Source: Chlorogloea purpurea SAG 13.99
GTDB lineage: Bacteria > Cyanobacteriota > Cyanobacteriia > Cyanobacteriales > Microcystaceae
NCBI GenBank assembly: GCA_016903695.1
Contig: JADQBB010000018.1
Span: 1-64,000 of the forward strand
Direction of reading: 5' to 3'
DNA length: 64,000 nt
Part shown: positions 1-64,000 of the stretch, in pieces
Numbering within the stretch: position 1 is the first letter of the stretch
Layout of the letters: every line of letters begins with the position of its first letter
Translations under genes and position numbers: made by a program
The notes under the pieces: generated by a model
Seen by the model: the letters and a program-made list of their open reading frames with translations, nothing else
Databases searched by the model: none
Told to the model about the DNA's origin: nothing

Positions 1-150
1 AGAATTGGAGCCAGAATAAAAATAACTGGTGCGCAATATTTGGAGAAAAATGTTCCCCAGTATCTCAAATTACGTTGTGCATATCTTAACGGAGCAATAT
101 TTTAAGTATTCTTACTCATTGCATAAATGGGATGCTCCCAATTGACCCAG
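1..150. mobile_element. Foreign sequence fused to broken livG, possible insertion-sequence end
   Basis: The livG reading frame stops matching its family near base 150 and continues into unrelated, AT-rich DNA. At the junction there is a short palindrome TGGGATGCTCCCA (about 128-140), and no other gene is recognisable in the first 110 bases. An abrupt end of homology followed by a palindromic motif resembles the edge of a cyanobacterial insertion sequence, but no transposase is visible because the window starts here. This is inference; a simple deletion junction would look the same. Confidence 0.35.
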
Positions 151-723
151 AGTAACTTTTTCAGTGGGATTCAAACCGGCTGCGGGTTCATCTAACAGTA
201 AAACCTGCGGACGTAAAGCCAAAGCCCTAGCAATTTCCAAACGTCTTTGATCTCCATAAGCGAAACTACCAGCCTTTTTATTTTCTATATCTTTTAGTCC
301 CACTAGAGCCAATAAATCCCTAGCTTCTCCATAAGTTCTCTCCTCTTCTCTTCTCGCTCCAGGTAATCCTAAAATACCAGATAATAAATTAGTAGAGTTA
401 TGTATATCGAGAGCTATAGCCACATTTTCTAGAGCCGATAGATCCTTGAACAATCGTAGATTTTGAAAAGTTCGAGCCATACCCTTACCGGCGATTTGAT
501 AGGGAGAAAGATTAGAAATTTTCTGACCCCGGTAGAAGATTTGACCGCTTGATACGGGAATCAAACCCGTGATGAGATTGAATAAAGTCGTCTTGCCCGC
601 CCCGTTAGGGCCGATCAATCCGAATATCTCGTGTTCACTCACTGTAAAATTAACGTCATCCACGGCTATTAAGCCCCCGAATCGACGCGTTACCCCTTGC
701 ACTTCCATAATTGCTTCGTTCAA
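112..723 (-). pseudogene. livG: Truncated LivG/NatA-type branched-chain amino acid ABC transporter ATPase
   Basis: ATP-hydrolysing subunit of a branched-chain or neutral amino acid ABC importer, acting at the inner face of the plasma membrane. Visible are Walker A GPNGAGKTT, the LivG-typical stretch after it, the Q-loop region (ARTFQNLRLF), a signature-like YGDQRRLEIARAL and Walker B LLLDEPAAGLNP. The family is about 250 residues, but this frame ends after 203, about a dozen residues past the D-loop, with a tail (GQLGASHLCNE) that is not LivG-like. The H-loop histidine and the C-terminal part are therefore missing and the product is probably inactive. The start is a TTG at 723: a strong AGGGGG lies just upstream and TTGA overlaps the livM stop, indicating translational coupling. 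An ATG at 708 is the alternative. Confidence 0.85.
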
Positions 724-1679
724 ATTAACCCCCTTTTTTTATGAGGAAGTAACGTGCTAATTTTACCAAAAACTCGTTTGACTAACTCCGGTGTGACCAA
801 ACCTTGAGGATAAAAAATCGTACCCGATACTAAAAGAATTCCAAAAATAATTAAACGACCATCTTTGAGGAACTGGGCCAGCCAGAGAGGCAGATCACCG
901 TTACTACCTATATTTCTTAAAACTTCCGGCAAAGCTGTTAGTAGCAGGCCACCAATAACCGGGCCGATAAAAGTTCGACTACCGCCGATCAAGACGAAAG
1001 CCAAGAAAATAATACTAGCGTCGAAAGTTCCCTGGCGAGAGTTCCAAGTATTGAGGAAATGAGCGCTCACCGCCCCGACTACGCCCGCTATAATAGCACC
1101 CAAAGTAAAAGCTAAAACTTTATAATAAGTCGGATTTATACCCATCGCACCTGCGGCTAATTCGTCTTCCCTGATCGCGTTAAAAGCTCTACCTGTACGA
1201 ATTTTTTCTAAACGGTAAACGAAAAGCATCACGAGGATTAAAAGGGGTAAAGCGATCCATAGGTATTGGATTTGTTGGCTAAAAGGTTGAGGTATGGCGA
1301 AGATTCCCACCGCACCGCCGGTAATGTCTAAATTAAGAGCGATGACTCGCAAAATTTCCACCCAGGCTATCGTCCCTATGGCCAAATATATACCCTTTAA
1401 TTTGAGAACGGGAACACCCAATAAAATCGCTAAGATACCCGAAGTTATTCCGGCTATGAGCATTTCTAAGAATACGTAAGGTAACGGGTAATCAGTACCG
1501 GAAAAAGTAAATACTTTCGTGGATAGGATAGCCGCGATGTAGCCACCTAAAGCGTAAAAGCCAGGCGTTGCCAAGGATAATTGACCGGCCATCAACGGTA
1601 AGTAAAGGGATAAACCCAACAAAGCGCCGAAGATCATAGAAACGATCAAAAAACCGTAGGTATTGAAAAAATCCGTCAT
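720..1679 (-). CDS. livM: LivM-type branched-chain amino acid ABC permease
   Basis: Membrane permease of a high-affinity branched-chain or neutral amino acid importer (LivM, NatC-like in cyanobacteria). The 319-residue protein has about nine hydrophobic segments and the LivM features GYIAAILSTK near the N-terminus, REDELAAGAMGIN in the cytoplasmic EAA-like loop and GGSRTFIGPVIGG near residue 235. It is too short and too different to be the urea permease UrtC. It is coupled to livG by a 4-base overlap. The second permease, binding protein and second ATPase are not next to it, as is common for the scattered Nat systems of cyanobacteria. With livG broken, the importer works only if another ATPase substitutes. 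Confidence 0.9.
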   Translation of the reverse strand: MTDFFNTYGFLIVSMIFGALLGLSLYLPLMAGQLSLATPGFYALGGYIAAILSTKVFTFSGTDYPLPYVFLEMLIAGITSGILAILLGVPVLKLKGIYLAIGTIAWVEILRVIALNLDITGGAVGIFAIPQPFSQQIQYLWIALPLLILVMLFVYRLEKIRTGRAFNAIREDELAAGAMGINPTYYKVLAFTLGAIIAGVVGAVSAHFLNTWNSRQGTFDASIIFLAFVLIGGSRTFIGPVIGGLLLTALPEVLRNIGSNGDLPLWLAQFLKDGRLIIFGILLVSGTIFYPQGLVTPELVKRVFGKISTLLPHKKRGLI

Positions 1680-1825
1680 CTGCGATCGAGCCTAAATCAC
1701 CATAAATTGTTCATACCACATCCCGCCCCGGATAGATGAGGGGAAATATTAAGTTAGCTATAGATTAGCGTACCGGTGATAACTTACGATATGGGTGAGA
1801 GTCACCGCAGAATTTTAACCACACT

Positions 1826-3961
1826 ATGCCCCATTTTCTTTTAGAAGTAGGTACGGAAGAATTACCAGCAGATTTTGTAGACAACGCCCTGAAACAATGG
1901 CACGATCGCATTACTAAAACTTTAGCCGCTGAATTACTCACCCCCGACGCGGTAGAAACCTACGGCACACCTCGCCGATTAGCGGTGTTAATCGACAATC
2001 TCCCCCCGCGACAACCGGATAGAGAAGAAGAAATCAAAGGGCCCCCGGCGGGTGCGGCCTTTAAAGACGGCAAACCTACGCCCGCCGCTGTTGGTTTTGC
2101 CAAAAAGCAGGATGTACCCATTGACACATTAGAAGTGAGAGACACCGATAAAGGGGCCTTCGTATTCGTTAAAAAAACTATTCCGGGTAGGGATACGCGA
2201 GAAATATTAAAGCAACTTATCCCCGGATGGATAGGGAGTTTAGAAGGTCGGAGATTTATGCGCTGGGGAGATGGTGACTTGAAATTCCCCCGCCCGATTC
2301 GCTGGTTGGTGACGCTGTGGGATAAAGAGATCATCCCCGTGGAAATCGTGAACGGCTCTACTACTTTGAAAAGCGATCGGATCACCTACGGTCATCGTAT
2401 CCTCAAGCCGGGCCCTTTTTCTATCCCCACGGCAAAAGATTATGTATCGGCTTTAGAATCGGTGTCGGTTTTAGTCGATCGGGCCGTGCGTCAGAATATC
2501 ATTCAACGACAGATAGAAAGCGTCGCCGATCTATTGGGCGGCGATGCGGAAATTCCCCCGGATTTAATGAAAGAAGTGATCAACTTGGTAGAGTTTCCCA
2601 CCGCTACCACGGGAAAATTCGATACAGAATTCTTGCAACTCCCTCCTGAAGTGATCACTACGGTGATGGTGACTCACCAGCGTTATTTCCCCGTGAAAAA
2701 ATTTAGAGAGTTATTACCTTTTTTTATTACCATCTCCAATGGCGACCCTAATAAAGCTAAGATTATCGCCGCGGGTAATGAGAGAGTGATTCGCGCCCGT
2801 TTGGCCGATGCCAAGTTTTTCTACACCGCCGACTGCGACGAATCCTTGGAAAGTTATCTACCCCAATTAGAAACCGTTACTTTCCAGGAAGAATTGGGAA
2901 CTATGCGCGATAAAGTCGATCGCATCATGGAAATTTCCCAGATGATCAGCGACCAATTAAATCTTAACGCCCAACAACAAAGGGAGATCGAAAGCACCGC
3001 CCTCCTTTGTAAAGCCGATCTAGTCACCGGGATGGTGTACGAGTTCCCTGAATTACAGGGGATTATGGGGGAGAAGTACGCTTTAGTCAGTGGTGAATCG
3101 CCAATCGTCGCTAAAGGTATCTTTGAACATTATCTTCCCAGGGGCGCGGGGGATGAAATGCCCGAATCTCTCACAGGTCAAGTGGTGGGCATCGCTGACC
3201 GTCTCGATACCCTCGTGTCTATTTTCGGCTTGGGAATGTTGCCTACCGGCTCATCCGATCCTTTCGCCCTCCGCCGATCTGCCAACGCTATTATTAATAT
3301 TACTTGGAACGCCGGGTTAAATATTAATCTGGGACAGTTGCTCGAGCAAACGGGCGCGGATTTCGTCACCGGCCACCCCGATAAAACATCTCCGGCCCCT
3401 TTGTTGAAAAACTTCTTCATGCAACGTCTACAAACCCTGTTGCAAGATGAGCGGGGTATTGATTACGATCTGGTTAACGCGGTATTGGGGGATAACGATC
3501 GAGAATTGGGCGATCGAGCTTTAGCGGATTTACTCGACCTGCGCGACCGCGCTGAGTTCCTCGCTAGCATCCGTGAAAACGGTCAATTAGATACCATCTA
3601 CGAGACGGTGAATCGTTCCACCCGTTTAGGGGCGAAAGGGTCTTTATCTACGACTATTCTCGATCCTGCTAGCACGATCGATCCCGCCGCTTTTCAACAA
3701 TCTTCCGAGTCTGATTTTTATAATGCCCTGATCGCTCTGCTTCCCCAAACTCTCGCCGCTCAAAGCGGGCGGGATTATAAACGCCTCGTGGATGGACTGG
3801 CTAACATCGTCCCCATCGTCAGCGAGTTTTTTGATGGCGAGAACAGCGTTTTAGTCATGGCCGAGGAACCTGCTATCCGCGATAATCGCCTCAATCTCCT
3901 CGGACTCCTCCGCAATCACGCCCGTGTTATAGCAGATTTCGGGCAGATTGTCAAGAGTTAA
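1826..3961 (+). CDS. glyS: Glycyl-tRNA synthetase beta subunit
   Basis: Beta subunit of the bacterial alpha2-beta2 glycyl-tRNA synthetase, needed for tRNA(Gly) recognition during aminoacylation in the cytoplasm. It opens with the family hallmark [11 protein letters not shown] and carries the HD-like central region ([23 protein letters not shown]), the [21 protein letters not shown] core and the DPFALRR motif, with a C-terminal DALR-type tRNA-binding domain. At 711 residues it has the usual family length and looks intact. The alpha subunit glyQ is not in the window. It converges on the methyltransferase gene and the two stop codons share the tetranucleotide TTAA at 3958-3961. Confidence 0.97.
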
Positions 3962-5148
3962 TGGAGCATGATCAACTGTCGGGATTGGAGAGAGCGTACA
4001 TCGGCGGGGCTTAATTTTACCGCGGACAGAATCTCCCCGACAGAACGATCGCCATCGCACTTTTCCATAAAAGCGAATTCATCAGCGGTTAGATCGACGG
4101 GGCGATAATCGTAATCCAGTAACCCCCGACTCGGCCAACCGTGGATACAGGGATGAACTTCCGGGATGGCTTTTAAGAGGGTTCCGTCGTCACTCCAATC
4201 GGTTTTGACCAGGGGAGGCTTGCCTAAAAAGAACTCGTAGTGAGTCACTTCTGGATCTAGTAATTCGATCAGGCGATAACGTTCCCTATCTCCTAAAGTT
4301 CGCGCTCTGGCGAGCAAATCCGGGGCTTTATCTAATAATCGCTCCAATTGCCAGAAAGAAGGGTTGGAAAAATTCACGAAAGCCAATCCAGACGCGTTGA
4401 TCAAGTCGAATAGAGTATCGATATTGTAATCCACCTCTTGGGGATGGACGTACATATCGGCGAAAGATTCATCCCGATGGTTTTCTAGTGACCAACGCTG
4501 TTTTTCACGTTTGACCAACCGATTATCTTCGGGGAGGCTCGCGAAAAGTTTGCGCCCCACCGATACGCCGTCTTTGTAATTGCCCCGCTTATCTCCTTGG
4601 AGGATTGCGATCGCTTTCTGCATCAATTGTATTTCCCAGCGTCCCAATTCGCCATAGACGAAAATGTGAAATAAACCGCCGTGGGCTAACTTCTGGGTTA
4701 GGGCTTGAATACCTTTAACGGGATTGGGGAGGTGGTGTAATACACCCACGCAGTTGATCAAATCGAACTCACCCCGTATGTGGTGGGCTTCTTCGAGAGG
4801 GAGGTGGAGGAATTCGATCGATCCTTGACGGGCGGTCGCCACACCTGAGCGCTGACAACGCTCTCTAGCAATATCTAAAGCCTTCTCGCTTATATCGATG
4901 GCTACAATATGAGCTTCCCGATTGAGCATCATCAGGTATTCGGTGCCCACGCCGGTGCCACAACCAGCGTCGAGGATACGGATATTGGGTTTAGATGGTT
5001 TGCGCCCACAACAGAAGTTATATACGGCTTGCCAGTGCCACCGCCAGTTATAACCCGGGGGCGGTTGGTCGAGGAGAGGTTCGGGGGGGAAGGGGTAAGT
5101 ATTGTACAGACGCTGAACAGCAGAACGCGCTTTATTATCGTCAGTCAT
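3958..5148 (-). CDS. Class I SAM-dependent methyltransferase with C-terminal extension
   Basis: A Rossmann-fold methyltransferase of a cyanobacterial family whose substrate I do not know. SAM-binding motif I is ILDAGCGTG (about residues 58-66 from the chosen start), followed by the acidic end of strand 2 (VAIDIS) and the motif-4 region [11 protein letters not shown], typical of UbiE/small-molecule type enzymes. A roughly 180-residue C-terminal part ([10 protein letters not shown], then a winged-helix-like ending at [13 protein letters not shown]) has no function I recognise. The ATG at 5148 is preferred; a TTG at 5163 would add five residues and neither has a clear ribosome binding site. It ends 4 bases inside glyS. 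Confidence 0.85.
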
Positions 5149-5310
5149 CACATCATGGGTCAACAGTTCGACTTAATATTGTGCATTATTCTCGGTTATA
5201 TCTCAACGGAAGTTGTATTTTGAAGGCTCCACCAAGCGTTACAAAATTGGCATAAAAACCTCGATGGGCTTCGTAATACTCATTAGAAGACATTAAGGAG
5301 AGTTGACACC

Positions 5311-5775
5311 ATGATCCACCATATTTCTATCCCCGCCCAAAATCCCCGCCTCGTTGCTAAAGTTTTAGGTCAGTTGTTACAAGGTAAAGTTTACCCGTTC
5401 TTTCCCGCTGAAGGAAGTTATATTGCCGTACAGTTCGATGATAACGGTACGGCGATCGAAGTTTATCCCCTTAACACGCAAATTCTACCGGCCGACGGTC
5501 ATCCTCAATTCGTGCGCACGGTGTTCAGCCCATCTAATTGCGCTTTTCACGCGGCTATCTCCGTGGGTCTGAGTCAAACCGAAATCGAGCGTATCGCCCT
5601 AGAGCAAGGATGGAGAGTTCAGCTATGTAATCGCGGCCCCTTCTCGGTGATCGAACTTTGGTTGGAAAACCGTCTTCTGATCGAATTATTAACACCAGAA
5701 CTAGCTCAACGTTATTTGGAATTTACGCGACCTGAGAAAGTAGCCGCTTTTTTCTCCAGCGTTGCGTCCGCATAA
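5311..5775 (+). CDS. Conserved cyanobacterial protein with VOC/glyoxalase-like features
   Basis: A 154-residue soluble protein. The opening MIHHISIPAQNP, the predicted beta-alpha-beta-beta-beta pattern and the internal IEVYPL and FHAAISVGLS strands resemble one half of a vicinal-oxygen-chelate fold. No full set of metal ligands is evident, so an enzymatic role is not supported. It has an excellent ribosome binding site (AAGGAGAG, 8 bases before ATG). It stands alone between a divergent methyltransferase gene and apcE. Function unknown; the fold call is tentative. Confidence 0.7.
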   Translation: MIHHISIPAQNPRLVAKVLGQLLQGKVYPFFPAEGSYIAVQFDDNGTAIEVYPLNTQILPADGHPQFVRTVFSPSNCAFHAAISVGLSQTEIERIALEQGWRVQLCNRGPFSVIELWLENRLLIELLTPELAQRYLEFTRPEKVAAFFSSVASA

Positions 5776-8674
<2,899 letters not shown>

Positions 8675-8702
8675 GCCACCAGAATCTAGATAAGAATTGT
8701 TT

Positions 8703-8729
8703 AGCTCATCCATCGGGGTGAGCTTTTCT
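8703..8729 (+). terminator. Rho-independent-type terminator after apcE
   Basis: AGCTCATC and GGTGAGCT form an 8-bp stem (one G-U pair) with a six-base loop, followed by TTTTCT. It sits 29 bases after the apcE stop and overlaps the last codons of the convergent HAD gene. Confidence 0.6.
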
Positions 8730-9365
8730 ATTGAGCCAGTATGCTTTAATTCCTACTGCTTTAGCTCCTTGATAATCTTCTTGAAAACTATCTCCTATAT
8801 GCCAAGCTTCTTCAGGATAACAATCGTATTTTTCTAAGGCACTGTGAAATATATAGGGGTTCGGTTTACTGGTTCCTACCATCGAGGAAATAGTGACGGA
8901 AGTAAAATAATTTTCTATATCTAATACTTTTAATACTTCATAAATTCTGCTATCGAAATTAGAAATAATTCCCAGGGGTATACCTGAAGACCGCCATTTA
9001 TCGAGAACGGTAATGACTTCATCGTAAAGAAACCATGGTTCGGCGGTGGCGAAATAGTCATAAAGATCGGCAAAAAAAGCATTAAAATCGGAAAAATCAT
9101 GGATAACTCCGGCTTTCGTGAAGGCATATCCAGCGATTTCGTACCACCAATCGTATTCTAGTTGCGGGATTTGTGAGGGTTCTACTCCTGGAAAAGCTAG
9201 GGGCGGCGAGTTACGGAAACTATCAGCGAAAGCCATATCTAATTGAACGGAGGATACGTGAACACCGTATCGGTTAGCAATTTTCCCGTAAATTTCCCCC
9301 ACGCTACCCCTTACCCCGAATAAAGTACCCACGGCATCCAAAAATATAACTTTAGGTGGTCTCAT
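8706..9365 (-). CDS. HAD-IA family hydrolase
   Basis: A haloacid-dehalogenase-like hydrolase, probably a phosphatase of small metabolites. Motif I is FLDAVGTLF with nucleophile D10 (the second Asp of the usual DxD is replaced by V12), motif II is the IISNFDS stretch, motif III is the lysine in GTSKPNP, and motif IV is GDSFQEDYQGA. A helical cap lies between residues 15 and 110. Loss of the second Asp is typical of the dehalogenase and some divergent HDHD3-like branches, so phosphatase activity is not certain. The 219-residue length is normal. It converges on apcE. Confidence 0.88.
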   Translation of the reverse strand: MRPPKVIFLDAVGTLFGVRGSVGEIYGKIANRYGVHVSSVQLDMAFADSFRNSPPLAFPGVEPSQIPQLEYDWWYEIAGYAFTKAGVIHDFSDFNAFFADLYDYFATAEPWFLYDEVITVLDKWRSSGIPLGIISNFDSRIYEVLKVLDIENYFTSVTISSMVGTSKPNPYIFHSALEKYDCYPEEAWHIGDSFQEDYQGAKAVGIKAYWLNRKAHPDG

Positions 9366-9485
9366 CCTCGTTTTTTCCTTATTTGCTTATAGATTATAAA
9401 TTCTGCCACGAAGCTAGTAAAAAAACAGTAAATATGGTAAGTTTATCTATTTAAAATCTTAAAAATATAAGAAAAATAAATTCTC

Positions 9486-10619
9486 ATGAATTCAGCCCCC
9501 GTCCCCTTTGTAGATTTAACTTGGCAACATCAACCCCTCGAAGATGAGATTAAAGAGGCAATCGCCAAGGTGATCGCCGGGGGCGATTTTGTTTTAGGCA
9601 AAGCTTTAAAAGATTTTGAAAACGCTTTCGCCAAGGCTTGCGGGGTCGATCACGGGGTGGGGGTGGCTAATGGGACAAGTGCGATCGCCCTCGGTTTACA
9701 AGCCTACGGCATCGGCTATGGTGATGAAGTGATCGTCCCTGATAATACATTCATCGCCACGGTTATCGGAGTATTACAAACGGGGGCGAGACCGATTTTA
9801 GTCGATTGTGACCAGGCAACGGCTCTGATCGATCTCAAAGCGGCGGAAAAAGCGATAACCTCGAAAACTAAAGCTATCTTGCCCGTACACTTATACGGCC
9901 AGATGGTATCTCCTTCGGCTCTACTGCATCTGGCTCGAACTTATAACTTGCTGGTTTTTGAAGATGCAGCGCAAGCCCATTTAGCCAATAGGGAGGGCTA
10001 TCGGGCAGGCTCGATGGGGGGTGCGGCAGCATTTAGTTTCTATCCTAGTAAAAATCTGGGGGCTTTCGGTAATGGCGGGATGTTAGTGACGGGGGAAGAA
10101 GCGATCGCCCAAAGAGTTAGCGCGTTGAGAAATTACGGTGCGCCCAGTAAATATTTTCACACGGAATTAGGTACCAACAGCAGATTAGACACGATACAGG
10201 CGGCGATTCTAGAAGTTAAATTACCTCACCTGGAGTCTTGGAATCAACAGCGCTACCAAATCGCTCAATATTACGACTATCTTCTGGCCCCGTTTGCCGA
10301 TAAAGGTATCTATCCCATTACTAATGAGAGTGGTAGCGGACACGTCTATCACCTTTACGTTATCCGTCTCGATCGCAGTTGTCCGATCGATCGCCAACAA
10401 TTACAGTCCGAATTAAACAATAGTGGTATCCAAACCGGAATACACTATCCTATTCCCTGTCATCTTCAGCCCGCCTACAATTTTTTAGGATATGAAAAAG
10501 GAGATTTCCCGCAAGCCGAAAAACTCTGCCAAGAAATATTATCTCTGCCCATGTATCCTGGCTTGAAAGAAGAGCAAGTTAATTTCGTGATCGACCATTT
10601 ATCACGGATCATCGGCTAA
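9486..10619 (+). CDS. DegT/DnrJ/EryC1/StrS family sugar aminotransferase
   Basis: A PLP-dependent aminotransferase that usually converts a nucleotide-linked keto-sugar to an amino-sugar for surface polysaccharide or glycan synthesis. The PLP lysine is K189 in SFYPSKNLGAFGNGGM, with the family landmarks VDLTWQH (start), GVANGTSAIAL, EDAAQAH and GIHYPIPCHLQPAY. It is 377 residues and complete. It starts the polysaccharide locus: the exosortase gene begins 29 bases later on the same strand and export genes follow. Its substrate is unknown because no other sugar-nucleotide gene is nearby. Confidence 0.92.
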   Translation: MNSAPVPFVDLTWQHQPLEDEIKEAIAKVIAGGDFVLGKALKDFENAFAKACGVDHGVGVANGTSAIALGLQAYGIGYGDEVIVPDNTFIATVIGVLQTGARPILVDCDQATALIDLKAAEKAITSKTKAILPVHLYGQMVSPSALLHLARTYNLLVFEDAAQAHLANREGYRAGSMGGAAAFSFYPSKNLGAFGNGGMLVTGEEAIAQRVSALRNYGAPSKYFHTELGTNSRLDTIQAAILEVKLPHLESWNQQRYQIAQYYDYLLAPFADKGIYPITNESGSGHVYHLYVIRLDRSCPIDRQQLQSELNNSGIQTGIHYPIPCHLQPAYNFLGYEKGDFPQAEKLCQEILSLPMYPGLKEEQVNFVIDHLSRIIG

Positions 10620-10648
10620 ACTAAACACAAATTCGATCTTATTTTTCT

Positions 10649-11554
10649 ATGCGTTCAAGTTCCAATCCACGCCCCTACATAGAGAAAAATTTCCAGCCGT
10701 TGCTCATCGGTGGTCTTTTAACTTTCATTTACGGGCCGGTTTTGTTTCATTGGTTAGATGGCTGGGTTAATAAAAGTATCAGTACCGACCACGAGTATTT
10801 CAGTCACGGTTTGATCGGTATACCCTACGCGGCATACATAGTCTGGCAAGATAGAAAAAAATGGACGGCACTTCCCGATTATTCCCACCCTCTGGGCGGC
10901 TTTCTCTTGGGTTTAGCGGCGGTGTTGTACGTTTCCGGTACTAGCATCTGGGTCAATCTTTCTTTCCCGGTGATGCTCGCCGGTATCTGTCTCTGGTTTA
11001 AAGGAATCCCAGGCTTGAAACTGTTATGTTTTCCCCTGGTGTTGGTGTTTTTAGCTACCCCTAACCCGATTCCCTATCTGATCACTCCCTATACTCTACC
11101 CCTACAAACTTTTATCGCCGGTGTTTCAGGCTTTTTGCTCAAACAAGGCGGGTTCGATGTGGCTGTAGATGGCATTTATATTTCTCTTAACGGTCGGCTC
11201 GTGGAAGTAGCGCCCTACTGTGCCGGTTTGAAAATGCTCTTCACCAGTTTTTATGTAACTTTAATGCTGTTACATTGGACGAAAAATCTCAAGGATGTTA
11301 AGTTAAGTTGTTTTCTCTTGGGCAGTTCGATCGTGATTAGCGTCATCGCTAATACTATTCGTAACGCTATCTTGGCTTGTTTCCACGGTTTAGGACGCCA
11401 AGACTTATTCACATGGCTTCACGATGGTTGGGGCGGTGACTTATACTCGACTATCATGTTATTATTCATCGTTCTCCTATTCAAAATAGTACAGCGTTGG
11501 CAAGAACGAACACCCATCGAATCACCAACGGGGGAGATCAACAGGGATGACTAA
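10649..11554 (+). CDS. Cyanoexosortase (probably B type)
   Basis: Membrane transpeptidase of the exosortase family, predicted to cut proteins bearing a C-terminal PEP-CTERM signal and attach or release them at the cell surface. The 301-residue protein has about eight membrane segments and the exosortase catalytic residues C191 (VAPYCAGL), R238 (NTIRNA) and H258 (WLHDGWGG). The N-terminal EYFSHGLIG stretch is also typical. It overlaps its partner gene by 8 bases and sits with polysaccharide export genes, as exosortases usually do. A likely substrate with the right sorting signal is encoded at 24658-25266. The B-type assignment is from memory of the family and less certain than the exosortase call. 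Confidence 0.9.
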   Translation: MRSSSNPRPYIEKNFQPLLIGGLLTFIYGPVLFHWLDGWVNKSISTDHEYFSHGLIGIPYAAYIVWQDRKKWTALPDYSHPLGGFLLGLAAVLYVSGTSIWVNLSFPVMLAGICLWFKGIPGLKLLCFPLVLVFLATPNPIPYLITPYTLPLQTFIAGVSGFLLKQGGFDVAVDGIYISLNGRLVEVAPYCAGLKMLFTSFYVTLMLLHWTKNLKDVKLSCFLLGSSIVISVIANTIRNAILACFHGLGRQDLFTWLHDGWGGDLYSTIMLLFIVLLFKIVQRWQERTPIESPTGEINRDD

Positions 11555-12266
11555 TTTACAGGGTGGTCTATGGAAAACATTGCGCCGTTTACCTTTAAAC
11601 TACACGATACTTTTAATTCTGTTGTTCTGTCTATCGGTGGGCAGTGTTGTGCCTCAGTTGCTCACCGGCAAATTTTCTTGGGGGGATGTGCCTAAAATTG
11701 CCAATTTGGGTGCGAATATGACAAACATACGGGAAAACGGGATTAATCTGCCGGGTTGGAACAGCCAACAGCAAAAAGTCCTGAATTTAGGGGAGGGTAA
11801 ATGGTCTTTACAATTATTAGAACAAAGCGGCGAACCACCGACAATTTTATTGTTGTTACCCCAAACTTATCACCGTAGCCATCCAGGGGTAGAATGGTCA
11901 GATTTACGCTCGGTCTTCCACTGGAATAGCGATCCCGTCACTACATTAAATTTCCCCACTACCGGTGGTCATGAAGTGACTGCCCGATTCTTCCGGGGTT
12001 GGGACAAACGAACTTTCGCTGTGGTGCAATGGTATGCCTTCCCCGACGGAGGTCATTACTCTCCTTCGCGTTGGTATTGGTCAGATCAGTGGGCACAATT
12101 GAGGGGGGGAAGAGTACCTTGGGTGGCAGTATGTTTACAGGTGATGATAGAGCCGACTAAAAGTTTAGAAGATGTCCGCCCGGATGTGCTAAAAAAAGCT
12201 CAATTAGTTCAAAATAGTTTAAAAGAACAATTTTTTAATCGGCTTGAATTTCGCTCCTCTCCCTAA
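11547..12266 (+). CDS. Cyanoexosortase system-associated (EpsI-like) protein
   Basis: A 239-residue protein with one N-terminal membrane anchor (about 19-41) and an extracytoplasmic domain. It resembles the EpsI-like partner encoded next to exosortases: the LPGWNSQQQKVL region followed by a mixed alpha-beta domain (LLLLPQTYHR, WSDLRSVFHW, RWYWSDQWAQLRGG). The 8-base overlap with the exosortase gene argues for coupled translation and joint action. The biochemical role of such partners is not established; they are thought to support sorting or glycan handling. Confidence 0.82.
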   Translation: MTNLQGGLWKTLRRLPLNYTILLILLFCLSVGSVVPQLLTGKFSWGDVPKIANLGANMTNIRENGINLPGWNSQQQKVLNLGEGKWSLQLLEQSGEPPTILLLLPQTYHRSHPGVEWSDLRSVFHWNSDPVTTLNFPTTGGHEVTARFFRGWDKRTFAVVQWYAFPDGGHYSPSRWYWSDQWAQLRGGRVPWVAVCLQVMIEPTKSLEDVRPDVLKKAQLVQNSLKEQFFNRLEFRSSP

Positions 12267-12291
12267 ATTAATTTTTTCCAGTTATTCCATC

Positions 12292-13470
12292 ATGTTTAAA
12301 AAAAGTCAGCGAGAATTAATTTTATTTGTCTGCTCTACTTCTTTACTAGGAGGGATAATTGCAAGCCCCTCGGTACTGGCACAAACTTCGATACCGATTC
12401 CAGATGGGGAACGAGCTAAACCGTTGGATTTCTTGCCCCCCGATCCTCCCGGCCCGACTTTCCAACCACAGGATATACCTCCTAGCACTCCTTCACCGCC
12501 TCTATACGAGGATAATCAATCCAAACAATGGCAATTGTACCGCTTGAATGTGGATGATCAGGTGTCGATCTCCGTGCCGGATTTTCCCGAATTCAGCGCC
12601 GGATCGATCATCGATCAAGAAGGTAGTATAATTATTCCCATTTTGGGGAGAATTAAAGCTAAAGGGTTAACTTTAGACGAGTTAGAAACGAAAATACGCT
12701 ATGAATTGGGGCAAAAGTTCTTGAAAGAGGAACCGAAAGTCATAGCGGTATTGACCACACCCCGCCCCGTACAATTGACGGTATTGGGAGAGGTGGTACG
12801 CCCCGGTTACTACAACGTCGGGCCTAATACTCCTATACCTCAATTGTTAGTAGCCGCCGGTGGTAGTACGCCGCGGGCGGATCTCCGGGGGGTGGTAGTA
12901 CGCCGATCTTTAGTGGACGGTACGGTACTTGAGCAGAGAGTGGATCTCTATACTCCCCTGCTGACGGGGCAAAGATTACCGGATTTCCGTTTGCAAGGGG
13001 GAGATACGATTATTATCTCCCGATTGGAAGTGGGACAGGAAACAGGTTACGATCGTACTTTAATATCCCGCACGGCCATGATCCAACCCAGTATCACCAT
13101 CCGGGTTCTCGCTCCCCTGCTGCCCTCCGGTACTGCCCTACGTAACGTCACCCTGCCCAACGGCAGTACATTTTTGGATGTGATCGCTAACTTACCCATC
13201 ACCGATCGTTTGCGGATTAACGTTAATGATGTAGCTTTGTTGCGTTTCGATGCAACTAAAGGAAAAGTGGTCAACCAATCTCTCAATCCAGAAGCGGCCA
13301 TTAAAGGTGATATTTCTCAAAATGTCCCCTTGGAAGATCAAGACGTGATCGTGGTATCCCGCACTCTTTTAGGGGAAGTATTCGCATTTTTTAATATCAT
13401 CACCCAGCCGATTCGCGATATTCAAAGCTTCACCACCACCATCAATAATTTTTCCAACGGATACCGTTAA
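12292..13470 (+). CDS. Polysaccharide export protein with SLBB domains (Wza-like)
   Basis: A periplasmic or outer-membrane polysaccharide export protein. The start at ATG 12292 is chosen over an upstream TTG at 12244, which would overlap the previous gene and lengthen the signal peptide unnaturally. From 12292 there is a classical signal peptide ending at about SVLAQ, a proline-rich linker, a Poly_export domain (YRLNVDDQVSISVPDF to DELETKIRYEL) and SLBB domains beginning at VQLTVLGEVVRPGYY. There is no lipobox cysteine, unlike Escherichia coli Wza. With the following Wzc-like gene it forms the classical secretion pair of a Wzx/Wzy-type pathway. Confidence 0.9.
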   Translation: MFKKSQRELILFVCSTSLLGGIIASPSVLAQTSIPIPDGERAKPLDFLPPDPPGPTFQPQDIPPSTPSPPLYEDNQSKQWQLYRLNVDDQVSISVPDFPEFSAGSIIDQEGSIIIPILGRIKAKGLTLDELETKIRYELGQKFLKEEPKVIAVLTTPRPVQLTVLGEVVRPGYYNVGPNTPIPQLLVAAGGSTPRADLRGVVVRRSLVDGTVLEQRVDLYTPLLTGQRLPDFRLQGGDTIIISRLEVGQETGYDRTLISRTAMIQPSITIRVLAPLLPSGTALRNVTLPNGSTFLDVIANLPITDRLRINVNDVALLRFDATKGKVVNQSLNPEAAIKGDISQNVPLEDQDVIVVSRTLLGEVFAFFNIITQPIRDIQSFTTTINNFSNGYR

Positions 13471-13545
13471 AAAACTTTGCTTTTCTTTATCGGTTTCACA
13501 CAGCTAAACGCTAAAATATAAGGCATCTGGGAATAAAAGAAAACT

Positions 13546-15759
13546 ATGGCACCACCGATCGTTACAAGGTTTCTAATTTCGCTCGACCAAAACAAACTCA
13601 TAGGAGCTTTTGTTTTTTTACTCTGTTTGGGCGGCGCAGTAGTATGGGCAATTCTACCAGATCCACAAACTCCGGCCACGAGATACCGGACTTTAGGGCA
13701 ATTAGCGTTTCGAGTGCCCCCACCCGCCTTTACCAGTACGGGTACTCAGCTACAAGAACAGGGAAAGGTTGTCGATAAAGATATGTTGCTCTCGCCTTGG
13801 GTATTAGAAAGAGTAGCCACGAAACTCCAACTCACACCGGAACAAATGCTAGAGATCCGGGATAAAAAACTGAAAATCAAATTCCCCGGCGACGGGCAAA
13901 CGCAGGAGGGAGATAATAAAGGGGGAGCCACACAAACTGCAGAACCCCAAGTTATCACGTTGGAATTGACCGATGTTTCTAAAAATAAATCAGAACTACT
14001 TTTAGAAACTATGATGAAGACGATGGTGGACTATAGCCGATGGGTCAATACCTCTCAATTACGGGCGCGGATCGAAGCCCTCGGTAAACGCCTCGCTAAT
14101 GTACAAGGGGATCTGACGGCCGCCGAAGAAAAATTCTATCGCTACATTAGTAAAGAAGGCTCGGAATTATTAGCTATTCAAGACGGCAGCTTATTCAGTG
14201 CCATCACCAGTAGTCAACAACAACAAAGGGATTTACGTTTACAATTACAGGGCATACAGGGACAGATAGGTAGTCTGACGAAACAGTTAGGGTTATCCCC
14301 AGACCAAGCCTACACATCTTCAGCTTTAAGCGCCGACCCGATCATCGCTAACCTGCGGGCGAGAATTCTAGAAACCGACCTGCAACTCGATCGCCTGCAA
14401 AAAGATTTACGTCCAGAACACCCGACGATCGTACAATTACGCAAAGATCAACAGGTGAACGAAAATCTACTCAAACAAAGAGCGGCGGAAGTTATCGGCA
14501 AAGATGGTATATTAGTACCGCTGCCGAGTAAAATCCGCCAAGAAAGTAACCTTGATCCCACCAGGCAAGATCTAGCGAGTCAATTAGTATCTTTGCAAAC
14601 CCAGAAAGAAGGTTTGATCAAGCAGTTAGAATCCCTCGTCAAACAAGAGAAACAATTACGCACGGAGTACGAGCGCTATCCCGATAAGCAACTCAAACAA
14701 GCCCGATTGGTACAGGCGGTAGAGTTTCAACGGGTGATCTATCAAAACATTCTTACCGCCCTCGTAGACGCACAATCGGCAGAAGCGGAAACCGTGGGTA
14801 GTCTCACCGTCGCCCAAACCCCCGTCTCTCAAACTCTGGCTGTTCTCGATGGCAAAAAAAATCGCTTCCTGATCGTCCTCGGTGGCTTGGGATTGGGAAC
14901 TCTGGCGGGTTTGGGGACGATATTCCTCCTCGCCGTCCTTGACGACCGCCTCCACAGCGCCGATGAAATTAACGACTCCCTCGGTAATCGAGAAGTGTTG
15001 ATATTGGGTCAGTTGCCTTTAATCCCCCCCCCGGAAAAACCGATCCTGGTCGATGGACATCAAGAATACCTAGCTTATTACGAGCGTTTCCGTAGTAATC
15101 TGCGCCGTCTGGGCACGGAAACGTCCAAGGTGGTAATCATTACCAGTATCAGCGGCAGAGAAGGAAAATCCGTCACCGCTTATAATTTAGCGATCGCCGC
15201 TTCCCTGGCAGGTCGGAGAACTCTACTAGTAGAAGCGGATTTACGATCGGTTTCTCAAGCGATGGCGATCGGCGTTAATCCAGATCCCGAATCTTTCCGC
15301 GAACCCCTCCTCTATTACGGTGCGCGCAGTAAGTCCATCCGTCTCGCTCCCGACATCGAAAACCTGTCGATCCTGCCCAGTCCGGGGCCCCAAAGACAAG
15401 CCGCGGCTATTATCGAATCCAGCGAGTTACAGTTACTCCTGAAAGATGCCAGAGGTCGTTTTGACCTGGTGGTGGTGGACACCCCCTCTCTATCGAGTTG
15501 TAACGACGCTCTCCTACTAGAACCTCTCACCGATGGCATTATTCTCGTGACTCGTCCAGGTATCACCAAATCTAGCCTTCTGGGTGAAGCGATCGATCAA
15601 CTAGAAGAAGCGGAAGTCTCCGTGTTGGGTGCGGTGGTCAATTGTGCCGAAACCGCGACCGTCAGCTCACCGGGTGAGAATAATATTAATACAGTTACCG
15701 TAGTCAACAATGATGACATTTCGGAGACAGAAAAAGTAGAAGTGGGTAGCCAAAAATAA
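13546..15759 (+). CDS. Wzc/GumC-like polysaccharide copolymerase with C-terminal kinase-like ATPase domain
   Basis: Inner-membrane chain-length regulator for exported polysaccharide, fused to a BY-kinase-type ATPase. It has a transmembrane helix near residues 20-38, a long periplasmic coiled coil (about 150-420), a second helix near 445-465 and a cytoplasmic ATPase domain. Walker A is SGREGKSVTAYNLA (the usual Pro-Gly before EGKS is replaced), Walker A' is LLVEADLR and Walker B is LVVVDTPS. The C-terminal tail has no tyrosine cluster, so autophosphorylation of the usual kind is doubtful and the domain may act only as an ATP switch. It lies 75 bases after the SLBB export gene. Confidence 0.9.
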   Translation: MAPPIVTRFLISLDQNKLIGAFVFLLCLGGAVVWAILPDPQTPATRYRTLGQLAFRVPPPAFTSTGTQLQEQGKVVDKDMLLSPWVLERVATKLQLTPEQMLEIRDKKLKIKFPGDGQTQEGDNKGGATQTAEPQVITLELTDVSKNKSELLLETMMKTMVDYSRWVNTSQLRARIEALGKRLANVQGDLTAAEEKFYRYISKEGSELLAIQDGSLFSAITSSQQQQRDLRLQLQGIQGQIGSLTKQLGLSPDQAYTSSALSADPIIANLRARILETDLQLDRLQKDLRPEHPTIVQLRKDQQVNENLLKQRAAEVIGKDGILVPLPSKIRQESNLDPTRQDLASQLVSLQTQKEGLIKQLESLVKQEKQLRTEYERYPDKQLKQARLVQAVEFQRVIYQNILTALVDAQSAEAETVGSLTVAQTPVSQTLAVLDGKKNRFLIVLGGLGLGTLAGLGTIFLLAVLDDRLHSADEINDSLGNREVLILGQLPLIPPPEKPILVDGHQEYLAYYERFRSNLRRLGTETSKVVIITSISGREGKSVTAYNLAIAASLAGRRTLLVEADLRSVSQAMAIGVNPDPESFREPLLYYGARSKSIRLAPDIENLSILPSPGPQRQAAAIIESSELQLLLKDARGRFDLVVVDTPSLSSCNDALLLEPLTDGIILVTRPGITKSSLLGEAIDQLEEAEVSVLGAVVNCAETATVSSPGENNINTVTVVNNDDISETEKVEVGSQK

Positions 15760-15763
15760 ACTC

Positions 15764-16222
15764 TCAGAGAAATTCCCAGTGGCTGAAAGTAGCGGCCTGC
15801 CCTCTATAACGCCCGTTTCTATCGGTTAAATTCCAAACCACGGCCCTATCAATACGGAAGCGTTGGCCCTTGCCAGTGACTCTCACCCCTTGATAGTAAT
15901 CTATATAACCTTGCGATCGTACTTTCGCTAACATTCTCTCTCTTTCCTCTTCCCCTAATTCGTCTCCCGCCACGGTGGCACGAGATGGAGTCCTAGTTAA
16001 TTCCTCCCAGGTTAGTTGCCATAGATCTAAAGCGCATTGATTGCCGTAGTTAAATATAGGATCTATTTCGATGCCGTGAGAGACCACGGGGAAGGTTGCC
16101 AAGTATAAGGATTGAGCTTCATCTCCCGATCTAGGAAGGAGACACTTTCCTAGTAACTGTTCGTAGCTATCTAGGAGTAATGTGGTATGGGCGATGATTT
16201 CGGGGGTTTTCCACGGGGGCAT
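15764..16222 (-). CDS. MEKHLA domain protein
   Basis: A 152-residue protein matching the MEKHLA domain, a PAS-like sensory fold found alone in cyanobacteria and at the end of plant HD-ZIP III factors. Supporting stretches are HTTLLLDSYEQLLG at the N-terminus, IFNYGNQCALDLWQLTWEEL in the centre and IDRAVVWNLTD near the C-terminus. The ligand and role are unknown. Its ATG overlaps the stop of the metallo-hydrolase gene (TGATG), so the two are translationally coupled. It ends 4 bases from the convergent Wzc-like gene. Confidence 0.88.
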   Translation of the reverse strand: MPPWKTPEIIAHTTLLLDSYEQLLGKCLLPRSGDEAQSLYLATFPVVSHGIEIDPIFNYGNQCALDLWQLTWEELTRTPSRATVAGDELGEEERERMLAKVRSQGYIDYYQGVRVTGKGQRFRIDRAVVWNLTDRNGRYRGQAATFSHWEFL

Positions 16223-16980
16223 CAGTTGAGAAGCGGTGTGAAGGTTTGTCCTGGTTGGGGGTCGATGACTTGGGTATCGAGGCCGTTATCCGTAAGTTTT
16301 TGGCGGAATTGTTCGGGGCTTCCTGCGGCTTTGAGGAGCGATATTAGTAAGCCCTCGAAGCTAATGTCTCCCCCAGCAGCGGTAGGGATGATAACTTGAG
16401 GTTTCAGCCATTGGCAAAGTTCTAAGGCGCTGCTTTCCCCTTTGATCACCGAACCGAGAACCGGTATTTTCAAGTCTATTATCGGGGTTATGACTACGTC
16501 TATGGGAACTGATTCTTTCAGGGTGGGGGAGTGATAGCCGTGGGGTTCGTAATAAAGGCTTTTGTTATCGGTCAAGTCGGTGAGGATATAACCGTTTTCT
16601 AAGGTGGTGGGACCGATCGGTGAGCCGATTACGGCTTTAATCTTCACCGTATCGAGGAGCAATTCCTGTCCGTGCTGTAGAGGGGTAACTTTTGTATAAC
16701 CTAATTCTTTGGCTACTTTAGCGCCGCCAGGAGAGGCGATCACGGGGATAGATTTATCGAGTTTTTTTAAGGTGGGGGGATGGGCGTGATCTTCTAGCCC
16801 TTGGGAGAGGAGGATTAGATCGATGCGATCGGGTATATCTCGCTTAGAGGTTTTAATGCCTCTGAATAACCAAGGTAGATTACCGAAAACTAGATCATCC
16901 ACCAGCCAAGGATCTAAGAGAATTCTTTGACCGCCGATTTCAATTAACCAAGAGTTACTATCAAACCAAGTTAACTGCAT
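16222..16980 (-). CDS. Metallo-beta-lactamase fold hydrolase (UlaG-like), divergent metal site
   Basis: A 252-residue beta-lactamase-fold protein. The start MQLTWFDSNSWLIEI and the LLDPWLVDD strand fit the UlaG-like group. The canonical THxHxDH metal motif reads SQGLEDHAH here (about residues 59-67), losing the first two histidines but keeping Asp-His; this variant seems to be a subgroup property rather than decay, because the rest of the domain is intact. Catalysis is therefore uncertain. It is the first gene of a two-gene unit with the MEKHLA gene; the unit may be a sensing and hydrolysis pair, which is inference. Confidence 0.82.
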   Translation of the reverse strand: MQLTWFDSNSWLIEIGGQRILLDPWLVDDLVFGNLPWLFRGIKTSKRDIPDRIDLILLSQGLEDHAHPPTLKKLDKSIPVIASPGGAKVAKELGYTKVTPLQHGQELLLDTVKIKAVIGSPIGPTTLENGYILTDLTDNKSLYYEPHGYHSPTLKESVPIDVVITPIIDLKIPVLGSVIKGESSALELCQWLKPQVIIPTAAGGDISFEGLLISLLKAAGSPEQFRQKLTDNGLDTQVIDPQPGQTFTPLLN

Positions 16981-17049
16981 GAATTACCTTTTAAGTTCAC
17001 CCCCTCTATTGTAGGGCTAAATTATTTACTCCGTAACAGATACGCTCCC

Positions 17050-17063
17050 TTTGCTAGGGGATA
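17050..17063 (-). repeat. Copy 1 of the TATCCCCTAGCAAA repeat
   Basis: TTTGCTAGGGGATA, the reverse complement of the core repeated seven times between 17.05 and 18.46 kb. Only the core is conserved here. It lies between the metallo-hydrolase start and the large hairpin copy. Confidence 0.75.
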
Positions 17064-17122
17064 CAGAATTACTATTTTATTCTCTACCTTCCCTACCGAG
17101 GCGAATTGGAGAAGTTGAAGTG

Positions 17123-17211
17123 AATCAATTTATTGGTACAGGTATATCCCCTAGCAAACCGCAGTAAAAAACTATTTTGCTAGGGGATAAATATGTACTA
17201 ATAAATTGATT
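17123..17211. repeat. MITE-like 89-bp inverted repeat containing copies 2 and 3 of the TATCCCCTAGCAAA core
   Basis: Two 36-base arms (17123-17158 and 17176-17211) match at 32 of 36 positions when folded, around a 17-base centre. Each arm has AATCAATTTATT at its outer end, a GTACA block and the inner core TATCCCCTAGCAAA. Ends of the same kind recur at 17938-18021 and 18413-18439. There is no ORF inside, so it resembles a miniature inverted-repeat element or a large operator/terminator hairpin. It lies 34 bases beyond the stop of the XRE gene and could also end that transcript. Confidence 0.8.
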
Positions 17212-17244
17212 AGGGATTGGATGTTAACCGGCGATGCGGATCGA

Positions 17245-17604
17245 TTATACCTGTACCATGCGTTGCCCGACTGCAATCATCAGGGCGGCGAATTCCGATG
17301 AATCGAGGGCTTTGACGAACTCCTCCGGCGATGTGGTCATGCGGCGGGCTTGTCCTATCAAAGCCCTACAATATTCCTCGAAAAAGCCGGGGTAGTGTTC
17401 CTCGATCGCCAGTAGTATATTGAAGAAATCGCTCAGACGGGGAGAATCTTCTCCCTGACGGATACGGGAGATGTTATTGGGAGTTCTGCCAGTCCATTGA
17501 GCTAAAGACTTTCCCTGTATGCCGTGGCGATCGAGTGTTTCTCGAAAAACCCTACTGAACAGATCCCGATCGCCGTTCGGATTCAATTCGTTAATTTTTG
17601 CCAT
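17245..17604 (-). CDS. XRE-family helix-turn-helix protein
   Basis: A 119-residue DNA-binding protein. The HTH lies at about residues 33-60: KSLAQWTGRTPNNISRIRQG is a typical XRE recognition unit, followed by DSPRLSDFFNILLAIEE. The C-terminal half (residues 70-119) is helical and has no domain I recognise. It lies within the accessory patch full of TATCCCCTAGCAAA repeats, so it could bind those repeats, which is a guess. It is transcribed away from the two small ORFs to its right. Confidence 0.82.
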   Translation of the reverse strand: MAKINELNPNGDRDLFSRVFRETLDRHGIQGKSLAQWTGRTPNNISRIRQGEDSPRLSDFFNILLAIEEHYPGFFEEYCRALIGQARRMTTSPEEFVKALDSSEFAALMIAVGQRMVQV

Positions 17605-17828
17605 TTTTGTCAGAAGCGATAGATAATCTTGATGCTATAATCAATCTCATGGATTTATTGATTACATCTAAGAGGTCATTCAATTATGACATACGCGTGA
17701 GACAAACTACCACCCCTCACTAAATCCGTGGTCGGGAGCGATCGCTGTTTGATATTGAGTTAATAAAAATGTAGCCTCATAATCCGTAGCGGTTAAGGGC
17801 TAAAACACATTAAATTGTTACGACTATT

Positions 17829-17948
17829 ATGACACGTACTAAACTGGCGGGGGGATTCTATCCTCTCCAAGCTCCTAATACTATTAACAGCTTCCACGCC
17901 TTAGAAGAAGAGGATTTTTCTTTTCTGGCGAACACTCATAGTACATAA
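17829..17948 (+). pseudogene. N-terminal fragment of a plasmid/HTH-type cyanobacterial protein
   Basis: A 39-residue ORF starting MTRTKLAGGFYPLQ. That opening resembles the N-terminus of HTH proteins carried by cyanobacterial plasmids and repeated elements, which from memory begin with a similar TKL-GGFYPLQ stretch. After about 14 residues the similarity is lost, and the stop codon lies inside repeat copy 4. I read it as a leftover 5' end of a gene interrupted by the repeat. The interval 17605-17828 holds nothing else apart from a five-codon ORF at 17686-17700 and one GCGATCGC site. Confidence 0.45.
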
Positions 17949-17964
17949 ATATACCCTAGCAAAA
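17938..17964 (+). repeat. Copy 4 of the 27-base repeat
   Basis: The 27-base unit beginning ATAGTACATA and ending ACCCTAGCAAAA; it matches copy 5 at 25 of 27 bases in direct orientation, 57 bases upstream. It supplies the stop codon of the small fragment at 17829. Confidence 0.8.
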
Positions 17965-17994
17965 CCTTCGATCGAGCGAAATCGTACCGGCTTA

Positions 17995-18021
17995 ATAGTA
18001 CATATATATCCCCTAGCAAAA
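17995..18021 (+). repeat. Copy 5 of the 27-base repeat
   Basis: Begins ATAGTACATATATAT and ends with the core CCCCTAGCAAAA. It is inverted relative to copy 6 (25 of 27 matching), so copies 5 and 6 bracket the small gene at 18053-18421 like terminal inverted repeats. Confidence 0.82.
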
Positions 18022-18052
18022 AGTCACGCAACTTTGTGGAGCGGTAATTAAT

Positions 18053-18421
18053 ATGACACACTCCCCGGCGGTGAAGCAGTGCTTTGGTGAAGATACTAGC
18101 CAAGATGCGACGACCACCGCGCCGACCAAAAAACCGAAGCGACCTAGGGGGCAAGGGTCGGGCTATTTCATCATCACCCATGCCAACCAAGGTAAATACG
18201 GCAAGAAATACCCCCAAACTTCCTATCAAGTCGAGTTCGGGAAAAGAAAGCGCTCTGTCTATATCCCTGCCGAGAAGGTGGAAGAGATTCGCAGACTTCA
18301 TACTTTGTGTTGCCCGATTCTAGAGATATTGAGTGTCATTGATTCTCCGAAATCCCGATGCGTTGCCGAGGAATATAGAAATTATCTGGAGAACAAGAAA
18401 AGCAAATTATCGTTTTGCTAG
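18053..18421 (+). CDS. Small basic cyanobacterial protein inside an inverted repeat
   Basis: A 122-residue ORF. The conserved-looking core starts with RGQGSGYFIITHANQGK, followed by a strand ending in RSVYIPAEKVEEIRRL and an EILSVI helix; this Gly-x-Gly, aromatic strand and YIP-helix layout is seen in small cyanobacterial accessory proteins of unknown function. The Thr/Lys-rich N-terminus (residues 15-35) is basic and disordered. The last residues and the stop lie inside repeat copy 6, so the 3' end was probably rewritten by the repeat. The gene is bracketed by inverted copies 5 and 6, so it may be cargo of a small element. Function not recognised. Confidence 0.6.
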   Translation: MTHSPAVKQCFGEDTSQDATTTAPTKKPKRPRGQGSGYFIITHANQGKYGKKYPQTSYQVEFGKRKRSVYIPAEKVEEIRRLHTLCCPILEILSVIDSPKSRCVAEEYRNYLENKKSKLSFC

Positions 18422-18439
18422 GGGATATAGATGTACTAA
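18413..18439 (-). repeat. Copy 6 of the 27-base repeat (inverted)
   Basis: TTTTGCTAGGGGATA followed by a block ending GTACTAA, the reverse complement of copy 5 with two mismatches. It provides the last residues and stop codon of the ORF at 18053. Confidence 0.8.
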
Positions 18440-18444
18440 GAGGG

Positions 18445-18459
18445 TATCCCCTACCAAAA
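18445..18459 (+). repeat. Copy 7 of the repeat core (one mismatch)
   Basis: TATCCCCTACCAAAA, differing from the consensus by one base (G to C), placed five bases after copy 6 in the opposite orientation. Confidence 0.65.
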
Positions 18460-18498
18460 GCTGGTGAGAGAGATGAGCCAAGAAGACGTGAAGTAGAA

Positions 18499-18684
18499 TT
18501 AATACCCTTTCAAGGCTTCATCTCTTTTGGCGACGGCCCAGACGGCGTGGATACTGCCTGGAATCCAACCCACGAGGGTGAGGAGAATATTAATGATTAA
18601 AGTCGTACCCACCCCGTAGGTGAGAAAAACGCTGACAGGGGGTAAAACGAAGGCTAGTACATATTTAAGTAATGGGTTATTCAT
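18499..18684 (-). CDS. Pmp3/YqaE family small membrane protein
   Basis: A 61-residue hydrophobic protein with two membrane helices, matching the Pmp3/UPF0057 family: VLAFVLPPVSVFLTYG in the first helix and LLTLVGWIPGSIHAVW in the second. Family members are small plasma-membrane proteins often induced by cold or salt and linked to ion homeostasis. It lies just outside the repeat patch and before a group of stress-type genes. Confidence 0.92.
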   Translation of the reverse strand: MNNPLLKYVLAFVLPPVSVFLTYGVGTTLIINILLTLVGWIPGSIHAVWAVAKRDEALKGY

Positions 18685-18730
18685 ATTTCATTTTTACCTG
18701 GATTTTTCTATACTTCCATTGTCAGACAGA

Positions 18731-18772
18731 AGATAGGTAACTTCCTTCTATCATCGGAAACATTACCTATCT
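18731..18772. terminator. Inverted repeat downstream of the GH13 gene
   Basis: AGATAGGTAA (18731-18740) pairs perfectly with TTACCTATCT (18763-18772) around a 22-base loop, 13 bases past the GH13 stop. No strong T-run follows on the minus strand, so it may be a weak terminator or an mRNA 3' hairpin. Confidence 0.4.
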
Positions 18773-18784
18773 ATTTCTTGAGAA

Positions 18785-20446
18785 TTAACTCTGCCAAACG
18801 AAGACTTTAGCCTCGAATTCTCCCAAGTCCACTATAAGGGTATCGTCTCCAGACTCTACATCATAGTTAGTCGTCCATTCGTGCCACTTGCCGTTAGCCG
18901 GGAAGTTGGGTACACTATAACCCGCTAGAAACTGTTCGGAGAAGTTAGCCACTACTACCACACGAGAGCCTTCATCGTTCCAACGGGTGAAGGCGATAAC
19001 TTTAGCTTCGGGGTTTTCGTGGAAGAAGTCGATATTATTGGTGTGTAAAGCGCGGTTGGATTTACGCAGGGAGATTAAACCTTTGTAGTATTCAAAAAGA
19101 CCCTTGTTGAGATCGTTACCCAGTAAATTCCAGTCGATTTTCGCCGCGTCGGGGGTTTTGTGCTTGTACTCGCCGAACTCTTCTCCCATCCAGAACATAG
19201 GTATACCCACGGCGGTCATCACCATCACGGAACCGAGTTTCCGGCGGCGGAAGGCTTCATCGTCAAAAATACCTCGATCGCCCAATTCCGCCATCACATG
19301 GTTATGATCGTGATTGGTAAGATAGTTGACCACATTAGTCGCACCCATGAAACCTTGACGTTTGGGGTCGAGAACATCTTTAAGACGCTCCAGGTCGAAA
19401 GTTTGCCCGGTGATATGCTCTAAAACCGTGTGATAGAAACTTTCGTGCCAACAACCATCCATCGGCCCGTCTATATTGGTGATAGCCGTGGTTTCGGGAA
19501 TATGTTCGGCCACGTTATAAAAAGGTTTCGCCCCGGCGGCTTGTTTCGTCTCTTGGACGATCCAGTGCATGAAATCGTAATTAGCTATCTGTCGGGCCGC
19601 ATCGTAACGGATACCGTCGATGTGATATTCGCCAATCCAGAAACGCACCGTATCACCGATGAATTTTCTCGCGGGATAGGTTTCTAATTTCTCGTCGTAG
19701 TGTTCGTAGTTGAATTCAGGCCCCCAGTTATTATCAGGGTCACGGGGTGCGTGATGATACCAGTAATCGTGGTCGATCTGGGTCAGGGGCGCGGAAGCTT
19801 CGGAGTGATTATATACACCATCCATTATCACCCTGATACCTCTGGCGTGGAACTCATCGATCATTTTTTTCAAATCTTTCGTGGGGCCATAACTGGTTTC
19901 CGGGGCGAAGAAATGGCGCGGGTTATAACCCCAACTGTAATCACCTGGATATTCTTTAACAGGAAGTATTTCCACGGCGTTGATTCCCAGGTCGCACAGG
20001 TAATCTATTTTTTCGATGACGTGTTTGTATTGACCTCTGGCGAGGGGGTCATCTTCGCCGCCGGAAAAGTCGGCTACGTGCATTTCGTAGATAACTAATT
20101 CTTCATCGGCCGGTAAGGGCTTATCATCGTGCATCCACACGTAATCATCGACGATTCTTTCCCCATCTTTAATACGGATGATGGCGTTTTCTTCTTCTTT
20201 TCTCCCGTCTACGTCGGTGGCGTAGGGGTCGGTAACATCCACCCATTGATCCGGTTCAAAAAACCAAGATTTAGATTGTACTCGAAATTTATATTGATAC
20301 TGACCGTCTTCTATATCTACTGTGACTCGAAAATATCCATCCTCTCCTTTTTCCATGGGGATTTCTTCCCAATTAGAAAATGAGCCAATTAATGATACTT
20401 TTTCGTTATATGGAGCGAATAAATTAAATTCAATAGGGCTGGCCAT
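18785..20446 (-). CDS. GH13 alpha-amylase family enzyme with N-terminal CBM48 (branching-enzyme-like)
   Basis: A glycoside hydrolase family 13 enzyme acting on alpha-glucans such as glycogen. ATG 20446 is chosen because AGAGGA lies eight bases upstream and the protein then starts MASPIEFNLFAPYNE; an upstream start at 20527 adds an unlikely tail. Residues 1-95 form a CBM48 carbohydrate-binding domain (IGSFSNWEEIP). The catalytic barrel has the nucleophile D282 in GIRYDAA, general acid E314 in VAEHIPE and transition-state Asp D380 in LTNHDHNH, with conserved region I as DGVYNH. Length is 553. It resembles a short cyanobacterial group near branching enzymes and amylases; whether it branches or hydrolyses cannot be told here. 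Confidence 0.88.
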   Translation of the reverse strand: MASPIEFNLFAPYNEKVSLIGSFSNWEEIPMEKGEDGYFRVTVDIEDGQYQYKFRVQSKSWFFEPDQWVDVTDPYATDVDGRKEEENAIIRIKDGERIVDDYVWMHDDKPLPADEELVIYEMHVADFSGGEDDPLARGQYKHVIEKIDYLCDLGINAVEILPVKEYPGDYSWGYNPRHFFAPETSYGPTKDLKKMIDEFHARGIRVIMDGVYNHSEASAPLTQIDHDYWYHHAPRDPDNNWGPEFNYEHYDEKLETYPARKFIGDTVRFWIGEYHIDGIRYDAARQIANYDFMHWIVQETKQAAGAKPFYNVAEHIPETTAITNIDGPMDGCWHESFYHTVLEHITGQTFDLERLKDVLDPKRQGFMGATNVVNYLTNHDHNHVMAELGDRGIFDDEAFRRRKLGSVMVMTAVGIPMFWMGEEFGEYKHKTPDAAKIDWNLLGNDLNKGLFEYYKGLISLRKSNRALHTNNIDFFHENPEAKVIAFTRWNDEGSRVVVVANFSEQFLAGYSVPNFPANGKWHEWTTNYDVESGDDTLIVDLGEFEAKVFVWQS

Positions 20447-20656
20447 CAAATTTCCTCTAAAAAGATGAGATTGTTTAATACAATTATTGATAGTATTTCT
20501 TTTCCTCACATCTAGCTCAAGAAACAATTTTTTTATACTTGTATCCCTTTGGGAATAGCTTTTAAATCAGTCTTTTAACAGAGTACATTTTCCCTGGCGC
20601 TCGGCTAGATTGAATGTAGTGAATTTAACAAAAGATTTATTACAGGAGTATCTACT

Positions 20657-20848
20657 ATGGGTTTAGAAGACAGAGCAAAAGCTGCAGCCAAAAATATCGA
20701 AGGCAAAGCACAGGAAGCGGTAGGAAATGTTACTGGAGATCCAGAAACTCAAGCTAAAGGTAAGTCTAAGCAGGCAGAAGCCAACGTGCGTAACGTAGTG
20801 GAAGATGTCAAAGACAATATTAAAGACGCTCAAAATGACGAGCATTAA
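20657..20848 (+). CDS. CsbD family stress protein
   Basis: A 63-residue, highly charged, cysteine-free protein matching CsbD: KNIEGKAQEAVGNVTGDPE and AKGKSKQAEANV are family hallmarks. CsbD-like proteins are abundant general-stress proteins of unknown mechanism, probably helical and partly disordered. It has an AGGAG site and is followed by a strong terminator, so it is transcribed alone. Confidence 0.94.
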   Translation: MGLEDRAKAAAKNIEGKAQEAVGNVTGDPETQAKGKSKQAEANVRNVVEDVKDNIKDAQNDEH

Positions 20849-20892
20849 TAATAGATAACATAGGCTTTTAACGGATTCAAATCTCCTAACTA

Positions 20893-20949
20893 ACAAGTTT
20901 AGAAGCGTTTACCGCAAGTTGGCGGCGCTACTAAACTTGTTTTTTATTG
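20893..20949 (+). terminator. Strong rho-independent terminator after the CsbD gene
   Basis: ACAAGTTTAG pairs with CTAAACTTGT over 10 bp, AGCG/CGCT extends the stem, and a T-rich run TTTTTTATT follows. It lies 45 bases past the CsbD stop. Confidence 0.88.
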
Positions 20950-21072
20950 ACTAAAATAGCGAATTCTATTATTCATTCTTTAGATAGGTAATATCCTTTC
21001 TTGAGATAGAAGGTAAAAAAATAATTCTTGTTTACAGTGAATAAAGTTAATAGAAATATCTTTTAGAAAATT

Positions 21073-21420
21073 ATGACTAACGAAAGAGTAGAAGTGGATA
21101 TGTACGATCGTGGTATTGTCCCCGCCGAGACAGCCGCCAGAAAAGAAAGAGAAGGGGATGCTTATAAACACATCCCAGAAAAAGAGGCTGAGGCTGGGTT
21201 AGATACTACCGGCGGCTATACGGTGGATAAAGAAGGTTTATTGAATAACTACGCTGTCGAACCGGAAATGTATTACGAAGTCCCCGGAGACGCGGCAGAA
21301 ACGCTCGAAGCCGAAACCGAAGAACGAGCCGCCGAGTTAGAAGATATTAACGATAACGACGAACAGGGCAAACTTACATCTGGCAAAGATGAGAGAGGCA
21401 AAGGAGTCGGGATTATCTAA
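21073..21420 (+). CDS. Acidic hypothetical protein
   Basis: A 115-residue, strongly acidic protein without signal peptide or membrane segment. Recognisable features are only compositional: an Ala/Glu-rich N-terminus, GGYTVDKEGLLNNYAVEPE in the middle and a Glu/Asp-rich tail (AETEERAAELEDINDND). It is probably intrinsically disordered. It sits 21 bases before the holin-family gene on the same strand, so co-transcription is likely. I do not recognise the family with confidence; context suggests a stress-related role. Confidence 0.72.
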   Translation: MTNERVEVDMYDRGIVPAETAARKEREGDAYKHIPEKEAEAGLDTTGGYTVDKEGLLNNYAVEPEMYYEVPGDAAETLEAETEERAAELEDINDNDEQGKLTSGKDERGKGVGII

Positions 21421-21441
21421 TTCTCAAGAGGATATAAATGT

Positions 21442-21816
21442 ATGTTAAGAACTGGTTTAATATTATTGGCTACCGTTTTAAGTTTGCTCGTGGTAGACAC
21501 GGTAGTACCTGGGGTGAACATCGCTAATTTCCCCGCCGCCATCGTGGCCGGGCTGGCTATCGGCGCTATCAACGCCACCGTCAAACCCGTTATCTCCACT
21601 CTCTCATTACCCTTGAACTTTGTTACTTTAGGAGGATTCTCTTTAGTAATCAACGGATTATGTTTTTGGTTAGCGGCTTTATTAGTTCCAGGTTTTTATG
21701 TTCATGGTTTGATAGGTTTCTTCCTCGCACCGATAGTATTGTCGTTTGCGAATACTTTTCTCGGTAAATATTTAGCAGAAAAGTATCCTACCATGTATAT
21801 AGAGCCTAAAGCTTAG
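21442..21816 (+). CDS. Phage holin superfamily IV-like membrane protein
   Basis: A 124-residue protein with four hydrophobic segments matching the 4-TMS phage holin superfamily IV (DUF360): VVDTVVPGVNI after the first helix, then the conserved GLAIGAINATVKPVI loop and TLPLNF-like SLPLNFVTLGGF. In cyanobacteria such proteins are chromosomal and unlinked to lysis cassettes; no endolysin or phage gene is nearby. A GAGGAT site lies 14 bases before the chosen ATG. Function unknown, inner membrane. Confidence 0.88.
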   Translation: MLRTGLILLATVLSLLVVDTVVPGVNIANFPAAIVAGLAIGAINATVKPVISTLSLPLNFVTLGGFSLVINGLCFWLAALLVPGFYVHGLIGFFLAPIVLSFANTFLGKYLAEKYPTMYIEPKA

Positions 21817-22004
21817 ATAAGTTTGGTGTTTATGATTCTCGCTCTTTGGTTCAAGGAGCGGGGATTGTCTTCGTCTGAACTAAATTATAAAGATGTGTCT
21901 GTAGAAATAGTCAGGAATTAAAAGTTTTCAAACTTAAGAACGATTCAAAACAGAAACCATAAAGTTATAAATGATACAGAAGGAAATAAATACAGGTTTT
22001 GCCC

Positions 22005-22433
22005 ATGCTAACTAATATTGATTTAAAGCAACTGTTGCGTTTTAGCAAAAAAATACTATTAACAATTAGCTGTTTATTAACCTTAACATTCGGTAATTTC
22101 TTAACTTCCGGCTCTCCCGCAATGGCGATCGATCTTACCAGTAATCCGGCCCTCATAGCCGATCTCGGCGAATACGGTCGGGGCGACGGTACTGGTAATT
22201 TTAAAGACAAAGCTGAAGACCTCAGTAAAACGATTGAGAATCTTCCCGACAAGGCCGGTATCAAAGCTAAAGAAGCCGCTAAAACCCTAAAAGGTGATCA
22301 GGCTAACGAAATCCATGGTCGTGCCCGTTACGACCTCGGTAAAGCTCAAAACGCTCTCGAAAAAGATGCCACCGGTGGCAAAAATATAATTAAAGAGATC
22401 GGTGACAAAATTAGTTCTCAGTTCGATAAATAA
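22005..22433 (+). CDS. Exported Lys/Ala-rich helical protein
   Basis: A 142-residue protein. ATG 22005 is preferred to a TTG at 21999. It has an N-terminal signal sequence with a hydrophobic core (about 14-33) and a likely cleavage site at PAMA, then a charged helical region (FKDKAEDLSKTIENL, AGIKAKEAAKTLKGD) reminiscent of CsbD or LEA-like stress proteins. It is expected in the periplasm or thylakoid lumen. It lies 26 bases before another small exported protein gene on the same strand. Family not recognised with confidence. Confidence 0.75.
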   Translation: MLTNIDLKQLLRFSKKILLTISCLLTLTFGNFLTSGSPAMAIDLTSNPALIADLGEYGRGDGTGNFKDKAEDLSKTIENLPDKAGIKAKEAAKTLKGDQANEIHGRARYDLGKAQNALEKDATGGKNIIKEIGDKISSQFDK

Positions 22434-22459
22434 ACCAAACAATTCGGAGGATTTAAATT

Positions 22460-22789
22460 ATGATGTCTCGCGTTATTCGTACTTTACTCGTCGCTTTCTC
22501 CTGTGCAGTAATTCTTTTCTCTACTGCTTTCCCCGCATCCGCTAACGGTAGCTACAAGAGCAGTGAGTACAAGGGAGAAGCTAACCTGAACAATATTCAA
22601 GCCAAAACCGATGAAACGGTTTACAACCCCCCCATGTCCTTGAAAGAGATCCAAGACAGACAAGGTAAGGGCGGACTCAATGAATTACAAGGCAAAGCCG
22701 ACATCGACAAGATGAAAAACCCCGACAATTCCACCGGCACTTCTTTCATCGAAGGAGTTAAAGATGCTCTAGGTAAAACAACCAAATAG
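22460..22789 (+). CDS. Small exported hypothetical protein
   Basis: A 109-residue protein with a textbook signal peptide (hydrophobic core LLVAFSCAVILFSTAF, likely cleavage after ASA) and a polar, glycine-rich mature part with SLKEIQDRQGKGGLNELQGKA. A perfect GGAGGA ribosome binding site lies nine bases upstream. It is the last gene of a two-gene unit closed by a strong terminator. It resembles small cyanobacterial proteins reported as stress- or low-temperature-induced, but I do not assign it. Confidence 0.78.
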   Translation: MMSRVIRTLLVAFSCAVILFSTAFPASANGSYKSSEYKGEANLNNIQAKTDETVYNPPMSLKEIQDRQGKGGLNELQGKADIDKMKNPDNSTGTSFIEGVKDALGKTTK

Positions 22790-22820
22790 ATTTTAACTTT
22801 GTTGGCGTTTAGGATATTGG

Positions 22821-22859
22821 AGCTACATGAATTGTTTATAATGTTCATGTAGCTTTTTG
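22821..22859 (+). terminator. Strong rho-independent terminator
   Basis: AGCTACATGAA pairs perfectly with TTCATGTAGCT (11 bp) around a 12-base loop and is followed by TTTTTG. It closes the two-gene unit at 22005-22789. Confidence 0.92.
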
Positions 22860-22870
22860 TTGGCAAAATT

Positions 22871-23659
22871 GTGTTGTTAAATGCAGGCTGTGAGATTAGT
22901 TTCACTACCACCATCGCCACACCAGTAATATTGATGCTCAGACCTCGTAGCGGTTCGGGGCAATGGATAATTAGAGAAGAATATTTAATCAATCCCCGCC
23001 TATCCGTGTCTGAATATACGGATAATTATGGTAATTTGTGCCAGAGATTATCTGTGCCCCCTGGGGACTTAACTATTAAAACTACTCTGGATGTGGATAC
23101 GGCGGATCAGATCGATGTACAACCCGGTGCGCCTTTAGTGACCGTGGAAAAACTACCGGAGAACGTTTTAAAGTATTTATTACCGAGTCGTTATTGTCAG
23201 TCGGATTTACTGGGAAAATTATCTCTAGAAATAATCGGGGACAATACTCCAGGATACGATCAAGTAGAAGCGATACGTCACTGGATCAATAGCAATATTG
23301 AATACGCCTACGGCACTAGTGACGCTTCTACTTCAGCGGTAGATACCGCGAGGGAAAGAATCGGAGTCTGTCGAGATTTCGCCCATTTAGGCATCGCCCT
23401 CTGTAGGAGTATCGATATTCCCGCCCGTATGGTGGTGGGGTATCTTTACGGTTTAGAACCGATGGATTTACACGCTTGGTTTGAAGCTTATGTAGGCGAT
23501 CGCTGGTATACTTTCGATGCTACCCAAACCCGGCCCCTAGGCAATCGTATCACTATAGCTTACGGGCACGATGCCACTCACGTCGCTTTAGCCACTCAAT
23601 TCGGCCCTCTACAAATTACGGGTATGAAAGTTTGGGTGGATAAAAGTACCGTCGTTTAG
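22871..23659 (+). CDS. Transglutaminase-like cysteine protease family protein
   Basis: A cytoplasmic protein of the bacterial transglutaminase-like superfamily (about 262 residues). The catalytic triad is C167 (GVCRDFAHLGIALCR), H201 (DLHAWFEAYV) and D216 (TFDATQT). The N-terminal 100 residues form a beta-rich domain typical of the group. The substrate is unknown; many relatives sit with ATP-grasp and glutamate-cysteine ligase-like genes, which are absent here. The start is a GTG at 22871, immediately after the upstream terminator; no better start exists before the first conserved strand. Confidence 0.88.
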   Translation: MLLNAGCEISFTTTIATPVILMLRPRSGSGQWIIREEYLINPRLSVSEYTDNYGNLCQRLSVPPGDLTIKTTLDVDTADQIDVQPGAPLVTVEKLPENVLKYLLPSRYCQSDLLGKLSLEIIGDNTPGYDQVEAIRHWINSNIEYAYGTSDASTSAVDTARERIGVCRDFAHLGIALCRSIDIPARMVVGYLYGLEPMDLHAWFEAYVGDRWYTFDATQTRPLGNRITIAYGHDATHVALATQFGPLQITGMKVWVDKSTVV

Positions 23660-23773
23660 TACCCCTTAAGTTGGACGGCCGCAACTTTTAAATACTAAAT
23701 TAGCTAGATGTATTTATTGTTAACCCAGGTTGAAATAGAGAAAGTCAATATGAGAAAAAGAGGCTAATTTACC

Positions 23774-23968
23774 ATGTATTTTTTAATAGAAAATTTTCAA
23801 GAACCTATAGCTAATACACCGATGGTGAGCTTAGCTTTAGTTGGGGTCGTGGGTTTTATCGCCGCTACCACTATCGGCTCGATCGCTTGGTACAACTCCA
23901 AACGGCCCCTCGGTTGGGAAGACAAAGAACGCCCCGATTACGTTCCCGATGTAAAAACCGAAGAGTAA
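23774..23968 (+). CDS. Psb35-like photosystem II protein
   Basis: A 64-residue protein with one transmembrane helix (about 18-38) followed by a conserved polar tail: IAWYNSKRPLGWEDKERPDY. This helix plus WYNSKRP-GWE-KERPD pattern matches the Psb35-related cyanobacterial family, in which Psb35 stabilises the CP47 assembly module of photosystem II in the thylakoid membrane. It is 12 bases before the DUF2231 gene on the same strand, so the two are likely co-transcribed. Confidence 0.85.
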   Translation: MYFLIENFQEPIANTPMVSLALVGVVGFIAATTIGSIAWYNSKRPLGWEDKERPDYVPDVKTEE

Positions 23969-23980
23969 ACCTTAAATAAT

Positions 23981-24502
23981 ATGACCCAAACTCCTAATAT
24001 TCCCCCTTTAATCGAGAGCGACGAGCGCGAGTATCGCGACAGTGGCGTACCCAGCACCGTTGCGATCGCCGGCCATCCTTTACACCCTTTAATAGTCACC
24101 TTCCCGATCGCTTTTCTAACTGCGCCCGTACTCACCGACGCGGCTTATTGGTTCACCAAAGACCTGTTCTGGGCTAAAGCTTCTTACTGGTTAATCCTGG
24201 GCGGTATTATCACGGGTATCATCGCCGCTATCACCGGCATGAGCGATTTTCTGAAAATCAACCGGGTACGTCAGCACAGCGCGGGCTGGATACACATGAC
24301 GGGTAATGTTATCGCTCTCCTACTGACGGCGGTGAATTTGTTTTTAAGATGGGGAGATACCACGGGGGCTATCATTCCCGCAGGTTTAACTATATCGCTC
24401 ATAGTGGCGAGTACACTAGGAGTTACGGGATGGTTCGGCGCAGAGTTGATTTACCGTCACAAGGTAGCGGTCATCGGCTATGGCCCCAACGATCGCCCTT
24501 AA
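23981..24502 (+). CDS. DUF2231 membrane protein
   Basis: A 173-residue protein with four membrane helices matching DUF2231: the AGHPLHPLIVTFPIAF segment near residue 30 carries the two histidines typical of the family, and a further histidine lies in GWIHMTGNVIALLL. Family members are suspected redox or haem-related membrane proteins, without proven function. It is co-oriented with the Psb35-like gene and followed by a terminator. Confidence 0.9.
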   Translation: MTQTPNIPPLIESDEREYRDSGVPSTVAIAGHPLHPLIVTFPIAFLTAPVLTDAAYWFTKDLFWAKASYWLILGGIITGIIAAITGMSDFLKINRVRQHSAGWIHMTGNVIALLLTAVNLFLRWGDTTGAIIPAGLTISLIVASTLGVTGWFGAELIYRHKVAVIGYGPNDRP

Positions 24503-24536
24503 GCTTTATCACTGAAAATCAATAGCAAGATATAAA

Positions 24537-24572
24537 AGAGAGGAATATTGTTAAATATTCCCCTCTTTTTTC
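24537..24572 (+). terminator. Rho-independent terminator after the DUF2231 gene
   Basis: AGAGGAATATT pairs with AATATT-CC-CCTCT (two-base bulge) around a GTTA loop, followed by TTTTTTCTTT. Confidence 0.85.
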
Positions 24573-24657
24573 TTTAGTACCATATAGAAAAATGAGGCTA
24601 ACTTACTAACCTCATTTATCCTGTAGCCCATGAAGGCTACCTCTGTAATCTTTAAAC

Positions 24658-25266
24658 TTATTTTTTGTTAGCCAGTTTGCGTTTGTATGCAGCACCGAAA
24701 GCAGCTGCGGTAGCAGCACCTAAGATGGTGAAGGGTTCAGGGATAGCGCCTACTGTGATAGCACCGCCGAAGGCTGTTTGACCGCCGATAAAGGTCGCGG
24801 TCAGTGAACCCTCACCTTGGAACATACCTTCATCAGTAGTGAAGAAACCTTTGATCTTGTAGTTCTTGAAGAAGGGAAGATCTGTCTCGGTCGTGATAGA
24901 GTCTATGGTGTACTGAAAGGTGCCTGGTGCACCTGTCACCATTAAGAAGTCAGTGATAGGGGCTGAGCTGGCGGAGAAAGATTTGATCTGGTCGTTTAAT
25001 ACACCATCCCCGAAAGGTGCGAAAGAGCCGGTCGAGCTATTGAGACCCGCAGCTAAGCCGTAGCTACCTACAGGTGCATAGATTGCGGGATTGCCAGTAT
25101 TGGTAGCAAACTTGAATATATCAGGTGACGTGAATTTTACACCCGATGTATTAAATACGTATGTACTATTGGGTGCGAGGGTTAAAGCTTGTGCGCTGTT
25201 AACTTGAGCGAACATCGCGCCGCTGAAAGATAATAAAGCTACTGAGCCGAGAATTGCGTTTTTCAT
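24658..25266 (-). CDS. Secreted protein with cyanobacterial PEP-CTERM sorting signal
   Basis: A 202-residue exported protein. It has an N-terminal signal peptide (core ILGSVALLSFSGAMFA, cleavage near AQA) and a C-terminal tripartite sorting signal: the motif IPEPFTILG, a short Ala/Gly-rich membrane helix and a basic end (YKRKLANKK). This is the cyanobacterial PEP-CTERM subclass recognised by cyanoexosortases; a cyanoexosortase is encoded at 10649-11554. The central domain is beta-rich and Ser/Gly/Thr-rich with no recognisable enzyme motif, suggesting a structural or glycan-linked surface role. Confidence 0.92.
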   Translation of the reverse strand: MKNAILGSVALLSFSGAMFAQVNSAQALTLAPNSTYVFNTSGVKFTSPDIFKFATNTGNPAIYAPVGSYGLAAGLNSSTGSFAPFGDGVLNDQIKSFSASSAPITDFLMVTGAPGTFQYTIDSITTETDLPFFKNYKIKGFFTTDEGMFQGEGSLTATFIGGQTAFGGAITVGAIPEPFTILGAATAAAFGAAYKRKLANKK

Positions 25267-25489
25267 AAAATTGTTAGTTTTGCTGTTGTTGTTGTTTAAA
25301 CCTTAACAGGTTTATGTAAATCTTAGTGTATAACTTATGGAGAATTTTACAATTTATGTAAATTTTATAGATTAAGATGAATTATATAGGGATTGCTAAT
25401 ATTATTATTAGATGACGCTCAAGTCTTTGAGTGTGAGCGATCCCGGTTTTTTGATTCCTGTGAGCATATAAATAATAAGTTTGGCTAAG

Positions 25490-27091
25490 CTATTGTAGAT
25501 AGAACTCATCGAATTTAATTACCGCCGAATCGGGGTAACGAGTGTCATAACGATAACTACTGACGATACCCTTTTCAGTGTCGAAAATCGAAAACACGGT
25601 AATGTCATTACTGGCGATGTAGGAGAGAGGTTGACCGTCATGGTTTAATAGCGGGGCGATATTAGGAACGATCGCATTCAATCCATTAGGATCGCCTACA
25701 CTGGCATAAGGACTACCTTCGGGTACGGGTCTTTTCTTATCCCCCGAAAAAGCCCCGTAGGTATTGCCCACATTAGAAGATTCCAGATAATGGGTTCCGT
25801 TAGAACCGATAAAGCGATTCCAGAGATGGCAATGACCATAATAAACTAACCCCACGCCCGACTCTTCTAGAAGGGGCAATAAATCTCTGACTATATAATC
25901 ATTTTCGGGCGGATAATTATAAGTAACACCGTTTATTTTACCTTGGGCATCATAACTCATATTCTGTACGGGGTCGGTAAAAGGCGGAACCACGTTTCCC
26001 CCTAGAGAATGGGGCGGATGGTGCAACATGACAATTTTATACTTCGCTTCTTTAAATTCTGCGCTCGCTAATTCTTGTTGAAGCCACCCGTATTGTTCAC
26101 TACCCCTAGAAATAGGCTCGAAAATATGTTGACCGTAGCCCCAGTTACCAGGATGGGATAAATCCTCGAAACGCTCTTGAAATCTACCTTTGACATCGGG
26201 AGTCGTGAAAAATAGTCGCCAAATCTGGGTCACATAGAGGACGACCAGACGGATGTTGCCAAAAGTGACGGCGTAGTAAGGCGATCGAGGTAGGGTGAAA
26301 ATTTCCTCGTAGCTGTCGGTGTTAAAAGAATGATCTTTAATGCTCTCATCCCCGGCTAATTCTCTGGCTACGTGGCGGGGTATAGCATCGTTAAACTGCT
26401 CGTTTAAAGGTTTATAAGAGTCAAAACGCCCCATCACTTCATGATTACCGATCGTGGTGAATAAAGGGGAACTCTGAATGATCTGGCCGCCTTTATAAAC
26501 GGTAGTCACACCCTCTTTCTCTAAATGATAATGGGCGCGACCTTGGAGACAGGGGAAAAATGACCCGCCCCTATAATCGTCGAACCATTCCGAAGCCCTA
26601 TCGGGCACATTAACCAAATCTCCCGCGTGGAATACCGCGTCTACTTGTCCCACCGTTTCCACCACTTTCTGTAAGTTAGCCGCCGTCATGGGCATTAATT
26701 GATGGTCTGAGGTGAGGAGAATTTTTAACGCCCTATCAGGAGATGGAGACGGGGATAATATATAGGTGTCACTTTCGATCTGCCTCTCCCCGTCGCTGCT
26801 GATAACCCTGTAGGGTTGATGTTCGTCGGTTTTCAAGTTTTCGATTTTCGCTTTGTGCCTCCAAATATCTCTGGGCGTAACTTGCCGATAACTGGGATAG
26901 ACCCTCGATTGTTCGTCTTCCCGCATCTTCGTCAATTTTTTCGTAGTGGCGATAACCCGATTGAGTAAGTTTTCACCATAAACCACCTCATGTTTCGTGC
27001 CTCTAAATTCGGTGAACCACACCACACAGACACTATCGGCTGCAGGACATTGTAAAAAAGGTTCTGTCAGGAGAGAATCACCACTCATCAT
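25490..27091 (-). CDS. Metallophosphoesterase with N-terminal extension
   Basis: A calcineurin-like phosphoesterase of about 533 residues. The dinuclear-metal motifs are spread in the usual order: TSDHQL, HAGDLVN, TTIGNHEV, MLHHPPHS and YYGHCHLWN. The first motif has DH in place of the usual DxH spacing. An N-terminal region of about 110 residues (with CVVWFTEFRG and VYGENLL) resembles the fibronectin-like domain of purple-acid-phosphatase relatives. The ATG at 27091 is chosen because AGAGG lies 7 bases upstream; it overlaps the GTPase gene by 14 bases. There is no signal peptide, so it acts in the cytoplasm. Substrate unknown. Confidence 0.87.
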   Translation of the reverse strand: MMSGDSLLTEPFLQCPAADSVCVVWFTEFRGTKHEVVYGENLLNRVIATTKKLTKMREDEQSRVYPSYRQVTPRDIWRHKAKIENLKTDEHQPYRVISSDGERQIESDTYILSPSPSPDRALKILLTSDHQLMPMTAANLQKVVETVGQVDAVFHAGDLVNVPDRASEWFDDYRGGSFFPCLQGRAHYHLEKEGVTTVYKGGQIIQSSPLFTTIGNHEVMGRFDSYKPLNEQFNDAIPRHVARELAGDESIKDHSFNTDSYEEIFTLPRSPYYAVTFGNIRLVVLYVTQIWRLFFTTPDVKGRFQERFEDLSHPGNWGYGQHIFEPISRGSEQYGWLQQELASAEFKEAKYKIVMLHHPPHSLGGNVVPPFTDPVQNMSYDAQGKINGVTYNYPPENDYIVRDLLPLLEESGVGLVYYGHCHLWNRFIGSNGTHYLESSNVGNTYGAFSGDKKRPVPEGSPYASVGDPNGLNAIVPNIAPLLNHDGQPLSYIASNDITVFSIFDTEKGIVSSYRYDTRYPDSAVIKFDEFYLQ

Positions 27092-28631
27092 GATGTACCT
27101 CTTGGGCTTCCCAATCATCCTTTAAAGGTTCCACCACTTTATGAATCGCGTCCATGACGAAAGATTTAACGAATTCATCCTTGCGACTGAGTTGAAATTG
27201 CCTTTGCACCACTTCCGTCATACCCCCGTCTCCCCAGTCTTGATCTTGGCGGAAATACTCGACGAAACTTTTCCCGGCGATACGGGTCAGATAAGCCGCG
27301 GTAACACCTTGGATGGCCTTGCCTACTATAAAAGTGGCGAAATGGAACTGTAACGCCCGGGCCAGTAATTCGATCGCTCCCTTGACAACACCCAGACTGA
27401 CCAAAGTTTTCCCCAGTGACATCGCCAACTCTTTACCTCGATCGCTGTTGATCTCGCAGCCATAAACCTGTCCTATTTCTATCACCATTTGGGCGTTAAT
27501 CGCTACCGTGGCTAACAGATCTATCACCGGTAGGGGAGTGACGGCGATAACGCCCGCGCCTATCCACTGATAACGCTCGATAATTTGATCCGATTGTCTG
27601 CGCCGTTGACGATCGATTATTTTCCTAGCTTCGTCCCCCAATCTCTGGGATTGCAGTAAGATATTATCGGCCACCAAGTCTTCCCCCTCGGCCCGCAATA
27701 CCGTGGCCAGACGTTTGAGCAGATGTAGGATTTCCGGTTCTAATTCGATGATTTTCCCGTCCGGCTGTTGTACGGGGCGGGGGTTGGCAGCGATCGCTAT
27801 CACGTCTTTGGGAGAGATCAAACCTTTCACCCGTTCTCGCAACTGTCGTAAGATTAACTCTCGGTCTTCATCTGTATATAGATCGATCTTATTGAAAATT
27901 AGCAGAGAACGTTTACCGATTTCTACCAACTTACTGAAAGGTTCGTACTCGGAGGCCCGTAGATCGTTATCGATAACGAACAGTAGCAAATCGGCATCGG
28001 CGGCCAGTTGTCGGGCTAACTGTTCTCTTTCTGTACCCGCTATCCCTGCTTCTAGAATGCCTGGGCTATCGGTGACGAGAATTTCCCTATCCAGTCCCTT
28101 TAATTTTAATCTGTATGTTTCGCCTACTGTTGTCGTCCCCATAGTGGCTTCCACGTTACCCACCATCTCACCGATGATGGAATTAACGAGGGAGGTTTTC
28201 CCCGCTGAGCCAGTGCCGAACACTACCACTTGTAATTCGCCTCTAGCTTTTCTGTTTTCTATTTCTTGGGATTTACGGAATAATACTTGTTGGGAAACTT
28301 TATCCTGTACTTGTTGGACTTGTTGACGAATAGCCTTGAGGGTTTCCCCGGCGGCTTCGGTTTTCTGCGCGGGTATTTGAATCAGGGGGCGGGAAGAAGG
28401 GCGTAAACCCCGCTTGGATTTTGTCGGGGGATTGAGGTAGAAATAATAAACGAAAAGATAGATCAGTAAACCGAGAACAGCGATGATCAGTAACAGCAGT
28501 AAATTCGCCAGTAGTGGTGCTGTAAACGCGATTTGGATGTACAGCCGGTAAATAGAGTTCACCAACCACAAAACCATTCCCAAAATTAAACTCAGGCCTA
28601 ATATAAGGACAAGTAAGCGAGGTAAGTTCAT
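27078..28631 (-). CDS. Era/dynamin-like GTPase with C-terminal DUF697
   Basis: A membrane-anchored GTPase of 517 residues. Two N-terminal membrane helices (about 5-25 and 40-65) precede a GTPase domain with P-loop GTGSAGKT (139-146), switch threonines in MGTTTVGE, DSPG (G3) and NKID (G4). The C-terminal third is DUF697 (VIAVTPLPVIDLLATVAIN and following helices), as in YcjF-like proteins. The family is common in cyanobacteria and probably remodels or monitors membranes, which is inference. It is coupled by overlap to the metallophosphoesterase gene, forming a two-gene operon. Confidence 0.9.
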   Translation of the reverse strand: MNLPRLLVLILGLSLILGMVLWLVNSIYRLYIQIAFTAPLLANLLLLLIIAVLGLLIYLFVYYFYLNPPTKSKRGLRPSSRPLIQIPAQKTEAAGETLKAIRQQVQQVQDKVSQQVLFRKSQEIENRKARGELQVVVFGTGSAGKTSLVNSIIGEMVGNVEATMGTTTVGETYRLKLKGLDREILVTDSPGILEAGIAGTEREQLARQLAADADLLLFVIDNDLRASEYEPFSKLVEIGKRSLLIFNKIDLYTDEDRELILRQLRERVKGLISPKDVIAIAANPRPVQQPDGKIIELEPEILHLLKRLATVLRAEGEDLVADNILLQSQRLGDEARKIIDRQRRRQSDQIIERYQWIGAGVIAVTPLPVIDLLATVAINAQMVIEIGQVYGCEINSDRGKELAMSLGKTLVSLGVVKGAIELLARALQFHFATFIVGKAIQGVTAAYLTRIAGKSFVEYFRQDQDWGDGGMTEVVQRQFQLSRKDEFVKSFVMDAIHKVVEPLKDDWEAQEVHHDEW

Positions 28632-28732
28632 ATATACTATATAGGGTGTGGTTTTGCCCTGGGAACTATATCTATTACAGCAGAAGTGCGAGGATACGGG
28701 GTAAAAGAAAAATCTGGTAATATCGAAACCAG

Positions 28733-28815
28733 ACCGTGATTGAAATCACGGTGTCACAGCAGAAGTCGGTTTTAAACCGACTTGAGCTATAAGGCAGGGA
28801 ATTTATTCCCTGCCT
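28733..28815. repeat. Cluster of three perfect palindromes
   Basis: Three different perfect hairpins lie in 83 bases: ACCGTGATT/AATCACGGT (28733-28752, loop 2), AAGTCGGTTT/AAACCGACTT (28763-28783, loop 1) and AGGCAGGGAA/TTCCCTGCCT (28792-28815, loop 4). The motif ACAGCAGAAGT occurs just before the cluster and again between the first two hairpins. A variant of the first palindrome recurs at 30539-30552. They probably represent dispersed palindromic repeat units; the third could also end the radical SAM transcript. Confidence 0.85.
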
Positions 28816-28836
28816 ATTTGATAATAGGATTTGGTT

Positions 28837-30300
28837 TTACACCCCGTTGTGATTATATGGCGATAGAATCCCGTCCTCATAGGCATCCCTCGGAAAGGGG
28901 ATAAAATCAATATGGTGGAATTGCTGGGCGATTTCATCGGCGAAGAAAGCACCTAATTTTGTTAGTTCGATCGATTCTTCGTCTTCAACTAATAAACCCC
29001 ATTCCTTGAGATTGCTGATTTTCTGCTGGAATACCGATTCTAGGTCATAGCCGCCGGAAACCTCTTTAAAGTAAGATTTCCACACTTTCCGATTTTTCAG
29101 GGGCAGGATGATCGACCAGCGCATCTGTTCTTCTGGGGTTCTGATGTAGCCGCGATTGAGGGGCATTTTCCCGGCTTCGATACTGCTGTAGTATTCGTGA
29201 AAATCTTGGCTGTTGAGAACGAAACGATCGCGCAAGCTACTGAAAGCGGTCAACCCGAATCCTAATTGATCTAATAGTCCACAACATTGATTATCGGCGT
29301 AATGGGAATAGTTTTTACGCTCACGACTATAGACGCGGCGTAGGTTTTCATGGTAGCCATTCTCTGCCAGTATATCGATCGCTATCTGTTTCATCATCAG
29401 GGTTTCTTCTATAGAAGGTAGTCCCATCATGCCTTTTTCTTTAGCCCCTTTAATCGGCCCTTGATAGTCGCCGTAGGCTTCTACTTTCAGGCGATAAAGT
29501 TGGATTTCCTCCACATCTAAAGCCACTGCACTATCCATCACTTCGATCCAGTTTTCCAGGGTTTGTCCAGGATAGCCGAAAATGAATTCGATGTTGACTA
29601 TGTAGCCTAAGTCTTGACAATTTTTGATCGACTCGATGGCTTGAGCGGCGTTGTGATGACGGTTCATCTTTTGTAAGATATTATCATCCAGAGACTGAGT
29701 ACCGATCGTCACCCGGTTAACCCCGTAGGATTTCATGATCTCCAATCGTTTTAACCCATCATTATCGATGAGGGTAAGGGGGTCTACATCGTAGTTAAAC
29801 TGGGTACAGTCCGATACATCCACTTTATCGGTGAAGAAGTCGAGAAAGCGTTTTAATTGGTCTAACGTGAGAAACGTTGGCGTGCCGCCCCCGATGAGGA
29901 TCGATCGAGCTTTGATCTTATCCACTCCCAATCGTTTCATATATATATCCATCTCTTTTTCTAGAGCGTCGAGATAGATATTTTTTTCTTCGATTTGATT
30001 TTCCCCTAATTTCACCGGGTAATGACAGAAGACACAGCGCTGACGGCAGAAGGGAATATGGGCGTAAACATCAAAAACACCATCTTTAGGAACTTTATAA
30101 CTTTGAAATAATTCCTCTTCCGTTATAGGCGGATACATGGTAATCGGCGGATAGTGAACCGATGGGAAAAAATCCCCACTTTTACACAGTAATCCCGCCG
30201 AACGTAGGCGGTAAAAATCCTCTACTCTGCCTCTGGCTTTTTGAATTAAGTTCTGGTTGCGTTGGTTTTGAGCGAGAAAATTCTTTTCTACTAATTGCAT
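28837..30300 (-). CDS. HemN/HemW-like radical SAM protein
   Basis: A radical SAM enzyme of the coproporphyrinogen III oxidase-like branch, 487 residues. The 4Fe-4S cluster motif CxxxCxxC is C85, C89 and C92 in PFCRQRCVFCHYPV, followed by the SAM-binding GGGTPTFL and the HemN-type TIGTQSLDDNILQKMNRHH. The C-terminal region has a HemN-like winged-helix part (NLKEWGLLVEDEESIELTKLG cut short here). True HemN activity needs residues I cannot verify; relatives include haem chaperones and methyltransferase-like enzymes. It is monocistronic by appearance. Confidence 0.85.
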   Translation of the reverse strand: MQLVEKNFLAQNQRNQNLIQKARGRVEDFYRLRSAGLLCKSGDFFPSVHYPPITMYPPITEEELFQSYKVPKDGVFDVYAHIPFCRQRCVFCHYPVKLGENQIEEKNIYLDALEKEMDIYMKRLGVDKIKARSILIGGGTPTFLTLDQLKRFLDFFTDKVDVSDCTQFNYDVDPLTLIDNDGLKRLEIMKSYGVNRVTIGTQSLDDNILQKMNRHHNAAQAIESIKNCQDLGYIVNIEFIFGYPGQTLENWIEVMDSAVALDVEEIQLYRLKVEAYGDYQGPIKGAKEKGMMGLPSIEETLMMKQIAIDILAENGYHENLRRVYSRERKNYSHYADNQCCGLLDQLGFGLTAFSSLRDRFVLNSQDFHEYYSSIEAGKMPLNRGYIRTPEEQMRWSIILPLKNRKVWKSYFKEVSGGYDLESVFQQKISNLKEWGLLVEDEESIELTKLGAFFADEIAQQFHHIDFIPFPRDAYEDGILSPYNHNGV

Positions 30301-30668
30301 TTTAATCGTCCTTATACTGTGGATATAAATTTATACAAGGCTTTTGCTGGGTCTGATTGTTCGTTGAGAATCCATCACTTTGAGATTCCCGTTATTGTAG
30401 CTAACGATCGGCGAACAGTAATTATTTTTTAGCAAAACTTTTAATTTTTTCCCCGATAGGAGCGCCAAAAATACCTCTTAAGATACTTGTCTTAGAGGAT
30501 GGATGATAAATAAAAATTTAAAGTTATCGCACCCGACCGTGATTTTAATCACCTGCCGGGCGAGTTGGTCTGTATTGAAGAATTGGTATTAAAAGAGGCA
30601 GAAGGAAAACCGCGATAATTCCTTCTGCCTCCTGTCTTCCTCTCATGCCGTGGAGAGTATTTCTCGAT
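30301..30668. other. Intergenic region with palindromic repeats
   Basis: 368 bases without a gene. It contains the promoter side of the radical SAM gene, a small palindrome GTGATT/AATCAC at 30539-30552 related to the cluster at 28.7 kb, and the terminator hairpin at 30591-30631. No ORF or RNA gene is recognisable. Confidence 0.6.
30591..30631 (-). terminator. Rho-independent terminator of the coiled-coil protein gene
   Basis: On the minus strand GAGGCAGAAGGAA pairs perfectly with TTCCTTCTGCCTC (13 bp) around an 11-base loop and is followed by TTTTAAT. It lies 38 bases past the stop of the gene at 30669. Confidence 0.88.
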
Positions 30669-31016
30669 TTAAGCTACTGCTTCGATCCCGGCGATTTCCC
30701 GTCTCAGGACGAGTTTGATCACTGAAAATTCGTTGCGTAGACGATTAACTTCGATCGTTTGTTGGTCTCTGGCTTCTCTGGCTTGGGCTAGTTCCCTTTT
30801 CGCCCCCATGTAATCCGGTTCGCCTTGTAGTTCCAAGCGTCTCGCTTTCCGTTGCTGTTCGTTTTTCAGTTCGCGGCTTTCGCTAAAAATTACCTTTTCT
30901 ATCTCCGCGTTCAAGAAACTCAATCGCTCGGCTTCCATCTCTAATTGACGCTCGCAGAGAAGTAATTTTTTTTCGGCGCGGGCGATGAGTTCTGGATATT
31001 TTTTGATTTGTTCCAT
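30669..31016 (-). CDS. Coiled-coil hypothetical protein
   Basis: A 115-residue protein that is almost entirely charged helix (KKYPELIARAEKKLLLCERQ at the start, AKRELAQAREARDQQTIEV in the middle), predicting a coiled coil. ATG 31016 is chosen over a TTG at 31025. It is divergent from a small ribbon-helix-helix-like gene and ends in a strong terminator. The combination of a short coiled-coil protein and a divergent small DNA-binding-like protein looks like accessory or phage-derived DNA, but I recognise neither family. Confidence 0.7.
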   Translation of the reverse strand: MEQIKKYPELIARAEKKLLLCERQLEMEAERLSFLNAEIEKVIFSESRELKNEQQRKARRLELQGEPDYMGAKRELAQAREARDQQTIEVNRLRNEFSVIKLVLRREIAGIEAVA

Positions 31017-31139
31017 TACGGTCAAATGTCTTTGCTGATAAGGCTTTATACTATTTATTATAGCTTGTATTCATGGATACTGTGGGGCTTGATGAGGGAT
31101 CGTGTTATCTTTGTATACAGGATTGAATTAGCGATCGAT

Positions 31140-31361
31140 ATGGCCTTTAAGAAAAAAATCAAGCCCGGGCCCCCGAAAGGAACTGTTAATAATCCGTTGG
31201 GAAAAAATCAATATGATAATATCCGGGCGGAAAAACCGCTCACCGTAAGGCTACTGAAGGAACAAGACGAGTTGCTCAGGAGCGAAGCCCTAGCACAGGG
31301 AAAAACCTTGACCGAGTATATAGATGACGTGGTTGCTTTTTACTTGGCTAATAGGCCATGA
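31140..31361 (+). CDS. Small ribbon-helix-helix-like protein
   Basis: A 73-residue protein. ATG 31140 is preferred because the sequence upstream in this frame is hydrophobic and unlike the rest. It has a basic, proline-rich N-terminus (KKKIKPGPPKG), then a strand KPLTVRL and two helices (EQDELLRSEALAQGKTLTEY and the following DDVVAF), the layout of an RHH/Arc-type DNA-binding domain. It could be a repressor or an orphan antitoxin; no partner is adjacent on the same strand. Confidence 0.62.
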   Translation: MAFKKKIKPGPPKGTVNNPLGKNQYDNIRAEKPLTVRLLKEQDELLRSEALAQGKTLTEYIDDVVAFYLANRP

Positions 31362-31381
31362 AGAATATTTAAGTTTTTAAA

Positions 31382-32881
31382 CTATAAGACATATTTATGC
31401 TTGACTCCTACCGGGAAGTATTGCGGGTCTCCCGATGGCAAAAGTGTAATGTACGGAGTTTGCAACTCGGTCGGAACATAATTGGCGAATTCGCTATTGA
31501 GACGCAATAGTTGAGACTTAATCGAGGCTGTGACGGCTTTTTGTTTCTCTTCCGAATGAGTTACGTTTAAAGCCAACTCAACTACTATCCAGAAGAGAGG
31601 ATTTAGCGCGTCATCCTCCCTCACCCCCATGACGAATTTTCCCGTCACCCAATCGCAGATTTCGGGCTGTTCTAAACCTACCGCTATATTTTCCACATAG
31701 ATATTGGCCCCGAAGTAAGAAAGAGTGAAGTAAGAACGTCCGAAGATGTAAACGAAGGGTAGAGGATGGATGCCGCGCCCATCTCCGAAAACATCAAAGG
31801 GGTTAAATCCACATTCTCCCCGTAAAAAATCCAGCATCTCGTCGTAGGCAATGATTCCCCCTCGATCGCCGATGTGATAGCGTATCAGTGGAATGCCATT
31901 ATCCCCTGAGAATAATAATGTCCCGTCTCTCGTCTCAAAAAAGCGACTGGTGGAGTCGTATTGCACGAGGGTGGGTAAACGGGATTCCCCGAATAAACGG
32001 CGCACGGTTTCCGGCTTCCCGGCGAGAAAGCGACGAATACAGATAGAGAGAGGCGTTTCAATACCCAATACTCCTGCGTCGGCTGTTCCATACAGGGAAG
32101 CCGAGTCATAACAGGGGTCTGAAAAACCGACTCTCGACCCCACTAAAGTACGCCACTCCTCGCTGAATACTTCCCCCGCCATAACGAGTTTGATCTTATA
32201 TGAAGACCAATTTATATTTTGATCCGTGCCGGTATCGATGACTTCTTTCAAAAAAGGTGGATAACCCAGTAGGACTACTTGCTCGAATAAAGAGCCTAAC
32301 TCGGCTACCACTCTTAAAATTTCCGTTTTATTATTGCCTGGGGTTATAAGGGTTATGGGGTAGTTTTTCGCCGCTAGATAACGGCAACAACTAGCGGTGA
32401 ACATTCCCCCCACCCAAGTCCCCATCGGAAAACACACAACCGCCAAAGTTCGTTTGCTTCGGGCTTGAAAACTCTCTAAGAATATCTGTTCAAAGCGTCT
32501 GGTGATGGCTAATTCATCGCTGGTAAAGCGGGGCCAGAAAGTCGGTTGGCCGCTAGTGCCGGAAGAGACGGCGATAAAATCACAGCTTTCTAATTCACCA
32601 CCGGGGCATAATTGAGCTAGCGAATAACGTTTTAAATAGTTCTCTTTAGTGATTAGTGGGAGGGATTGAAAGTCGGCGAAACTGCGGATGGAGTCGGGAT
32701 CGATCGAATGTTCTCGCAGAAATTCTTTATAGGCTGGAACCGTCGCCGCAACCCGATGGAATAATTCTAGAATATTTTTTTCGGGGTCGGTTGTAGTTGC
32801 TTCTTGTAGGTGAGTTTCTAAGGAGGTGTCCAGGAATGAGTTAAAGGCAGATAAGAAGCGTTGTGTTCGAGTGTTTTCCAT
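31382..32881 (-). CDS. ANL-superfamily adenylating enzyme (phenylacetate-CoA ligase-like)
   Basis: A 499-residue member of the acyl-adenylating (ANL) superfamily, closest in style to phenylacetate-CoA ligase and LuxE-type proteins. The nucleotide-binding loop is SSGTSGQPTFWPRF (about 106-119), the A5-like motif is SLYGTADAG, and the hinge region contains HIGDRGGII. A C-terminal GVKHKYVL may supply the catalytic lysine. It would activate a carboxylic acid as an acyl-AMP, substrate unknown. It begins 9 bases after the ZorB-like gene on the same strand, so it appears to be the last gene of the motor operon, an unusual companion. Confidence 0.85.
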   Translation of the reverse strand: MENTRTQRFLSAFNSFLDTSLETHLQEATTTDPEKNILELFHRVAATVPAYKEFLREHSIDPDSIRSFADFQSLPLITKENYLKRYSLAQLCPGGELESCDFIAVSSGTSGQPTFWPRFTSDELAITRRFEQIFLESFQARSKRTLAVVCFPMGTWVGGMFTASCCRYLAAKNYPITLITPGNNKTEILRVVAELGSLFEQVVLLGYPPFLKEVIDTGTDQNINWSSYKIKLVMAGEVFSEEWRTLVGSRVGFSDPCYDSASLYGTADAGVLGIETPLSICIRRFLAGKPETVRRLFGESRLPTLVQYDSTSRFFETRDGTLLFSGDNGIPLIRYHIGDRGGIIAYDEMLDFLRGECGFNPFDVFGDGRGIHPLPFVYIFGRSYFTLSYFGANIYVENIAVGLEQPEICDWVTGKFVMGVREDDALNPLFWIVVELALNVTHSEEKQKAVTASIKSQLLRLNSEFANYVPTELQTPYITLLPSGDPQYFPVGVKHKYVL

Positions 32882-32890
32882 ATATAGTGT

Positions 32891-33523
32891 TCATGGGCTT
32901 TCCGTTAGAGCGGATTTTCTACCGGGGGGAATAAAACGGATTTCAATGCGTCGGCGGCTATCGTTGTCGGTACGATCGATCTGGGCTAACTTTCCTGATG
33001 GGAGATATAATTGCCCCGCAGAATAAGCGCGAAATTTCACGTCGGGTAGTTGCCCGGTTTTTTGAATTTCTTGCACTACAGCGAGGGCGCGCATTAATCC
33101 TAAATCGGTGTTCGAGCCGGGGGATAATACTTTCACATTTTCCCTACCGTTAGCCACCGTCTCTATTTTATTATCCAAGTTGCCAACGCTACTAATTTCC
33201 GCACCGTCCGTATGGCCTATAATCTGTACGAAGTCTATATCATGGTTTTTGACGGTATTTTGAATGGTGGGAATCACCGATGTTAAGATGTATTGTCTTA
33301 ACTGCGGGGTCAAGGCGGCACTTTTAGAAACGAAGGTAAAGTTACCCGATTTTTCATCGATGACTATGGGCGTTGCCGATTGTAATCTGCGGTTGAGATT
33401 ATTAACGTGAAATAGGGCTAATATCAGGAAGAAACTGAGGATCATGAAAGCATTTGACATTAAATCCGTGAAGGCTTGGAATACGTTTAATTCCTCGTTC
33501 TCGAAGCTTCGGGTACGTCTCAT
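32891..33523 (-). CDS. ZorB/MotB-like OmpA-family motor subunit
   Basis: A 210-residue protein with one transmembrane helix (about 20-42) and a periplasmic OmpA-like domain. Asp20 at the start of the helix (FTDLMSNAFMILSFF) sits where MotB and ZorB have the ion-carrying aspartate. The OmpA domain shows IIGHTDG, a central TDLGLMRALAVVQEI and NDSRRRIEIRF, the residues that bind peptidoglycan in this family. It overlaps the channel subunit gene by 4 bases, the typical MotA-MotB or ZorA-ZorB arrangement. Expected to form the stator peptidoglycan anchor of an ion-driven complex. Confidence 0.88.
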   Translation of the reverse strand: MRRTRSFENEELNVFQAFTDLMSNAFMILSFFLILALFHVNNLNRRLQSATPIVIDEKSGNFTFVSKSAALTPQLRQYILTSVIPTIQNTVKNHDIDFVQIIGHTDGAEISSVGNLDNKIETVANGRENVKVLSPGSNTDLGLMRALAVVQEIQKTGQLPDVKFRAYSAGQLYLPSGKLAQIDRTDNDSRRRIEIRFIPPGRKSALTESP

Positions 33524-35100
33524 GGTTTTGATTTATTAGTTCCGTTATTCGTGGGAGAGTTTTTGATCCCGTTGCCCAAACCGGGGGTGCTTTGTTGGGA
33601 TAGATAAGATTCGATCGATCTCATCGCTACCAGCGCTTTTTGTAGGTCTTCTGAAATCAAGCGTGTGCTGTGATTGAATTTACTACTTTCTTGGGTGATC
33701 AGATTATTTAGTCTTTCTGCTATAGCCGTAGACCTATTTTGATTTTCACTTATTAATTGCTTGAGTTGTTGGATTTCTACCGTTTGCACGTCGGTATTTT
33801 TTACCGCTAGTTCTAATAAGTCTTGTAGGGCTTGATAAGTTAGAGTTTGTTTTTCGAGAGTGGTTGATAACTCTTCACGAATTTTTTCTAAATGTCTCGT
33901 ATCCGAAGTTAATATACCTAGTGAACTTTCTGATAGATCTTTTATATCCTGCCCGAAATTAACCATCGTATTACTAGACTCGGTAACGGTAGCCACTGCT
34001 GAATCGATAGAAGCGATTAATTCTTTTACACCATTAACCGTATGAGCTAATTTTTGTTGAGTATTATCTAAATTAGTCGTAGCGTTAATTAGCTTTTGCC
34101 CGAATTCACTGTTATTGATGCTATTCGATGCGGCGGCGAAAACTTGGGCGGTATTTTCTAAAGTTCGCGAATAGTTGATAAAATTTTCATGTTGGACGAT
34201 CGTACTTATTTTTGCCACTTCGTCCTTCAATAAATAAGCCGATTGATTGTATATATCAGCGCCGGCCCTTATAGAGCCAGAGACTTCACTCAGTTTGTCA
34301 TATACTTGTTTAGCTAGGTCTGCCGCTTCTTTATTACCCTGGGCGATTTGTTTGGCCACGGCCCCTAAAGACGACTCTACAGCCTTGGTAACGTTCTCGT
34401 GAAAGCGTTGTAAAAACTCCTGTTGTTGGTCTACCATCCGGTTAACGGCTTTATCCAAACGGCTATCGCCACTGACTTCGGGGGAGAGAATATTATCGAG
34501 ATAATCTTCCAAGGTAGCGAGTAATTTATTTCTAGCCACACTCGTATTAAACATGAGATTGATTACCGTCAGGAGGGAACTACAAATCAATCCGATCAAA
34601 CTGGTAATAAAAGCGATACCCATACTCTGTAGGGGTGTTTGCAGACTCTGGATTAATTTATCGCTGTTGCCAGAACTTTGACTGATAATCCCGCTCATAT
34701 TGGTCAAGTTCAAAGTGATACCTAAAAACGTCCCCAGTAAGCCGAAGGCTAAGAGTAAATTGGGTAATACCCTAGTGAAGTAATCCCATTGTTCGCACTT
34801 AGGGGAGAATCCGAGAAAGTTAAATTTCTCGTCGCCGTAGACGCTATCTACCAGGGCGGTAGTGTTTACCGTATCCAGTTTTGAACTGGCTCTTTTGAAT
34901 CTGTCTTCTAGTCTCTCGATGCTTGGGGGTTGTTTTCCTCTGCTATCTCCTCTTATGAGACGATTGATTTTATCAGTAGCATCATCTAGATAGCTATAGA
35001 GATTAATTCTGATCAGTATGGTTATGAAGGTGGGTAGTATAACTACTATCCCGGTGAACCAGACTAACCCGGGTGGTAATAGTTTTAACCAGTCAAACAT
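33520..35100 (-). CDS. ZorA/MotA-like ion channel subunit with long coiled-coil tail
   Basis: A 526-residue MotA/TolQ/ExbB-family protein. Three membrane helices lie at about 10-32, 112-133 and 159-183. The second contains LLAFGLLGTFLGIT and the third QSMGIAFITSLIGL, both hallmark ZorA/MotA pore motifs. The remaining 330 residues are a continuous helical, coiled-coil tail (VEIQQLKQLISENQNRSTAI region), which is the feature that distinguishes ZorA from flagellar MotA. With the overlapping ZorB-like gene it should build a pentamer-dimer motor whose tail reaches into the cytoplasm. This is inferred by analogy with Zorya; flagellar genes are absent. Confidence 0.88.
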   Translation of the reverse strand: MFDWLKLLPPGLVWFTGIVVILPTFITILIRINLYSYLDDATDKINRLIRGDSRGKQPPSIERLEDRFKRASSKLDTVNTTALVDSVYGDEKFNFLGFSPKCEQWDYFTRVLPNLLLAFGLLGTFLGITLNLTNMSGIISQSSGNSDKLIQSLQTPLQSMGIAFITSLIGLICSSLLTVINLMFNTSVARNKLLATLEDYLDNILSPEVSGDSRLDKAVNRMVDQQQEFLQRFHENVTKAVESSLGAVAKQIAQGNKEAADLAKQVYDKLSEVSGSIRAGADIYNQSAYLLKDEVAKISTIVQHENFINYSRTLENTAQVFAAASNSINNSEFGQKLINATTNLDNTQQKLAHTVNGVKELIASIDSAVATVTESSNTMVNFGQDIKDLSESSLGILTSDTRHLEKIREELSTTLEKQTLTYQALQDLLELAVKNTDVQTVEIQQLKQLISENQNRSTAIAERLNNLITQESSKFNHSTRLISEDLQKALVAMRSIESYLSQQSTPGLGNGIKNSPTNNGTNKSKP

Positions 35101-35127
35101 AATATGTGATTTTTCCTTAGTGCTAGT

Positions 35128-38100
35128 TTATATATAGATATTTTTCTTGAGTTTCTCGTATTCTTGTTGATCGATCGTACCCTCGTCTAATAATTGTTTC
35201 AGTTCTTTTAAAGCTTTGATAATTTCGAGGGTGGATTTAGAGGGGGGAGAAGAAACATTGACGGCGCTAGAAACTTTAGAAGTGTTATGACCGTTAACCT
35301 CGTGAGATTCGTTCTCAACAGTTGCGACCTGCGGGGTTAAACGAGCCTGTCGAGAAGTAAAGCCGGAAGTTTGACCAGGTTCACCCGAAGCTAAACTTTT
35401 AGTATGTATATCTTTCAGTCTCCTTCTCAGGTCACTTATATATCTGGAAATGATTCCTTCTTTCGGTGTAGAATCGATCGTTTCATTCTCTCCCCCCACT
35501 TTAGATTTATACAGAAAATTAGCATCTTTTTCCGTCAACATTTCTACTTCTTGTAAGAACTCTCTCACTAAAGGTAGGTAATCACTTTCAAAAATTTGGG
35601 GATTGGCGAAAATTTCTGTTTCTACTACTTGGAGTCTCCGGCGTAATTCGTTAACCATATTCCGGCTCAGAACTAATTCCTCTAAAGCTTCTCGCCAACT
35701 ACCATTAAGAGATAGAGGATAGTGTTTGGCGTGTAATTCGTCGTAATAGTCGAATTGGTATCTTCCCGTATCACGATTGAAGGGAAGCTGTTGAAAAGCC
35801 AAACAAGGATACAGGATTAGTTCCAACTCCTCGATCATTTTGGCTTCGGTGGGAACGATCTCGATAAACTGGGTTCTGTAGTCGTTGTGCAGAGTGCTAT
35901 TACTTTTCCGCTGCATCATATACTGTTCTTTCATATCCCTGAGATCGTTAATTATCCTGAGAGGGAAACCACCGTATTGACTGATGATCAAAATCTCATC
36001 TTCTTTCTGAATCGGTTTGAAACAATTATCTGGTACACCTATTTCATCCATCAAAATGCGCTTGAACTGTTTTACCTCTGACTCGTCCGTTTCTTTCAAA
36101 CTGATGATGTCATTTCTCTTGACGCTCAACTCTTTAAAGTAACGTTGATCCGATAAATTAAGCGATAGTAAGGGTTCTGCCGAATCTAGGATCTGTCTCA
36201 ACCGGCGCGATGTATCAGCGATCGAATAACTCTCCATGAAAGCTTTCATCACTGCTTGAAACTCGGTAGATATAGATAGCTTGAACAAGGGGGCTATAAT
36301 CCCGTTCAGCGATTCCTGTAGTTGCTGAATATCGCTTTTCAAACGGTTTCTATTGATCAAACTGAACAGAGACGACTCGCCCAGACTCTCCATGACTTGA
36401 TGAGTGCTGAGAACTAATTGTGCCCGTGAATTCACGCCTTCCAAATATTGATCAACATCCTGTTTGGTAGAAATTGCTTCACCGCTCATCTCGTTAAAAT
36501 TAGCTTGCTTTAATTCTTCTTCCCGTTTTTGGTAAGAGGCTTCTAAATTCTGTACTAATACCTTAAAACCTTGCACCTGATTCAATCTTAAAGCTATATG
36601 CTGTTGCAGGTTTTCCAGCGATTTTAACGTCCAATCAACCAAGGAAAAATTGAAATTTTGCTTGACAATTTTAACAACTTTATTGATTATTTCTAATATT
36701 AGCATTTTTATATTACTGCTTTGATTACCTTTGAATAAAGAGACGGGAAATTTATTTCTACTCTCAATATCTTCGATTTCCTGTTTAACTTCAGCCAAAA
36801 TTTTATCTATTTTATCCGGCGATTGCATTCCCAATGAATCTTGTTTTCTCTCCTCTAAATTCCTTTGAGCTTGGCTCAATTCTGTTTTTAAACACTCCAA
36901 GAATCCTAAACAGCTATCGACGGAAAACTCTGGCTTATCGGGATTGAGTAAATCCTGCAAAAATTCATCGATGTCATTTTTGAGAATTTCAGTCAAACTC
37001 GGTTGAATTTTTTGTAAATTCGTCAACCAAACACCCCGGATATTTTCCGTATCACCCGGCTGTACGGTGCGGAATAAGTTTCTCAACTCTCTGGGTAAAT
37101 TCTGCTTGAGATTATCCATATCCTGAGAGTTTTTACTTTCGGCAATTTTGCTTTCCGTTGAAGTCTTCCAAGCGTTAAGGGTTTGATTGAAGTTTTTATT
37201 ATTATCCCGCGTGGCTTCTTCTAACTTGCCGATGATAAAGTCTTCTACTTTTTTCGCCGTCGCCCACTGCAGTAAAAATCTCTCGCTCAACTCCCTTGAA
37301 TCAGGGCTTTGCCCCGCCCCGTTGGCCCAAAATTGTACGAGTCTTAACGTCAGGCGGTTGAGGGCGATATTCACCATCCTCTCGCGATTGAAGTAGATGG
37401 AAGATAAGCCAAAGGTCAAATAATGCTGTGGCATCCTAAAAGGGTGAGAATCCAAACCGAACATCACTTCCGGTTTGAGGAAATTATCTCGATAACTTCT
37501 GATCTGACTGCCTATCTCGCTGGCTATAGTGAGATATATTTTATAGGCTATAACATTACAAAGCTTACCTTTCTCGGTGATCTGATAATCCCCGAAAGTT
37601 TTCTCAGAAATTAAATAGGGAAAATCAAACGGGGGTCTAGCCTCTACTACATTAACCTGATGTTGTTTGTCATAGCAGGCCTCGAAGCTTTTTCCATTAG
37701 TGCTGTAGTGATTGAGTTCTTTTAAAGCGGCGTAAACATTCGCCCTCATCGTGGGAGCGTTACCGTATAAAGTAGGGCTAACCACTAGATAGCCGTAGAG
37801 ACTGGTGTGATTCCTGTAAAGATTGCGGATAGCATAGGCCACGTCCAAAAATGTACCGCTACCCGTACCGCCGCACAAGGAACCGACGACGAACACATCT
37901 AAGCCAGGTTGGATGTTATAACCCTGTAGTAACATCGCGCTTTCGTGGCCTCTCGTCCGCACCTCGGCCGCCTCTATAGCCTGTTTGAAACGGCGATAGT
38001 TATGGAAGAAGGCTAATCTACCCACGGGCCTGATACCTTGCGCCCCATCCTCGATCGATTTTACCTGATCCTTCAAGCGTGGATCGAACCAACTTTCTAT

Positions 38101-38430
38101 ATGGGAAAAAGGACTCTCGGCGTAGGATGGATGTTCTAATTCATAGCGAAAATTATTCACATCTTGGGCGGACATGGTGATCATCACTTTTTCGATGTCT
38201 CTAAATAATATTTCCTCCCCGTGATAGGTGTTACCCGTCGCTAATCCCGAATTATTTAATGTGCCTTTATCCGTATCTATCTGTACGAAACTGACCACCG
38301 GTAAATTAGCTAAACTACCGTGTTGATCGATGATAAATCTCCTGATTCTCATCAACACATCTCGCCCTGTGCCGCCTAATCCTACACAAATCGTTCTTTT
38401 AATCTCTCTAGTTTGTTGGTCTTGACTCAT
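35128..38430 (-). CDS. Giant tubulin-like GTPase with coiled coils and C-terminal SHOCT motif
   Basis: An 1100-residue protein with an N-terminal tubulin/FtsZ-like domain (bacterial tubulin-like family, Tubulin_2). The first nucleotide loop is VGLGGTGRD (16-24), a T3-like loop is GIRPVGRLAFF (132-142), and the tubulin signature is CGGTGSGT (186-193). Residues about 450-770 are largely coiled coil, and the C-terminal 35 residues (LKELKQLLDEGTIDQQEY region) form a SHOCT-type oligomerisation motif. It lies between the VWA gene (15-base gap) and the ZorA-like gene (27-base gap) on the same strand. Probably a GTP-dependent assembling or switch protein; its role is not established. Confidence 0.88.
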   Translation of the reverse strand: MSQDQQTREIKRTICVGLGGTGRDVLMRIRRFIIDQHGSLANLPVVSFVQIDTDKGTLNNSGLATGNTYHGEEILFRDIEKVMITMSAQDVNNFRYELEHPSYAESPFSHIESWFDPRLKDQVKSIEDGAQGIRPVGRLAFFHNYRRFKQAIEAAEVRTRGHESAMLLQGYNIQPGLDVFVVGSLCGGTGSGTFLDVAYAIRNLYRNHTSLYGYLVVSPTLYGNAPTMRANVYAALKELNHYSTNGKSFEACYDKQHQVNVVEARPPFDFPYLISEKTFGDYQITEKGKLCNVIAYKIYLTIASEIGSQIRSYRDNFLKPEVMFGLDSHPFRMPQHYLTFGLSSIYFNRERMVNIALNRLTLRLVQFWANGAGQSPDSRELSERFLLQWATAKKVEDFIIGKLEEATRDNNKNFNQTLNAWKTSTESKIAESKNSQDMDNLKQNLPRELRNLFRTVQPGDTENIRGVWLTNLQKIQPSLTEILKNDIDEFLQDLLNPDKPEFSVDSCLGFLECLKTELSQAQRNLEERKQDSLGMQSPDKIDKILAEVKQEIEDIESRNKFPVSLFKGNQSSNIKMLILEIINKVVKIVKQNFNFSLVDWTLKSLENLQQHIALRLNQVQGFKVLVQNLEASYQKREEELKQANFNEMSGEAISTKQDVDQYLEGVNSRAQLVLSTHQVMESLGESSLFSLINRNRLKSDIQQLQESLNGIIAPLFKLSISTEFQAVMKAFMESYSIADTSRRLRQILDSAEPLLSLNLSDQRYFKELSVKRNDIISLKETDESEVKQFKRILMDEIGVPDNCFKPIQKEDEILIISQYGGFPLRIINDLRDMKEQYMMQRKSNSTLHNDYRTQFIEIVPTEAKMIEELELILYPCLAFQQLPFNRDTGRYQFDYYDELHAKHYPLSLNGSWREALEELVLSRNMVNELRRRLQVVETEIFANPQIFESDYLPLVREFLQEVEMLTEKDANFLYKSKVGGENETIDSTPKEGIISRYISDLRRRLKDIHTKSLASGEPGQTSGFTSRQARLTPQVATVENESHEVNGHNTSKVSSAVNVSSPPSKSTLEIIKALKELKQLLDEGTIDQQEYEKLKKNIYI

Positions 38431-38445
38431 GGTAGCTATCTCTAG

Positions 38446-39564
38446 TTATTTACGGTTAATTTGTATGGTTAAATCGAAGGGCTTTTTATTTTGGGGACAT
38501 TCAATTCTTAATAAGGAATTTTCTATTTTTATCGGGCGCGTAACTTCCTCGTCTTTATAGAATATTGACCCCTGTTGAGTCGGTTTTAAGTATAAGTTGT
38601 TACCCTGTCTCTCCAGATAACCTCGAATATCTTCCCCAGGGCAATAAATTGAGTTGAATCCATCATCACCTATAGGAATTTTCTGCTTATTTTTTAACTT
38701 ACATTTTTGTGTCTCCCTCTCTTCATCGGAATCGAACCTGATTTCTAACTCCCAAGGCTTTGCCAAACTCATTAAATGCCTTAGTAGTGCTACAGCCCCG
38801 ATTAACCCGATTCCGCAAATTAATCCTGGTAGCCATAATTTTCCTATCAGGTATTGATTCACCAAACAGCTTTCTTTCCCTCCTGGCGCGGGTGTGCAGA
38901 ATTCCTGTACCGTAGCGGGCAGATCAACTATGGATAAATCGGTCGTCTTACTCAGGGATTTTTCCCTCGTATTTAGAGGTAAAGCATTAAGCCATTTTTC
39001 GCGATCGATGCTTTCGGGTGATGTGGCTATTCTAAAAGGACTATCGGCGGGCGTTTCCACCCAAGTATTGGAATCGATACCCGGTTTTGTATTTAGCGGC
39101 GCGTCGGTAATCCATACCACCGATTGAGATTTTACCCTCTCCCCGTCACCCAGGCGACACTGATTGAGTCGGGCGATTCCCTGATAAATCGATAATTCGG
39201 CCCGCTGTATATCTGTATTGCGGATGTTGGGGTTAGACTCCCAGGGAATAATGCTTAAGATTTTGTCTACATCCTCTTTACCTTGAAAGCGGATGGGATT
39301 GGCGAAAGGTTTATTAGCCCCCAGGATGGGATTTATATCGGACGCGAAGGGCACGACGTATACCGTATCGCCGGGGCGTAAACTATCCTCGATGATCTGC
39401 CGTAGACGTATACGCCCCTGGTCGTTAAATTCTACGCTACCCGTGAGATCGATCGCTAAGACCACATCCCGCCCCCGGAAACGGGAGACGAGATTCAATC
39501 CCGCTTTTTGCCACGAGTTTAAAGCTTCTCCTGGGGTTACGCTGGAGCAATCACCGGTTTTCAT
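38446..39564 (-). CDS. VWA-domain membrane protein
   Basis: A 372-residue protein, first gene of the five-gene operon. The von Willebrand A domain (about 30-190) has a MIDAS-like DLTGS (D39, T41, S43; Ser replaced by Thr at the second position) and a downstream VVWITDAP. A transmembrane helix lies at about 243-261, followed by a beta-rich C-terminal domain of about 105 residues (ELEIRFDSDEE onward) reminiscent of a small sandwich fold. Cysteines at 223 and 233 just before the helix suggest a disulfide, but there is no N-terminal signal peptide and an upstream in-frame stop excludes a longer start. Topology is therefore unclear. Confidence 0.85.
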   Translation of the reverse strand: MKTGDCSSVTPGEALNSWQKAGLNLVSRFRGRDVVLAIDLTGSVEFNDQGRIRLRQIIEDSLRPGDTVYVVPFASDINPILGANKPFANPIRFQGKEDVDKILSIIPWESNPNIRNTDIQRAELSIYQGIARLNQCRLGDGERVKSQSVVWITDAPLNTKPGIDSNTWVETPADSPFRIATSPESIDREKWLNALPLNTREKSLSKTTDLSIVDLPATVQEFCTPAPGGKESCLVNQYLIGKLWLPGLICGIGLIGAVALLRHLMSLAKPWELEIRFDSDEERETQKCKLKNKQKIPIGDDGFNSIYCPGEDIRGYLERQGNNLYLKPTQQGSIFYKDEEVTRPIKIENSLLRIECPQNKKPFDLTIQINRK

Positions 39565-39693
39565 ACAGGTTTATCTTTTGGCGGTCTCTTTTAGAATTCC
39601 CGATCGGCTCCGAAAAATTACTAACTCTGTAAAATGATTTGTAGTGGCGTTGATAGTGAAGATACCCTAAAATTATCAATCATTGGCTATCTC
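39565..39693. promoter_or_regulatory. Divergent promoter region between the VWA-tubulin-motor operon and the XPB helicase gene
   Basis: 129 AT-rich bases separate the two start codons (from ATG 39694). Both transcripts must start here or inside the neighbouring coding sequence, so a shared control region is likely. I see no convincing -10/-35 pair or operator palindrome. Confidence 0.4.
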
Positions 39694-41370
39694 ATGTCCT
39701 ATAACCCTGAAAACGCTCTTATAGTACAGAGCGATCGCACCATCCTCCTCGAAGTTCATTCCCCCAGGGCCGAAGAAGCTAGAGGAGCGATCGCACCGTT
39801 CGCCGAACTCGTTAAAAGTCCCGAACATATCCACACCTACCGCCTCACCCCCTTAAGCATCTGGAACGCGCGGGCCTCGGGTTTAGAAGTGCAATCGATG
39901 CTAGATGCCCTGACCCAGAACTCAAAATATCCAGTGCCGTCAGCGGTGATTCAAGAAATCGGGGCATTGGGAAATCGTTACGGACTCACCCGCCTAGAAC
40001 GCTCAGAAGACGGCTTTTCCCTTATACTCATGGTTGCCGATGAACCTCTAGCGGAATTGTTACGGCGGGAAGATGCCGTCGCACCCCTTTTAGAAAAACG
40101 ACTCTCTCCCCTCTCTTTTCAAGTTAACAGTGGTCATCGGGGATTGCTGAAAAAAGCCCTCGTAGAAGTAGGTTATCCCGCCCAAGATTTAGCCGGATAT
40201 ATCGCCGGGGATGCTTTACCGATAAAACTACGTGACGTGGCCAATAGTGGACAGCCTTTTATTTTGCGTCCCTATCAAAAAGAAGCGGCGGAAGCCTTCT
40301 ATCAGTCGGGACAAGTTCAAGGAGGTAGCGGGGTCATCTGTCTTCCCTGCGGGGCGGGTAAGACTATAGTGGGTATGACCGCTATGGCGCAGGTGCAGGA
40401 AAACACCCTCATTCTCACCACCAGTTTAACCTCGGTGCGGCAGTGGCACAGGGAAATATTAGATAAAACCCAGTTGCCGGAATCAGCGATCGCTGAATAC
40501 TCTGGAGAGAAAAAGTCCACGGGGCCGGTTACTATCGCCACTTACCAAATCCTCACCTATCGCTCTCAAAAAGATGGCGATTTCCCCCACTTCTCCCTGT
40601 TTCAAGCCCGCTCTTGGGGCTTGATCATCTATGACGAAGTTCACCTGCTGCCGGCTCCCGTTTTCCGTATCACGGCAGAATTACAAGCGAGAAGACGTTT
40701 AGGATTGACCGCAACTTTAATCAGGGAAGATGGCAAAGAAGGAGATGTATTCGCTCTCATCGGCCCGAAACGCTATGACGTGCCCTGGCGAGAATTGGAA
40801 TCCCAAGGTTTTATCGCTACAGCCAGTTGTAAGGAAATACGGATTCCCCAAGACCAAGCGCAACAGATGGAGTATGCACTAGCGCCCAATCGTAATCAAT
40901 TCCGTATCGCCGCGGAAAATCCTCGTAAGGTGGCGGTAGTTCAGAAGTTGATTCAAGAGGAAGCGGGGCACAAGATACTGATTATCGGTGAATATCTCGA
41001 GCAACTGGAACTATTGGCTAAAACTACTAATTTCCCTTTGATCACGGGGAAAACCGCCCAGAAAAAACGAGAGGAACTTTATCAACGGTTTCGGGATGGT
41101 CAATTGGGGGGATTGGTATTATCGAGGGTGGGTAACTTCGCCTTGGATTTACCCGATGCGGATGTGTTGATTCAAGTGTCGGGGAAGTATGGATCGAGAC
41201 AAGAGGAAGCCCAAAGACTGGGGCGAATTTTGCGCCCTAAATCCGATGCTAGAACCGCGAGATTTTATACTTTAGTCACCCTGAGAACTTGCGAAGAAAA
41301 TTTCGCCCGTCACCGACAACTATTTTTAACCGAGCAGGGATATGGCTATCAAATCGAGATTTTGGATTGA
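39694..41370 (+). CDS. XPB/Rad25-type DNA helicase
   Basis: A superfamily 2 DNA helicase of 558 residues from ATG 39694 (MSYNPENALIVQ; an upstream GTG/ATG frame extension to 39634 looks non-homologous). The N-terminal 190 residues contain the XPB damage-recognition-like and helicase-associated part (LTPLSIWNARASG). Motor motifs are Walker A LPCGAGKT, Walker B YDEVH, motif III LGLTAT, motif V-like GNFALDLPDAD and motif VI QEEAQRLGRILRP. Bacterial XPB proteins unwind DNA in repair-like roles. Its usual helicase-associated companion lies at 42149-44335. It is divergent from the VWA-tubulin-motor operon, so shared regulation is possible. Confidence 0.92.
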   Translation: MSYNPENALIVQSDRTILLEVHSPRAEEARGAIAPFAELVKSPEHIHTYRLTPLSIWNARASGLEVQSMLDALTQNSKYPVPSAVIQEIGALGNRYGLTRLERSEDGFSLILMVADEPLAELLRREDAVAPLLEKRLSPLSFQVNSGHRGLLKKALVEVGYPAQDLAGYIAGDALPIKLRDVANSGQPFILRPYQKEAAEAFYQSGQVQGGSGVICLPCGAGKTIVGMTAMAQVQENTLILTTSLTSVRQWHREILDKTQLPESAIAEYSGEKKSTGPVTIATYQILTYRSQKDGDFPHFSLFQARSWGLIIYDEVHLLPAPVFRITAELQARRRLGLTATLIREDGKEGDVFALIGPKRYDVPWRELESQGFIATASCKEIRIPQDQAQQMEYALAPNRNQFRIAAENPRKVAVVQKLIQEEAGHKILIIGEYLEQLELLAKTTNFPLITGKTAQKKREELYQRFRDGQLGGLVLSRVGNFALDLPDADVLIQVSGKYGSRQEEAQRLGRILRPKSDARTARFYTLVTLRTCEENFARHRQLFLTEQGYGYQIEILD

Positions 41371-41398
41371 GAATGGCTCGGATAATTTTTTTAAGATA

Positions 41399-41719
41399 TT
41401 AGTTTTTAGAAATGACCAGCATTTCTCTGATTGTTGGCGACCGGAATCCGAAAATAATGTCTTCGGGAGATACGCCGTAATCTATCAGTTCTCGTTCAAC
41501 ATAAATTTCGGTACTATTGTGCTGTAGCCAAATTTTACCCTCAATTATGTCTAACTGCATGGCACAGCCATAGATCCGATAGTCGTTTCGCCATTCGTTA
41601 TGTATCACGAGATAGCGATCTCTTTCCTTATCAAAAACTAATTGAGCATTATGATCTTTTTTACAAAAATTCATGAGTAAATCTTGCACGATATGACGAT
41701 ATTGGTTTACTCGATCCAT
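41399..41719 (-). CDS. XisI-like protein
   Basis: A 106-residue protein of the XisI family, first described as an fdxN-element excision controlling factor in heterocystous cyanobacteria but spread widely as a mobile gene pair. Typical stretches are QYRHIVQDLLM at the start, GCAMQLDIIEGKIWLQHN and GVSPEDIIFGFRSPTIRE near the end. It overlaps xisH by 13 bases. No excisable nif element is visible, so the pair is probably toxin-antitoxin-like or defence-related cargo. Confidence 0.93.
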   Translation of the reverse strand: MDRVNQYRHIVQDLLMNFCKKDHNAQLVFDKERDRYLVIHNEWRNDYRIYGCAMQLDIIEGKIWLQHNSTEIYVERELIDYGVSPEDIIFGFRSPTIREMLVISKN

Positions 41720-42123
41720 TGTTCTAATACCTCAAGTTTAGGATTGTAAACGATCAGCCGGACTTGATAACGCTCGATCGCAGTCTTGGCAGGCTCGAAC
41801 CGAAGAAACATCCGGTATGTATCGATCGGCACGGCCAAGTAAAGAACGCGCTCGGGTTCGTCGGAGATTTCTAAAGCGATGCGGTAGTTGAGAAATTGAC
41901 CTAGTGCGGTATGGAACTCGGAAACGGTTGAACTTCCCGCGAAGCTTTTCACCTCTACAGCTATTTTACGCCCTTCTTTCTCGGCGGCGATAGCTTCTTC
42001 GGCAGCTAGATCGATGTAGAGGTCGGATACTCCATAGCGTATGGGGTAAGGATCGTGGGTTATTTTCCAACCTTCTTTTTCAAGACCTATTTTGACTATA
42101 TTATAAAATAAATCTTTTGCCAT
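41707..42123 (-). CDS. XisH-like protein (nuclease-fold)
   Basis: A 138-residue XisH family protein. ATG 42123 (MAKDLFYNIV) is preferred over a TTG at 42132. The sequence GVSDLYIDL and, after a short helix, KIAVEVKSF fits the D-(x)n-ExK pattern of restriction-endonuclease folds, as known for XisH. EFHTALGQFLNYRIAL follows. It precedes and overlaps xisI. The pair sits between two genes (XPB helicase and its helicase-associated partner) that are usually adjacent, so it looks inserted. Confidence 0.93.
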   Translation of the reverse strand: MAKDLFYNIVKIGLEKEGWKITHDPYPIRYGVSDLYIDLAAEEAIAAEKEGRKIAVEVKSFAGSSTVSEFHTALGQFLNYRIALEISDEPERVLYLAVPIDTYRMFLRFEPAKTAIERYQVRLIVYNPKLEVLEQWIE

Positions 42124-42148
42124 AAGGTTCAAAAATTATCAAGGACAT

Positions 42149-44335
42149 TTATTTATCAACTTTTAAATCATCGGTGATCGTTAACCCTAATAGGGCTAAT
42201 TTTTGTTGCAGGGGTTTCACTTCGCTTTTATTAATTAATAAAAACCCATAACCTAAAATACCCACCCAATAATTTTTAAATTGTTCGTGTTTTGTCACTA
42301 AATCAAAAACTTCTGCATCGGGACAATGTAAAACCAATACTTGGGCCAATTCTACTTTTTTATACTGCCCCGCCCATCCTTTTAAAGCCACCCCTAAATA
42401 TTTCGGCATCGCCGCTATCAATCTATTTTTGAGAGTATCGAGCAAGTCATTAATATTACCCCCCGATCGCACAGCTTGTTGAACCGATTCTGATGTTAAT
42501 TGCCAAACGGTTTCCGATTGCCTATCCGCCCATCTGTCCAAATAATCCGGTAAAAGAAAATCTGCCTTTGTAGTTACTGTGATCTTTCCCCCCTCCGTCG
42601 CCGATAAACAGCGGGGTAAAGGTTTGGTATAGTCTATGGTGGTCTCGATCGAAGTTTTAGAGGGGCTTTGTCCCGACGCGAGCAAGAAAAAGCGATCGCC
42701 TATACATTTACCTTGTAATTTTTCCTTGGCTACCGTATCTTGACGTGCTTTCTCGTTGGGGAACTCTAATAATTTCGTGCATGGATATAAGCTAATTTCT
42801 TCTCGTAATCGTCCCCAGGAATTTAAATCCACCACTACATTCTGGGGCAGGGGAATAGAACAACCCTTTCGCAATCCCTCTAGTAAATCCGTTAAAGATG
42901 AACCCTTTTCCAGCGATCGATACACCGATTCCCTAGTTAATTGATAGACGGCGACGTGCTGTTCTACTTTAATCCTCTCGGCATGACGTTCTAAGAAAGC
43001 TAGTCCCTTGGAATCGGTAGCGCTCAAATAAACGACTATCTCGAAATTAGGTTGGACTAGCCAAGAAGCTTGGGCGGAGTTCGCGGATAAGTTCTCAGAA
43101 TCGAAACCGGGATCTAGTATCTGTTTTCCTAAAGGTGTCAAGCGAAAATAGAGAGGTTGGCCCTTCGGCGAATCGATTTCCACGATTCCCAAAAAGTACA
43201 GCCAAGTGGTTAACATTTTCTCGAAAAATTGACGTTCGTTTTGTAACCAATCTAGACGGAGTTTATCAAGAGTGCCGGATTTTTGAGCGTTTTTATATAT
43301 CAAAAATAATCGGGGACTCGTCCCTAGATTCAGAGAAAAATATCTACTGATACGATCGTACAAGCCTTGGTCTAATTCATCGAGAGACCAGAAGACTCCT
43401 GTATCCACAGGTAAAGACTTCAAAACCAAGAAGAAAATCACCCGCGCTTCTACATAAATATTCGGGTCGCTCCAATACCGTAAGCTCCATTCTTGCCAAT
43501 TTTTCAGGCCCATGAAGTTCCTTAATAAGGGTATGATTTGCTCCCGGTATGAACAAGAGGCAAATTCTTCTATTGGCTTTGACAATTCTATAGAGTCTCC
43601 CGTTTGATTTAAACCCAACCAATCGGCATCGTATAAAACAGTAATGAGCGCCAAAATTGGCGAGGGAAATTCCCAACCATCGAAGTTGTTTTTGCTATCT
43701 CCCCATTTGATAAGTCTCGCCAATTTTTTCACGTCATTAACTCGTAAATCCCCCGTTCTCGTCATTTTTAAGCCGCCTAAATTATCGATGGACTGCAAAA
43801 TGCCGATCAATTCTAATGAAACCACCGCCGGTTGACGGAATGTGGAAGTGACGGACTCATGAACCGGTGTCAGATTTAAAGGTTGGAAAACAAGGCTGTC
43901 AACGCTATCTAGTAGGCGATAATCGCTAAAAAGTGCAGTTTTTTCGTCAACGGTGGCCGAGAAAAAACGCCGATCGTTACTGGGTAAAAACAGGCATTTA
44001 GCGATTAAAGAATAAGCGATATTTTTAATCTGGTCGGTATCATTGGAGCGGGGCAGGGCCACGCCGGTGGCGATGATGCCCAGTCCCAAGGTGCTGACTT
44101 TTATCGTCCCGCCGCTCATTTTCGCCAAGAACAGGGCGTTGCGCTCGTAGGGCTCTAAAGAATTAACCACCTCCCTGACTTTTTCTGGATTGGCTAATCC
44201 CTCGTTGATCAGACGGATACATTGGGCTTTCACTAATTTTTCGTGCCCGCCCCAAATCGATGCGGCTTTTTTTAATTCTTCGCTACTGGCTCTATCGAGA
44301 TACGGGGTGATTTGTAGGGGATTGGGGTTGACCAT
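42149..44335 (-). CDS. Helicase-associated (Helicase_C_3/XPB-partner) protein
   Basis: A 728-residue protein lacking helicase motor motifs. Twice it shows the helicase-associated unit seen with XPB: a WLVQPNFEIVVYL strand-rich start, QLTRESVYRSLEKG and PLPQNVVVDLNSWG at about 435-530, and a second degenerate copy with LTSESVQQAVRSGG near 620. The N-terminal 300 residues are helical with predicted winged helices (TLGLGIIATGVALP, ELIGILQSIDNLGG). In other bacteria such genes accompany an XPB-type helicase, which is here 0.8 kb away in opposite orientation. Likely a DNA-binding accessory subunit. Confidence 0.85.
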   Translation of the reverse strand: MVNPNPLQITPYLDRASSEELKKAASIWGGHEKLVKAQCIRLINEGLANPEKVREVVNSLEPYERNALFLAKMSGGTIKVSTLGLGIIATGVALPRSNDTDQIKNIAYSLIAKCLFLPSNDRRFFSATVDEKTALFSDYRLLDSVDSLVFQPLNLTPVHESVTSTFRQPAVVSLELIGILQSIDNLGGLKMTRTGDLRVNDVKKLARLIKWGDSKNNFDGWEFPSPILALITVLYDADWLGLNQTGDSIELSKPIEEFASCSYREQIIPLLRNFMGLKNWQEWSLRYWSDPNIYVEARVIFFLVLKSLPVDTGVFWSLDELDQGLYDRISRYFSLNLGTSPRLFLIYKNAQKSGTLDKLRLDWLQNERQFFEKMLTTWLYFLGIVEIDSPKGQPLYFRLTPLGKQILDPGFDSENLSANSAQASWLVQPNFEIVVYLSATDSKGLAFLERHAERIKVEQHVAVYQLTRESVYRSLEKGSSLTDLLEGLRKGCSIPLPQNVVVDLNSWGRLREEISLYPCTKLLEFPNEKARQDTVAKEKLQGKCIGDRFFLLASGQSPSKTSIETTIDYTKPLPRCLSATEGGKITVTTKADFLLPDYLDRWADRQSETVWQLTSESVQQAVRSGGNINDLLDTLKNRLIAAMPKYLGVALKGWAGQYKKVELAQVLVLHCPDAEVFDLVTKHEQFKNYWVGILGYGFLLINKSEVKPLQQKLALLGLTITDDLKVDK

Positions 44336-44353
44336 ATTTTACCGACGCGAGAA

Positions 44354-44563
44354 TTATAGAACCTTGGGTAAGTGTCCGAGTTTTTTTAACTTGGTTAACA
44401 GGGTTTCCATCTGTCCCGGTGACACGATCGCTACCCGCTCATCCAGGCGTTTAATTATAAGATGACCTGTTCTCTTGTCCGATAGTAGCGTGTCCAGTAA
44501 CAGGGGGTTGGCCACTTCGATCATTGGTAAATTTTCGTGAACCGTTATCTGTTTCTTTTTCAT
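44354..44563 (-). CDS. Small hypothetical protein
   Basis: A 69-residue protein with no signal peptide or membrane segment. It overlaps the glycerate kinase gene by 4 bases and lies 18 bases before the helicase-associated gene, so it is transcribed with them. The strand-helix pattern (GHLIIKRLDERVAIVSPGQM, then a Lys-rich helix) could be an antitoxin-like or SpoVT-like fold, but nothing is specific. The overlaps support it being real. Confidence 0.6.
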   Translation of the reverse strand: MKKKQITVHENLPMIEVANPLLLDTLLSDKRTGHLIIKRLDERVAIVSPGQMETLLTKLKKLGHLPKVL

Positions 44564-45450
44564 ACAATTGGTTCGTCCCTATCTTTAGCGTATATTTTCC
44601 CGGTGGTTCGATCGTTCTTTATTTCTACCACCATATGAGCCTCTTGCAGTAGCGGTTGAATAAATATTTCTGGATGTAAGGCTTTCCAGAAGTATTTAAC
44701 AAACTCTTCTATTTCTGAATCGGACATTCCCCCTTTACCTTGAAGGCGCATTTTTCGTTCGGCTTCTTTACGCCACTGTAAGCTGAAACGATAGTCGAGA
44801 GGGTGGAGGATTAAAAGTTCGTCGATACATTCCCACAGGGGTAAATAGTCCCATAAGCGATCGTTACAATCACGGGCGAATTGTTGGTCATCCGGGGTCA
44901 CTATCGGGTCTGGAGGTGAATCGAATGAGTTTGATTGCACGGGTTTCATACCGACAAACCAACCTTCTAATAAGAGAATATCCGCCGATTGAATTTCCAC
45001 GGGTGCGATCCTATCTCCTTGCCCCGAATGTAGGGACTTATCGAAACCCGGTAGGGATAGGGGGAATTCGCCCCGTTTAAAATCTGTTATTACTTGCCGC
45101 CCCAGATCTATATCGTGGGTTCCAGGGGGGCCGCGCCAGATCAAACGAGGGTCTCGTTGACGCAATTCTTGACGTTGGCTGTAGGTTTTGTAGAGATCAT
45201 CGATCGAGAAGACGATGACAGGTATATCCCAATGATTTAAGATTGTCTTAAGAATTCTAGTGAGGGTAGTTTTTCCCGTACCTTGAGGTGCGAGGATACC
45301 CTGCACGAAAGGTTTTCGCTTATTCTTTAAATTCGTCGCTAAAGGCAACCAGAGACGTTGAAAATTGGCGAAATTACTATCGGGACAACCTAATCTCAAT
45401 ATCTCACATTCCCGCGCCACCTCAGTCCAAATTTCTATAATTGATGTCAT
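44560..45450 (-). CDS. glyK: D-glycerate 3-kinase (plant/cyanobacterial GLYK type)
   Basis: A P-loop kinase that phosphorylates D-glycerate to 3-phosphoglycerate, the last step of the photorespiratory 2-phosphoglycolate pathway. The 296-residue protein has Walker A APQGTGKTT (about 54-62), FSIDDLYKTYSQR, the conserved RGPPGTHDIDLG loop and the acid LLLEGWFVG. These match the plant-type GLYK family, unrelated to bacterial GlxK. The C-terminal EFVKYFWKALHPE is also typical. It heads a minus-strand run including the helicase-associated gene and xisHI. Confidence 0.93.
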   Translation of the reverse strand: MTSIIEIWTEVARECEILRLGCPDSNFANFQRLWLPLATNLKNKRKPFVQGILAPQGTGKTTLTRILKTILNHWDIPVIVFSIDDLYKTYSQRQELRQRDPRLIWRGPPGTHDIDLGRQVITDFKRGEFPLSLPGFDKSLHSGQGDRIAPVEIQSADILLLEGWFVGMKPVQSNSFDSPPDPIVTPDDQQFARDCNDRLWDYLPLWECIDELLILHPLDYRFSLQWRKEAERKMRLQGKGGMSDSEIEEFVKYFWKALHPEIFIQPLLQEAHMVVEIKNDRTTGKIYAKDRDEPIV

Positions 45451-45892
45451 ATTCTTTTATACATTCATCCACACAATATCTTCATATTCATTGATTATTC
45501 TAAGAATACATCATGGAATAAGAAAGGTTTTAATTGTGCCCGATTAATATCTCGCATTCAAGTTTTGTGTCAAAACGAATGGTTGCTAAAACATTTTTAT
45601 TAATTTGACTATTATCATGACCTAAAGTACGAAGTCTGCAGTATAAAAGAGCGTTCACAGTTTGATAGATATAAAAAATAGATAATTTAGCAAACTGTGT
45701 AAGCATACTCATGAGACTTTTTTGAGGGAAATGGTAGTTTGTGTTAACGAATCAACAACATTTATTTCGTGCTATTTCTCTACAATAGGGGGGGAATATG
45801 AAAAACTTGTGACATCTTGTGACATAAGTAAGATTTAGAGAAAATTTGGGAATTATAGGGTGATGGACGTTTAAAAGTATCTTACCTAGGCA
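45451..45892. other. Intergenic region before the response regulator gene
   Basis: 442 AT-rich bases with no convincing gene. It contains a perfect inverted repeat CACAGTTTG/CAAACTGTG (45656-45699), a short minus-strand ORF (45530-45712) that I do not accept, and the tandem CTTGTGACAT repeat close to the regulator gene. No Shine-Dalgarno sequence is obvious before ATG 45893. Confidence 0.5.
45806..45825 (+). promoter_or_regulatory. Tandem CTTGTGACAT repeat, candidate OmpR-type operator
   Basis: Two perfect adjacent copies of CTTGTGACAT, 67 bases before the start of an OmpR-family regulator. Tandem half-sites with a 10-11 base period are the usual binding mode of this family, so the site could be autoregulatory. 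This is inference from layout. Confidence 0.45.
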
Positions 45893-47689
45893 ATGCGACT
45901 GTTATTAGTAGAAGACGATGAACTCCTCGCCGATCGACTGACTGTAGAATTAAACGGACTGGGTTACGTTATGGACACGGTCAGGGATGGAGAAGATGGG
46001 TGGAATTACAGTCAAGCGGTGGTTTACGATCTGATCGTCCTTGATGTGAGTTTGCCGAAACTGAGCGGGATCGCGCTCTGCGCCAAGTTACGGCAGAATA
46101 GCTATAAGGGCCCCATCCTGCTCCTCACCGCTAATACCGATAGCAGCTCGAAAGTTAAAGGGTTAGACGCGGGCGCGGATGATTACGTGGTCAAACCCTG
46201 TACGATCGAAGAACTATCGGCGAGGATCAGAGCCTTATTAAGGCGGGGAGACGCGGTAAGCAATCCCGTGTTGAAATGGGGCGAATTGAGTTTAAACCCC
46301 AGTAGTCGGGAAGTAATTTATCAGCAGCAGACTTTATCCCTATCAGCGAAAGAGTATAGTCTTCTAGAATTACTAATCCGTCATCCGAGAATAATTTTCA
46401 GTAGTGCGGCGATTCTCGATCATCTTTGGTCTTTTGAAGAAGTGCCAGGGGAAGATACGGTTAGGGCCCATATCAAAAGATTGAGGAAAAAATTAAATGC
46501 GGTGGGAGCGGCGGAGATCATAGAAACCGTTTACGGAATGGGCTATCGTCTCAACAGCGCTGCCGCCCAAGTTAATAATGCCCAAGAACTATCAGAGAGA
46601 ATTAAAGATAAAGTAGCGCAAACTTGGGAAAAATTACGAGAACCGATTCTTTCCAGGGTTAAAGATATAGATAATTTTGTCAAGGAGAAAACGCTACCGA
46701 GCTATCAATCAGCCCAGATGGCATCCCATAAGTTAGCGGGGTCATTAGGAATGTTCGGCTTCGGCGAAGGGTCTCGATTGGCCAAGGAAATAGATAGACT
46801 TTTAAAAAATTGGGAGGATAATTATAAAAATTGGGAAAGCCTCAAAAATTACCTGCAACTATTAAGGGCCCAATTTCCTGAGAATCTAGTAACAGTGACT
46901 CAAAATTCAGATAATAATAACGCCTATACAGCGGTGAAAATCGAAGTCTTAATCATCAGTCAAGATACAGATTGGAAAGAGCGAGTAGAAGAGGATGGGA
47001 AAAAATGGGGGATGAATTTTACTTTAGCTTCTAATATGAAGACTGCCTTCACAGAAATAGACAAAAAAGCGGTACAAGTAATAATTCTCAATCTAGATCA
47101 ACAAGGCCTCGACTCTCTAGACAAGCTATCCTACAATTGTCCACAAATACCGATTATAGTTCTGGCCGAATCGGAAAGTTTTCTACCGCGTCTAGAAGTG
47201 GCTCGCCGGGGTGGTAGACGTTTCGTCACTAAATCAACCCCGGTAGCCGATATTATAAGTTTAGTGCGAGATGTTGTATACTTACAGCCTTCTTCAGCTT
47301 TAAATGTTTTGGCTGTGGATGATGACGAGATGATTTTAGAATTTTTAAGGCAAACTTTATCGCCTTGGGGTTTTTGCGTCACCACCCTACAACGGGCGGA
47401 AAAATTCTGGGAAACATTACAGGGGGTGAAACCGGATTTACTGTTGCTAGACGTGGAAATGGAAGGCATAACGGGGATAGAACTCTGTCGGGTGGTGAGA
47501 AACGCTAAGATATGGGACTCTCTGCCCGTAATCTTCTTTACTTCCTGTCAATCGGCGGAAGTGATTCAATCTATTTTTAACGCCGGTGCCGATGATTATA
47601 TTTCTAAACCCATAGAGAGTAGAGAATTGGTGTCCAGAATCGTCAAACGTATGAGAAGACACGCTGTAAATGTGCGCGGGCAGATCTAA
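45893..47689 (+). CDS. Multi-domain response regulator: REC, OmpR DNA-binding, Hpt, REC-like, REC
   Basis: A 598-residue cytoplasmic signalling protein. An N-terminal receiver (phospho-acceptor D51 in LIVLDVSLP, switch lysine K101) and an OmpR-type winged helix (about 127-222, ending GYRLNSA) form a normal transcription factor. After a linker comes an Hpt-like domain with H279 in MASHKLAGSLGMFGF, then a degenerate receiver (about 350-465, lacking the acidic pocket), and a final receiver (472-590) with D520 in LLLLDVEMEG and K572. Fusion of an output domain with a phosphotransfer domain and extra receivers makes a branched phosphorelay on one chain. The partner kinase is not adjacent. Confidence 0.93.
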   Translation: MRLLLVEDDELLADRLTVELNGLGYVMDTVRDGEDGWNYSQAVVYDLIVLDVSLPKLSGIALCAKLRQNSYKGPILLLTANTDSSSKVKGLDAGADDYVVKPCTIEELSARIRALLRRGDAVSNPVLKWGELSLNPSSREVIYQQQTLSLSAKEYSLLELLIRHPRIIFSSAAILDHLWSFEEVPGEDTVRAHIKRLRKKLNAVGAAEIIETVYGMGYRLNSAAAQVNNAQELSERIKDKVAQTWEKLREPILSRVKDIDNFVKEKTLPSYQSAQMASHKLAGSLGMFGFGEGSRLAKEIDRLLKNWEDNYKNWESLKNYLQLLRAQFPENLVTVTQNSDNNNAYTAVKIEVLIISQDTDWKERVEEDGKKWGMNFTLASNMKTAFTEIDKKAVQVIILNLDQQGLDSLDKLSYNCPQIPIIVLAESESFLPRLEVARRGGRRFVTKSTPVADIISLVRDVVYLQPSSALNVLAVDDDEMILEFLRQTLSPWGFCVTTLQRAEKFWETLQGVKPDLLLLDVEMEGITGIELCRVVRNAKIWDSLPVIFFTSCQSAEVIQSIFNAGADDYISKPIESRELVSRIVKRMRRHAVNVRGQI

Positions 47690-47730
47690 TTTGATACAGT
47701 AGTATCTTAAACGGTGTTCGGATTATTCCC

Positions 47731-49572
47731 ATGATTGGCAAAGGAAAATTACAGGAAATACTGGGGTTGGATTTACGATCGCTGGGCCTGTTTCGCGTCT
47801 GTCTGGCCCTCGTGGTATTGGTAGACTTGTTCACGCGTTTCGACTCCCTCGTCGCTCATTATACCGATGAGGGAGTCCTACCCCTGGAGGCCCTGAAGCA
47901 AATTTCTCCTAGCCCTTTCTATTGGTCGTTTCTTAATCTTAGCGGTTCCCCTGCCTTACAGACGATAATATTTGTTCTCGCTATCGCTATCGCCCTATTA
48001 TTCTTAGTGGGCTATCGCACTCGTTTTGCTACTATCGCTCTTTGGGCGATGATAGTGTCTATCCATAATCGTAACCCAGTGATCTTGTTCGCCGCCGATG
48101 AGGTGCTGAGGGCGATTCTCTTCTGGTGTATGTTTTTACCTTTGGGTGCTACTTACTCGATCGATAGTGCTTTAAATACTAACCCAGATCCGTTACCGAA
48201 AAGAATCCTTTCCGGGGCTACTTTTGCCCTGATGGTGCAAATTTGTTATATCTATATGTGGTCGGCGGCTTTTAAAACTAAAAGCGAGACTTGGTGGCCC
48301 GATGGCACCGCCGTCTATTATGCCCTCAGCTTCGACCAGTACGTGACAGTTTTCGGTGGTTGGTTATTAATGCTACCTCTAGCCGTACAAAAGGTTTTCA
48401 CTTTGGGTGCTTTGTTTTTCGAGTGGGTGGGGCCGCTGATTATTTTTATACCTTTCCGCAATAGTTTATTTAAGTGTATCGCGATCGTTGCTTTCATCGG
48501 GCTTCACATTGGTTTCGGTTTGAGTTTCCACCTGGGCATTTTTCCTTTCCTGAGTATCACGCACTGGCTACCATTGATTCCTAGTAACGTCTGGGATTTT
48601 TCACGGGAGAAGATACGCACACCCGAGAGGGAAGGTTTAAGAATTAACTACGATAAAGACTGTGGCTTCTGTAAAAAAGTTGTTTATCTATTACGTACTT
48701 TTTTAATCCTACCAGGCACCCCTTTACTGATAGCCCAAGATAATCCCTCTATTTACGCCGATATGTTAGAGAAAAATTCGTGGGTGGTGGAAGATTGGCG
48801 GGGCGATCGTTATTATAAATGGGAGGGTATCGCTTATATCTGTAGTTTATCGCCCCTATTCTGGTGGTTGAGTCCCATTTTGCGACTGCCTCCCCTGATG
48901 AAATTGGGAACGAAACTTTATGAAACTATCGCCAGTAATCGTCGCTTCGCCGGTAATTTTACCAAACCTTTCAAATTCCGTCCTTTAGTTGTCCGCTCGT
49001 TCCTACCTTTAAATCTTCTATCTTTATTTTTCTTGGTTTTAGCTACTATTTGGAATCTGAAAAACTTCGTCACTCAATCGGTGATTAGAAACGATTTGAA
49101 TACTCCTTTAATAGCTTCTTTAGACCGGTTCTTGTCGAGGCGGACTTTTCAAGTTTTCGACCCTGTAGCCAAAGTTACCCGACTCGATCAATATTGGAGT
49201 ATTTTCGCCCCTAGCCCCCCTAAAGATGATGGTTGGTTCGTCGCCGTAAGTCGTTTGGCAGACGGTAGTGAAGTGGATTTATTTAAAGAGGGAAAACCTG
49301 TATCTTGGGATAAACCTACGGAAAGCGATCGTAATCGTTTCTATAAGAATATGCAGTGGCGATCTTATTATATCGATCTCACTCGCACTAGAGGTAAGGT
49401 CGTTAATTCTTATCTAGCTCATTATTTATGTCATCAATGGAATAATACTCATCCTCGATCGCAACAAGTGCAAAAAATAGAAGTGTATTTTTTGAATGAA
49501 AGAACCGTGCCTCCGGGAGAGAATCAACCTGTTATCAAACAACTAGTTTTTCAGCATAACTGTACTTCTTAA
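47731..49572 (+). CDS. HTTM domain protein fused to a DCC1-like thiol oxidoreductase domain
   Basis: A 613-residue integral membrane protein. The N-terminal half is an HTTM domain (relative of vitamin K-dependent gamma-carboxylase): LGLFRVCLALVVLVDLF in the first helix, YTDEGVLP after it and a conserved HNRNP loop. A DCC1-like domain follows, starting YDKDCGFCKK with redox-type C311 and C314. The last 190 residues contain a membrane helix (SFLPLNLLSLFFLVLA) and a W-rich soluble part. HTTM and DCC proteins are commonly adjacent; here they are one chain. Its substrate is unknown. It ends on a TTAA shared with the next, convergent gene. Confidence 0.9.
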   Translation: MIGKGKLQEILGLDLRSLGLFRVCLALVVLVDLFTRFDSLVAHYTDEGVLPLEALKQISPSPFYWSFLNLSGSPALQTIIFVLAIAIALLFLVGYRTRFATIALWAMIVSIHNRNPVILFAADEVLRAILFWCMFLPLGATYSIDSALNTNPDPLPKRILSGATFALMVQICYIYMWSAAFKTKSETWWPDGTAVYYALSFDQYVTVFGGWLLMLPLAVQKVFTLGALFFEWVGPLIIFIPFRNSLFKCIAIVAFIGLHIGFGLSFHLGIFPFLSITHWLPLIPSNVWDFSREKIRTPEREGLRINYDKDCGFCKKVVYLLRTFLILPGTPLLIAQDNPSIYADMLEKNSWVVEDWRGDRYYKWEGIAYICSLSPLFWWLSPILRLPPLMKLGTKLYETIASNRRFAGNFTKPFKFRPLVVRSFLPLNLLSLFFLVLATIWNLKNFVTQSVIRNDLNTPLIASLDRFLSRRTFQVFDPVAKVTRLDQYWSIFAPSPPKDDGWFVAVSRLADGSEVDLFKEGKPVSWDKPTESDRNRFYKNMQWRSYYIDLTRTRGKVVNSYLAHYLCHQWNNTHPRSQQVQKIEVYFLNERTVPPGENQPVIKQLVFQHNCTS

Positions 49573-50165
49573 TTATTGCGATTGACGATCTTATCTAAGC
49601 TAACCTGCCAAAAATATAAAGCTAAGTTAAAGCCACTGAGTAATTTAGGTACTCCCTCGGCTATAGAGGCAACCACGGAATTTTTTAGGTGAACTGAATC
49701 TATATATATAGCTATGGCTAACAATAATAAACCTATAGTTAAACTTAAATAATTTGTCTTTCTTATCCATCGCCAACAATTTAACAAATACAGGGATAAG
49801 ACAACAGCAAATACACTTATAGTCAGAAGTTTGGGTACATCTATCATTAAAAAAATGATATGAATTCTATAAATTTCGTTTGCCAAAAACAATCCTGTTG
49901 TCAAAGCAGAATAAAGGAAAAAACGATTATCTCGTTCATCGGGATTTAGCTTATTGACTATCACGAAAGTAAATGCACAAACTAGAGGGGGAACAGTGCA
50001 TAGTAATTGAAATGCGTGGGTGAATAGTGATGCTAAGGGATGAAAAGGTGTAGGGGGTGGGGAAAAAAATATCGTTGGCGATAATCCATACGAATAAGCA
50101 ATGAGTAAAGTTGTAGTTACTAATGACAACAATCCAAGATTAACTATAAGAATCCGTCTGAACAC
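49569..50165 (-). CDS. Hypothetical multi-pass membrane protein
   Basis: A 198-residue protein with about six hydrophobic segments (first at 5-27) and a polar loop NKLNPDERDNRF. Its family is not recognised. Its stop shares TTAA (49569-49572) with the convergent HTTM gene. The ATG has only weak upstream signals. Likely plasma or thylakoid membrane. Confidence 0.7.
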   Translation of the reverse strand: MFRRILIVNLGLLSLVTTTLLIAYSYGLSPTIFFSPPPTPFHPLASLFTHAFQLLCTVPPLVCAFTFVIVNKLNPDERDNRFFLYSALTTGLFLANEIYRIHIIFLMIDVPKLLTISVFAVVLSLYLLNCWRWIRKTNYLSLTIGLLLLAIAIYIDSVHLKNSVVASIAEGVPKLLSGFNLALYFWQVSLDKIVNRNN

Positions 50166-50243
50166 TACATTTATGAATATTAGAGAGAAAATCGCTCGAT
50201 CGATAAGCGCTGTTTACGATTAACAACGCTTATGGCGTATTAT

Positions 50244-50999
50244 TTACAGGCCTTCTTTAGGGCCTGTAGGAGGCATTAAAGTAGGAATCACGCTAGCTTT
50301 TTGAGCGAGGAAACGTTCTTTCACCAATTGTCTAAAAATTTGTAAATTGGGGGTTAAATTATGTAAATTAGCTTTCAGTTGTTCTACTACAGAGACTGAT
50401 GTGTTCTCTTCTAGCTCATAATTGAAGCTACCGGCGAAAAGAAGGGCTGGAATGGGTAATCGATCGGGCAGTTGTAATTTAGCTTCGTTGATGCCTATAT
50501 TTAACTGGCAGTTATCCAATTGATAGGTCAGGTTGATTCCTGCTTGTACTAAACCTTGTCCGAAATCTTGCCAAGGGCCGGGAGATAGGAGAGTGTTGGT
50601 GATGTACTTGCGCGCTACATCTTCGTTACCTGGAAGAGGAATGATACTTTTCGGGGCGAGATTCAGGGTTTGATATTCGGCTAGAGATAGTTTATCCACG
50701 TAAGCCGACACTATAGAAGGTAGTCTGATATTGTGGTTGGTAGGGTCTCCGATTACTTCCACGAAAGTGATGCTACGGGGTTGGGCGACGACGCTGATAC
50801 CATTTTGAAAGTTCACTTGAGAGTAGTTAGGGCTTAATACCGGTTGGGCGTTTAGTTCCCATTCGTTGGGTACGATACCGCTAAATTTGAGAAAATCCAC
50901 CGTTAGCATCGCCGGATTGAGATTCTTGGCAACTACACCAATTGCTAATTCTTCGATTTCTCTGATAGTAATAGGAGAGGGCTGGGCGGAACTGACCAT
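50244..50999 (-). CDS. Conserved cyanobacterial hypothetical protein
   Basis: A 251-residue soluble protein without signal peptide. It looks alpha-beta with IGVVAKNLNPAML near the N-terminus, a VAQPRSITFVEVIGDP strand pair and a C-terminal helical end rich in charged residues (QIFRQLVKERFLAQKA). I recognise no catalytic motif. It is divergent from the UPF0182 gene, about 100 bases apart. Likely a lineage-conserved protein; function unknown. Confidence 0.75.
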   Translation of the reverse strand: MVSSAQPSPITIREIEELAIGVVAKNLNPAMLTVDFLKFSGIVPNEWELNAQPVLSPNYSQVNFQNGISVVAQPRSITFVEVIGDPTNHNIRLPSIVSAYVDKLSLAEYQTLNLAPKSIIPLPGNEDVARKYITNTLLSPGPWQDFGQGLVQAGINLTYQLDNCQLNIGINEAKLQLPDRLPIPALLFAGSFNYELEENTSVSVVEQLKANLHNLTPNLQIFRQLVKERFLAQKASVIPTLMPPTGPKEGL

Positions 51000-51101
51000 A
51001 GATTTTGTAAAAGTTTTTACACTTTGTTGATACTATTCCTAGTTTACCCAGCAAAAGAGATCGATCGTCACTTTTTCATATTAAAGTTACCTTCAAGGGC
51101 T

Positions 51102-53972
51102 ATGCTTAAAAGTCAACGAATGTCAAACTATTTACAAACTTCTTTAAGTAAGAGCGTCGGCTTTTTACTAATGGTAATATTAGTGGGTGGTTTGCTGGTT
51201 CAGTTAGTAGGGGAAATCCTCTGGTTTCAAGAAGTTCATTATTTGGACACTTTCTTAAAAAGATTGGGTTCACAATTAGGATTAGGTTTATTGGGAACCC
51301 TATTAAGTATCGGTTGGGTATGGTTTAATATTCGTTTATCAGAAGCGTTAAAATGGCCCCACAAAGTAGACGATTCGTTTGTAGGAGTTGTTAAGCCTCA
51401 ATCGGTGACTCTCGATCTAACTCGACTATTAATCACCTTATTAGGTTTGACTACTTGGCTGGGACTGTTATTAATTTACTATAGCCAAGTGAGTATCAAT
51501 TTATGGACACCGATATTTAATTTACCTAATTTAAACTCTCCCCTACAGCTCAATTCCTTTGGGGCAGTTTTACCCCAACTATGGTCTAGTTTTGGGCCAC
51601 TGATTCTCATTACGAGTTTGACCCTATTTTTATTTATATCCCCTCACCTGACCCTACGATTAATAGCCTTATTTTTCAGCGCCGTTTCCGGCTTAATTCT
51701 TGCGGGTAATTGGTCTAATATATTCAAATACTTCGCCGCAGTACCTTTTAATAAAATCGATCCGCAATTCCAGCTCGATTTAAGTTTCTATATCTTTAAA
51801 TTACCTCTCTGGCAATTGGCGCAATTCTGGCTTACGGGTTTAATTAGTTTTAGCCTGATCACCGTAAGTTTTATCTATCTCCTCTCGGGTAATAGTTTAT
51901 CGGAAGGTAAATTTATCGGATTCTCCCGATTGCAATTACGTCACCTATACGGACTCTGGGGTCTGTTGATGCTACTGGTGGCTTTCCATCACGTTATCGG
52001 GCGTTATAATCTTCTCTATTCTCCTATCGGCGTGGTTTTCGGGGCGGGATATACCGATAGTCACGTTCAACAATTCGTGGATATTGCTTTGGGCCTAATA
52101 GCGGCGATCAGTGGCATTTGGTTACTGGGAAAAGCGATTACCGGGGCGAGTCGCAGTCAGATAGTGTCTAGAAAAAAAGCTAAAGCCACATTTTCTCGCT
52201 TTCTATTGATATTGGGCTTTTATATCTTGGTGTTTATTATCGGCTTGATCGCTACTAACACTGTGCAAAAATTGATAGTGCAACCCAATGAATTATTACA
52301 GGAAAAACCCTATATCGAGAGGAGTATTAAAAGTACCAGAGCCGCTTTCGCCCTCGATAAAATCGATGCTCGAATATTCGACCCCAAAGCCCAATTAACA
52401 AAGGAAGTTTTGCAGAGAAATCACTTGACGATCGATAATATCCGTCTCTGGGATACCAAACCGTTACTGCAAACGAACCGACAACTACAACAGATAAGGT
52501 CTTATTATAAATTTCCCGACGCGGACATCGATCGTTATAACGTCAAAGTCAAATTAGCCGACCAACCACAGCAACCCTCGGAAAAGCAACAGGTGATCAT
52601 CTCCGCTAGAGAATTAGATTATAGCGCCGTACCCCCTTCGGCCCAAACTTGGGTGAACCAACATTTAGTTTACACCCACGGCTACGGCTTCACTCTCTCA
52701 CCGGTGAATTTAGTAGATGAGGGAGGATTACCCTATTATTTCGTCAAAGATATAGGCACGTATCAGGATCAAGCCGCCCTACGCACCTCTAGCGAATCGA
52801 TTCAATCGAGTATCCCCATAGGTAAGCCCAGAATTTATTTCGGGCAGTTAACTAACAATCACATCATGACTTCAACCAAAGTGAAAGAATTCGACTTTCC
52901 CTCCGGCGAAGATAACGTGTATAACACTTATGATGGCACGGGCGGGATTAATATAGGTTCGATCGCTTGGGAAAGGTGGCTATTCGCCCTGTATTTAAAA
53001 GATTGGCAGATGTTATTCACGAGGGATTTCACTCCCGAAACGAGATTGTTATTCCGCCGGGATATAGAAAGCAGAATCGGCACTATCGCCCCCTTTCTTA
53101 ATTTTGAACGCAATCCCTATTTAGTAGCCGCGGACGTGGGCGATTCTAACAGTAAACTCCATTGGATCATCGATGGTTATACTACCAGCGCTTACTATCC
53201 CTATTCTGATCCTGGTAAAGATGGATTTAATTATATTCGTAATTCTGTAAAAGTGGTCGTGGACGCTTATAACGGGGATGTGGATTTTTATATTAGTGAC
53301 GCGGATGACCCGATTATTAAAACGTGGGCGAAAATTTTCCCCCATCTTTTCAAACCTTTATCGGCGATGCCGGAGAATTTAAAACGTCACATACGCTATC
53401 CAGAGGACTTTTTCAGTACCCAATCGGAGAGACTGTTAATCTATCACATGACAGACCCGCAGGTGTTTTATAATCGGGAAGATCAGTGGGAAATCCCGGA
53501 AGAAATTTACGGTACTGATAGGCAGGCGGTTCAACCCTATTACCTGATCATGAAATTGCCATCGGCGGAAAAAGAGGAATTCATCCTGATGCAACCTTAT
53601 ACACCCACGGGCCGCCCCAATTTAATCGCTTGGTTGGCCGCCAGGTCTGACGAGGCCGAGTATGGTAATTTGCTTTTATATCAATTCCCGAAACAGCGTT
53701 TGGTTTTCGGCACGAATCAAATAGAAGCTTTAATCAATCAAACGCCTGAGATTTCCCAACAGATTTCCCTCTGGAATCGGGAAGGCTCAAAAGTTTTACA
53801 GGGACATTTGTTAGTGATTCCCATAGAACAATCTTTACTTTATGTGGAGCCATTATATCTAGTCGCCACTAAAAATAGTCTTCCCACGATCGCTAGAGTC
53901 ACGGTAGCTTATGAGAATAAAATAGTTATGGAGGAAAGTCTGTCTTCAGCTTTAGAAAAGTTGTTCCGGTAG
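51102..53972 (+). CDS. UPF0182 family large membrane protein
   Basis: A roughly 956-residue protein of the UPF0182 (COG1615) family. ATG 51102 (MLKSQRMSNYLQ) is preferred, with AAGGG five bases upstream; ATG 51120 is possible and a TTG at 51024 unlikely. Seven hydrophobic segments occupy the first 370 residues, followed by a large soluble domain containing the family hallmarks NHIMTSTKVKEFDFPSG, YTTSAYYPYSDP, IRNSVKVVVDAYNGDV and VFYNREDQWEIPEE. The function of the family is unknown. Confidence 0.93.
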   Translation: MLKSQRMSNYLQTSLSKSVGFLLMVILVGGLLVQLVGEILWFQEVHYLDTFLKRLGSQLGLGLLGTLLSIGWVWFNIRLSEALKWPHKVDDSFVGVVKPQSVTLDLTRLLITLLGLTTWLGLLLIYYSQVSINLWTPIFNLPNLNSPLQLNSFGAVLPQLWSSFGPLILITSLTLFLFISPHLTLRLIALFFSAVSGLILAGNWSNIFKYFAAVPFNKIDPQFQLDLSFYIFKLPLWQLAQFWLTGLISFSLITVSFIYLLSGNSLSEGKFIGFSRLQLRHLYGLWGLLMLLVAFHHVIGRYNLLYSPIGVVFGAGYTDSHVQQFVDIALGLIAAISGIWLLGKAITGASRSQIVSRKKAKATFSRFLLILGFYILVFIIGLIATNTVQKLIVQPNELLQEKPYIERSIKSTRAAFALDKIDARIFDPKAQLTKEVLQRNHLTIDNIRLWDTKPLLQTNRQLQQIRSYYKFPDADIDRYNVKVKLADQPQQPSEKQQVIISARELDYSAVPPSAQTWVNQHLVYTHGYGFTLSPVNLVDEGGLPYYFVKDIGTYQDQAALRTSSESIQSSIPIGKPRIYFGQLTNNHIMTSTKVKEFDFPSGEDNVYNTYDGTGGINIGSIAWERWLFALYLKDWQMLFTRDFTPETRLLFRRDIESRIGTIAPFLNFERNPYLVAADVGDSNSKLHWIIDGYTTSAYYPYSDPGKDGFNYIRNSVKVVVDAYNGDVDFYISDADDPIIKTWAKIFPHLFKPLSAMPENLKRHIRYPEDFFSTQSERLLIYHMTDPQVFYNREDQWEIPEEIYGTDRQAVQPYYLIMKLPSAEKEEFILMQPYTPTGRPNLIAWLAARSDEAEYGNLLLYQFPKQRLVFGTNQIEALINQTPEISQQISLWNREGSKVLQGHLLVIPIEQSLLYVEPLYLVATKNSLPTIARVTVAYENKIVMEESLSSALEKLFR

Positions 53973-54053
53973 ATGAATAAATTGCTCCCTCTCGACGCGG
54001 CTCTCCAAGGCTAGAATCAGTAGTAATATTTTTAATTACCAAATAGTAGTACC

Positions 54054-54278
54054 ATGCAGTCGCAAAAATTATCCATCTCTTTGTCTCCTACCTTAACCAG
54101 GTTTATCGAACATTACAAGACGGCTAGAGGGTACAAATCTCGCTCTGAGGTGATTTCAGTCGCTTTGAACTTATTACAGGAAAAAGAACTAGAAGACGCT
54201 TATCGAGACATATCTACAGAAGTCGATGGAGATTGGGAGGTGACGGTTGCGGATGGTTTGAACGATGAAACGTGGTGA
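54054..54278 (+). CDS. CopG/RHH-type antitoxin
   Basis: A 74-residue protein whose N-terminus LSISLSPTLTRFIEHY and following RSEVISVALNLL form a ribbon-helix-helix DNA-binding domain, and whose acidic tail (EVDGDWEVTVADG) should wrap the toxin. It overlaps the MazF-type toxin gene by 14 bases. It neutralises the toxin and represses the pair, by analogy with known type II modules. Confidence 0.9.
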   Translation: MQSQKLSISLSPTLTRFIEHYKTARGYKSRSEVISVALNLLQEKELEDAYRDISTEVDGDWEVTVADGLNDETW

Positions 54279-54603
54279 AATAATTTATGCGAACCTTAAC
54301 CCGACGGTAGGTTCAGAAATAGCCAAACGCCGTCCCGTGTTAATCGTGAGCAATGACGTTAACAACCGTGCAGCTTCTACAGTGACAATTTTGCCCATCA
54401 CTTCCAATGTTAGTCAAGTTTATCCATTCGAGGTATTTTTATCACCGTCAGACAGTGGTTTGCCCAAACCTTCTAAAGTTCAGGCGCAACAAGTACGAAC
54501 GATTTCCAAGCAACGAGTCGGGGGAGAAGCCGTAGGTTTATTAAGCGAAAAACTAATGCTGTTAGTTGATGTTGCCCTGAAACTTCATCTGGCACTAGAT
54601 TAA
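54265..54603 (+). CDS. MazF/PemK-type toxin
   Basis: A 112-residue ribonuclease toxin of the MazF/PemK fold: MKRGEIIYANLNPTVGSE at the start, KRRPVLIVSND, ILPITSN and QAQQVRTISKQRV are the conserved strands, including the catalytic-region Arg and Thr. It presumably cleaves mRNA at short motifs when freed from its antitoxin. Its last bases overlap on the opposite strand with an HNH-like remnant, so the pair abuts the end of a broken gene. Confidence 0.93.
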   Translation: MKRGEIIYANLNPTVGSEIAKRRPVLIVSNDVNNRAASTVTILPITSNVSQVYPFEVFLSPSDSGLPKPSKVQAQQVRTISKQRVGGEAVGLLSEKLMLLVDVALKLHLALD

Positions 54604-54679
54604 ACACCTTTTCCCCGTCAGTTTTACCTCCATGTTTTTCCGGGATAACATGATCGATGCAGTGAGGGGAAAGGGCACT
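54598..54679 (-). pseudogene. HNH endonuclease C-terminal remnant
   Basis: On the minus strand an open stretch reads HCIDHVIPEKHGG then KTDGEKVFNL, close to the IDHxIxEKHGGxT core of small cyanobacterial HNH nucleases whose N-terminus is MSGTYISAALRR. There is no start codon, no zinc-binding CxxC and no room for the rest of the domain, as the helicase gene ends 25 bases away. A matching N-terminal piece lies at 58385-58483 on the same strand. Confidence 0.5.
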
Positions 54680-54703
54680 TTAGCGGAGAAAATATTCGCT
54701 CGA

Positions 54704-57700
54704 TTAAACGATGGCGATCAGTGCCACGGGGACGGGCAAGAAATAATTTGATTCTTCGTCAAATAAACTGTCGCTTCCCATCGCTAAAGAATTCGTTATC
54801 CATTGATAAATTATTCTCCCGGCATTTTTAGCCGCGTCAACTATTTCATCATCGGGCATGAGTTGTTCTTCAAGTGCTTGTTTTTCTAGAAAAGTGATCA
54901 TCTGGTGTACTTTACGAGCGCATACACCCCGGAGATCGAGCGGCCCTTCCGAATCCTTCGTGAAAGCATAATAGGTTAAATATTTGGCAGCTCTCACATC
55001 ACAATCACTTTCTAATTCTCGCAGGGGATGGGTGGCGAATAACAAGTAATCAATATTTTGCAATTCTGGAAAATCCACACGTATTTTTTGGGCTGGAACT
55101 GTTAAAAAATCCGCTCCTGTTTGCCTAGCAAGAGAACCGCATAAACAACCGATCGGATCATTATGTAATAACGGATCATGTTTCCTGAAAGTTCTCCCTT
55201 GTTCCTCGCACTCTGCCTTAAACCAAGGCAGTAATCCCGCTAGCTTATGGGTTGTTCTATCTTGACTGAATAGTCCATATTCCGGGTCAAAATTAAATCG
55301 AGATTTTCTTTGTTGAAAGTGTTGGATAGCGACTATTTCTGATTTTGCAAATTCCATTACAGTACCTTGTTCGGAAAAAATCGGACGTGACCATGTTTGA
55401 TTTTCAAAAGATAGTTTATACCGATAATAGTCGTGTTGAATATATTGTAGTTCTTCCCAAGCTTTGAGACGATTTAAAAGTTCGGTACGATCGATCACCC
55501 ACTGGGGTGTTAACTGCTCGTTCAGTCTGGTTAATTCTCTTTCCATAAGATTCGAGTTCTGTCTGGCGGCCTTTAACACATCGTCCACGGTTCCCTCATC
55601 GATGCCGTCGGGTGTGATCGACTCCATCAGTCTCTCGCGTTGCCGGTCATCAAGCTGGCCGAGAATTTTTAGCTGCATACGATCGTCGGTAATGCCCGCC
55701 GTTGCCATACGGTCTACCAGGGCCGAGTCACGTTTTTCAGCCAGCGTTCCTTCTAAAATTAGATAGTAGGCGGTAACATCGGAAACTTGACCCAGACGGG
55801 CTACCCTCCCGTTTCTCTGCATTAAAACCGCAGGATCAGAGCTAATATCCCAATGTACGACTTTGTTGGCAACTTGAAAATCTAACCCCTCATCGGCGGC
55901 GGATGTAGCTACAAGAATACGATAATTCCTAGTGCGGTCGTAAAATTTCCTGATAACTTCCTTACGTTCATCCGAGTTCAGCCCGCCCGTGAGAGCGAGA
56001 CTTTGACGGGGGAATGTGGCCGTGATAATGGAAGTGGTTTGTAAAACCTCGGTAAAAACGAGGAAACGAGAATCCGGGTGTGCCTGTAACATAGCTTTCA
56101 ACCAGTTCAATTTAGCATTTTCCACGGTGGAACCAGAACTTAATAAACTGAAAGCAAGTTGAGTTAGCTCGACGATTTCTTCGACTGTGGCTTCTATATC
56201 CGGGTCTTCGGGGTCGTGATTATTTTCGCGTCTGGCCGTGTCCAATAATTGTTTCTGAAACTCGTAAATAGCGGGTATCATCCCCTCTCCTAAATTACGC
56301 GAGGTGAATTTAAAATTTCCATCCGAGGGAAAATTAACCTCCTCCGCGTATTCCACGTTTCTCTTTTCATCGTATTGTGCTAAACGCCTGGAGATTTCAC
56401 GGATTAATGCTCTTAATTGTCTGGTGTCGTCTCCCTTATCGTCCTTGTAAAATTTCTCGCTTTGCCATCTGGGATGGTGTCGGACGCACCAACGGAACAG
56501 CCAACAAGCACCCGCCAAGGAACTACTCGTTAACCTGGTTTCTAAATGTGCCGTGGCGAATCCACCGAAAGATCTCCCTCGCTCGTGATATATTTGCTGT
56601 ACTGTCCTTTTAATCCTCTCTAAGGTTTGTAGATAACGATCGTCCGTTGCCTCTAAGGTAGGCTGCCCCTCGCGATGGGGACGAACGATCGTTAAATTAG
56701 GAAATAGTCTTCTATCCGACCAGTTACGCACTTCATCCTGTTGTCTCCACACCAGGGTTACTCGCCCGTCACTGTTTTCGATCGCTTCCAAAAGTTGTCT
56801 TTGTCCGATATTATTAGCATACGCGTTTTCCATGACCGTTTTGTGGGCCAGTAACCGTAACAAGTTGGTGAATTGAGGGGCGGAACGAAAAGGGGTGGCG
56901 CTCATGAGGATCACTAAATCGGGAGCGGTCGAATTATGCCAGAACTTACCCGTTATCAATTGATGTGCCGCTTTATAAGCTTGGGTTGTGGATTCGGACG
57001 AATCTACCGATTCCCCTTCAAGACCGTCTCTACTGGAGCAATGATGGCACTCGTCGATGATGATAATATTGGGTCTGACACCATCGGGCAATCTTCTCTT
57101 ACCTGTTAAATAAAGCCTGGCGGCTTGTAAACTAGCGATGCGAATTCCATTGGTGCTAATAGTATCTCCATAATTTTTAAAAGAATCGACTACCGTGATG
57201 AGACTTCGATCGCCAGAATCTTTAATGACGCTTTTTAGCTTATCCCTGACATCCTCCTTCAATCCGGCAGATGTCAAATAAAGACAGCGAAATTCATCTT
57301 TCTGGGTGATTAATTTATCCCGTAAGATTAGTCCTACCTCGATAGTTTTCCCTAAACCCACCTCGTCAGCTATAAGCATCCTCTGAATCCGTGATTCATT
57401 AGCTTTTACGTATTGTTGTAATGCTAACTGATGTGGGAAAGGATCTTTATCACTAACGGTAATGCGCCCGGAGTAAATATTAGCCAACAATTCCAACGCT
57501 CCCAGTTTTAAAACTGTTTTAACACGGTGTTGCGGATTGATAGCTTGTGCTTCTAACACACTCGCCCCCGGATAGTAATAGTCCTCTCCCGTGATTATTT
57601 CTTGTATTTGAGGATAATTATTTTTAAGCGCCTGCCAATTTCTTAAATCTCTAAAAGAAATCCCTCTATTGTCTAAGATATTGTCTTTATTGCTAGTTGT

Positions 57701-57817
57701 TTCCATCACATAGGCGAGATGATTGAAAGCAAGTGCATTCGGATTTTGTGTATCTGCCAAAACTATATCGGCGCAAGAACTAGCCCTTTCGGGTACTTCG
57801 ATGAATTTATAAGCCAT
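54704..57817 (-). CDS. RapA/SNF2-like superfamily 2 helicase
   Basis: A 1037-residue ATP-dependent helicase or translocase. Motifs are DEVGLGKT (151-158, Walker A), IIIDECHH (Walker B, 255-259), LMSATPF (304-310) and, in the second RecA domain, VATSAADEGLDFQ, VVHWDISSDPAVLMQRNGR and the arginine finger region RVARLGQ. The N- and C-terminal extensions are not recognised. Large stand-alone helicases of this kind occur in defence systems and also in restriction-like modules; here no DISARM or BREX partner is present. It lies between two pieces of an HNH gene and near a toxin-antitoxin pair and a NACHT-like gene. Confidence 0.87.
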   Translation of the reverse strand: MAYKFIEVPERASSCADIVLADTQNPNALAFNHLAYVMETTSNKDNILDNRGISFRDLRNWQALKNNYPQIQEIITGEDYYYPGASVLEAQAINPQHRVKTVLKLGALELLANIYSGRITVSDKDPFPHQLALQQYVKANESRIQRMLIADEVGLGKTIEVGLILRDKLITQKDEFRCLYLTSAGLKEDVRDKLKSVIKDSGDRSLITVVDSFKNYGDTISTNGIRIASLQAARLYLTGKRRLPDGVRPNIIIIDECHHCSSRDGLEGESVDSSESTTQAYKAAHQLITGKFWHNSTAPDLVILMSATPFRSAPQFTNLLRLLAHKTVMENAYANNIGQRQLLEAIENSDGRVTLVWRQQDEVRNWSDRRLFPNLTIVRPHREGQPTLEATDDRYLQTLERIKRTVQQIYHERGRSFGGFATAHLETRLTSSSLAGACWLFRWCVRHHPRWQSEKFYKDDKGDDTRQLRALIREISRRLAQYDEKRNVEYAEEVNFPSDGNFKFTSRNLGEGMIPAIYEFQKQLLDTARRENNHDPEDPDIEATVEEIVELTQLAFSLLSSGSTVENAKLNWLKAMLQAHPDSRFLVFTEVLQTTSIITATFPRQSLALTGGLNSDERKEVIRKFYDRTRNYRILVATSAADEGLDFQVANKVVHWDISSDPAVLMQRNGRVARLGQVSDVTAYYLILEGTLAEKRDSALVDRMATAGITDDRMQLKILGQLDDRQRERLMESITPDGIDEGTVDDVLKAARQNSNLMERELTRLNEQLTPQWVIDRTELLNRLKAWEELQYIQHDYYRYKLSFENQTWSRPIFSEQGTVMEFAKSEIVAIQHFQQRKSRFNFDPEYGLFSQDRTTHKLAGLLPWFKAECEEQGRTFRKHDPLLHNDPIGCLCGSLARQTGADFLTVPAQKIRVDFPELQNIDYLLFATHPLRELESDCDVRAAKYLTYYAFTKDSEGPLDLRGVCARKVHQMITFLEKQALEEQLMPDDEIVDAAKNAGRIIYQWITNSLAMGSDSLFDEESNYFLPVPVALIAIV

Positions 57818-58227
57818 AGGTAAAACTCGCAGTATTTATTGAACTGGTTAATCGTGTGAGAGTTTGTTACGGTGGTAGGAACCGTTTAACCGGATTTATT
57901 TATATTTGTCCGCTCGACCCAATGATCTGCATAAGTTGTCAATCAATGGGGATAGGTTTTAAATTTTTTCATGTCCCTACTATAATGGACGGCTATCATA
58001 GATGAAACTGGTTTAATGCGAACAACAAATTTTTAGGTTGTCAAAAAAGACTATAAACAATTTGTTGTCTCCGAAGGTAACTAGATAATTGTCGTGATAT
58101 TTTTGAATTATATCGATCGTGCATAAATGATAAGCGTCTCAAGGTACTTGTTAGATAGAGCGATGGTTTGAATAAAGCAAGGAAAAAGTTAGATTCCCTT
58201 TAACTTGTCAACTAAGCTCTACTGTTC
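57818..58227. other. Intergenic region upstream of the helicase gene
   Basis: About 410 bases without a gene. An inverted repeat ACAACAAATT/AATTTGTTGT lies at about 58023-58062. The rest is AT-rich and shows no recognisable RNA or ORF; part should hold the helicase promoter. Confidence 0.5.
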
Positions 58228-58428
58228 TTATCCTATTCCAAGCACCCTTTTGGCGTAATCCCCGGTTGTTTCCACCTTGGGCGAAAATAAGTAGAAGGTT
58301 TTTTCTACCTCCACCACGGAACGACCCATTTTAATATATCCTGTTAGTTTCCCCGTTTTCGAGGGAATTTTAAGGTAGAGGTATTCACGATCGGTTTCCT
58401 TTAATATTTTCCAGTCGCTCTCTTTCGG
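58228..58428 (-). pseudogene. C-terminal fragment of an unrecognised protein, containing a duplicated segment
   Basis: An open frame between a TAG and a TAA encodes about 66 residues including SDWKILKETDREYLYLK and, later, VVEVEKTFYLFSPKVETT. There is no ATG until residue 34. The part YLKIPSKTGKLTGYIK lies in the direct repeat and is repeated, almost unchanged, in the same strand at 58871-58920. It looks like a gene end attached out of frame to the HNH start. Family not recognised. Confidence 0.5.
58331..58380. repeat. 50-bp direct repeat, left copy
   Basis: Matches the right copy at 58871 in 48 of 50 bases, in the same orientation, starting TTAATATATCCTGTTAG. The two copies are 540 bases apart and bracket the antitoxin-like gene and the HNH start. 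Confidence 0.95.
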
Positions 58429-58483
58429 CTAACCGCTCATCAACGCTTCTTCTCAGGGCCGCAGAAATATAAGTACCACTCAT
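58385..58483 (-). pseudogene. HNH endonuclease N-terminal remnant
   Basis: A 32-residue ORF beginning MSGTYISAALRRSVDERL, the typical start of a small cyanobacterial HNH nuclease family. Its ATG overlaps the stop of the antitoxin-like gene (TGATG), as in intact operons of this type. Homology fades after about 18 residues and a stop follows. The matching C-terminal core appears 3.8 kb downstream, beyond the helicase gene. Confidence 0.55.
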
Positions 58484-58827
58484 CAGGCCCTGCTCAGGTA
58501 AGGGAGACTTCCCGCCTTGAGCATAATGATAAGATGTTCTATGCGCTCATATTCGTCAAGCTCCTGCTGTTCGGAAGGGGTCAGTTCTCCCGCCTTATTA
58601 CGGGAAAGTAATACTTTAAGGCGATCGCTCATATCGGGGCTGGGGCCGAAAGCTAAAATTTCTTCTCTTGTCGGCCCGGTAGCCAAAAAATCCAAGATGT
58701 AACGGTAGATATGGGCGCTGAGGGCGGGTTGTTGGAGACTCAGAGCTAGTAGTTCAGGTAAGCGCTCACCCACCCGGGCAAGTTGCTCTGAAAGTTCGTC
58801 GGGGACTTCGAGGATAATTCTAGCCAT
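58483..58827 (-). CDS. Antitoxin-like partner of an HNH nuclease
   Basis: A 114-residue helical protein (MARIILEVPDELSEQL, then a run of helices with DRLKVLLSRNKAGELTPSEQ) common in cyanobacteria just before a small HNH nuclease gene that starts MSGTYIS. Here the start of that HNH gene is present and overlaps the stop, but the rest is missing. Probably an antitoxin or regulator; it is now without an intact partner. Confidence 0.72.
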   Translation of the reverse strand: MARIILEVPDELSEQLARVGERLPELLALSLQQPALSAHIYRYILDFLATGPTREEILAFGPSPDMSDRLKVLLSRNKAGELTPSEQQELDEYERIEHLIIMLKAGSLPYLSRA

Positions 58828-58870
58828 AATTTAAAAGGTTCGCTCTCCTGATACCTGGGAACACATATGC

Positions 58871-58920
58871 TTAATATATCCTGTTAGTTTCCCCGTTTTC
58901 GAGGGAACTTTAAGGTATAG
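58871..58920. repeat. 50-bp direct repeat, right copy
   Basis: 48 of 50 bases identical to 58331-58380. It ends 44 bases before the NACHT-like ORF and joins directly to coding-like sequence of that frame. Confidence 0.95.
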
Positions 58921-58964
58921 ATACGAGAACTGGCTATTTAATTGCAGAACGGGAGTTAGAAGCA

Positions 58965-60227
58965 ATGCGCTGGGAAGACTTTTTACGGAAAATGGCTGAC
59001 GAGTACGCACTCACCCGCACCCAGTCGGAAATTTTTCTCATCAGATTGAGCGAAGAATATAAAAGTTACGAAGAATCAAAATTTTATCCCTACCTCGATC
59101 GTGATGACCGCTTAAAATATATTGCCCTGGCGAATTACAAAAAACAGTTAACAGAGATTTACGGTAAATTCGAGTTCAAGGAAAGGAACGGTAGGGGTTG
59201 TAAGGAGATTAGCAGATCGAGTCGTGATAAATTCCAAAAATTACGTCAGTGGCTCGAAGGACAGTACGCCATGGAAATATCCACTATCGAATTCACTAAC
59301 ACATCGGTCAGTCTAACCGATGACATGAATGATGATTCACGCACCGATTGGGATCATGTTTGCTCGCAAATGCTCTCGATCGATACTGACCGCGCCATCC
59401 ATAATCTGAACCTGTACAAAATACCCACCGTATCCAGCCGATTGAAATCTGAACTTACCGATTCTCAAGGACATAGATATGAATGGGAAGATACCGGGTT
59501 TTTTGAATTTTTATTAGACGATAATCGTCATAAAAATATAGTTATATCAAGCCAGTCGAGCATCGGCAAAATTTTATTCATGCAAAAACTTGGCTCTTAC
59601 ATCCATAGCGCTGATAAAGGCTATCCCCTTTATATCTCTACATCCGAAATTGCCGAAAAATCCCTTCCCAATTACCTAGTACAAAATTGGCTACAAAGTT
59701 CCTTAACTTATATTCCCGATCGATTAGAATTAACACCAGAATTAAAAAATGAGTTTATCAACTTATTTAAAAATCAAAATGTTTGGTTATTAATAGACGT
59801 AGATAAATTTATCAAAAAGCCGAAACAAGTCATCTCCTCAATATTAAGTAGTCGGGCTACCGGGTTTTTGCGCAAGGCTAACATTGTCTTGAGTTGTAAA
59901 CCTAAAATCTGGAGGGCTTGCCAGTACCGTTTTGATGATTTAGAGTTCGCCACTTACACCATCTTGCCTTTAACCCCCGTACAGGTGGAAGACTTTATCA
60001 AACGACGCTTTAGAAAAAATCCTCAACTGGGCGAGGAACTACAACACAAATTGACTCAACTGGACGATCGACGCATCGGTCAGTTAATTCAAAATCCTTC
60101 TTACCTGGTGCGTCTCTGCGAGAATTGGTCAGCCACCCATCGTCAATCTATAGACGATTCCGATAAATTTTTTCAAGGTTTTCAAAACACTTATGCCTAT
60201 TGGAGGTTCTTAATTTTGGGTAATTAA
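58965..60227 (+). CDS. NACHT-like NTPase with degenerate nucleotide site, probably truncated
   Basis: A 420-residue protein resembling cyanobacterial NACHT-family proteins. Residues 1-110 form the helical N-terminal domain found in this group (RWEDFLRKMADEYALT, KLRQWLEGQY). The NTPase region aligns by position, but Walker A reads SSQSSIGKI instead of GxPGxGKT and Walker B reads VWLLIDVDKF instead of LLLLDGLDE; the sensor-type motif ILPLTPVQVEDFIKRRF is preserved. The reading frame continues upstream of the ATG into coding-like residues until a stop, so the 5' end may be missing. The usual C-terminal repeat region is absent. Likely inactive remnant or regulatory variant. Confidence 0.7.
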   Translation: MRWEDFLRKMADEYALTRTQSEIFLIRLSEEYKSYEESKFYPYLDRDDRLKYIALANYKKQLTEIYGKFEFKERNGRGCKEISRSSRDKFQKLRQWLEGQYAMEISTIEFTNTSVSLTDDMNDDSRTDWDHVCSQMLSIDTDRAIHNLNLYKIPTVSSRLKSELTDSQGHRYEWEDTGFFEFLLDDNRHKNIVISSQSSIGKILFMQKLGSYIHSADKGYPLYISTSEIAEKSLPNYLVQNWLQSSLTYIPDRLELTPELKNEFINLFKNQNVWLLIDVDKFIKKPKQVISSILSSRATGFLRKANIVLSCKPKIWRACQYRFDDLEFATYTILPLTPVQVEDFIKRRFRKNPQLGEELQHKLTQLDDRRIGQLIQNPSYLVRLCENWSATHRQSIDDSDKFFQGFQNTYAYWRFLILGN

Positions 60228-60326
60228 AAAATAGTCAATTTATAGTTTAAAAACCTTCCGTGTTTCCCAATAATATAAGTTAGGTTAGCTCTACAATTTT
60301 CTGAAAAGCCAAGAATTACCGTTAAT

Positions 60327-62057
60327 TCAAATAGAAACAGGTAAATCCTTCGCGTAACTTATAAATTTAGCTAAAGGCAAAGTGAACCAGAATTGAGAAC
60401 CCACATCGGGAATGCTACTAACTCCTATATTACCCCCGTGGGCTTCGATAATTTGCCGACATCGATAACAACCCAAACCCACCCCCGTTAAATGTTGGTT
60501 ATGTAAACTCTTGACGTAGAGTTTAAAAAGATGCTGACATTGGACATCGCTCATGCCCTGTCCATTATCGGTAAAAGTACAATAGAGCATATCCCCTTTT
60601 ACCTGGGCATCGACGCTTAAACTCAAGCCTGGTTGGTTATGTTTTAACGCATTATTTAAAAGTTGCTCGAAGACGCATTTTATCGCCCGACTATCTACTT
60701 CGATCGGCGGCAGGTCATCGGCTATTAAATTGTTAGCATTCGCCTGATTCTTTATCAAATTATCGGCCCATTCATCGAGCCAATTCTTGACCATATCTTG
60801 TAAATAAACCTTTTGACGATAGATACTCAGGGGGCGATGTTCGGAAAAATGATTTTCCGAGATGGCATTGATCAAAGTTAACTGTCTCTCGGTACTTTGA
60901 ATGATTTTATCGAGGAGGGGTTTAGCGAGGGTAACTCCTTCCTGACAGCGGCCGGAATTATTTCTCAATATCATTAACAGTCCCATGATGGCGGTACGCA
61001 TATCGTGAGATACCGCCTGTAAAAACACCGTTTTCATCTCGTGAAGATTCTGTAACTCTGTCATCTTCTCCGTTAACTCCAGAGTTCTTTCTGCCACCTC
61101 TCGCTCTAAATTACTATTTAATCTTTCCAGGGTCGATCGTAATCTCTTGTCTATCTCTTCTTTTTCTGCCACCGCAGCGGAGAGAAATAAAGAAGTAGTG
61201 GTGATGATGATCAAGAATATCTGTAGCAGTAATAATCCATCACCGAGGTTAGGTGACTGTACCATGAAAGGCCCGACACCCTTGGACATACCCACTAAAG
61301 CCAGCAGGGAGATGAATAAATTAGCGATTACTGCGCCCCAAACGGGAAATCGTAGCGCAGCCCAAACCAAGAAGGGAAAAGGTAAATATTCAAGATACTG
61401 AACATTAGAAAGGTTGTCCCCGCTAAGATTGGGTTTGATACCTTCACAGCCGAAAACGAGCCAACCGATGCCCAATAGTAACCCATTACAGATAATTGCC
61501 TCTAGTAAGTGACTTTTCGTGCTTTTCCATAACGGCAATGAATTATGGATTGACCTTAATAACAAGGGGGTAAGTACACAAATTCCCGCCACATCTCCTA
61601 ACCAGAGAATCCCCCAGTGTTGTCGGAATTGTTGCCACTGCAGTCCGCCCATATAAAAATGCGCCAGACTATCGATCGAAGCATTGACCGTCGCCGCTAA
61701 AAAACCCGCGCCGAATACCAGAATTAACACGTCGCGGATACGATTTAAGCGGCGAGAAAAATGACCCTGGCGCAGTAAACGGCCCCCTAACCCGCCAGAC
61801 AAACCACTACCGAGGGCTGAGGCGATGATTATACCCCAATTGTCCGATAAAGTCAGTCCCAGAAAAAAATCACCGAGGAATATACCTAAAACTTGTCTTT
61901 CACCCCAGAGCAACACCGCGCTTAAACCTATGCCCGCGGGAAACCAAATGGGTGAAGGGCCTATACCTAAATGTAATAATTGATTGCCCCACCATCCCGT
62001 GGCAAAATAAACGATCGTCACTACAAATATCTTGAGCGGGTAATTAAGAACCGGCAT
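60327..62057 (-). CDS. MASE1-domain sensor histidine kinase
   Basis: A 576-residue membrane histidine kinase. Residues 1-295 form a MASE1 sensor of about eight helices (GPSPIWFPAGIGLSAVL). A coiled coil (about 300-340) leads to the phospho-acceptor H351 in FLQAVSHDMRT and then a HATPase domain with the N box LLNNALKHN, G1 FTDNGQGM and G2 GVGLGCYRCRQII. It is divergent, 147 bases away, from a NarL-type regulator that is its likely partner. The ligand is unknown. Confidence 0.92.
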   Translation of the reverse strand: MPVLNYPLKIFVVTIVYFATGWWGNQLLHLGIGPSPIWFPAGIGLSAVLLWGERQVLGIFLGDFFLGLTLSDNWGIIIASALGSGLSGGLGGRLLRQGHFSRRLNRIRDVLILVFGAGFLAATVNASIDSLAHFYMGGLQWQQFRQHWGILWLGDVAGICVLTPLLLRSIHNSLPLWKSTKSHLLEAIICNGLLLGIGWLVFGCEGIKPNLSGDNLSNVQYLEYLPFPFLVWAALRFPVWGAVIANLFISLLALVGMSKGVGPFMVQSPNLGDGLLLLQIFLIIITTTSLFLSAAVAEKEEIDKRLRSTLERLNSNLEREVAERTLELTEKMTELQNLHEMKTVFLQAVSHDMRTAIMGLLMILRNNSGRCQEGVTLAKPLLDKIIQSTERQLTLINAISENHFSEHRPLSIYRQKVYLQDMVKNWLDEWADNLIKNQANANNLIADDLPPIEVDSRAIKCVFEQLLNNALKHNQPGLSLSVDAQVKGDMLYCTFTDNGQGMSDVQCQHLFKLYVKSLHNQHLTGVGLGCYRCRQIIEAHGGNIGVSSIPDVGSQFWFTLPLAKFISYAKDLPVSI

Positions 62058-62203
62058 AGGAATTAAAACACACCACTGGGGAAAAACAGCAGGGTCAAGA
62101 AAAACTTTTACTTTATCAGAATTGTTTCCCTTTATAAGATTGCCTAAACTACAATTGATTTAACTTCGTGCAGATGGGTGAAAGCTCAATATTTGATTGT
62201 TAT

Positions 62204-62842
62204 ATGCGTATTTTAATAGTTGAAGACGATCCTTTAATGCAATTGGGCTTGGAACAAGCTTTAAGTGAGCAAGAAGGCTTTGAAATAGTCGGCATGGTGG
62301 AAGATGGTTTCGCAGGGGTACAAATGGCTTTGCATCTCAAACCCGATTTGATCGTCATGGATATAGGTTTACCCCGTCTCGATGGTATCGCGGCCACGAA
62401 AGAGATTAAAGAGAAATTGCCCGATGTCCATATTGTCATGCTTACTTCTCACACCATAGAGAGTGAAGTGATAGCTGCCCTAGCCAGCGGTGCGGATGCT
62501 TATTGTATCAAAGGCGTTAGTCTCGATCGACTGCTGGGTGCGATCGAAGCCGCTAAAGACGGGGCCACTTATCTTGACCCAGGGATTGCCCGCCTCGTCA
62601 TGGATAATCTCAAATCTCCCGCCCCGGCAAATCAAGTCAATCCCAATATCAATCTGCTCTCGGAACGAGAAACGGAAGTTTTAAAACTGATCGTCGAGGG
62701 CAAAAGTAACGCCGAGATTGGCGAGCAATTATATCTCAGCACCAATACGATTAAAACTCATGTGCGGGGGATAATGAATAAACTGGCGGTGGACGATCGA
62801 GTGCAAGCCGCAGTGATCGCCCTTCGTTCCGGTTTAGTTTAG
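62204..62842 (+). CDS. NarL/FixJ-type response regulator
   Basis: A 212-residue transcription factor from ATG 62204 (MRILIVEDD). GTG 62168 and ATG 62174 are alternative starts but add non-homologous residues. The receiver contains acidic residues D8-D9, phospho-acceptor D53 (LIVMDIGLP) and the switch lysine in YCIKGVS. The C-terminal LuxR helix-turn-helix is [20 protein letters not shown] followed by [12 protein letters not shown]. It is divergent from a MASE1 histidine kinase and overlaps the convergent pdxA end. Confidence 0.93.
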
Positions 62843-63817
62843 CTTTTTATTCCGGGCCAACTCCGCCCCCAACTCAATCGCCGCTTTCATACTATCGGCT
62901 CTAGCGATACCTTTACTGGCAATATCAAAAGCCGTACCATGATCGGGAGAGGTGCGGATGAAGGGTAAACCGATGGTAGTATTTATCGCCTGATCGAAAG
63001 CCATTAATTTCACCGGTATCAATCCCTGGTCATGATAGAGGGCTAGATAGGCATGAGCTGCATTTTCCGTATCGCCAGATCCGAACCAAGCCATACCCGG
63101 TTTCACCCACATGGTATCTGGAGGCACTAGACCGATTAAACGTACATCCCGATACTGTTTTTTTGCCCCTTCTAACCAAGGTAGTAACCACTCTTGTTCT
63201 TCTACACCCAATTGCCCTTCCTCACCACTATGGGGGTTTAAACCAGCAATTACAATAGTTGGGTTCGCTATTTGAAAATTATCTCGCAAACACTGGAGCA
63301 GTAATTCCAGTTTCAAGGACATTAACTCTGGGTTTAAAGCGGTCGGGACTCGTGAGAGGGGAATATGGGTGGTGGCCAGTAAAGTCCTCAAAATCCAACC
63401 CGTATGGGGTGAGCGCGCTACAAACATCATCCCGTATTTTTCTACCCCCGCGGCCCGGGCTAAAACTTCCGTCTGTCCTGGATAGTTATATCCCGCTAGT
63501 TGCCAACAAGATTTAGCGATCGGCCCGGTGACTATCCCGGCGAACTCCCCCTTCAGGGTTTTTTCTAGGGCCGCTTGCAGATAGAGAAAGCTAATCCGGC
63601 CGCTAACTCCGTCACCTTTGCCAGGGGTGATCTTCCCGTCGCAGGGAATATCGTAGAAATCCACGCCCGCAGGAAGAGGGCAAGGTAATAAATCGGCACT
63701 GCCGAATACGGTGAGGTGACAAGACTCGGTAATGGTAGGATCTTGTAAAGCTTTGAGGACGACTTCGGGGCCGATACCGGCCGGATCACCGATCGTTAGG
63801 GCTAAATGGGGTTTCAT
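62834..63817 (-). CDS. pdxA: 4-hydroxythreonine-4-phosphate dehydrogenase
   Basis: PdxA oxidises 4-phosphohydroxy-L-threonine in the DXP-dependent route to pyridoxal phosphate in the cytoplasm. The 327-residue protein shows the start [32 protein letters not shown], the metal-binding [13 protein letters not shown] and [11 protein letters not shown], and [13 protein letters not shown]. These are the full set of family landmarks. It is divergent from petM and overlaps the NarL-type regulator by 9 bases at its end. Confidence 0.96.
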
Positions 63818-63859
63818 TAGTTTAAAATACTCAAAGTCTATCTTACACGGTAACTGATC

Positions 63860-63973
63860 ATGAGCGCAGAAAGTATGATGTTTAATGGGGCGATCGTATC
63901 CAGCGTCCTAGTTTTAGTCGGTTTAGCATGGGGTTTCTTACTGCTGAAAATCCAAGGCGGCGAAGCGGAATAA
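63860..63973 (+). CDS. petM: Cytochrome b6f complex subunit PetM
   Basis: A 37-residue thylakoid membrane peptide. The whole product has one helix ([18 protein letters not shown]) and the tail KIQGGEAE, which matches cyanobacterial PetM (subunit 7) almost exactly. It supports assembly or regulation of the b6f complex. Only 42 bases separate it from the divergent pdxA gene, so its promoter must overlap that gene's leader. Confidence 0.96.
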
Positions 63974-64000
63974 ACTTCAACACTGTTCATGGTATTAACC

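What the first reader, a model, noticed from the sequence alone, without database searches (positions are those of the whole stretch)
31382..39564. Five-gene operon joining a ZorAB-like motor to a giant tubulin and a VWA protein: candidate undescribed system
Seen: VWA protein, tubulin-like GTPase, ZorA-like channel, ZorB-like OmpA protein and an ANL enzyme follow each other on the minus strand with gaps of 15, 27, -4 and 9 bases. Established: ZorA and ZorB form an ion-driven, peptidoglycan-anchored motor with a long cytoplasmic tail in Zorya anti-phage systems, which recruits ZorC/D or ZorE as effectors. Inference: here the tail may signal to a tubulin-like polymer or switch and a VWA adaptor in place of those effectors, forming a defence or envelope-sensing machine.
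Basis: partly seen in the sequence, partly recalled or inferred. Interest (0 to 1): 0.88.

Follow-up and report, generated by a model that had tools for sequence, protein, structure and literature searches.

The report
Zorya-like motor paired with tubulin GTPase
Many cyanobacteria keep a four-gene cassette that pairs a wall-anchored, ion-powered membrane motor resembling the Zorya anti-phage motor with a giant tubulin relative and a probable VWA membrane protein; parts of it were noted in 2010, the motor seems not to have been recognised, and what it does is untested.

Summary
The five reading frames and their spacing are real, but only four belong together: VWA, tubulin-like (FtsZl1/Tubulin_2), ZorA-like channel and ZorB-like OmpA protein. 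A scan of 84,980 species genomes found 155 relatives of the tubulin gene; of the 80 loci kept, 69 hold all four genes, and all 80 are cyanobacterial. The fifth gene (ANL enzyme) is in none of them. In two genome surveys every intact cassette tubulin has the motor channel in the same genome (28 of 28), once at a distant locus. Motor pairs, mostly diverged, also occur alone. The channel and OmpA profiles match ZorA and ZorB best among solved structures and the ion-path residues are invariant, but no ZorC/D/E effector is present and ZorA cut-offs are not reached. A model of the tubulin protein suggests a complete tubulin fold interrupted by about 390 mostly helical residues. A tubulin-motor-OmpA set also lies on Deinococcus plasmids. 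The tubulin-vWA-OmpA association was reported in 2010; the motor link was not found in the papers I could read. Defence is unproven: many loci sit beside housekeeping genes. Best reading: an envelope-spanning, ion-driven machine acting on a tubulin-family GTPase; a Zorya-like defence role is the main rival.

The parts
38446..39564 (-). VWA-type protein, 372 aa: N-terminal domain with MIDAS-like residues (DLTxS, T117, D154), conserved Cys pair, one TM segment (about 243-265), C-terminal beta domain
   Evidence: recurs first in the cassette
35128..38430 (-). FtsZl1/Tubulin_2 GTPase, 1100 aa: T1 GLGGTG (17-22), T4 SLCGGTGSG (184-192), long mostly helical insertion about 372-770, fold resumes about 772-844, SHOCT 1073-1098
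   Evidence: Pfam 3e-97; AF2 pLDDT 85; CetZ/tubulin matches
33520..35100 (-). ZorA-like MotA/TolQ/ExbB-family channel, 526 aa: three long membrane-region helices, invariant T124 and S167, long helical cytoplasmic tail (about 214-503)
32891..33523 (-). ZorB-like protein, 210 aa: one TM with invariant D20, periplasmic OmpA-type peptidoglycan-binding domain (D106, R145 invariant)
31382..32881 (-). ANL/PaaK-like adenylating enzyme, 499 aa; co-directional with a 9-base gap but not conserved with the cassette, considered not part of it

Best explanation
VWA-TUB-ZORA-OMPA is one functional cassette. Inferred: ZORA and OMPA form a 5:2 ion-driven inner-membrane motor anchored to peptidoglycan, as in ZorAB; the long helical tail of ZORA reaches into the cytoplasm and acts on TUB, a tubulin-superfamily GTPase that may assemble near the membrane; the membrane-anchored VWA protein links TUB or the tail to the envelope. 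The cassette would turn a change in the cell wall into ion flow and tail movement, and so into assembly or disassembly of the tubulin-like protein. The most likely use is sensing or remodelling of the cell envelope, with a Zorya-like anti-phage role the main alternative. Shown here: the parts, their conservation, co-occurrence, sequence affinity to ZorA/ZorB, intact ion-path residues, and a predicted complete tubulin fold. Inferred: stoichiometry, contact between tail and TUB, polymer formation, function.
For: Four genes together in 69 of 80 loci; every intact cassette-type TUB has ZORA in its genome (13 of 13 in 145 genomes, 15 of 15 in 39 relatives; two genomes, G000 and G119, are in both sets; Fisher 1e-17 and 5e-9, not corrected for relatedness). 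In G174 TUB+VWA and ZORA lie about 2.16 Mb apart yet co-occur. Pairwise distances of the four proteins correlate (r 0.75-0.92), which shared ancestry of the hosts could also give. PDB sequence search: the channel profile finds only ZorA below E 0.1, and the OMPA profile finds ZorB first. Foldseek ranks six ZorA chains first. T124/S167 in 69 of 69 and D20/D106/R145 in 60 of 60. The TUB model aligns with CetZ, Z 25, 297 of 342 residues, model 10-844. Deinococcus plasmids carry TUB, MotA/ExbB-type and OmpA genes in the same order.
Against: No experiment on any component. The motor pair, close or diverged, exists without TUB (G145, G171 channel only, G065, G094, G147, G148), and an adjacent OMPA is missing in some loci. 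By VIA-align the channel fold is tied between ZorA, TolQ and ExbB. TUB lacks a canonical T7 NxD motif as read by eye, so GTP-driven polymerisation is uncertain. VWA topology is contradictory: more Lys/Arg on the C-side of the TM in 63 of 63 (VWA domain outside) but no signal peptide. TUB-ZORA gaps reach hundreds of bases at some loci.
Confidence: 0.5

Rival explanations
1. The cassette is an anti-phage defence system: the ZorAB-like motor senses envelope perturbation at phage entry, and the tubulin-like GTPase and VWA protein replace the nucleases ZorC/D/E as effectors, for example by trapping phage DNA or remodelling the membrane at the entry site.
For: Closest solved relatives of both motor parts are ZorA and ZorB. 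Patchy presence, with an inserted transposase and decayed copies (L060, G063, G058, G108, G152, G175). Deinococcus plasmid homologues; in one, an AAA ATPase and a DUF2357 gene lie upstream. Motor-less FtsZl1-vWA loci on three Thermaceae plasmids carry brxL nearby. Tubulin-vWA-GTPase conflict systems were proposed in PMC7159879.
Against: No nuclease or other known effector in the cassette. The PADLOC flank scan shows scattered matches, several of them likely housekeeping or kinase paralogues, and no coherent system. Conserved synteny with core-type genes in many loci. True Zorya with zorC exists separately in cyanobacteria.
Confidence: 0.3
2. VWA-TUB is a membrane-remodelling module as proposed in 2010, and the motor pair is a separate neighbour that only shares transcription.
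For: Most FtsZl1 clades seen in cyanobacteria have no motor beside them; the motor exists without TUB in G145, G171, G065, G147, G148.
Against: Cassette-type TUB was never found without the channel in 28 genomes, including one where they are unlinked.
Confidence: 0.15
3. The five genes including the ANL enzyme form a biosynthetic or signalling operon specific to this strain.
For: Co-directional, 9-base gap.
Against: No relative of the ANL gene in the 80 homologous loci.
Confidence: 0.03

Closest known systems
Zorya ZorAB motor (PMC11890865; PDB 8VVN, 8QYD)
   Same: ZorA-like channel with long cytoplasmic helical tail plus ZorB-like TM-OmpA protein; conserved Asp and Thr/Ser positions of the ion path; best sequence matches among solved structures
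   Different: No ZorC/D/E in the cassette; below NCBIfam ZorA cut-offs; partnered with a tubulin-like GTPase and a VWA-type protein
FtsZl1 system of Makarova and Koonin 2010 (PMC2875224)
   Same: FtsZl1 (Tubulin_2), vWA protein and, in some genomes, OmpA-family protein in one predicted operon, cyanobacteria included
   Different: Their main text names no MotA/ExbB/ZorA channel and could not identify the C-terminal part of the tubulin fold; here a fixed motor partner and a model with an interrupted complete fold are found
GAP1-N2 GTPase-centric systems with tubulin and vWA proteins (PMC7159879)
   Same: Tubulin-domain proteins with coiled-coil regions and vWA proteins in one neighbourhood, proposed as conflict systems
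   Different: Centred on TRAFAC GTPases and FNIII repeats, the tubulin version in Firmicutes and Actinobacteria; that paper's text holds no MotA/ExbB
TolQR / ExbBD / MotAB 5:2 motors
   Same: Same motor superfamily; VIA-align Z about 10-11 to TolQ and ExbB
   Different: Sequence profiles favour ZorA; long tail; gene partners differ

Membership tests
FtsZl1 / Tubulin_2 (PF13809) | Significant PF13809 match with GTP-binding glycine loop GGTGSG | tested here: met
   326 bits vs cut-off 27; SLCGGTGSG at 184-192
FtsZ/tubulin superfamily | Complete tubulin fold including the C-terminal domain | tested here: met
   AF2 model aligns over 297 of 342 CetZ residues, model range 10-844, with a long insertion; prediction only, coordinates not inspected
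Zorya | ZorA and ZorB homologues at family cut-off | tested here: inconclusive
   Best relatives are ZorA/ZorB but NCBIfam ZorA cut-offs are missed: 46 vs 100, 32 vs 500, 21 vs 190 bits
Zorya | Effector module: ZorC+ZorD or ZorE (or the type III equivalents) encoded with ZorAB | tested here: not met
   No such match among the five genes and four neighbours; the same library does recognise zorC in cyanobacterial Zorya loci L179 and L180
Zorya | Conserved ion-path residues (ZorB Asp; ZorA Ser/Thr ring) | tested here: met
   D20 in 60/60; T124 and S167 in 69/69; assignment by analogy with PMC11890865
Zorya | Protects against phage | not testable with these tools
   Needs plating assays
5:2 ion-driven motors (MotA/TolQ/ExbB) | MotA/TolQ/ExbB channel fold | tested here: met
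   AF2 model residues 6-236 match ZorA/TolQ/ExbB, Z 10-11; helical models can score this high by chance, but the top rows are all this family and sequence agrees
VWA domain | Profile match to VWA | tested here: inconclusive
   8 of 41 members match VWA_2, best E 0.003; the hhalign test did not exceed shuffled controls
VWA domain | MIDAS residues DxSxS...T...D | tested here: met
   DxTxS variant; D, T and S invariant in 41, T117 and D154 in at least 90%
Makarova-Koonin FtsZl1 system | FtsZl1 with vWA and, in some genomes, OmpA-family genes | tested here: met
   PMC2875224; subject to the VWA identity above
GAP1-N2 tubulin conflict system | TRAFAC GTPase GAP1-N2 and FNIII protein in the neighbourhood | not tested
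   No such gene among the cassette members; no dedicated search for these families was made

The most novel reading that the evidence does not exclude
An ion-driven rotary motor mechanically or conformationally drives a tubulin-superfamily cytoskeletal GTPase through a cytoplasmic tail, coupling the cell wall and the ion gradient to a prokaryotic tubulin polymer.
Probability: 0.3. Interest if true: 0.88.

Novelty: new variant of a known kind. Interest (0 to 1): 0.6.

Why it matters
FtsZl1 was described in 2010 and I found no function reported for it since; ZorAB is a motor whose tail is thought to signal inward. A fixed partnership between the two makes both open questions testable in common cyanobacteria (Nostoc, Microcystis), and would be the first case known to me of a stator-type motor paired with a tubulin relative.

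Tried and rejected
ANL enzyme as a fifth member: no relative in 80 loci. Flanking radical-SAM and XPB genes as members: likewise none. Cassette on plasmids or phages: the window ZORA has no plasmid match, TUB finds only diverged plasmid relatives and no phage match. VWA proof by profile-profile comparison: not above shuffled controls; the VWA-type profile also found no VWA structure in the PDB sequences. Full-length ZORA profile against PDB sequences: swamped by coiled coils, hence the channel-only profile. Defence-gene enrichment around the cassette: 33 PADLOC families at E 1e-20 among 138 flank proteins against 3 among 127 controls; the difference leans towards the cassette flanks, but the 33 families come from few proteins, include cysteine-desulfurase (DndA/SspA), kinase-like and helicase paralogues, and form no system, so I call it inconclusive. 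A first pfam call failed on one wrong frame and was re-sent with corrected coordinates. The Zorya structure paper in Nature is not held.

Full report
Observation. The five minus-strand ORFs and their spacing are as described. TUB is a clear Tubulin_2 protein. The channel scores as ZorA-like in PADLOC and NCBIfam but below the NCBIfam cut-offs. The small protein is ZorB/OmpA-like. The VWA protein has no Pfam match of its own.

Conservation. In 145 sampled cyanobacterial genomes 46 have a Tubulin_2 match, of several types. One type lies in a four-gene cassette VWA-TUB-ZORA-OMPA; the others examined have no motor next to them. A scan of 84,980 species genomes with the cassette-type TUB alignment gave 155 relatives; the 80 kept are all cyanobacterial, and 69 hold all four genes. 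The query alignment was itself cyanobacterial and its own sequences drew near relatives first, so this does not show that other phyla lack it. The rest are mostly cut by contig ends, decayed or rearranged. The ANL, radical-SAM and XPB neighbours have no relative in these loci, so they are not part of the unit.

Co-occurrence. ZORA at over 300 bits occurs in 14 of the 145 genomes; 13 have a cassette-type TUB (in two of them, G143 and G037, the gene is split) and one (G063) a TUB remnant beside ZORA. In 39 relatives, 15 genomes with cassette TUB (one with a stop codon) all have ZORA and VWA; two further genomes have ZORA at over 250 bits without TUB. G000 and G119 are in both sets, so 28 counts two genomes twice (26 distinct). 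In G174 the TUB-VWA pair and ZORA are far apart but both present. Fisher tests give 1e-17 and 5e-9, without correction for shared ancestry. Pairwise distances of the four proteins correlate.

Motor. The channel-only profile finds five ZorA chains and nothing else below E 0.1 in the PDB sequences; the OMPA profile finds ZorB 8vvn_B first. The AF2 model of ZORA is confident for residues 1-200 and poor in the tail; Foldseek ranks ZorA chains one to six, at E values of 0.001 to 0.01, while VIA-align ties ZorA, TolQ and ExbB. T124 and S167 of ZORA and D20, D106 and R145 of OMPA are invariant in all sequences compared. By analogy with ZorAB (PMC11890865) these fit an ion path and peptidoglycan binding. 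Zorya loci with zorC occur separately in cyanobacteria, so the cassette is not simply a Zorya locus with missing genes.

Tubulin. The AF2 model (mean pLDDT 85, pTM 0.70) matches CetZ and tubulins. VIA-align covers 297 of 342 residues of CetZ with model residues 10 to 844. From the secondary structure I infer that the fold runs to about residue 372, is interrupted by about 390 mostly helical residues, and resumes near 772. Makarova and Koonin could not find the C-terminal part of the fold in 2010 (PMC2875224). I had no coordinates, so the boundaries are approximate. A SHOCT motif ends the protein (just below its cut-off).

VWA. MIDAS-type residues are conserved and VWA_2 is the Pfam family most often hit among relatives, weakly; hhalign was not above shuffled controls. 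Charge bias puts the C-terminal domain inside in 63 of 63, which would leave the VWA domain outside, yet there is no signal peptide. Topology is open.

Other phyla. Three Deinococcus plasmids have a tubulin-like gene followed by a MotA/ExbB-type channel and an OmpA gene, in one of them with a transposase in between. Three Thermaceae plasmids have vWA, tubulin-like, a hypothetical gene and brxL, without a motor.

Function. Conserved synteny with core-type genes in many loci (gene names there are read from the sequences by eye) argues against a mobile defence island; decay and patchiness show the cassette is dispensable. The flank scan was inconclusive. I favour an envelope-linked machine at 0.5 and defence at 0.3. 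No experimental evidence exists for either.

Literature. FtsZl1 with vWA and OmpA is known (PMC2875224); tubulin-vWA conflict systems were proposed (PMC7159879). No held paper contains both 'Zorya' and 'tubulin-like'. Supplementary files of the 2010 paper could not be read, and most subscription papers are not held, so novelty of the motor link is provisional.

Noticed in passing
L064:7591-15262 and similar in L063, L065, L066, L067, L174: A recurring cluster with a ~500-aa weak Tubulin_2 protein next to a ~1100-aa protein with weak MreB/FtsA matches (tested in L064), and in L064 an FGE-sulfatase/pentapeptide protein; it may belong to the tubulin/HSP70 systems of PMC7159879.
   Followed up: partly
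L188, L194, L195 (Thermaceae plasmids): vWA, tubulin-like, hypothetical and brxL genes in the same order on three plasmids, without a motor: a possible separate defence-linked FtsZl1 system.
   Followed up: partly
L060:10678-11685: A transposase-like ORF lies inside the tubulin gene of a cassette; L035 also has a split tubulin gene.
   Followed up: partly
L203, L207, L208, L172, L173: ZORA-OMPA pairs without tubulin or VWA genes, mostly diverged: motor modules of unknown partner.
   Followed up: partly
L091:15786-18356 and 12 other loci: An ~830-860 aa protein without Pfam match (tested in L091) often follows the cassette in one synteny group.
   Followed up: partly
window 39634-44335: XPB-type helicase, XisI/XisH pair and a 728-aa Helicase_C_3 protein next to the cassette; XPB is not conserved with it.
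   Followed up: no
L068:17086-19264: A second, fragmented ZORA-OMPA copy beside the intact cassette.
   Followed up: no
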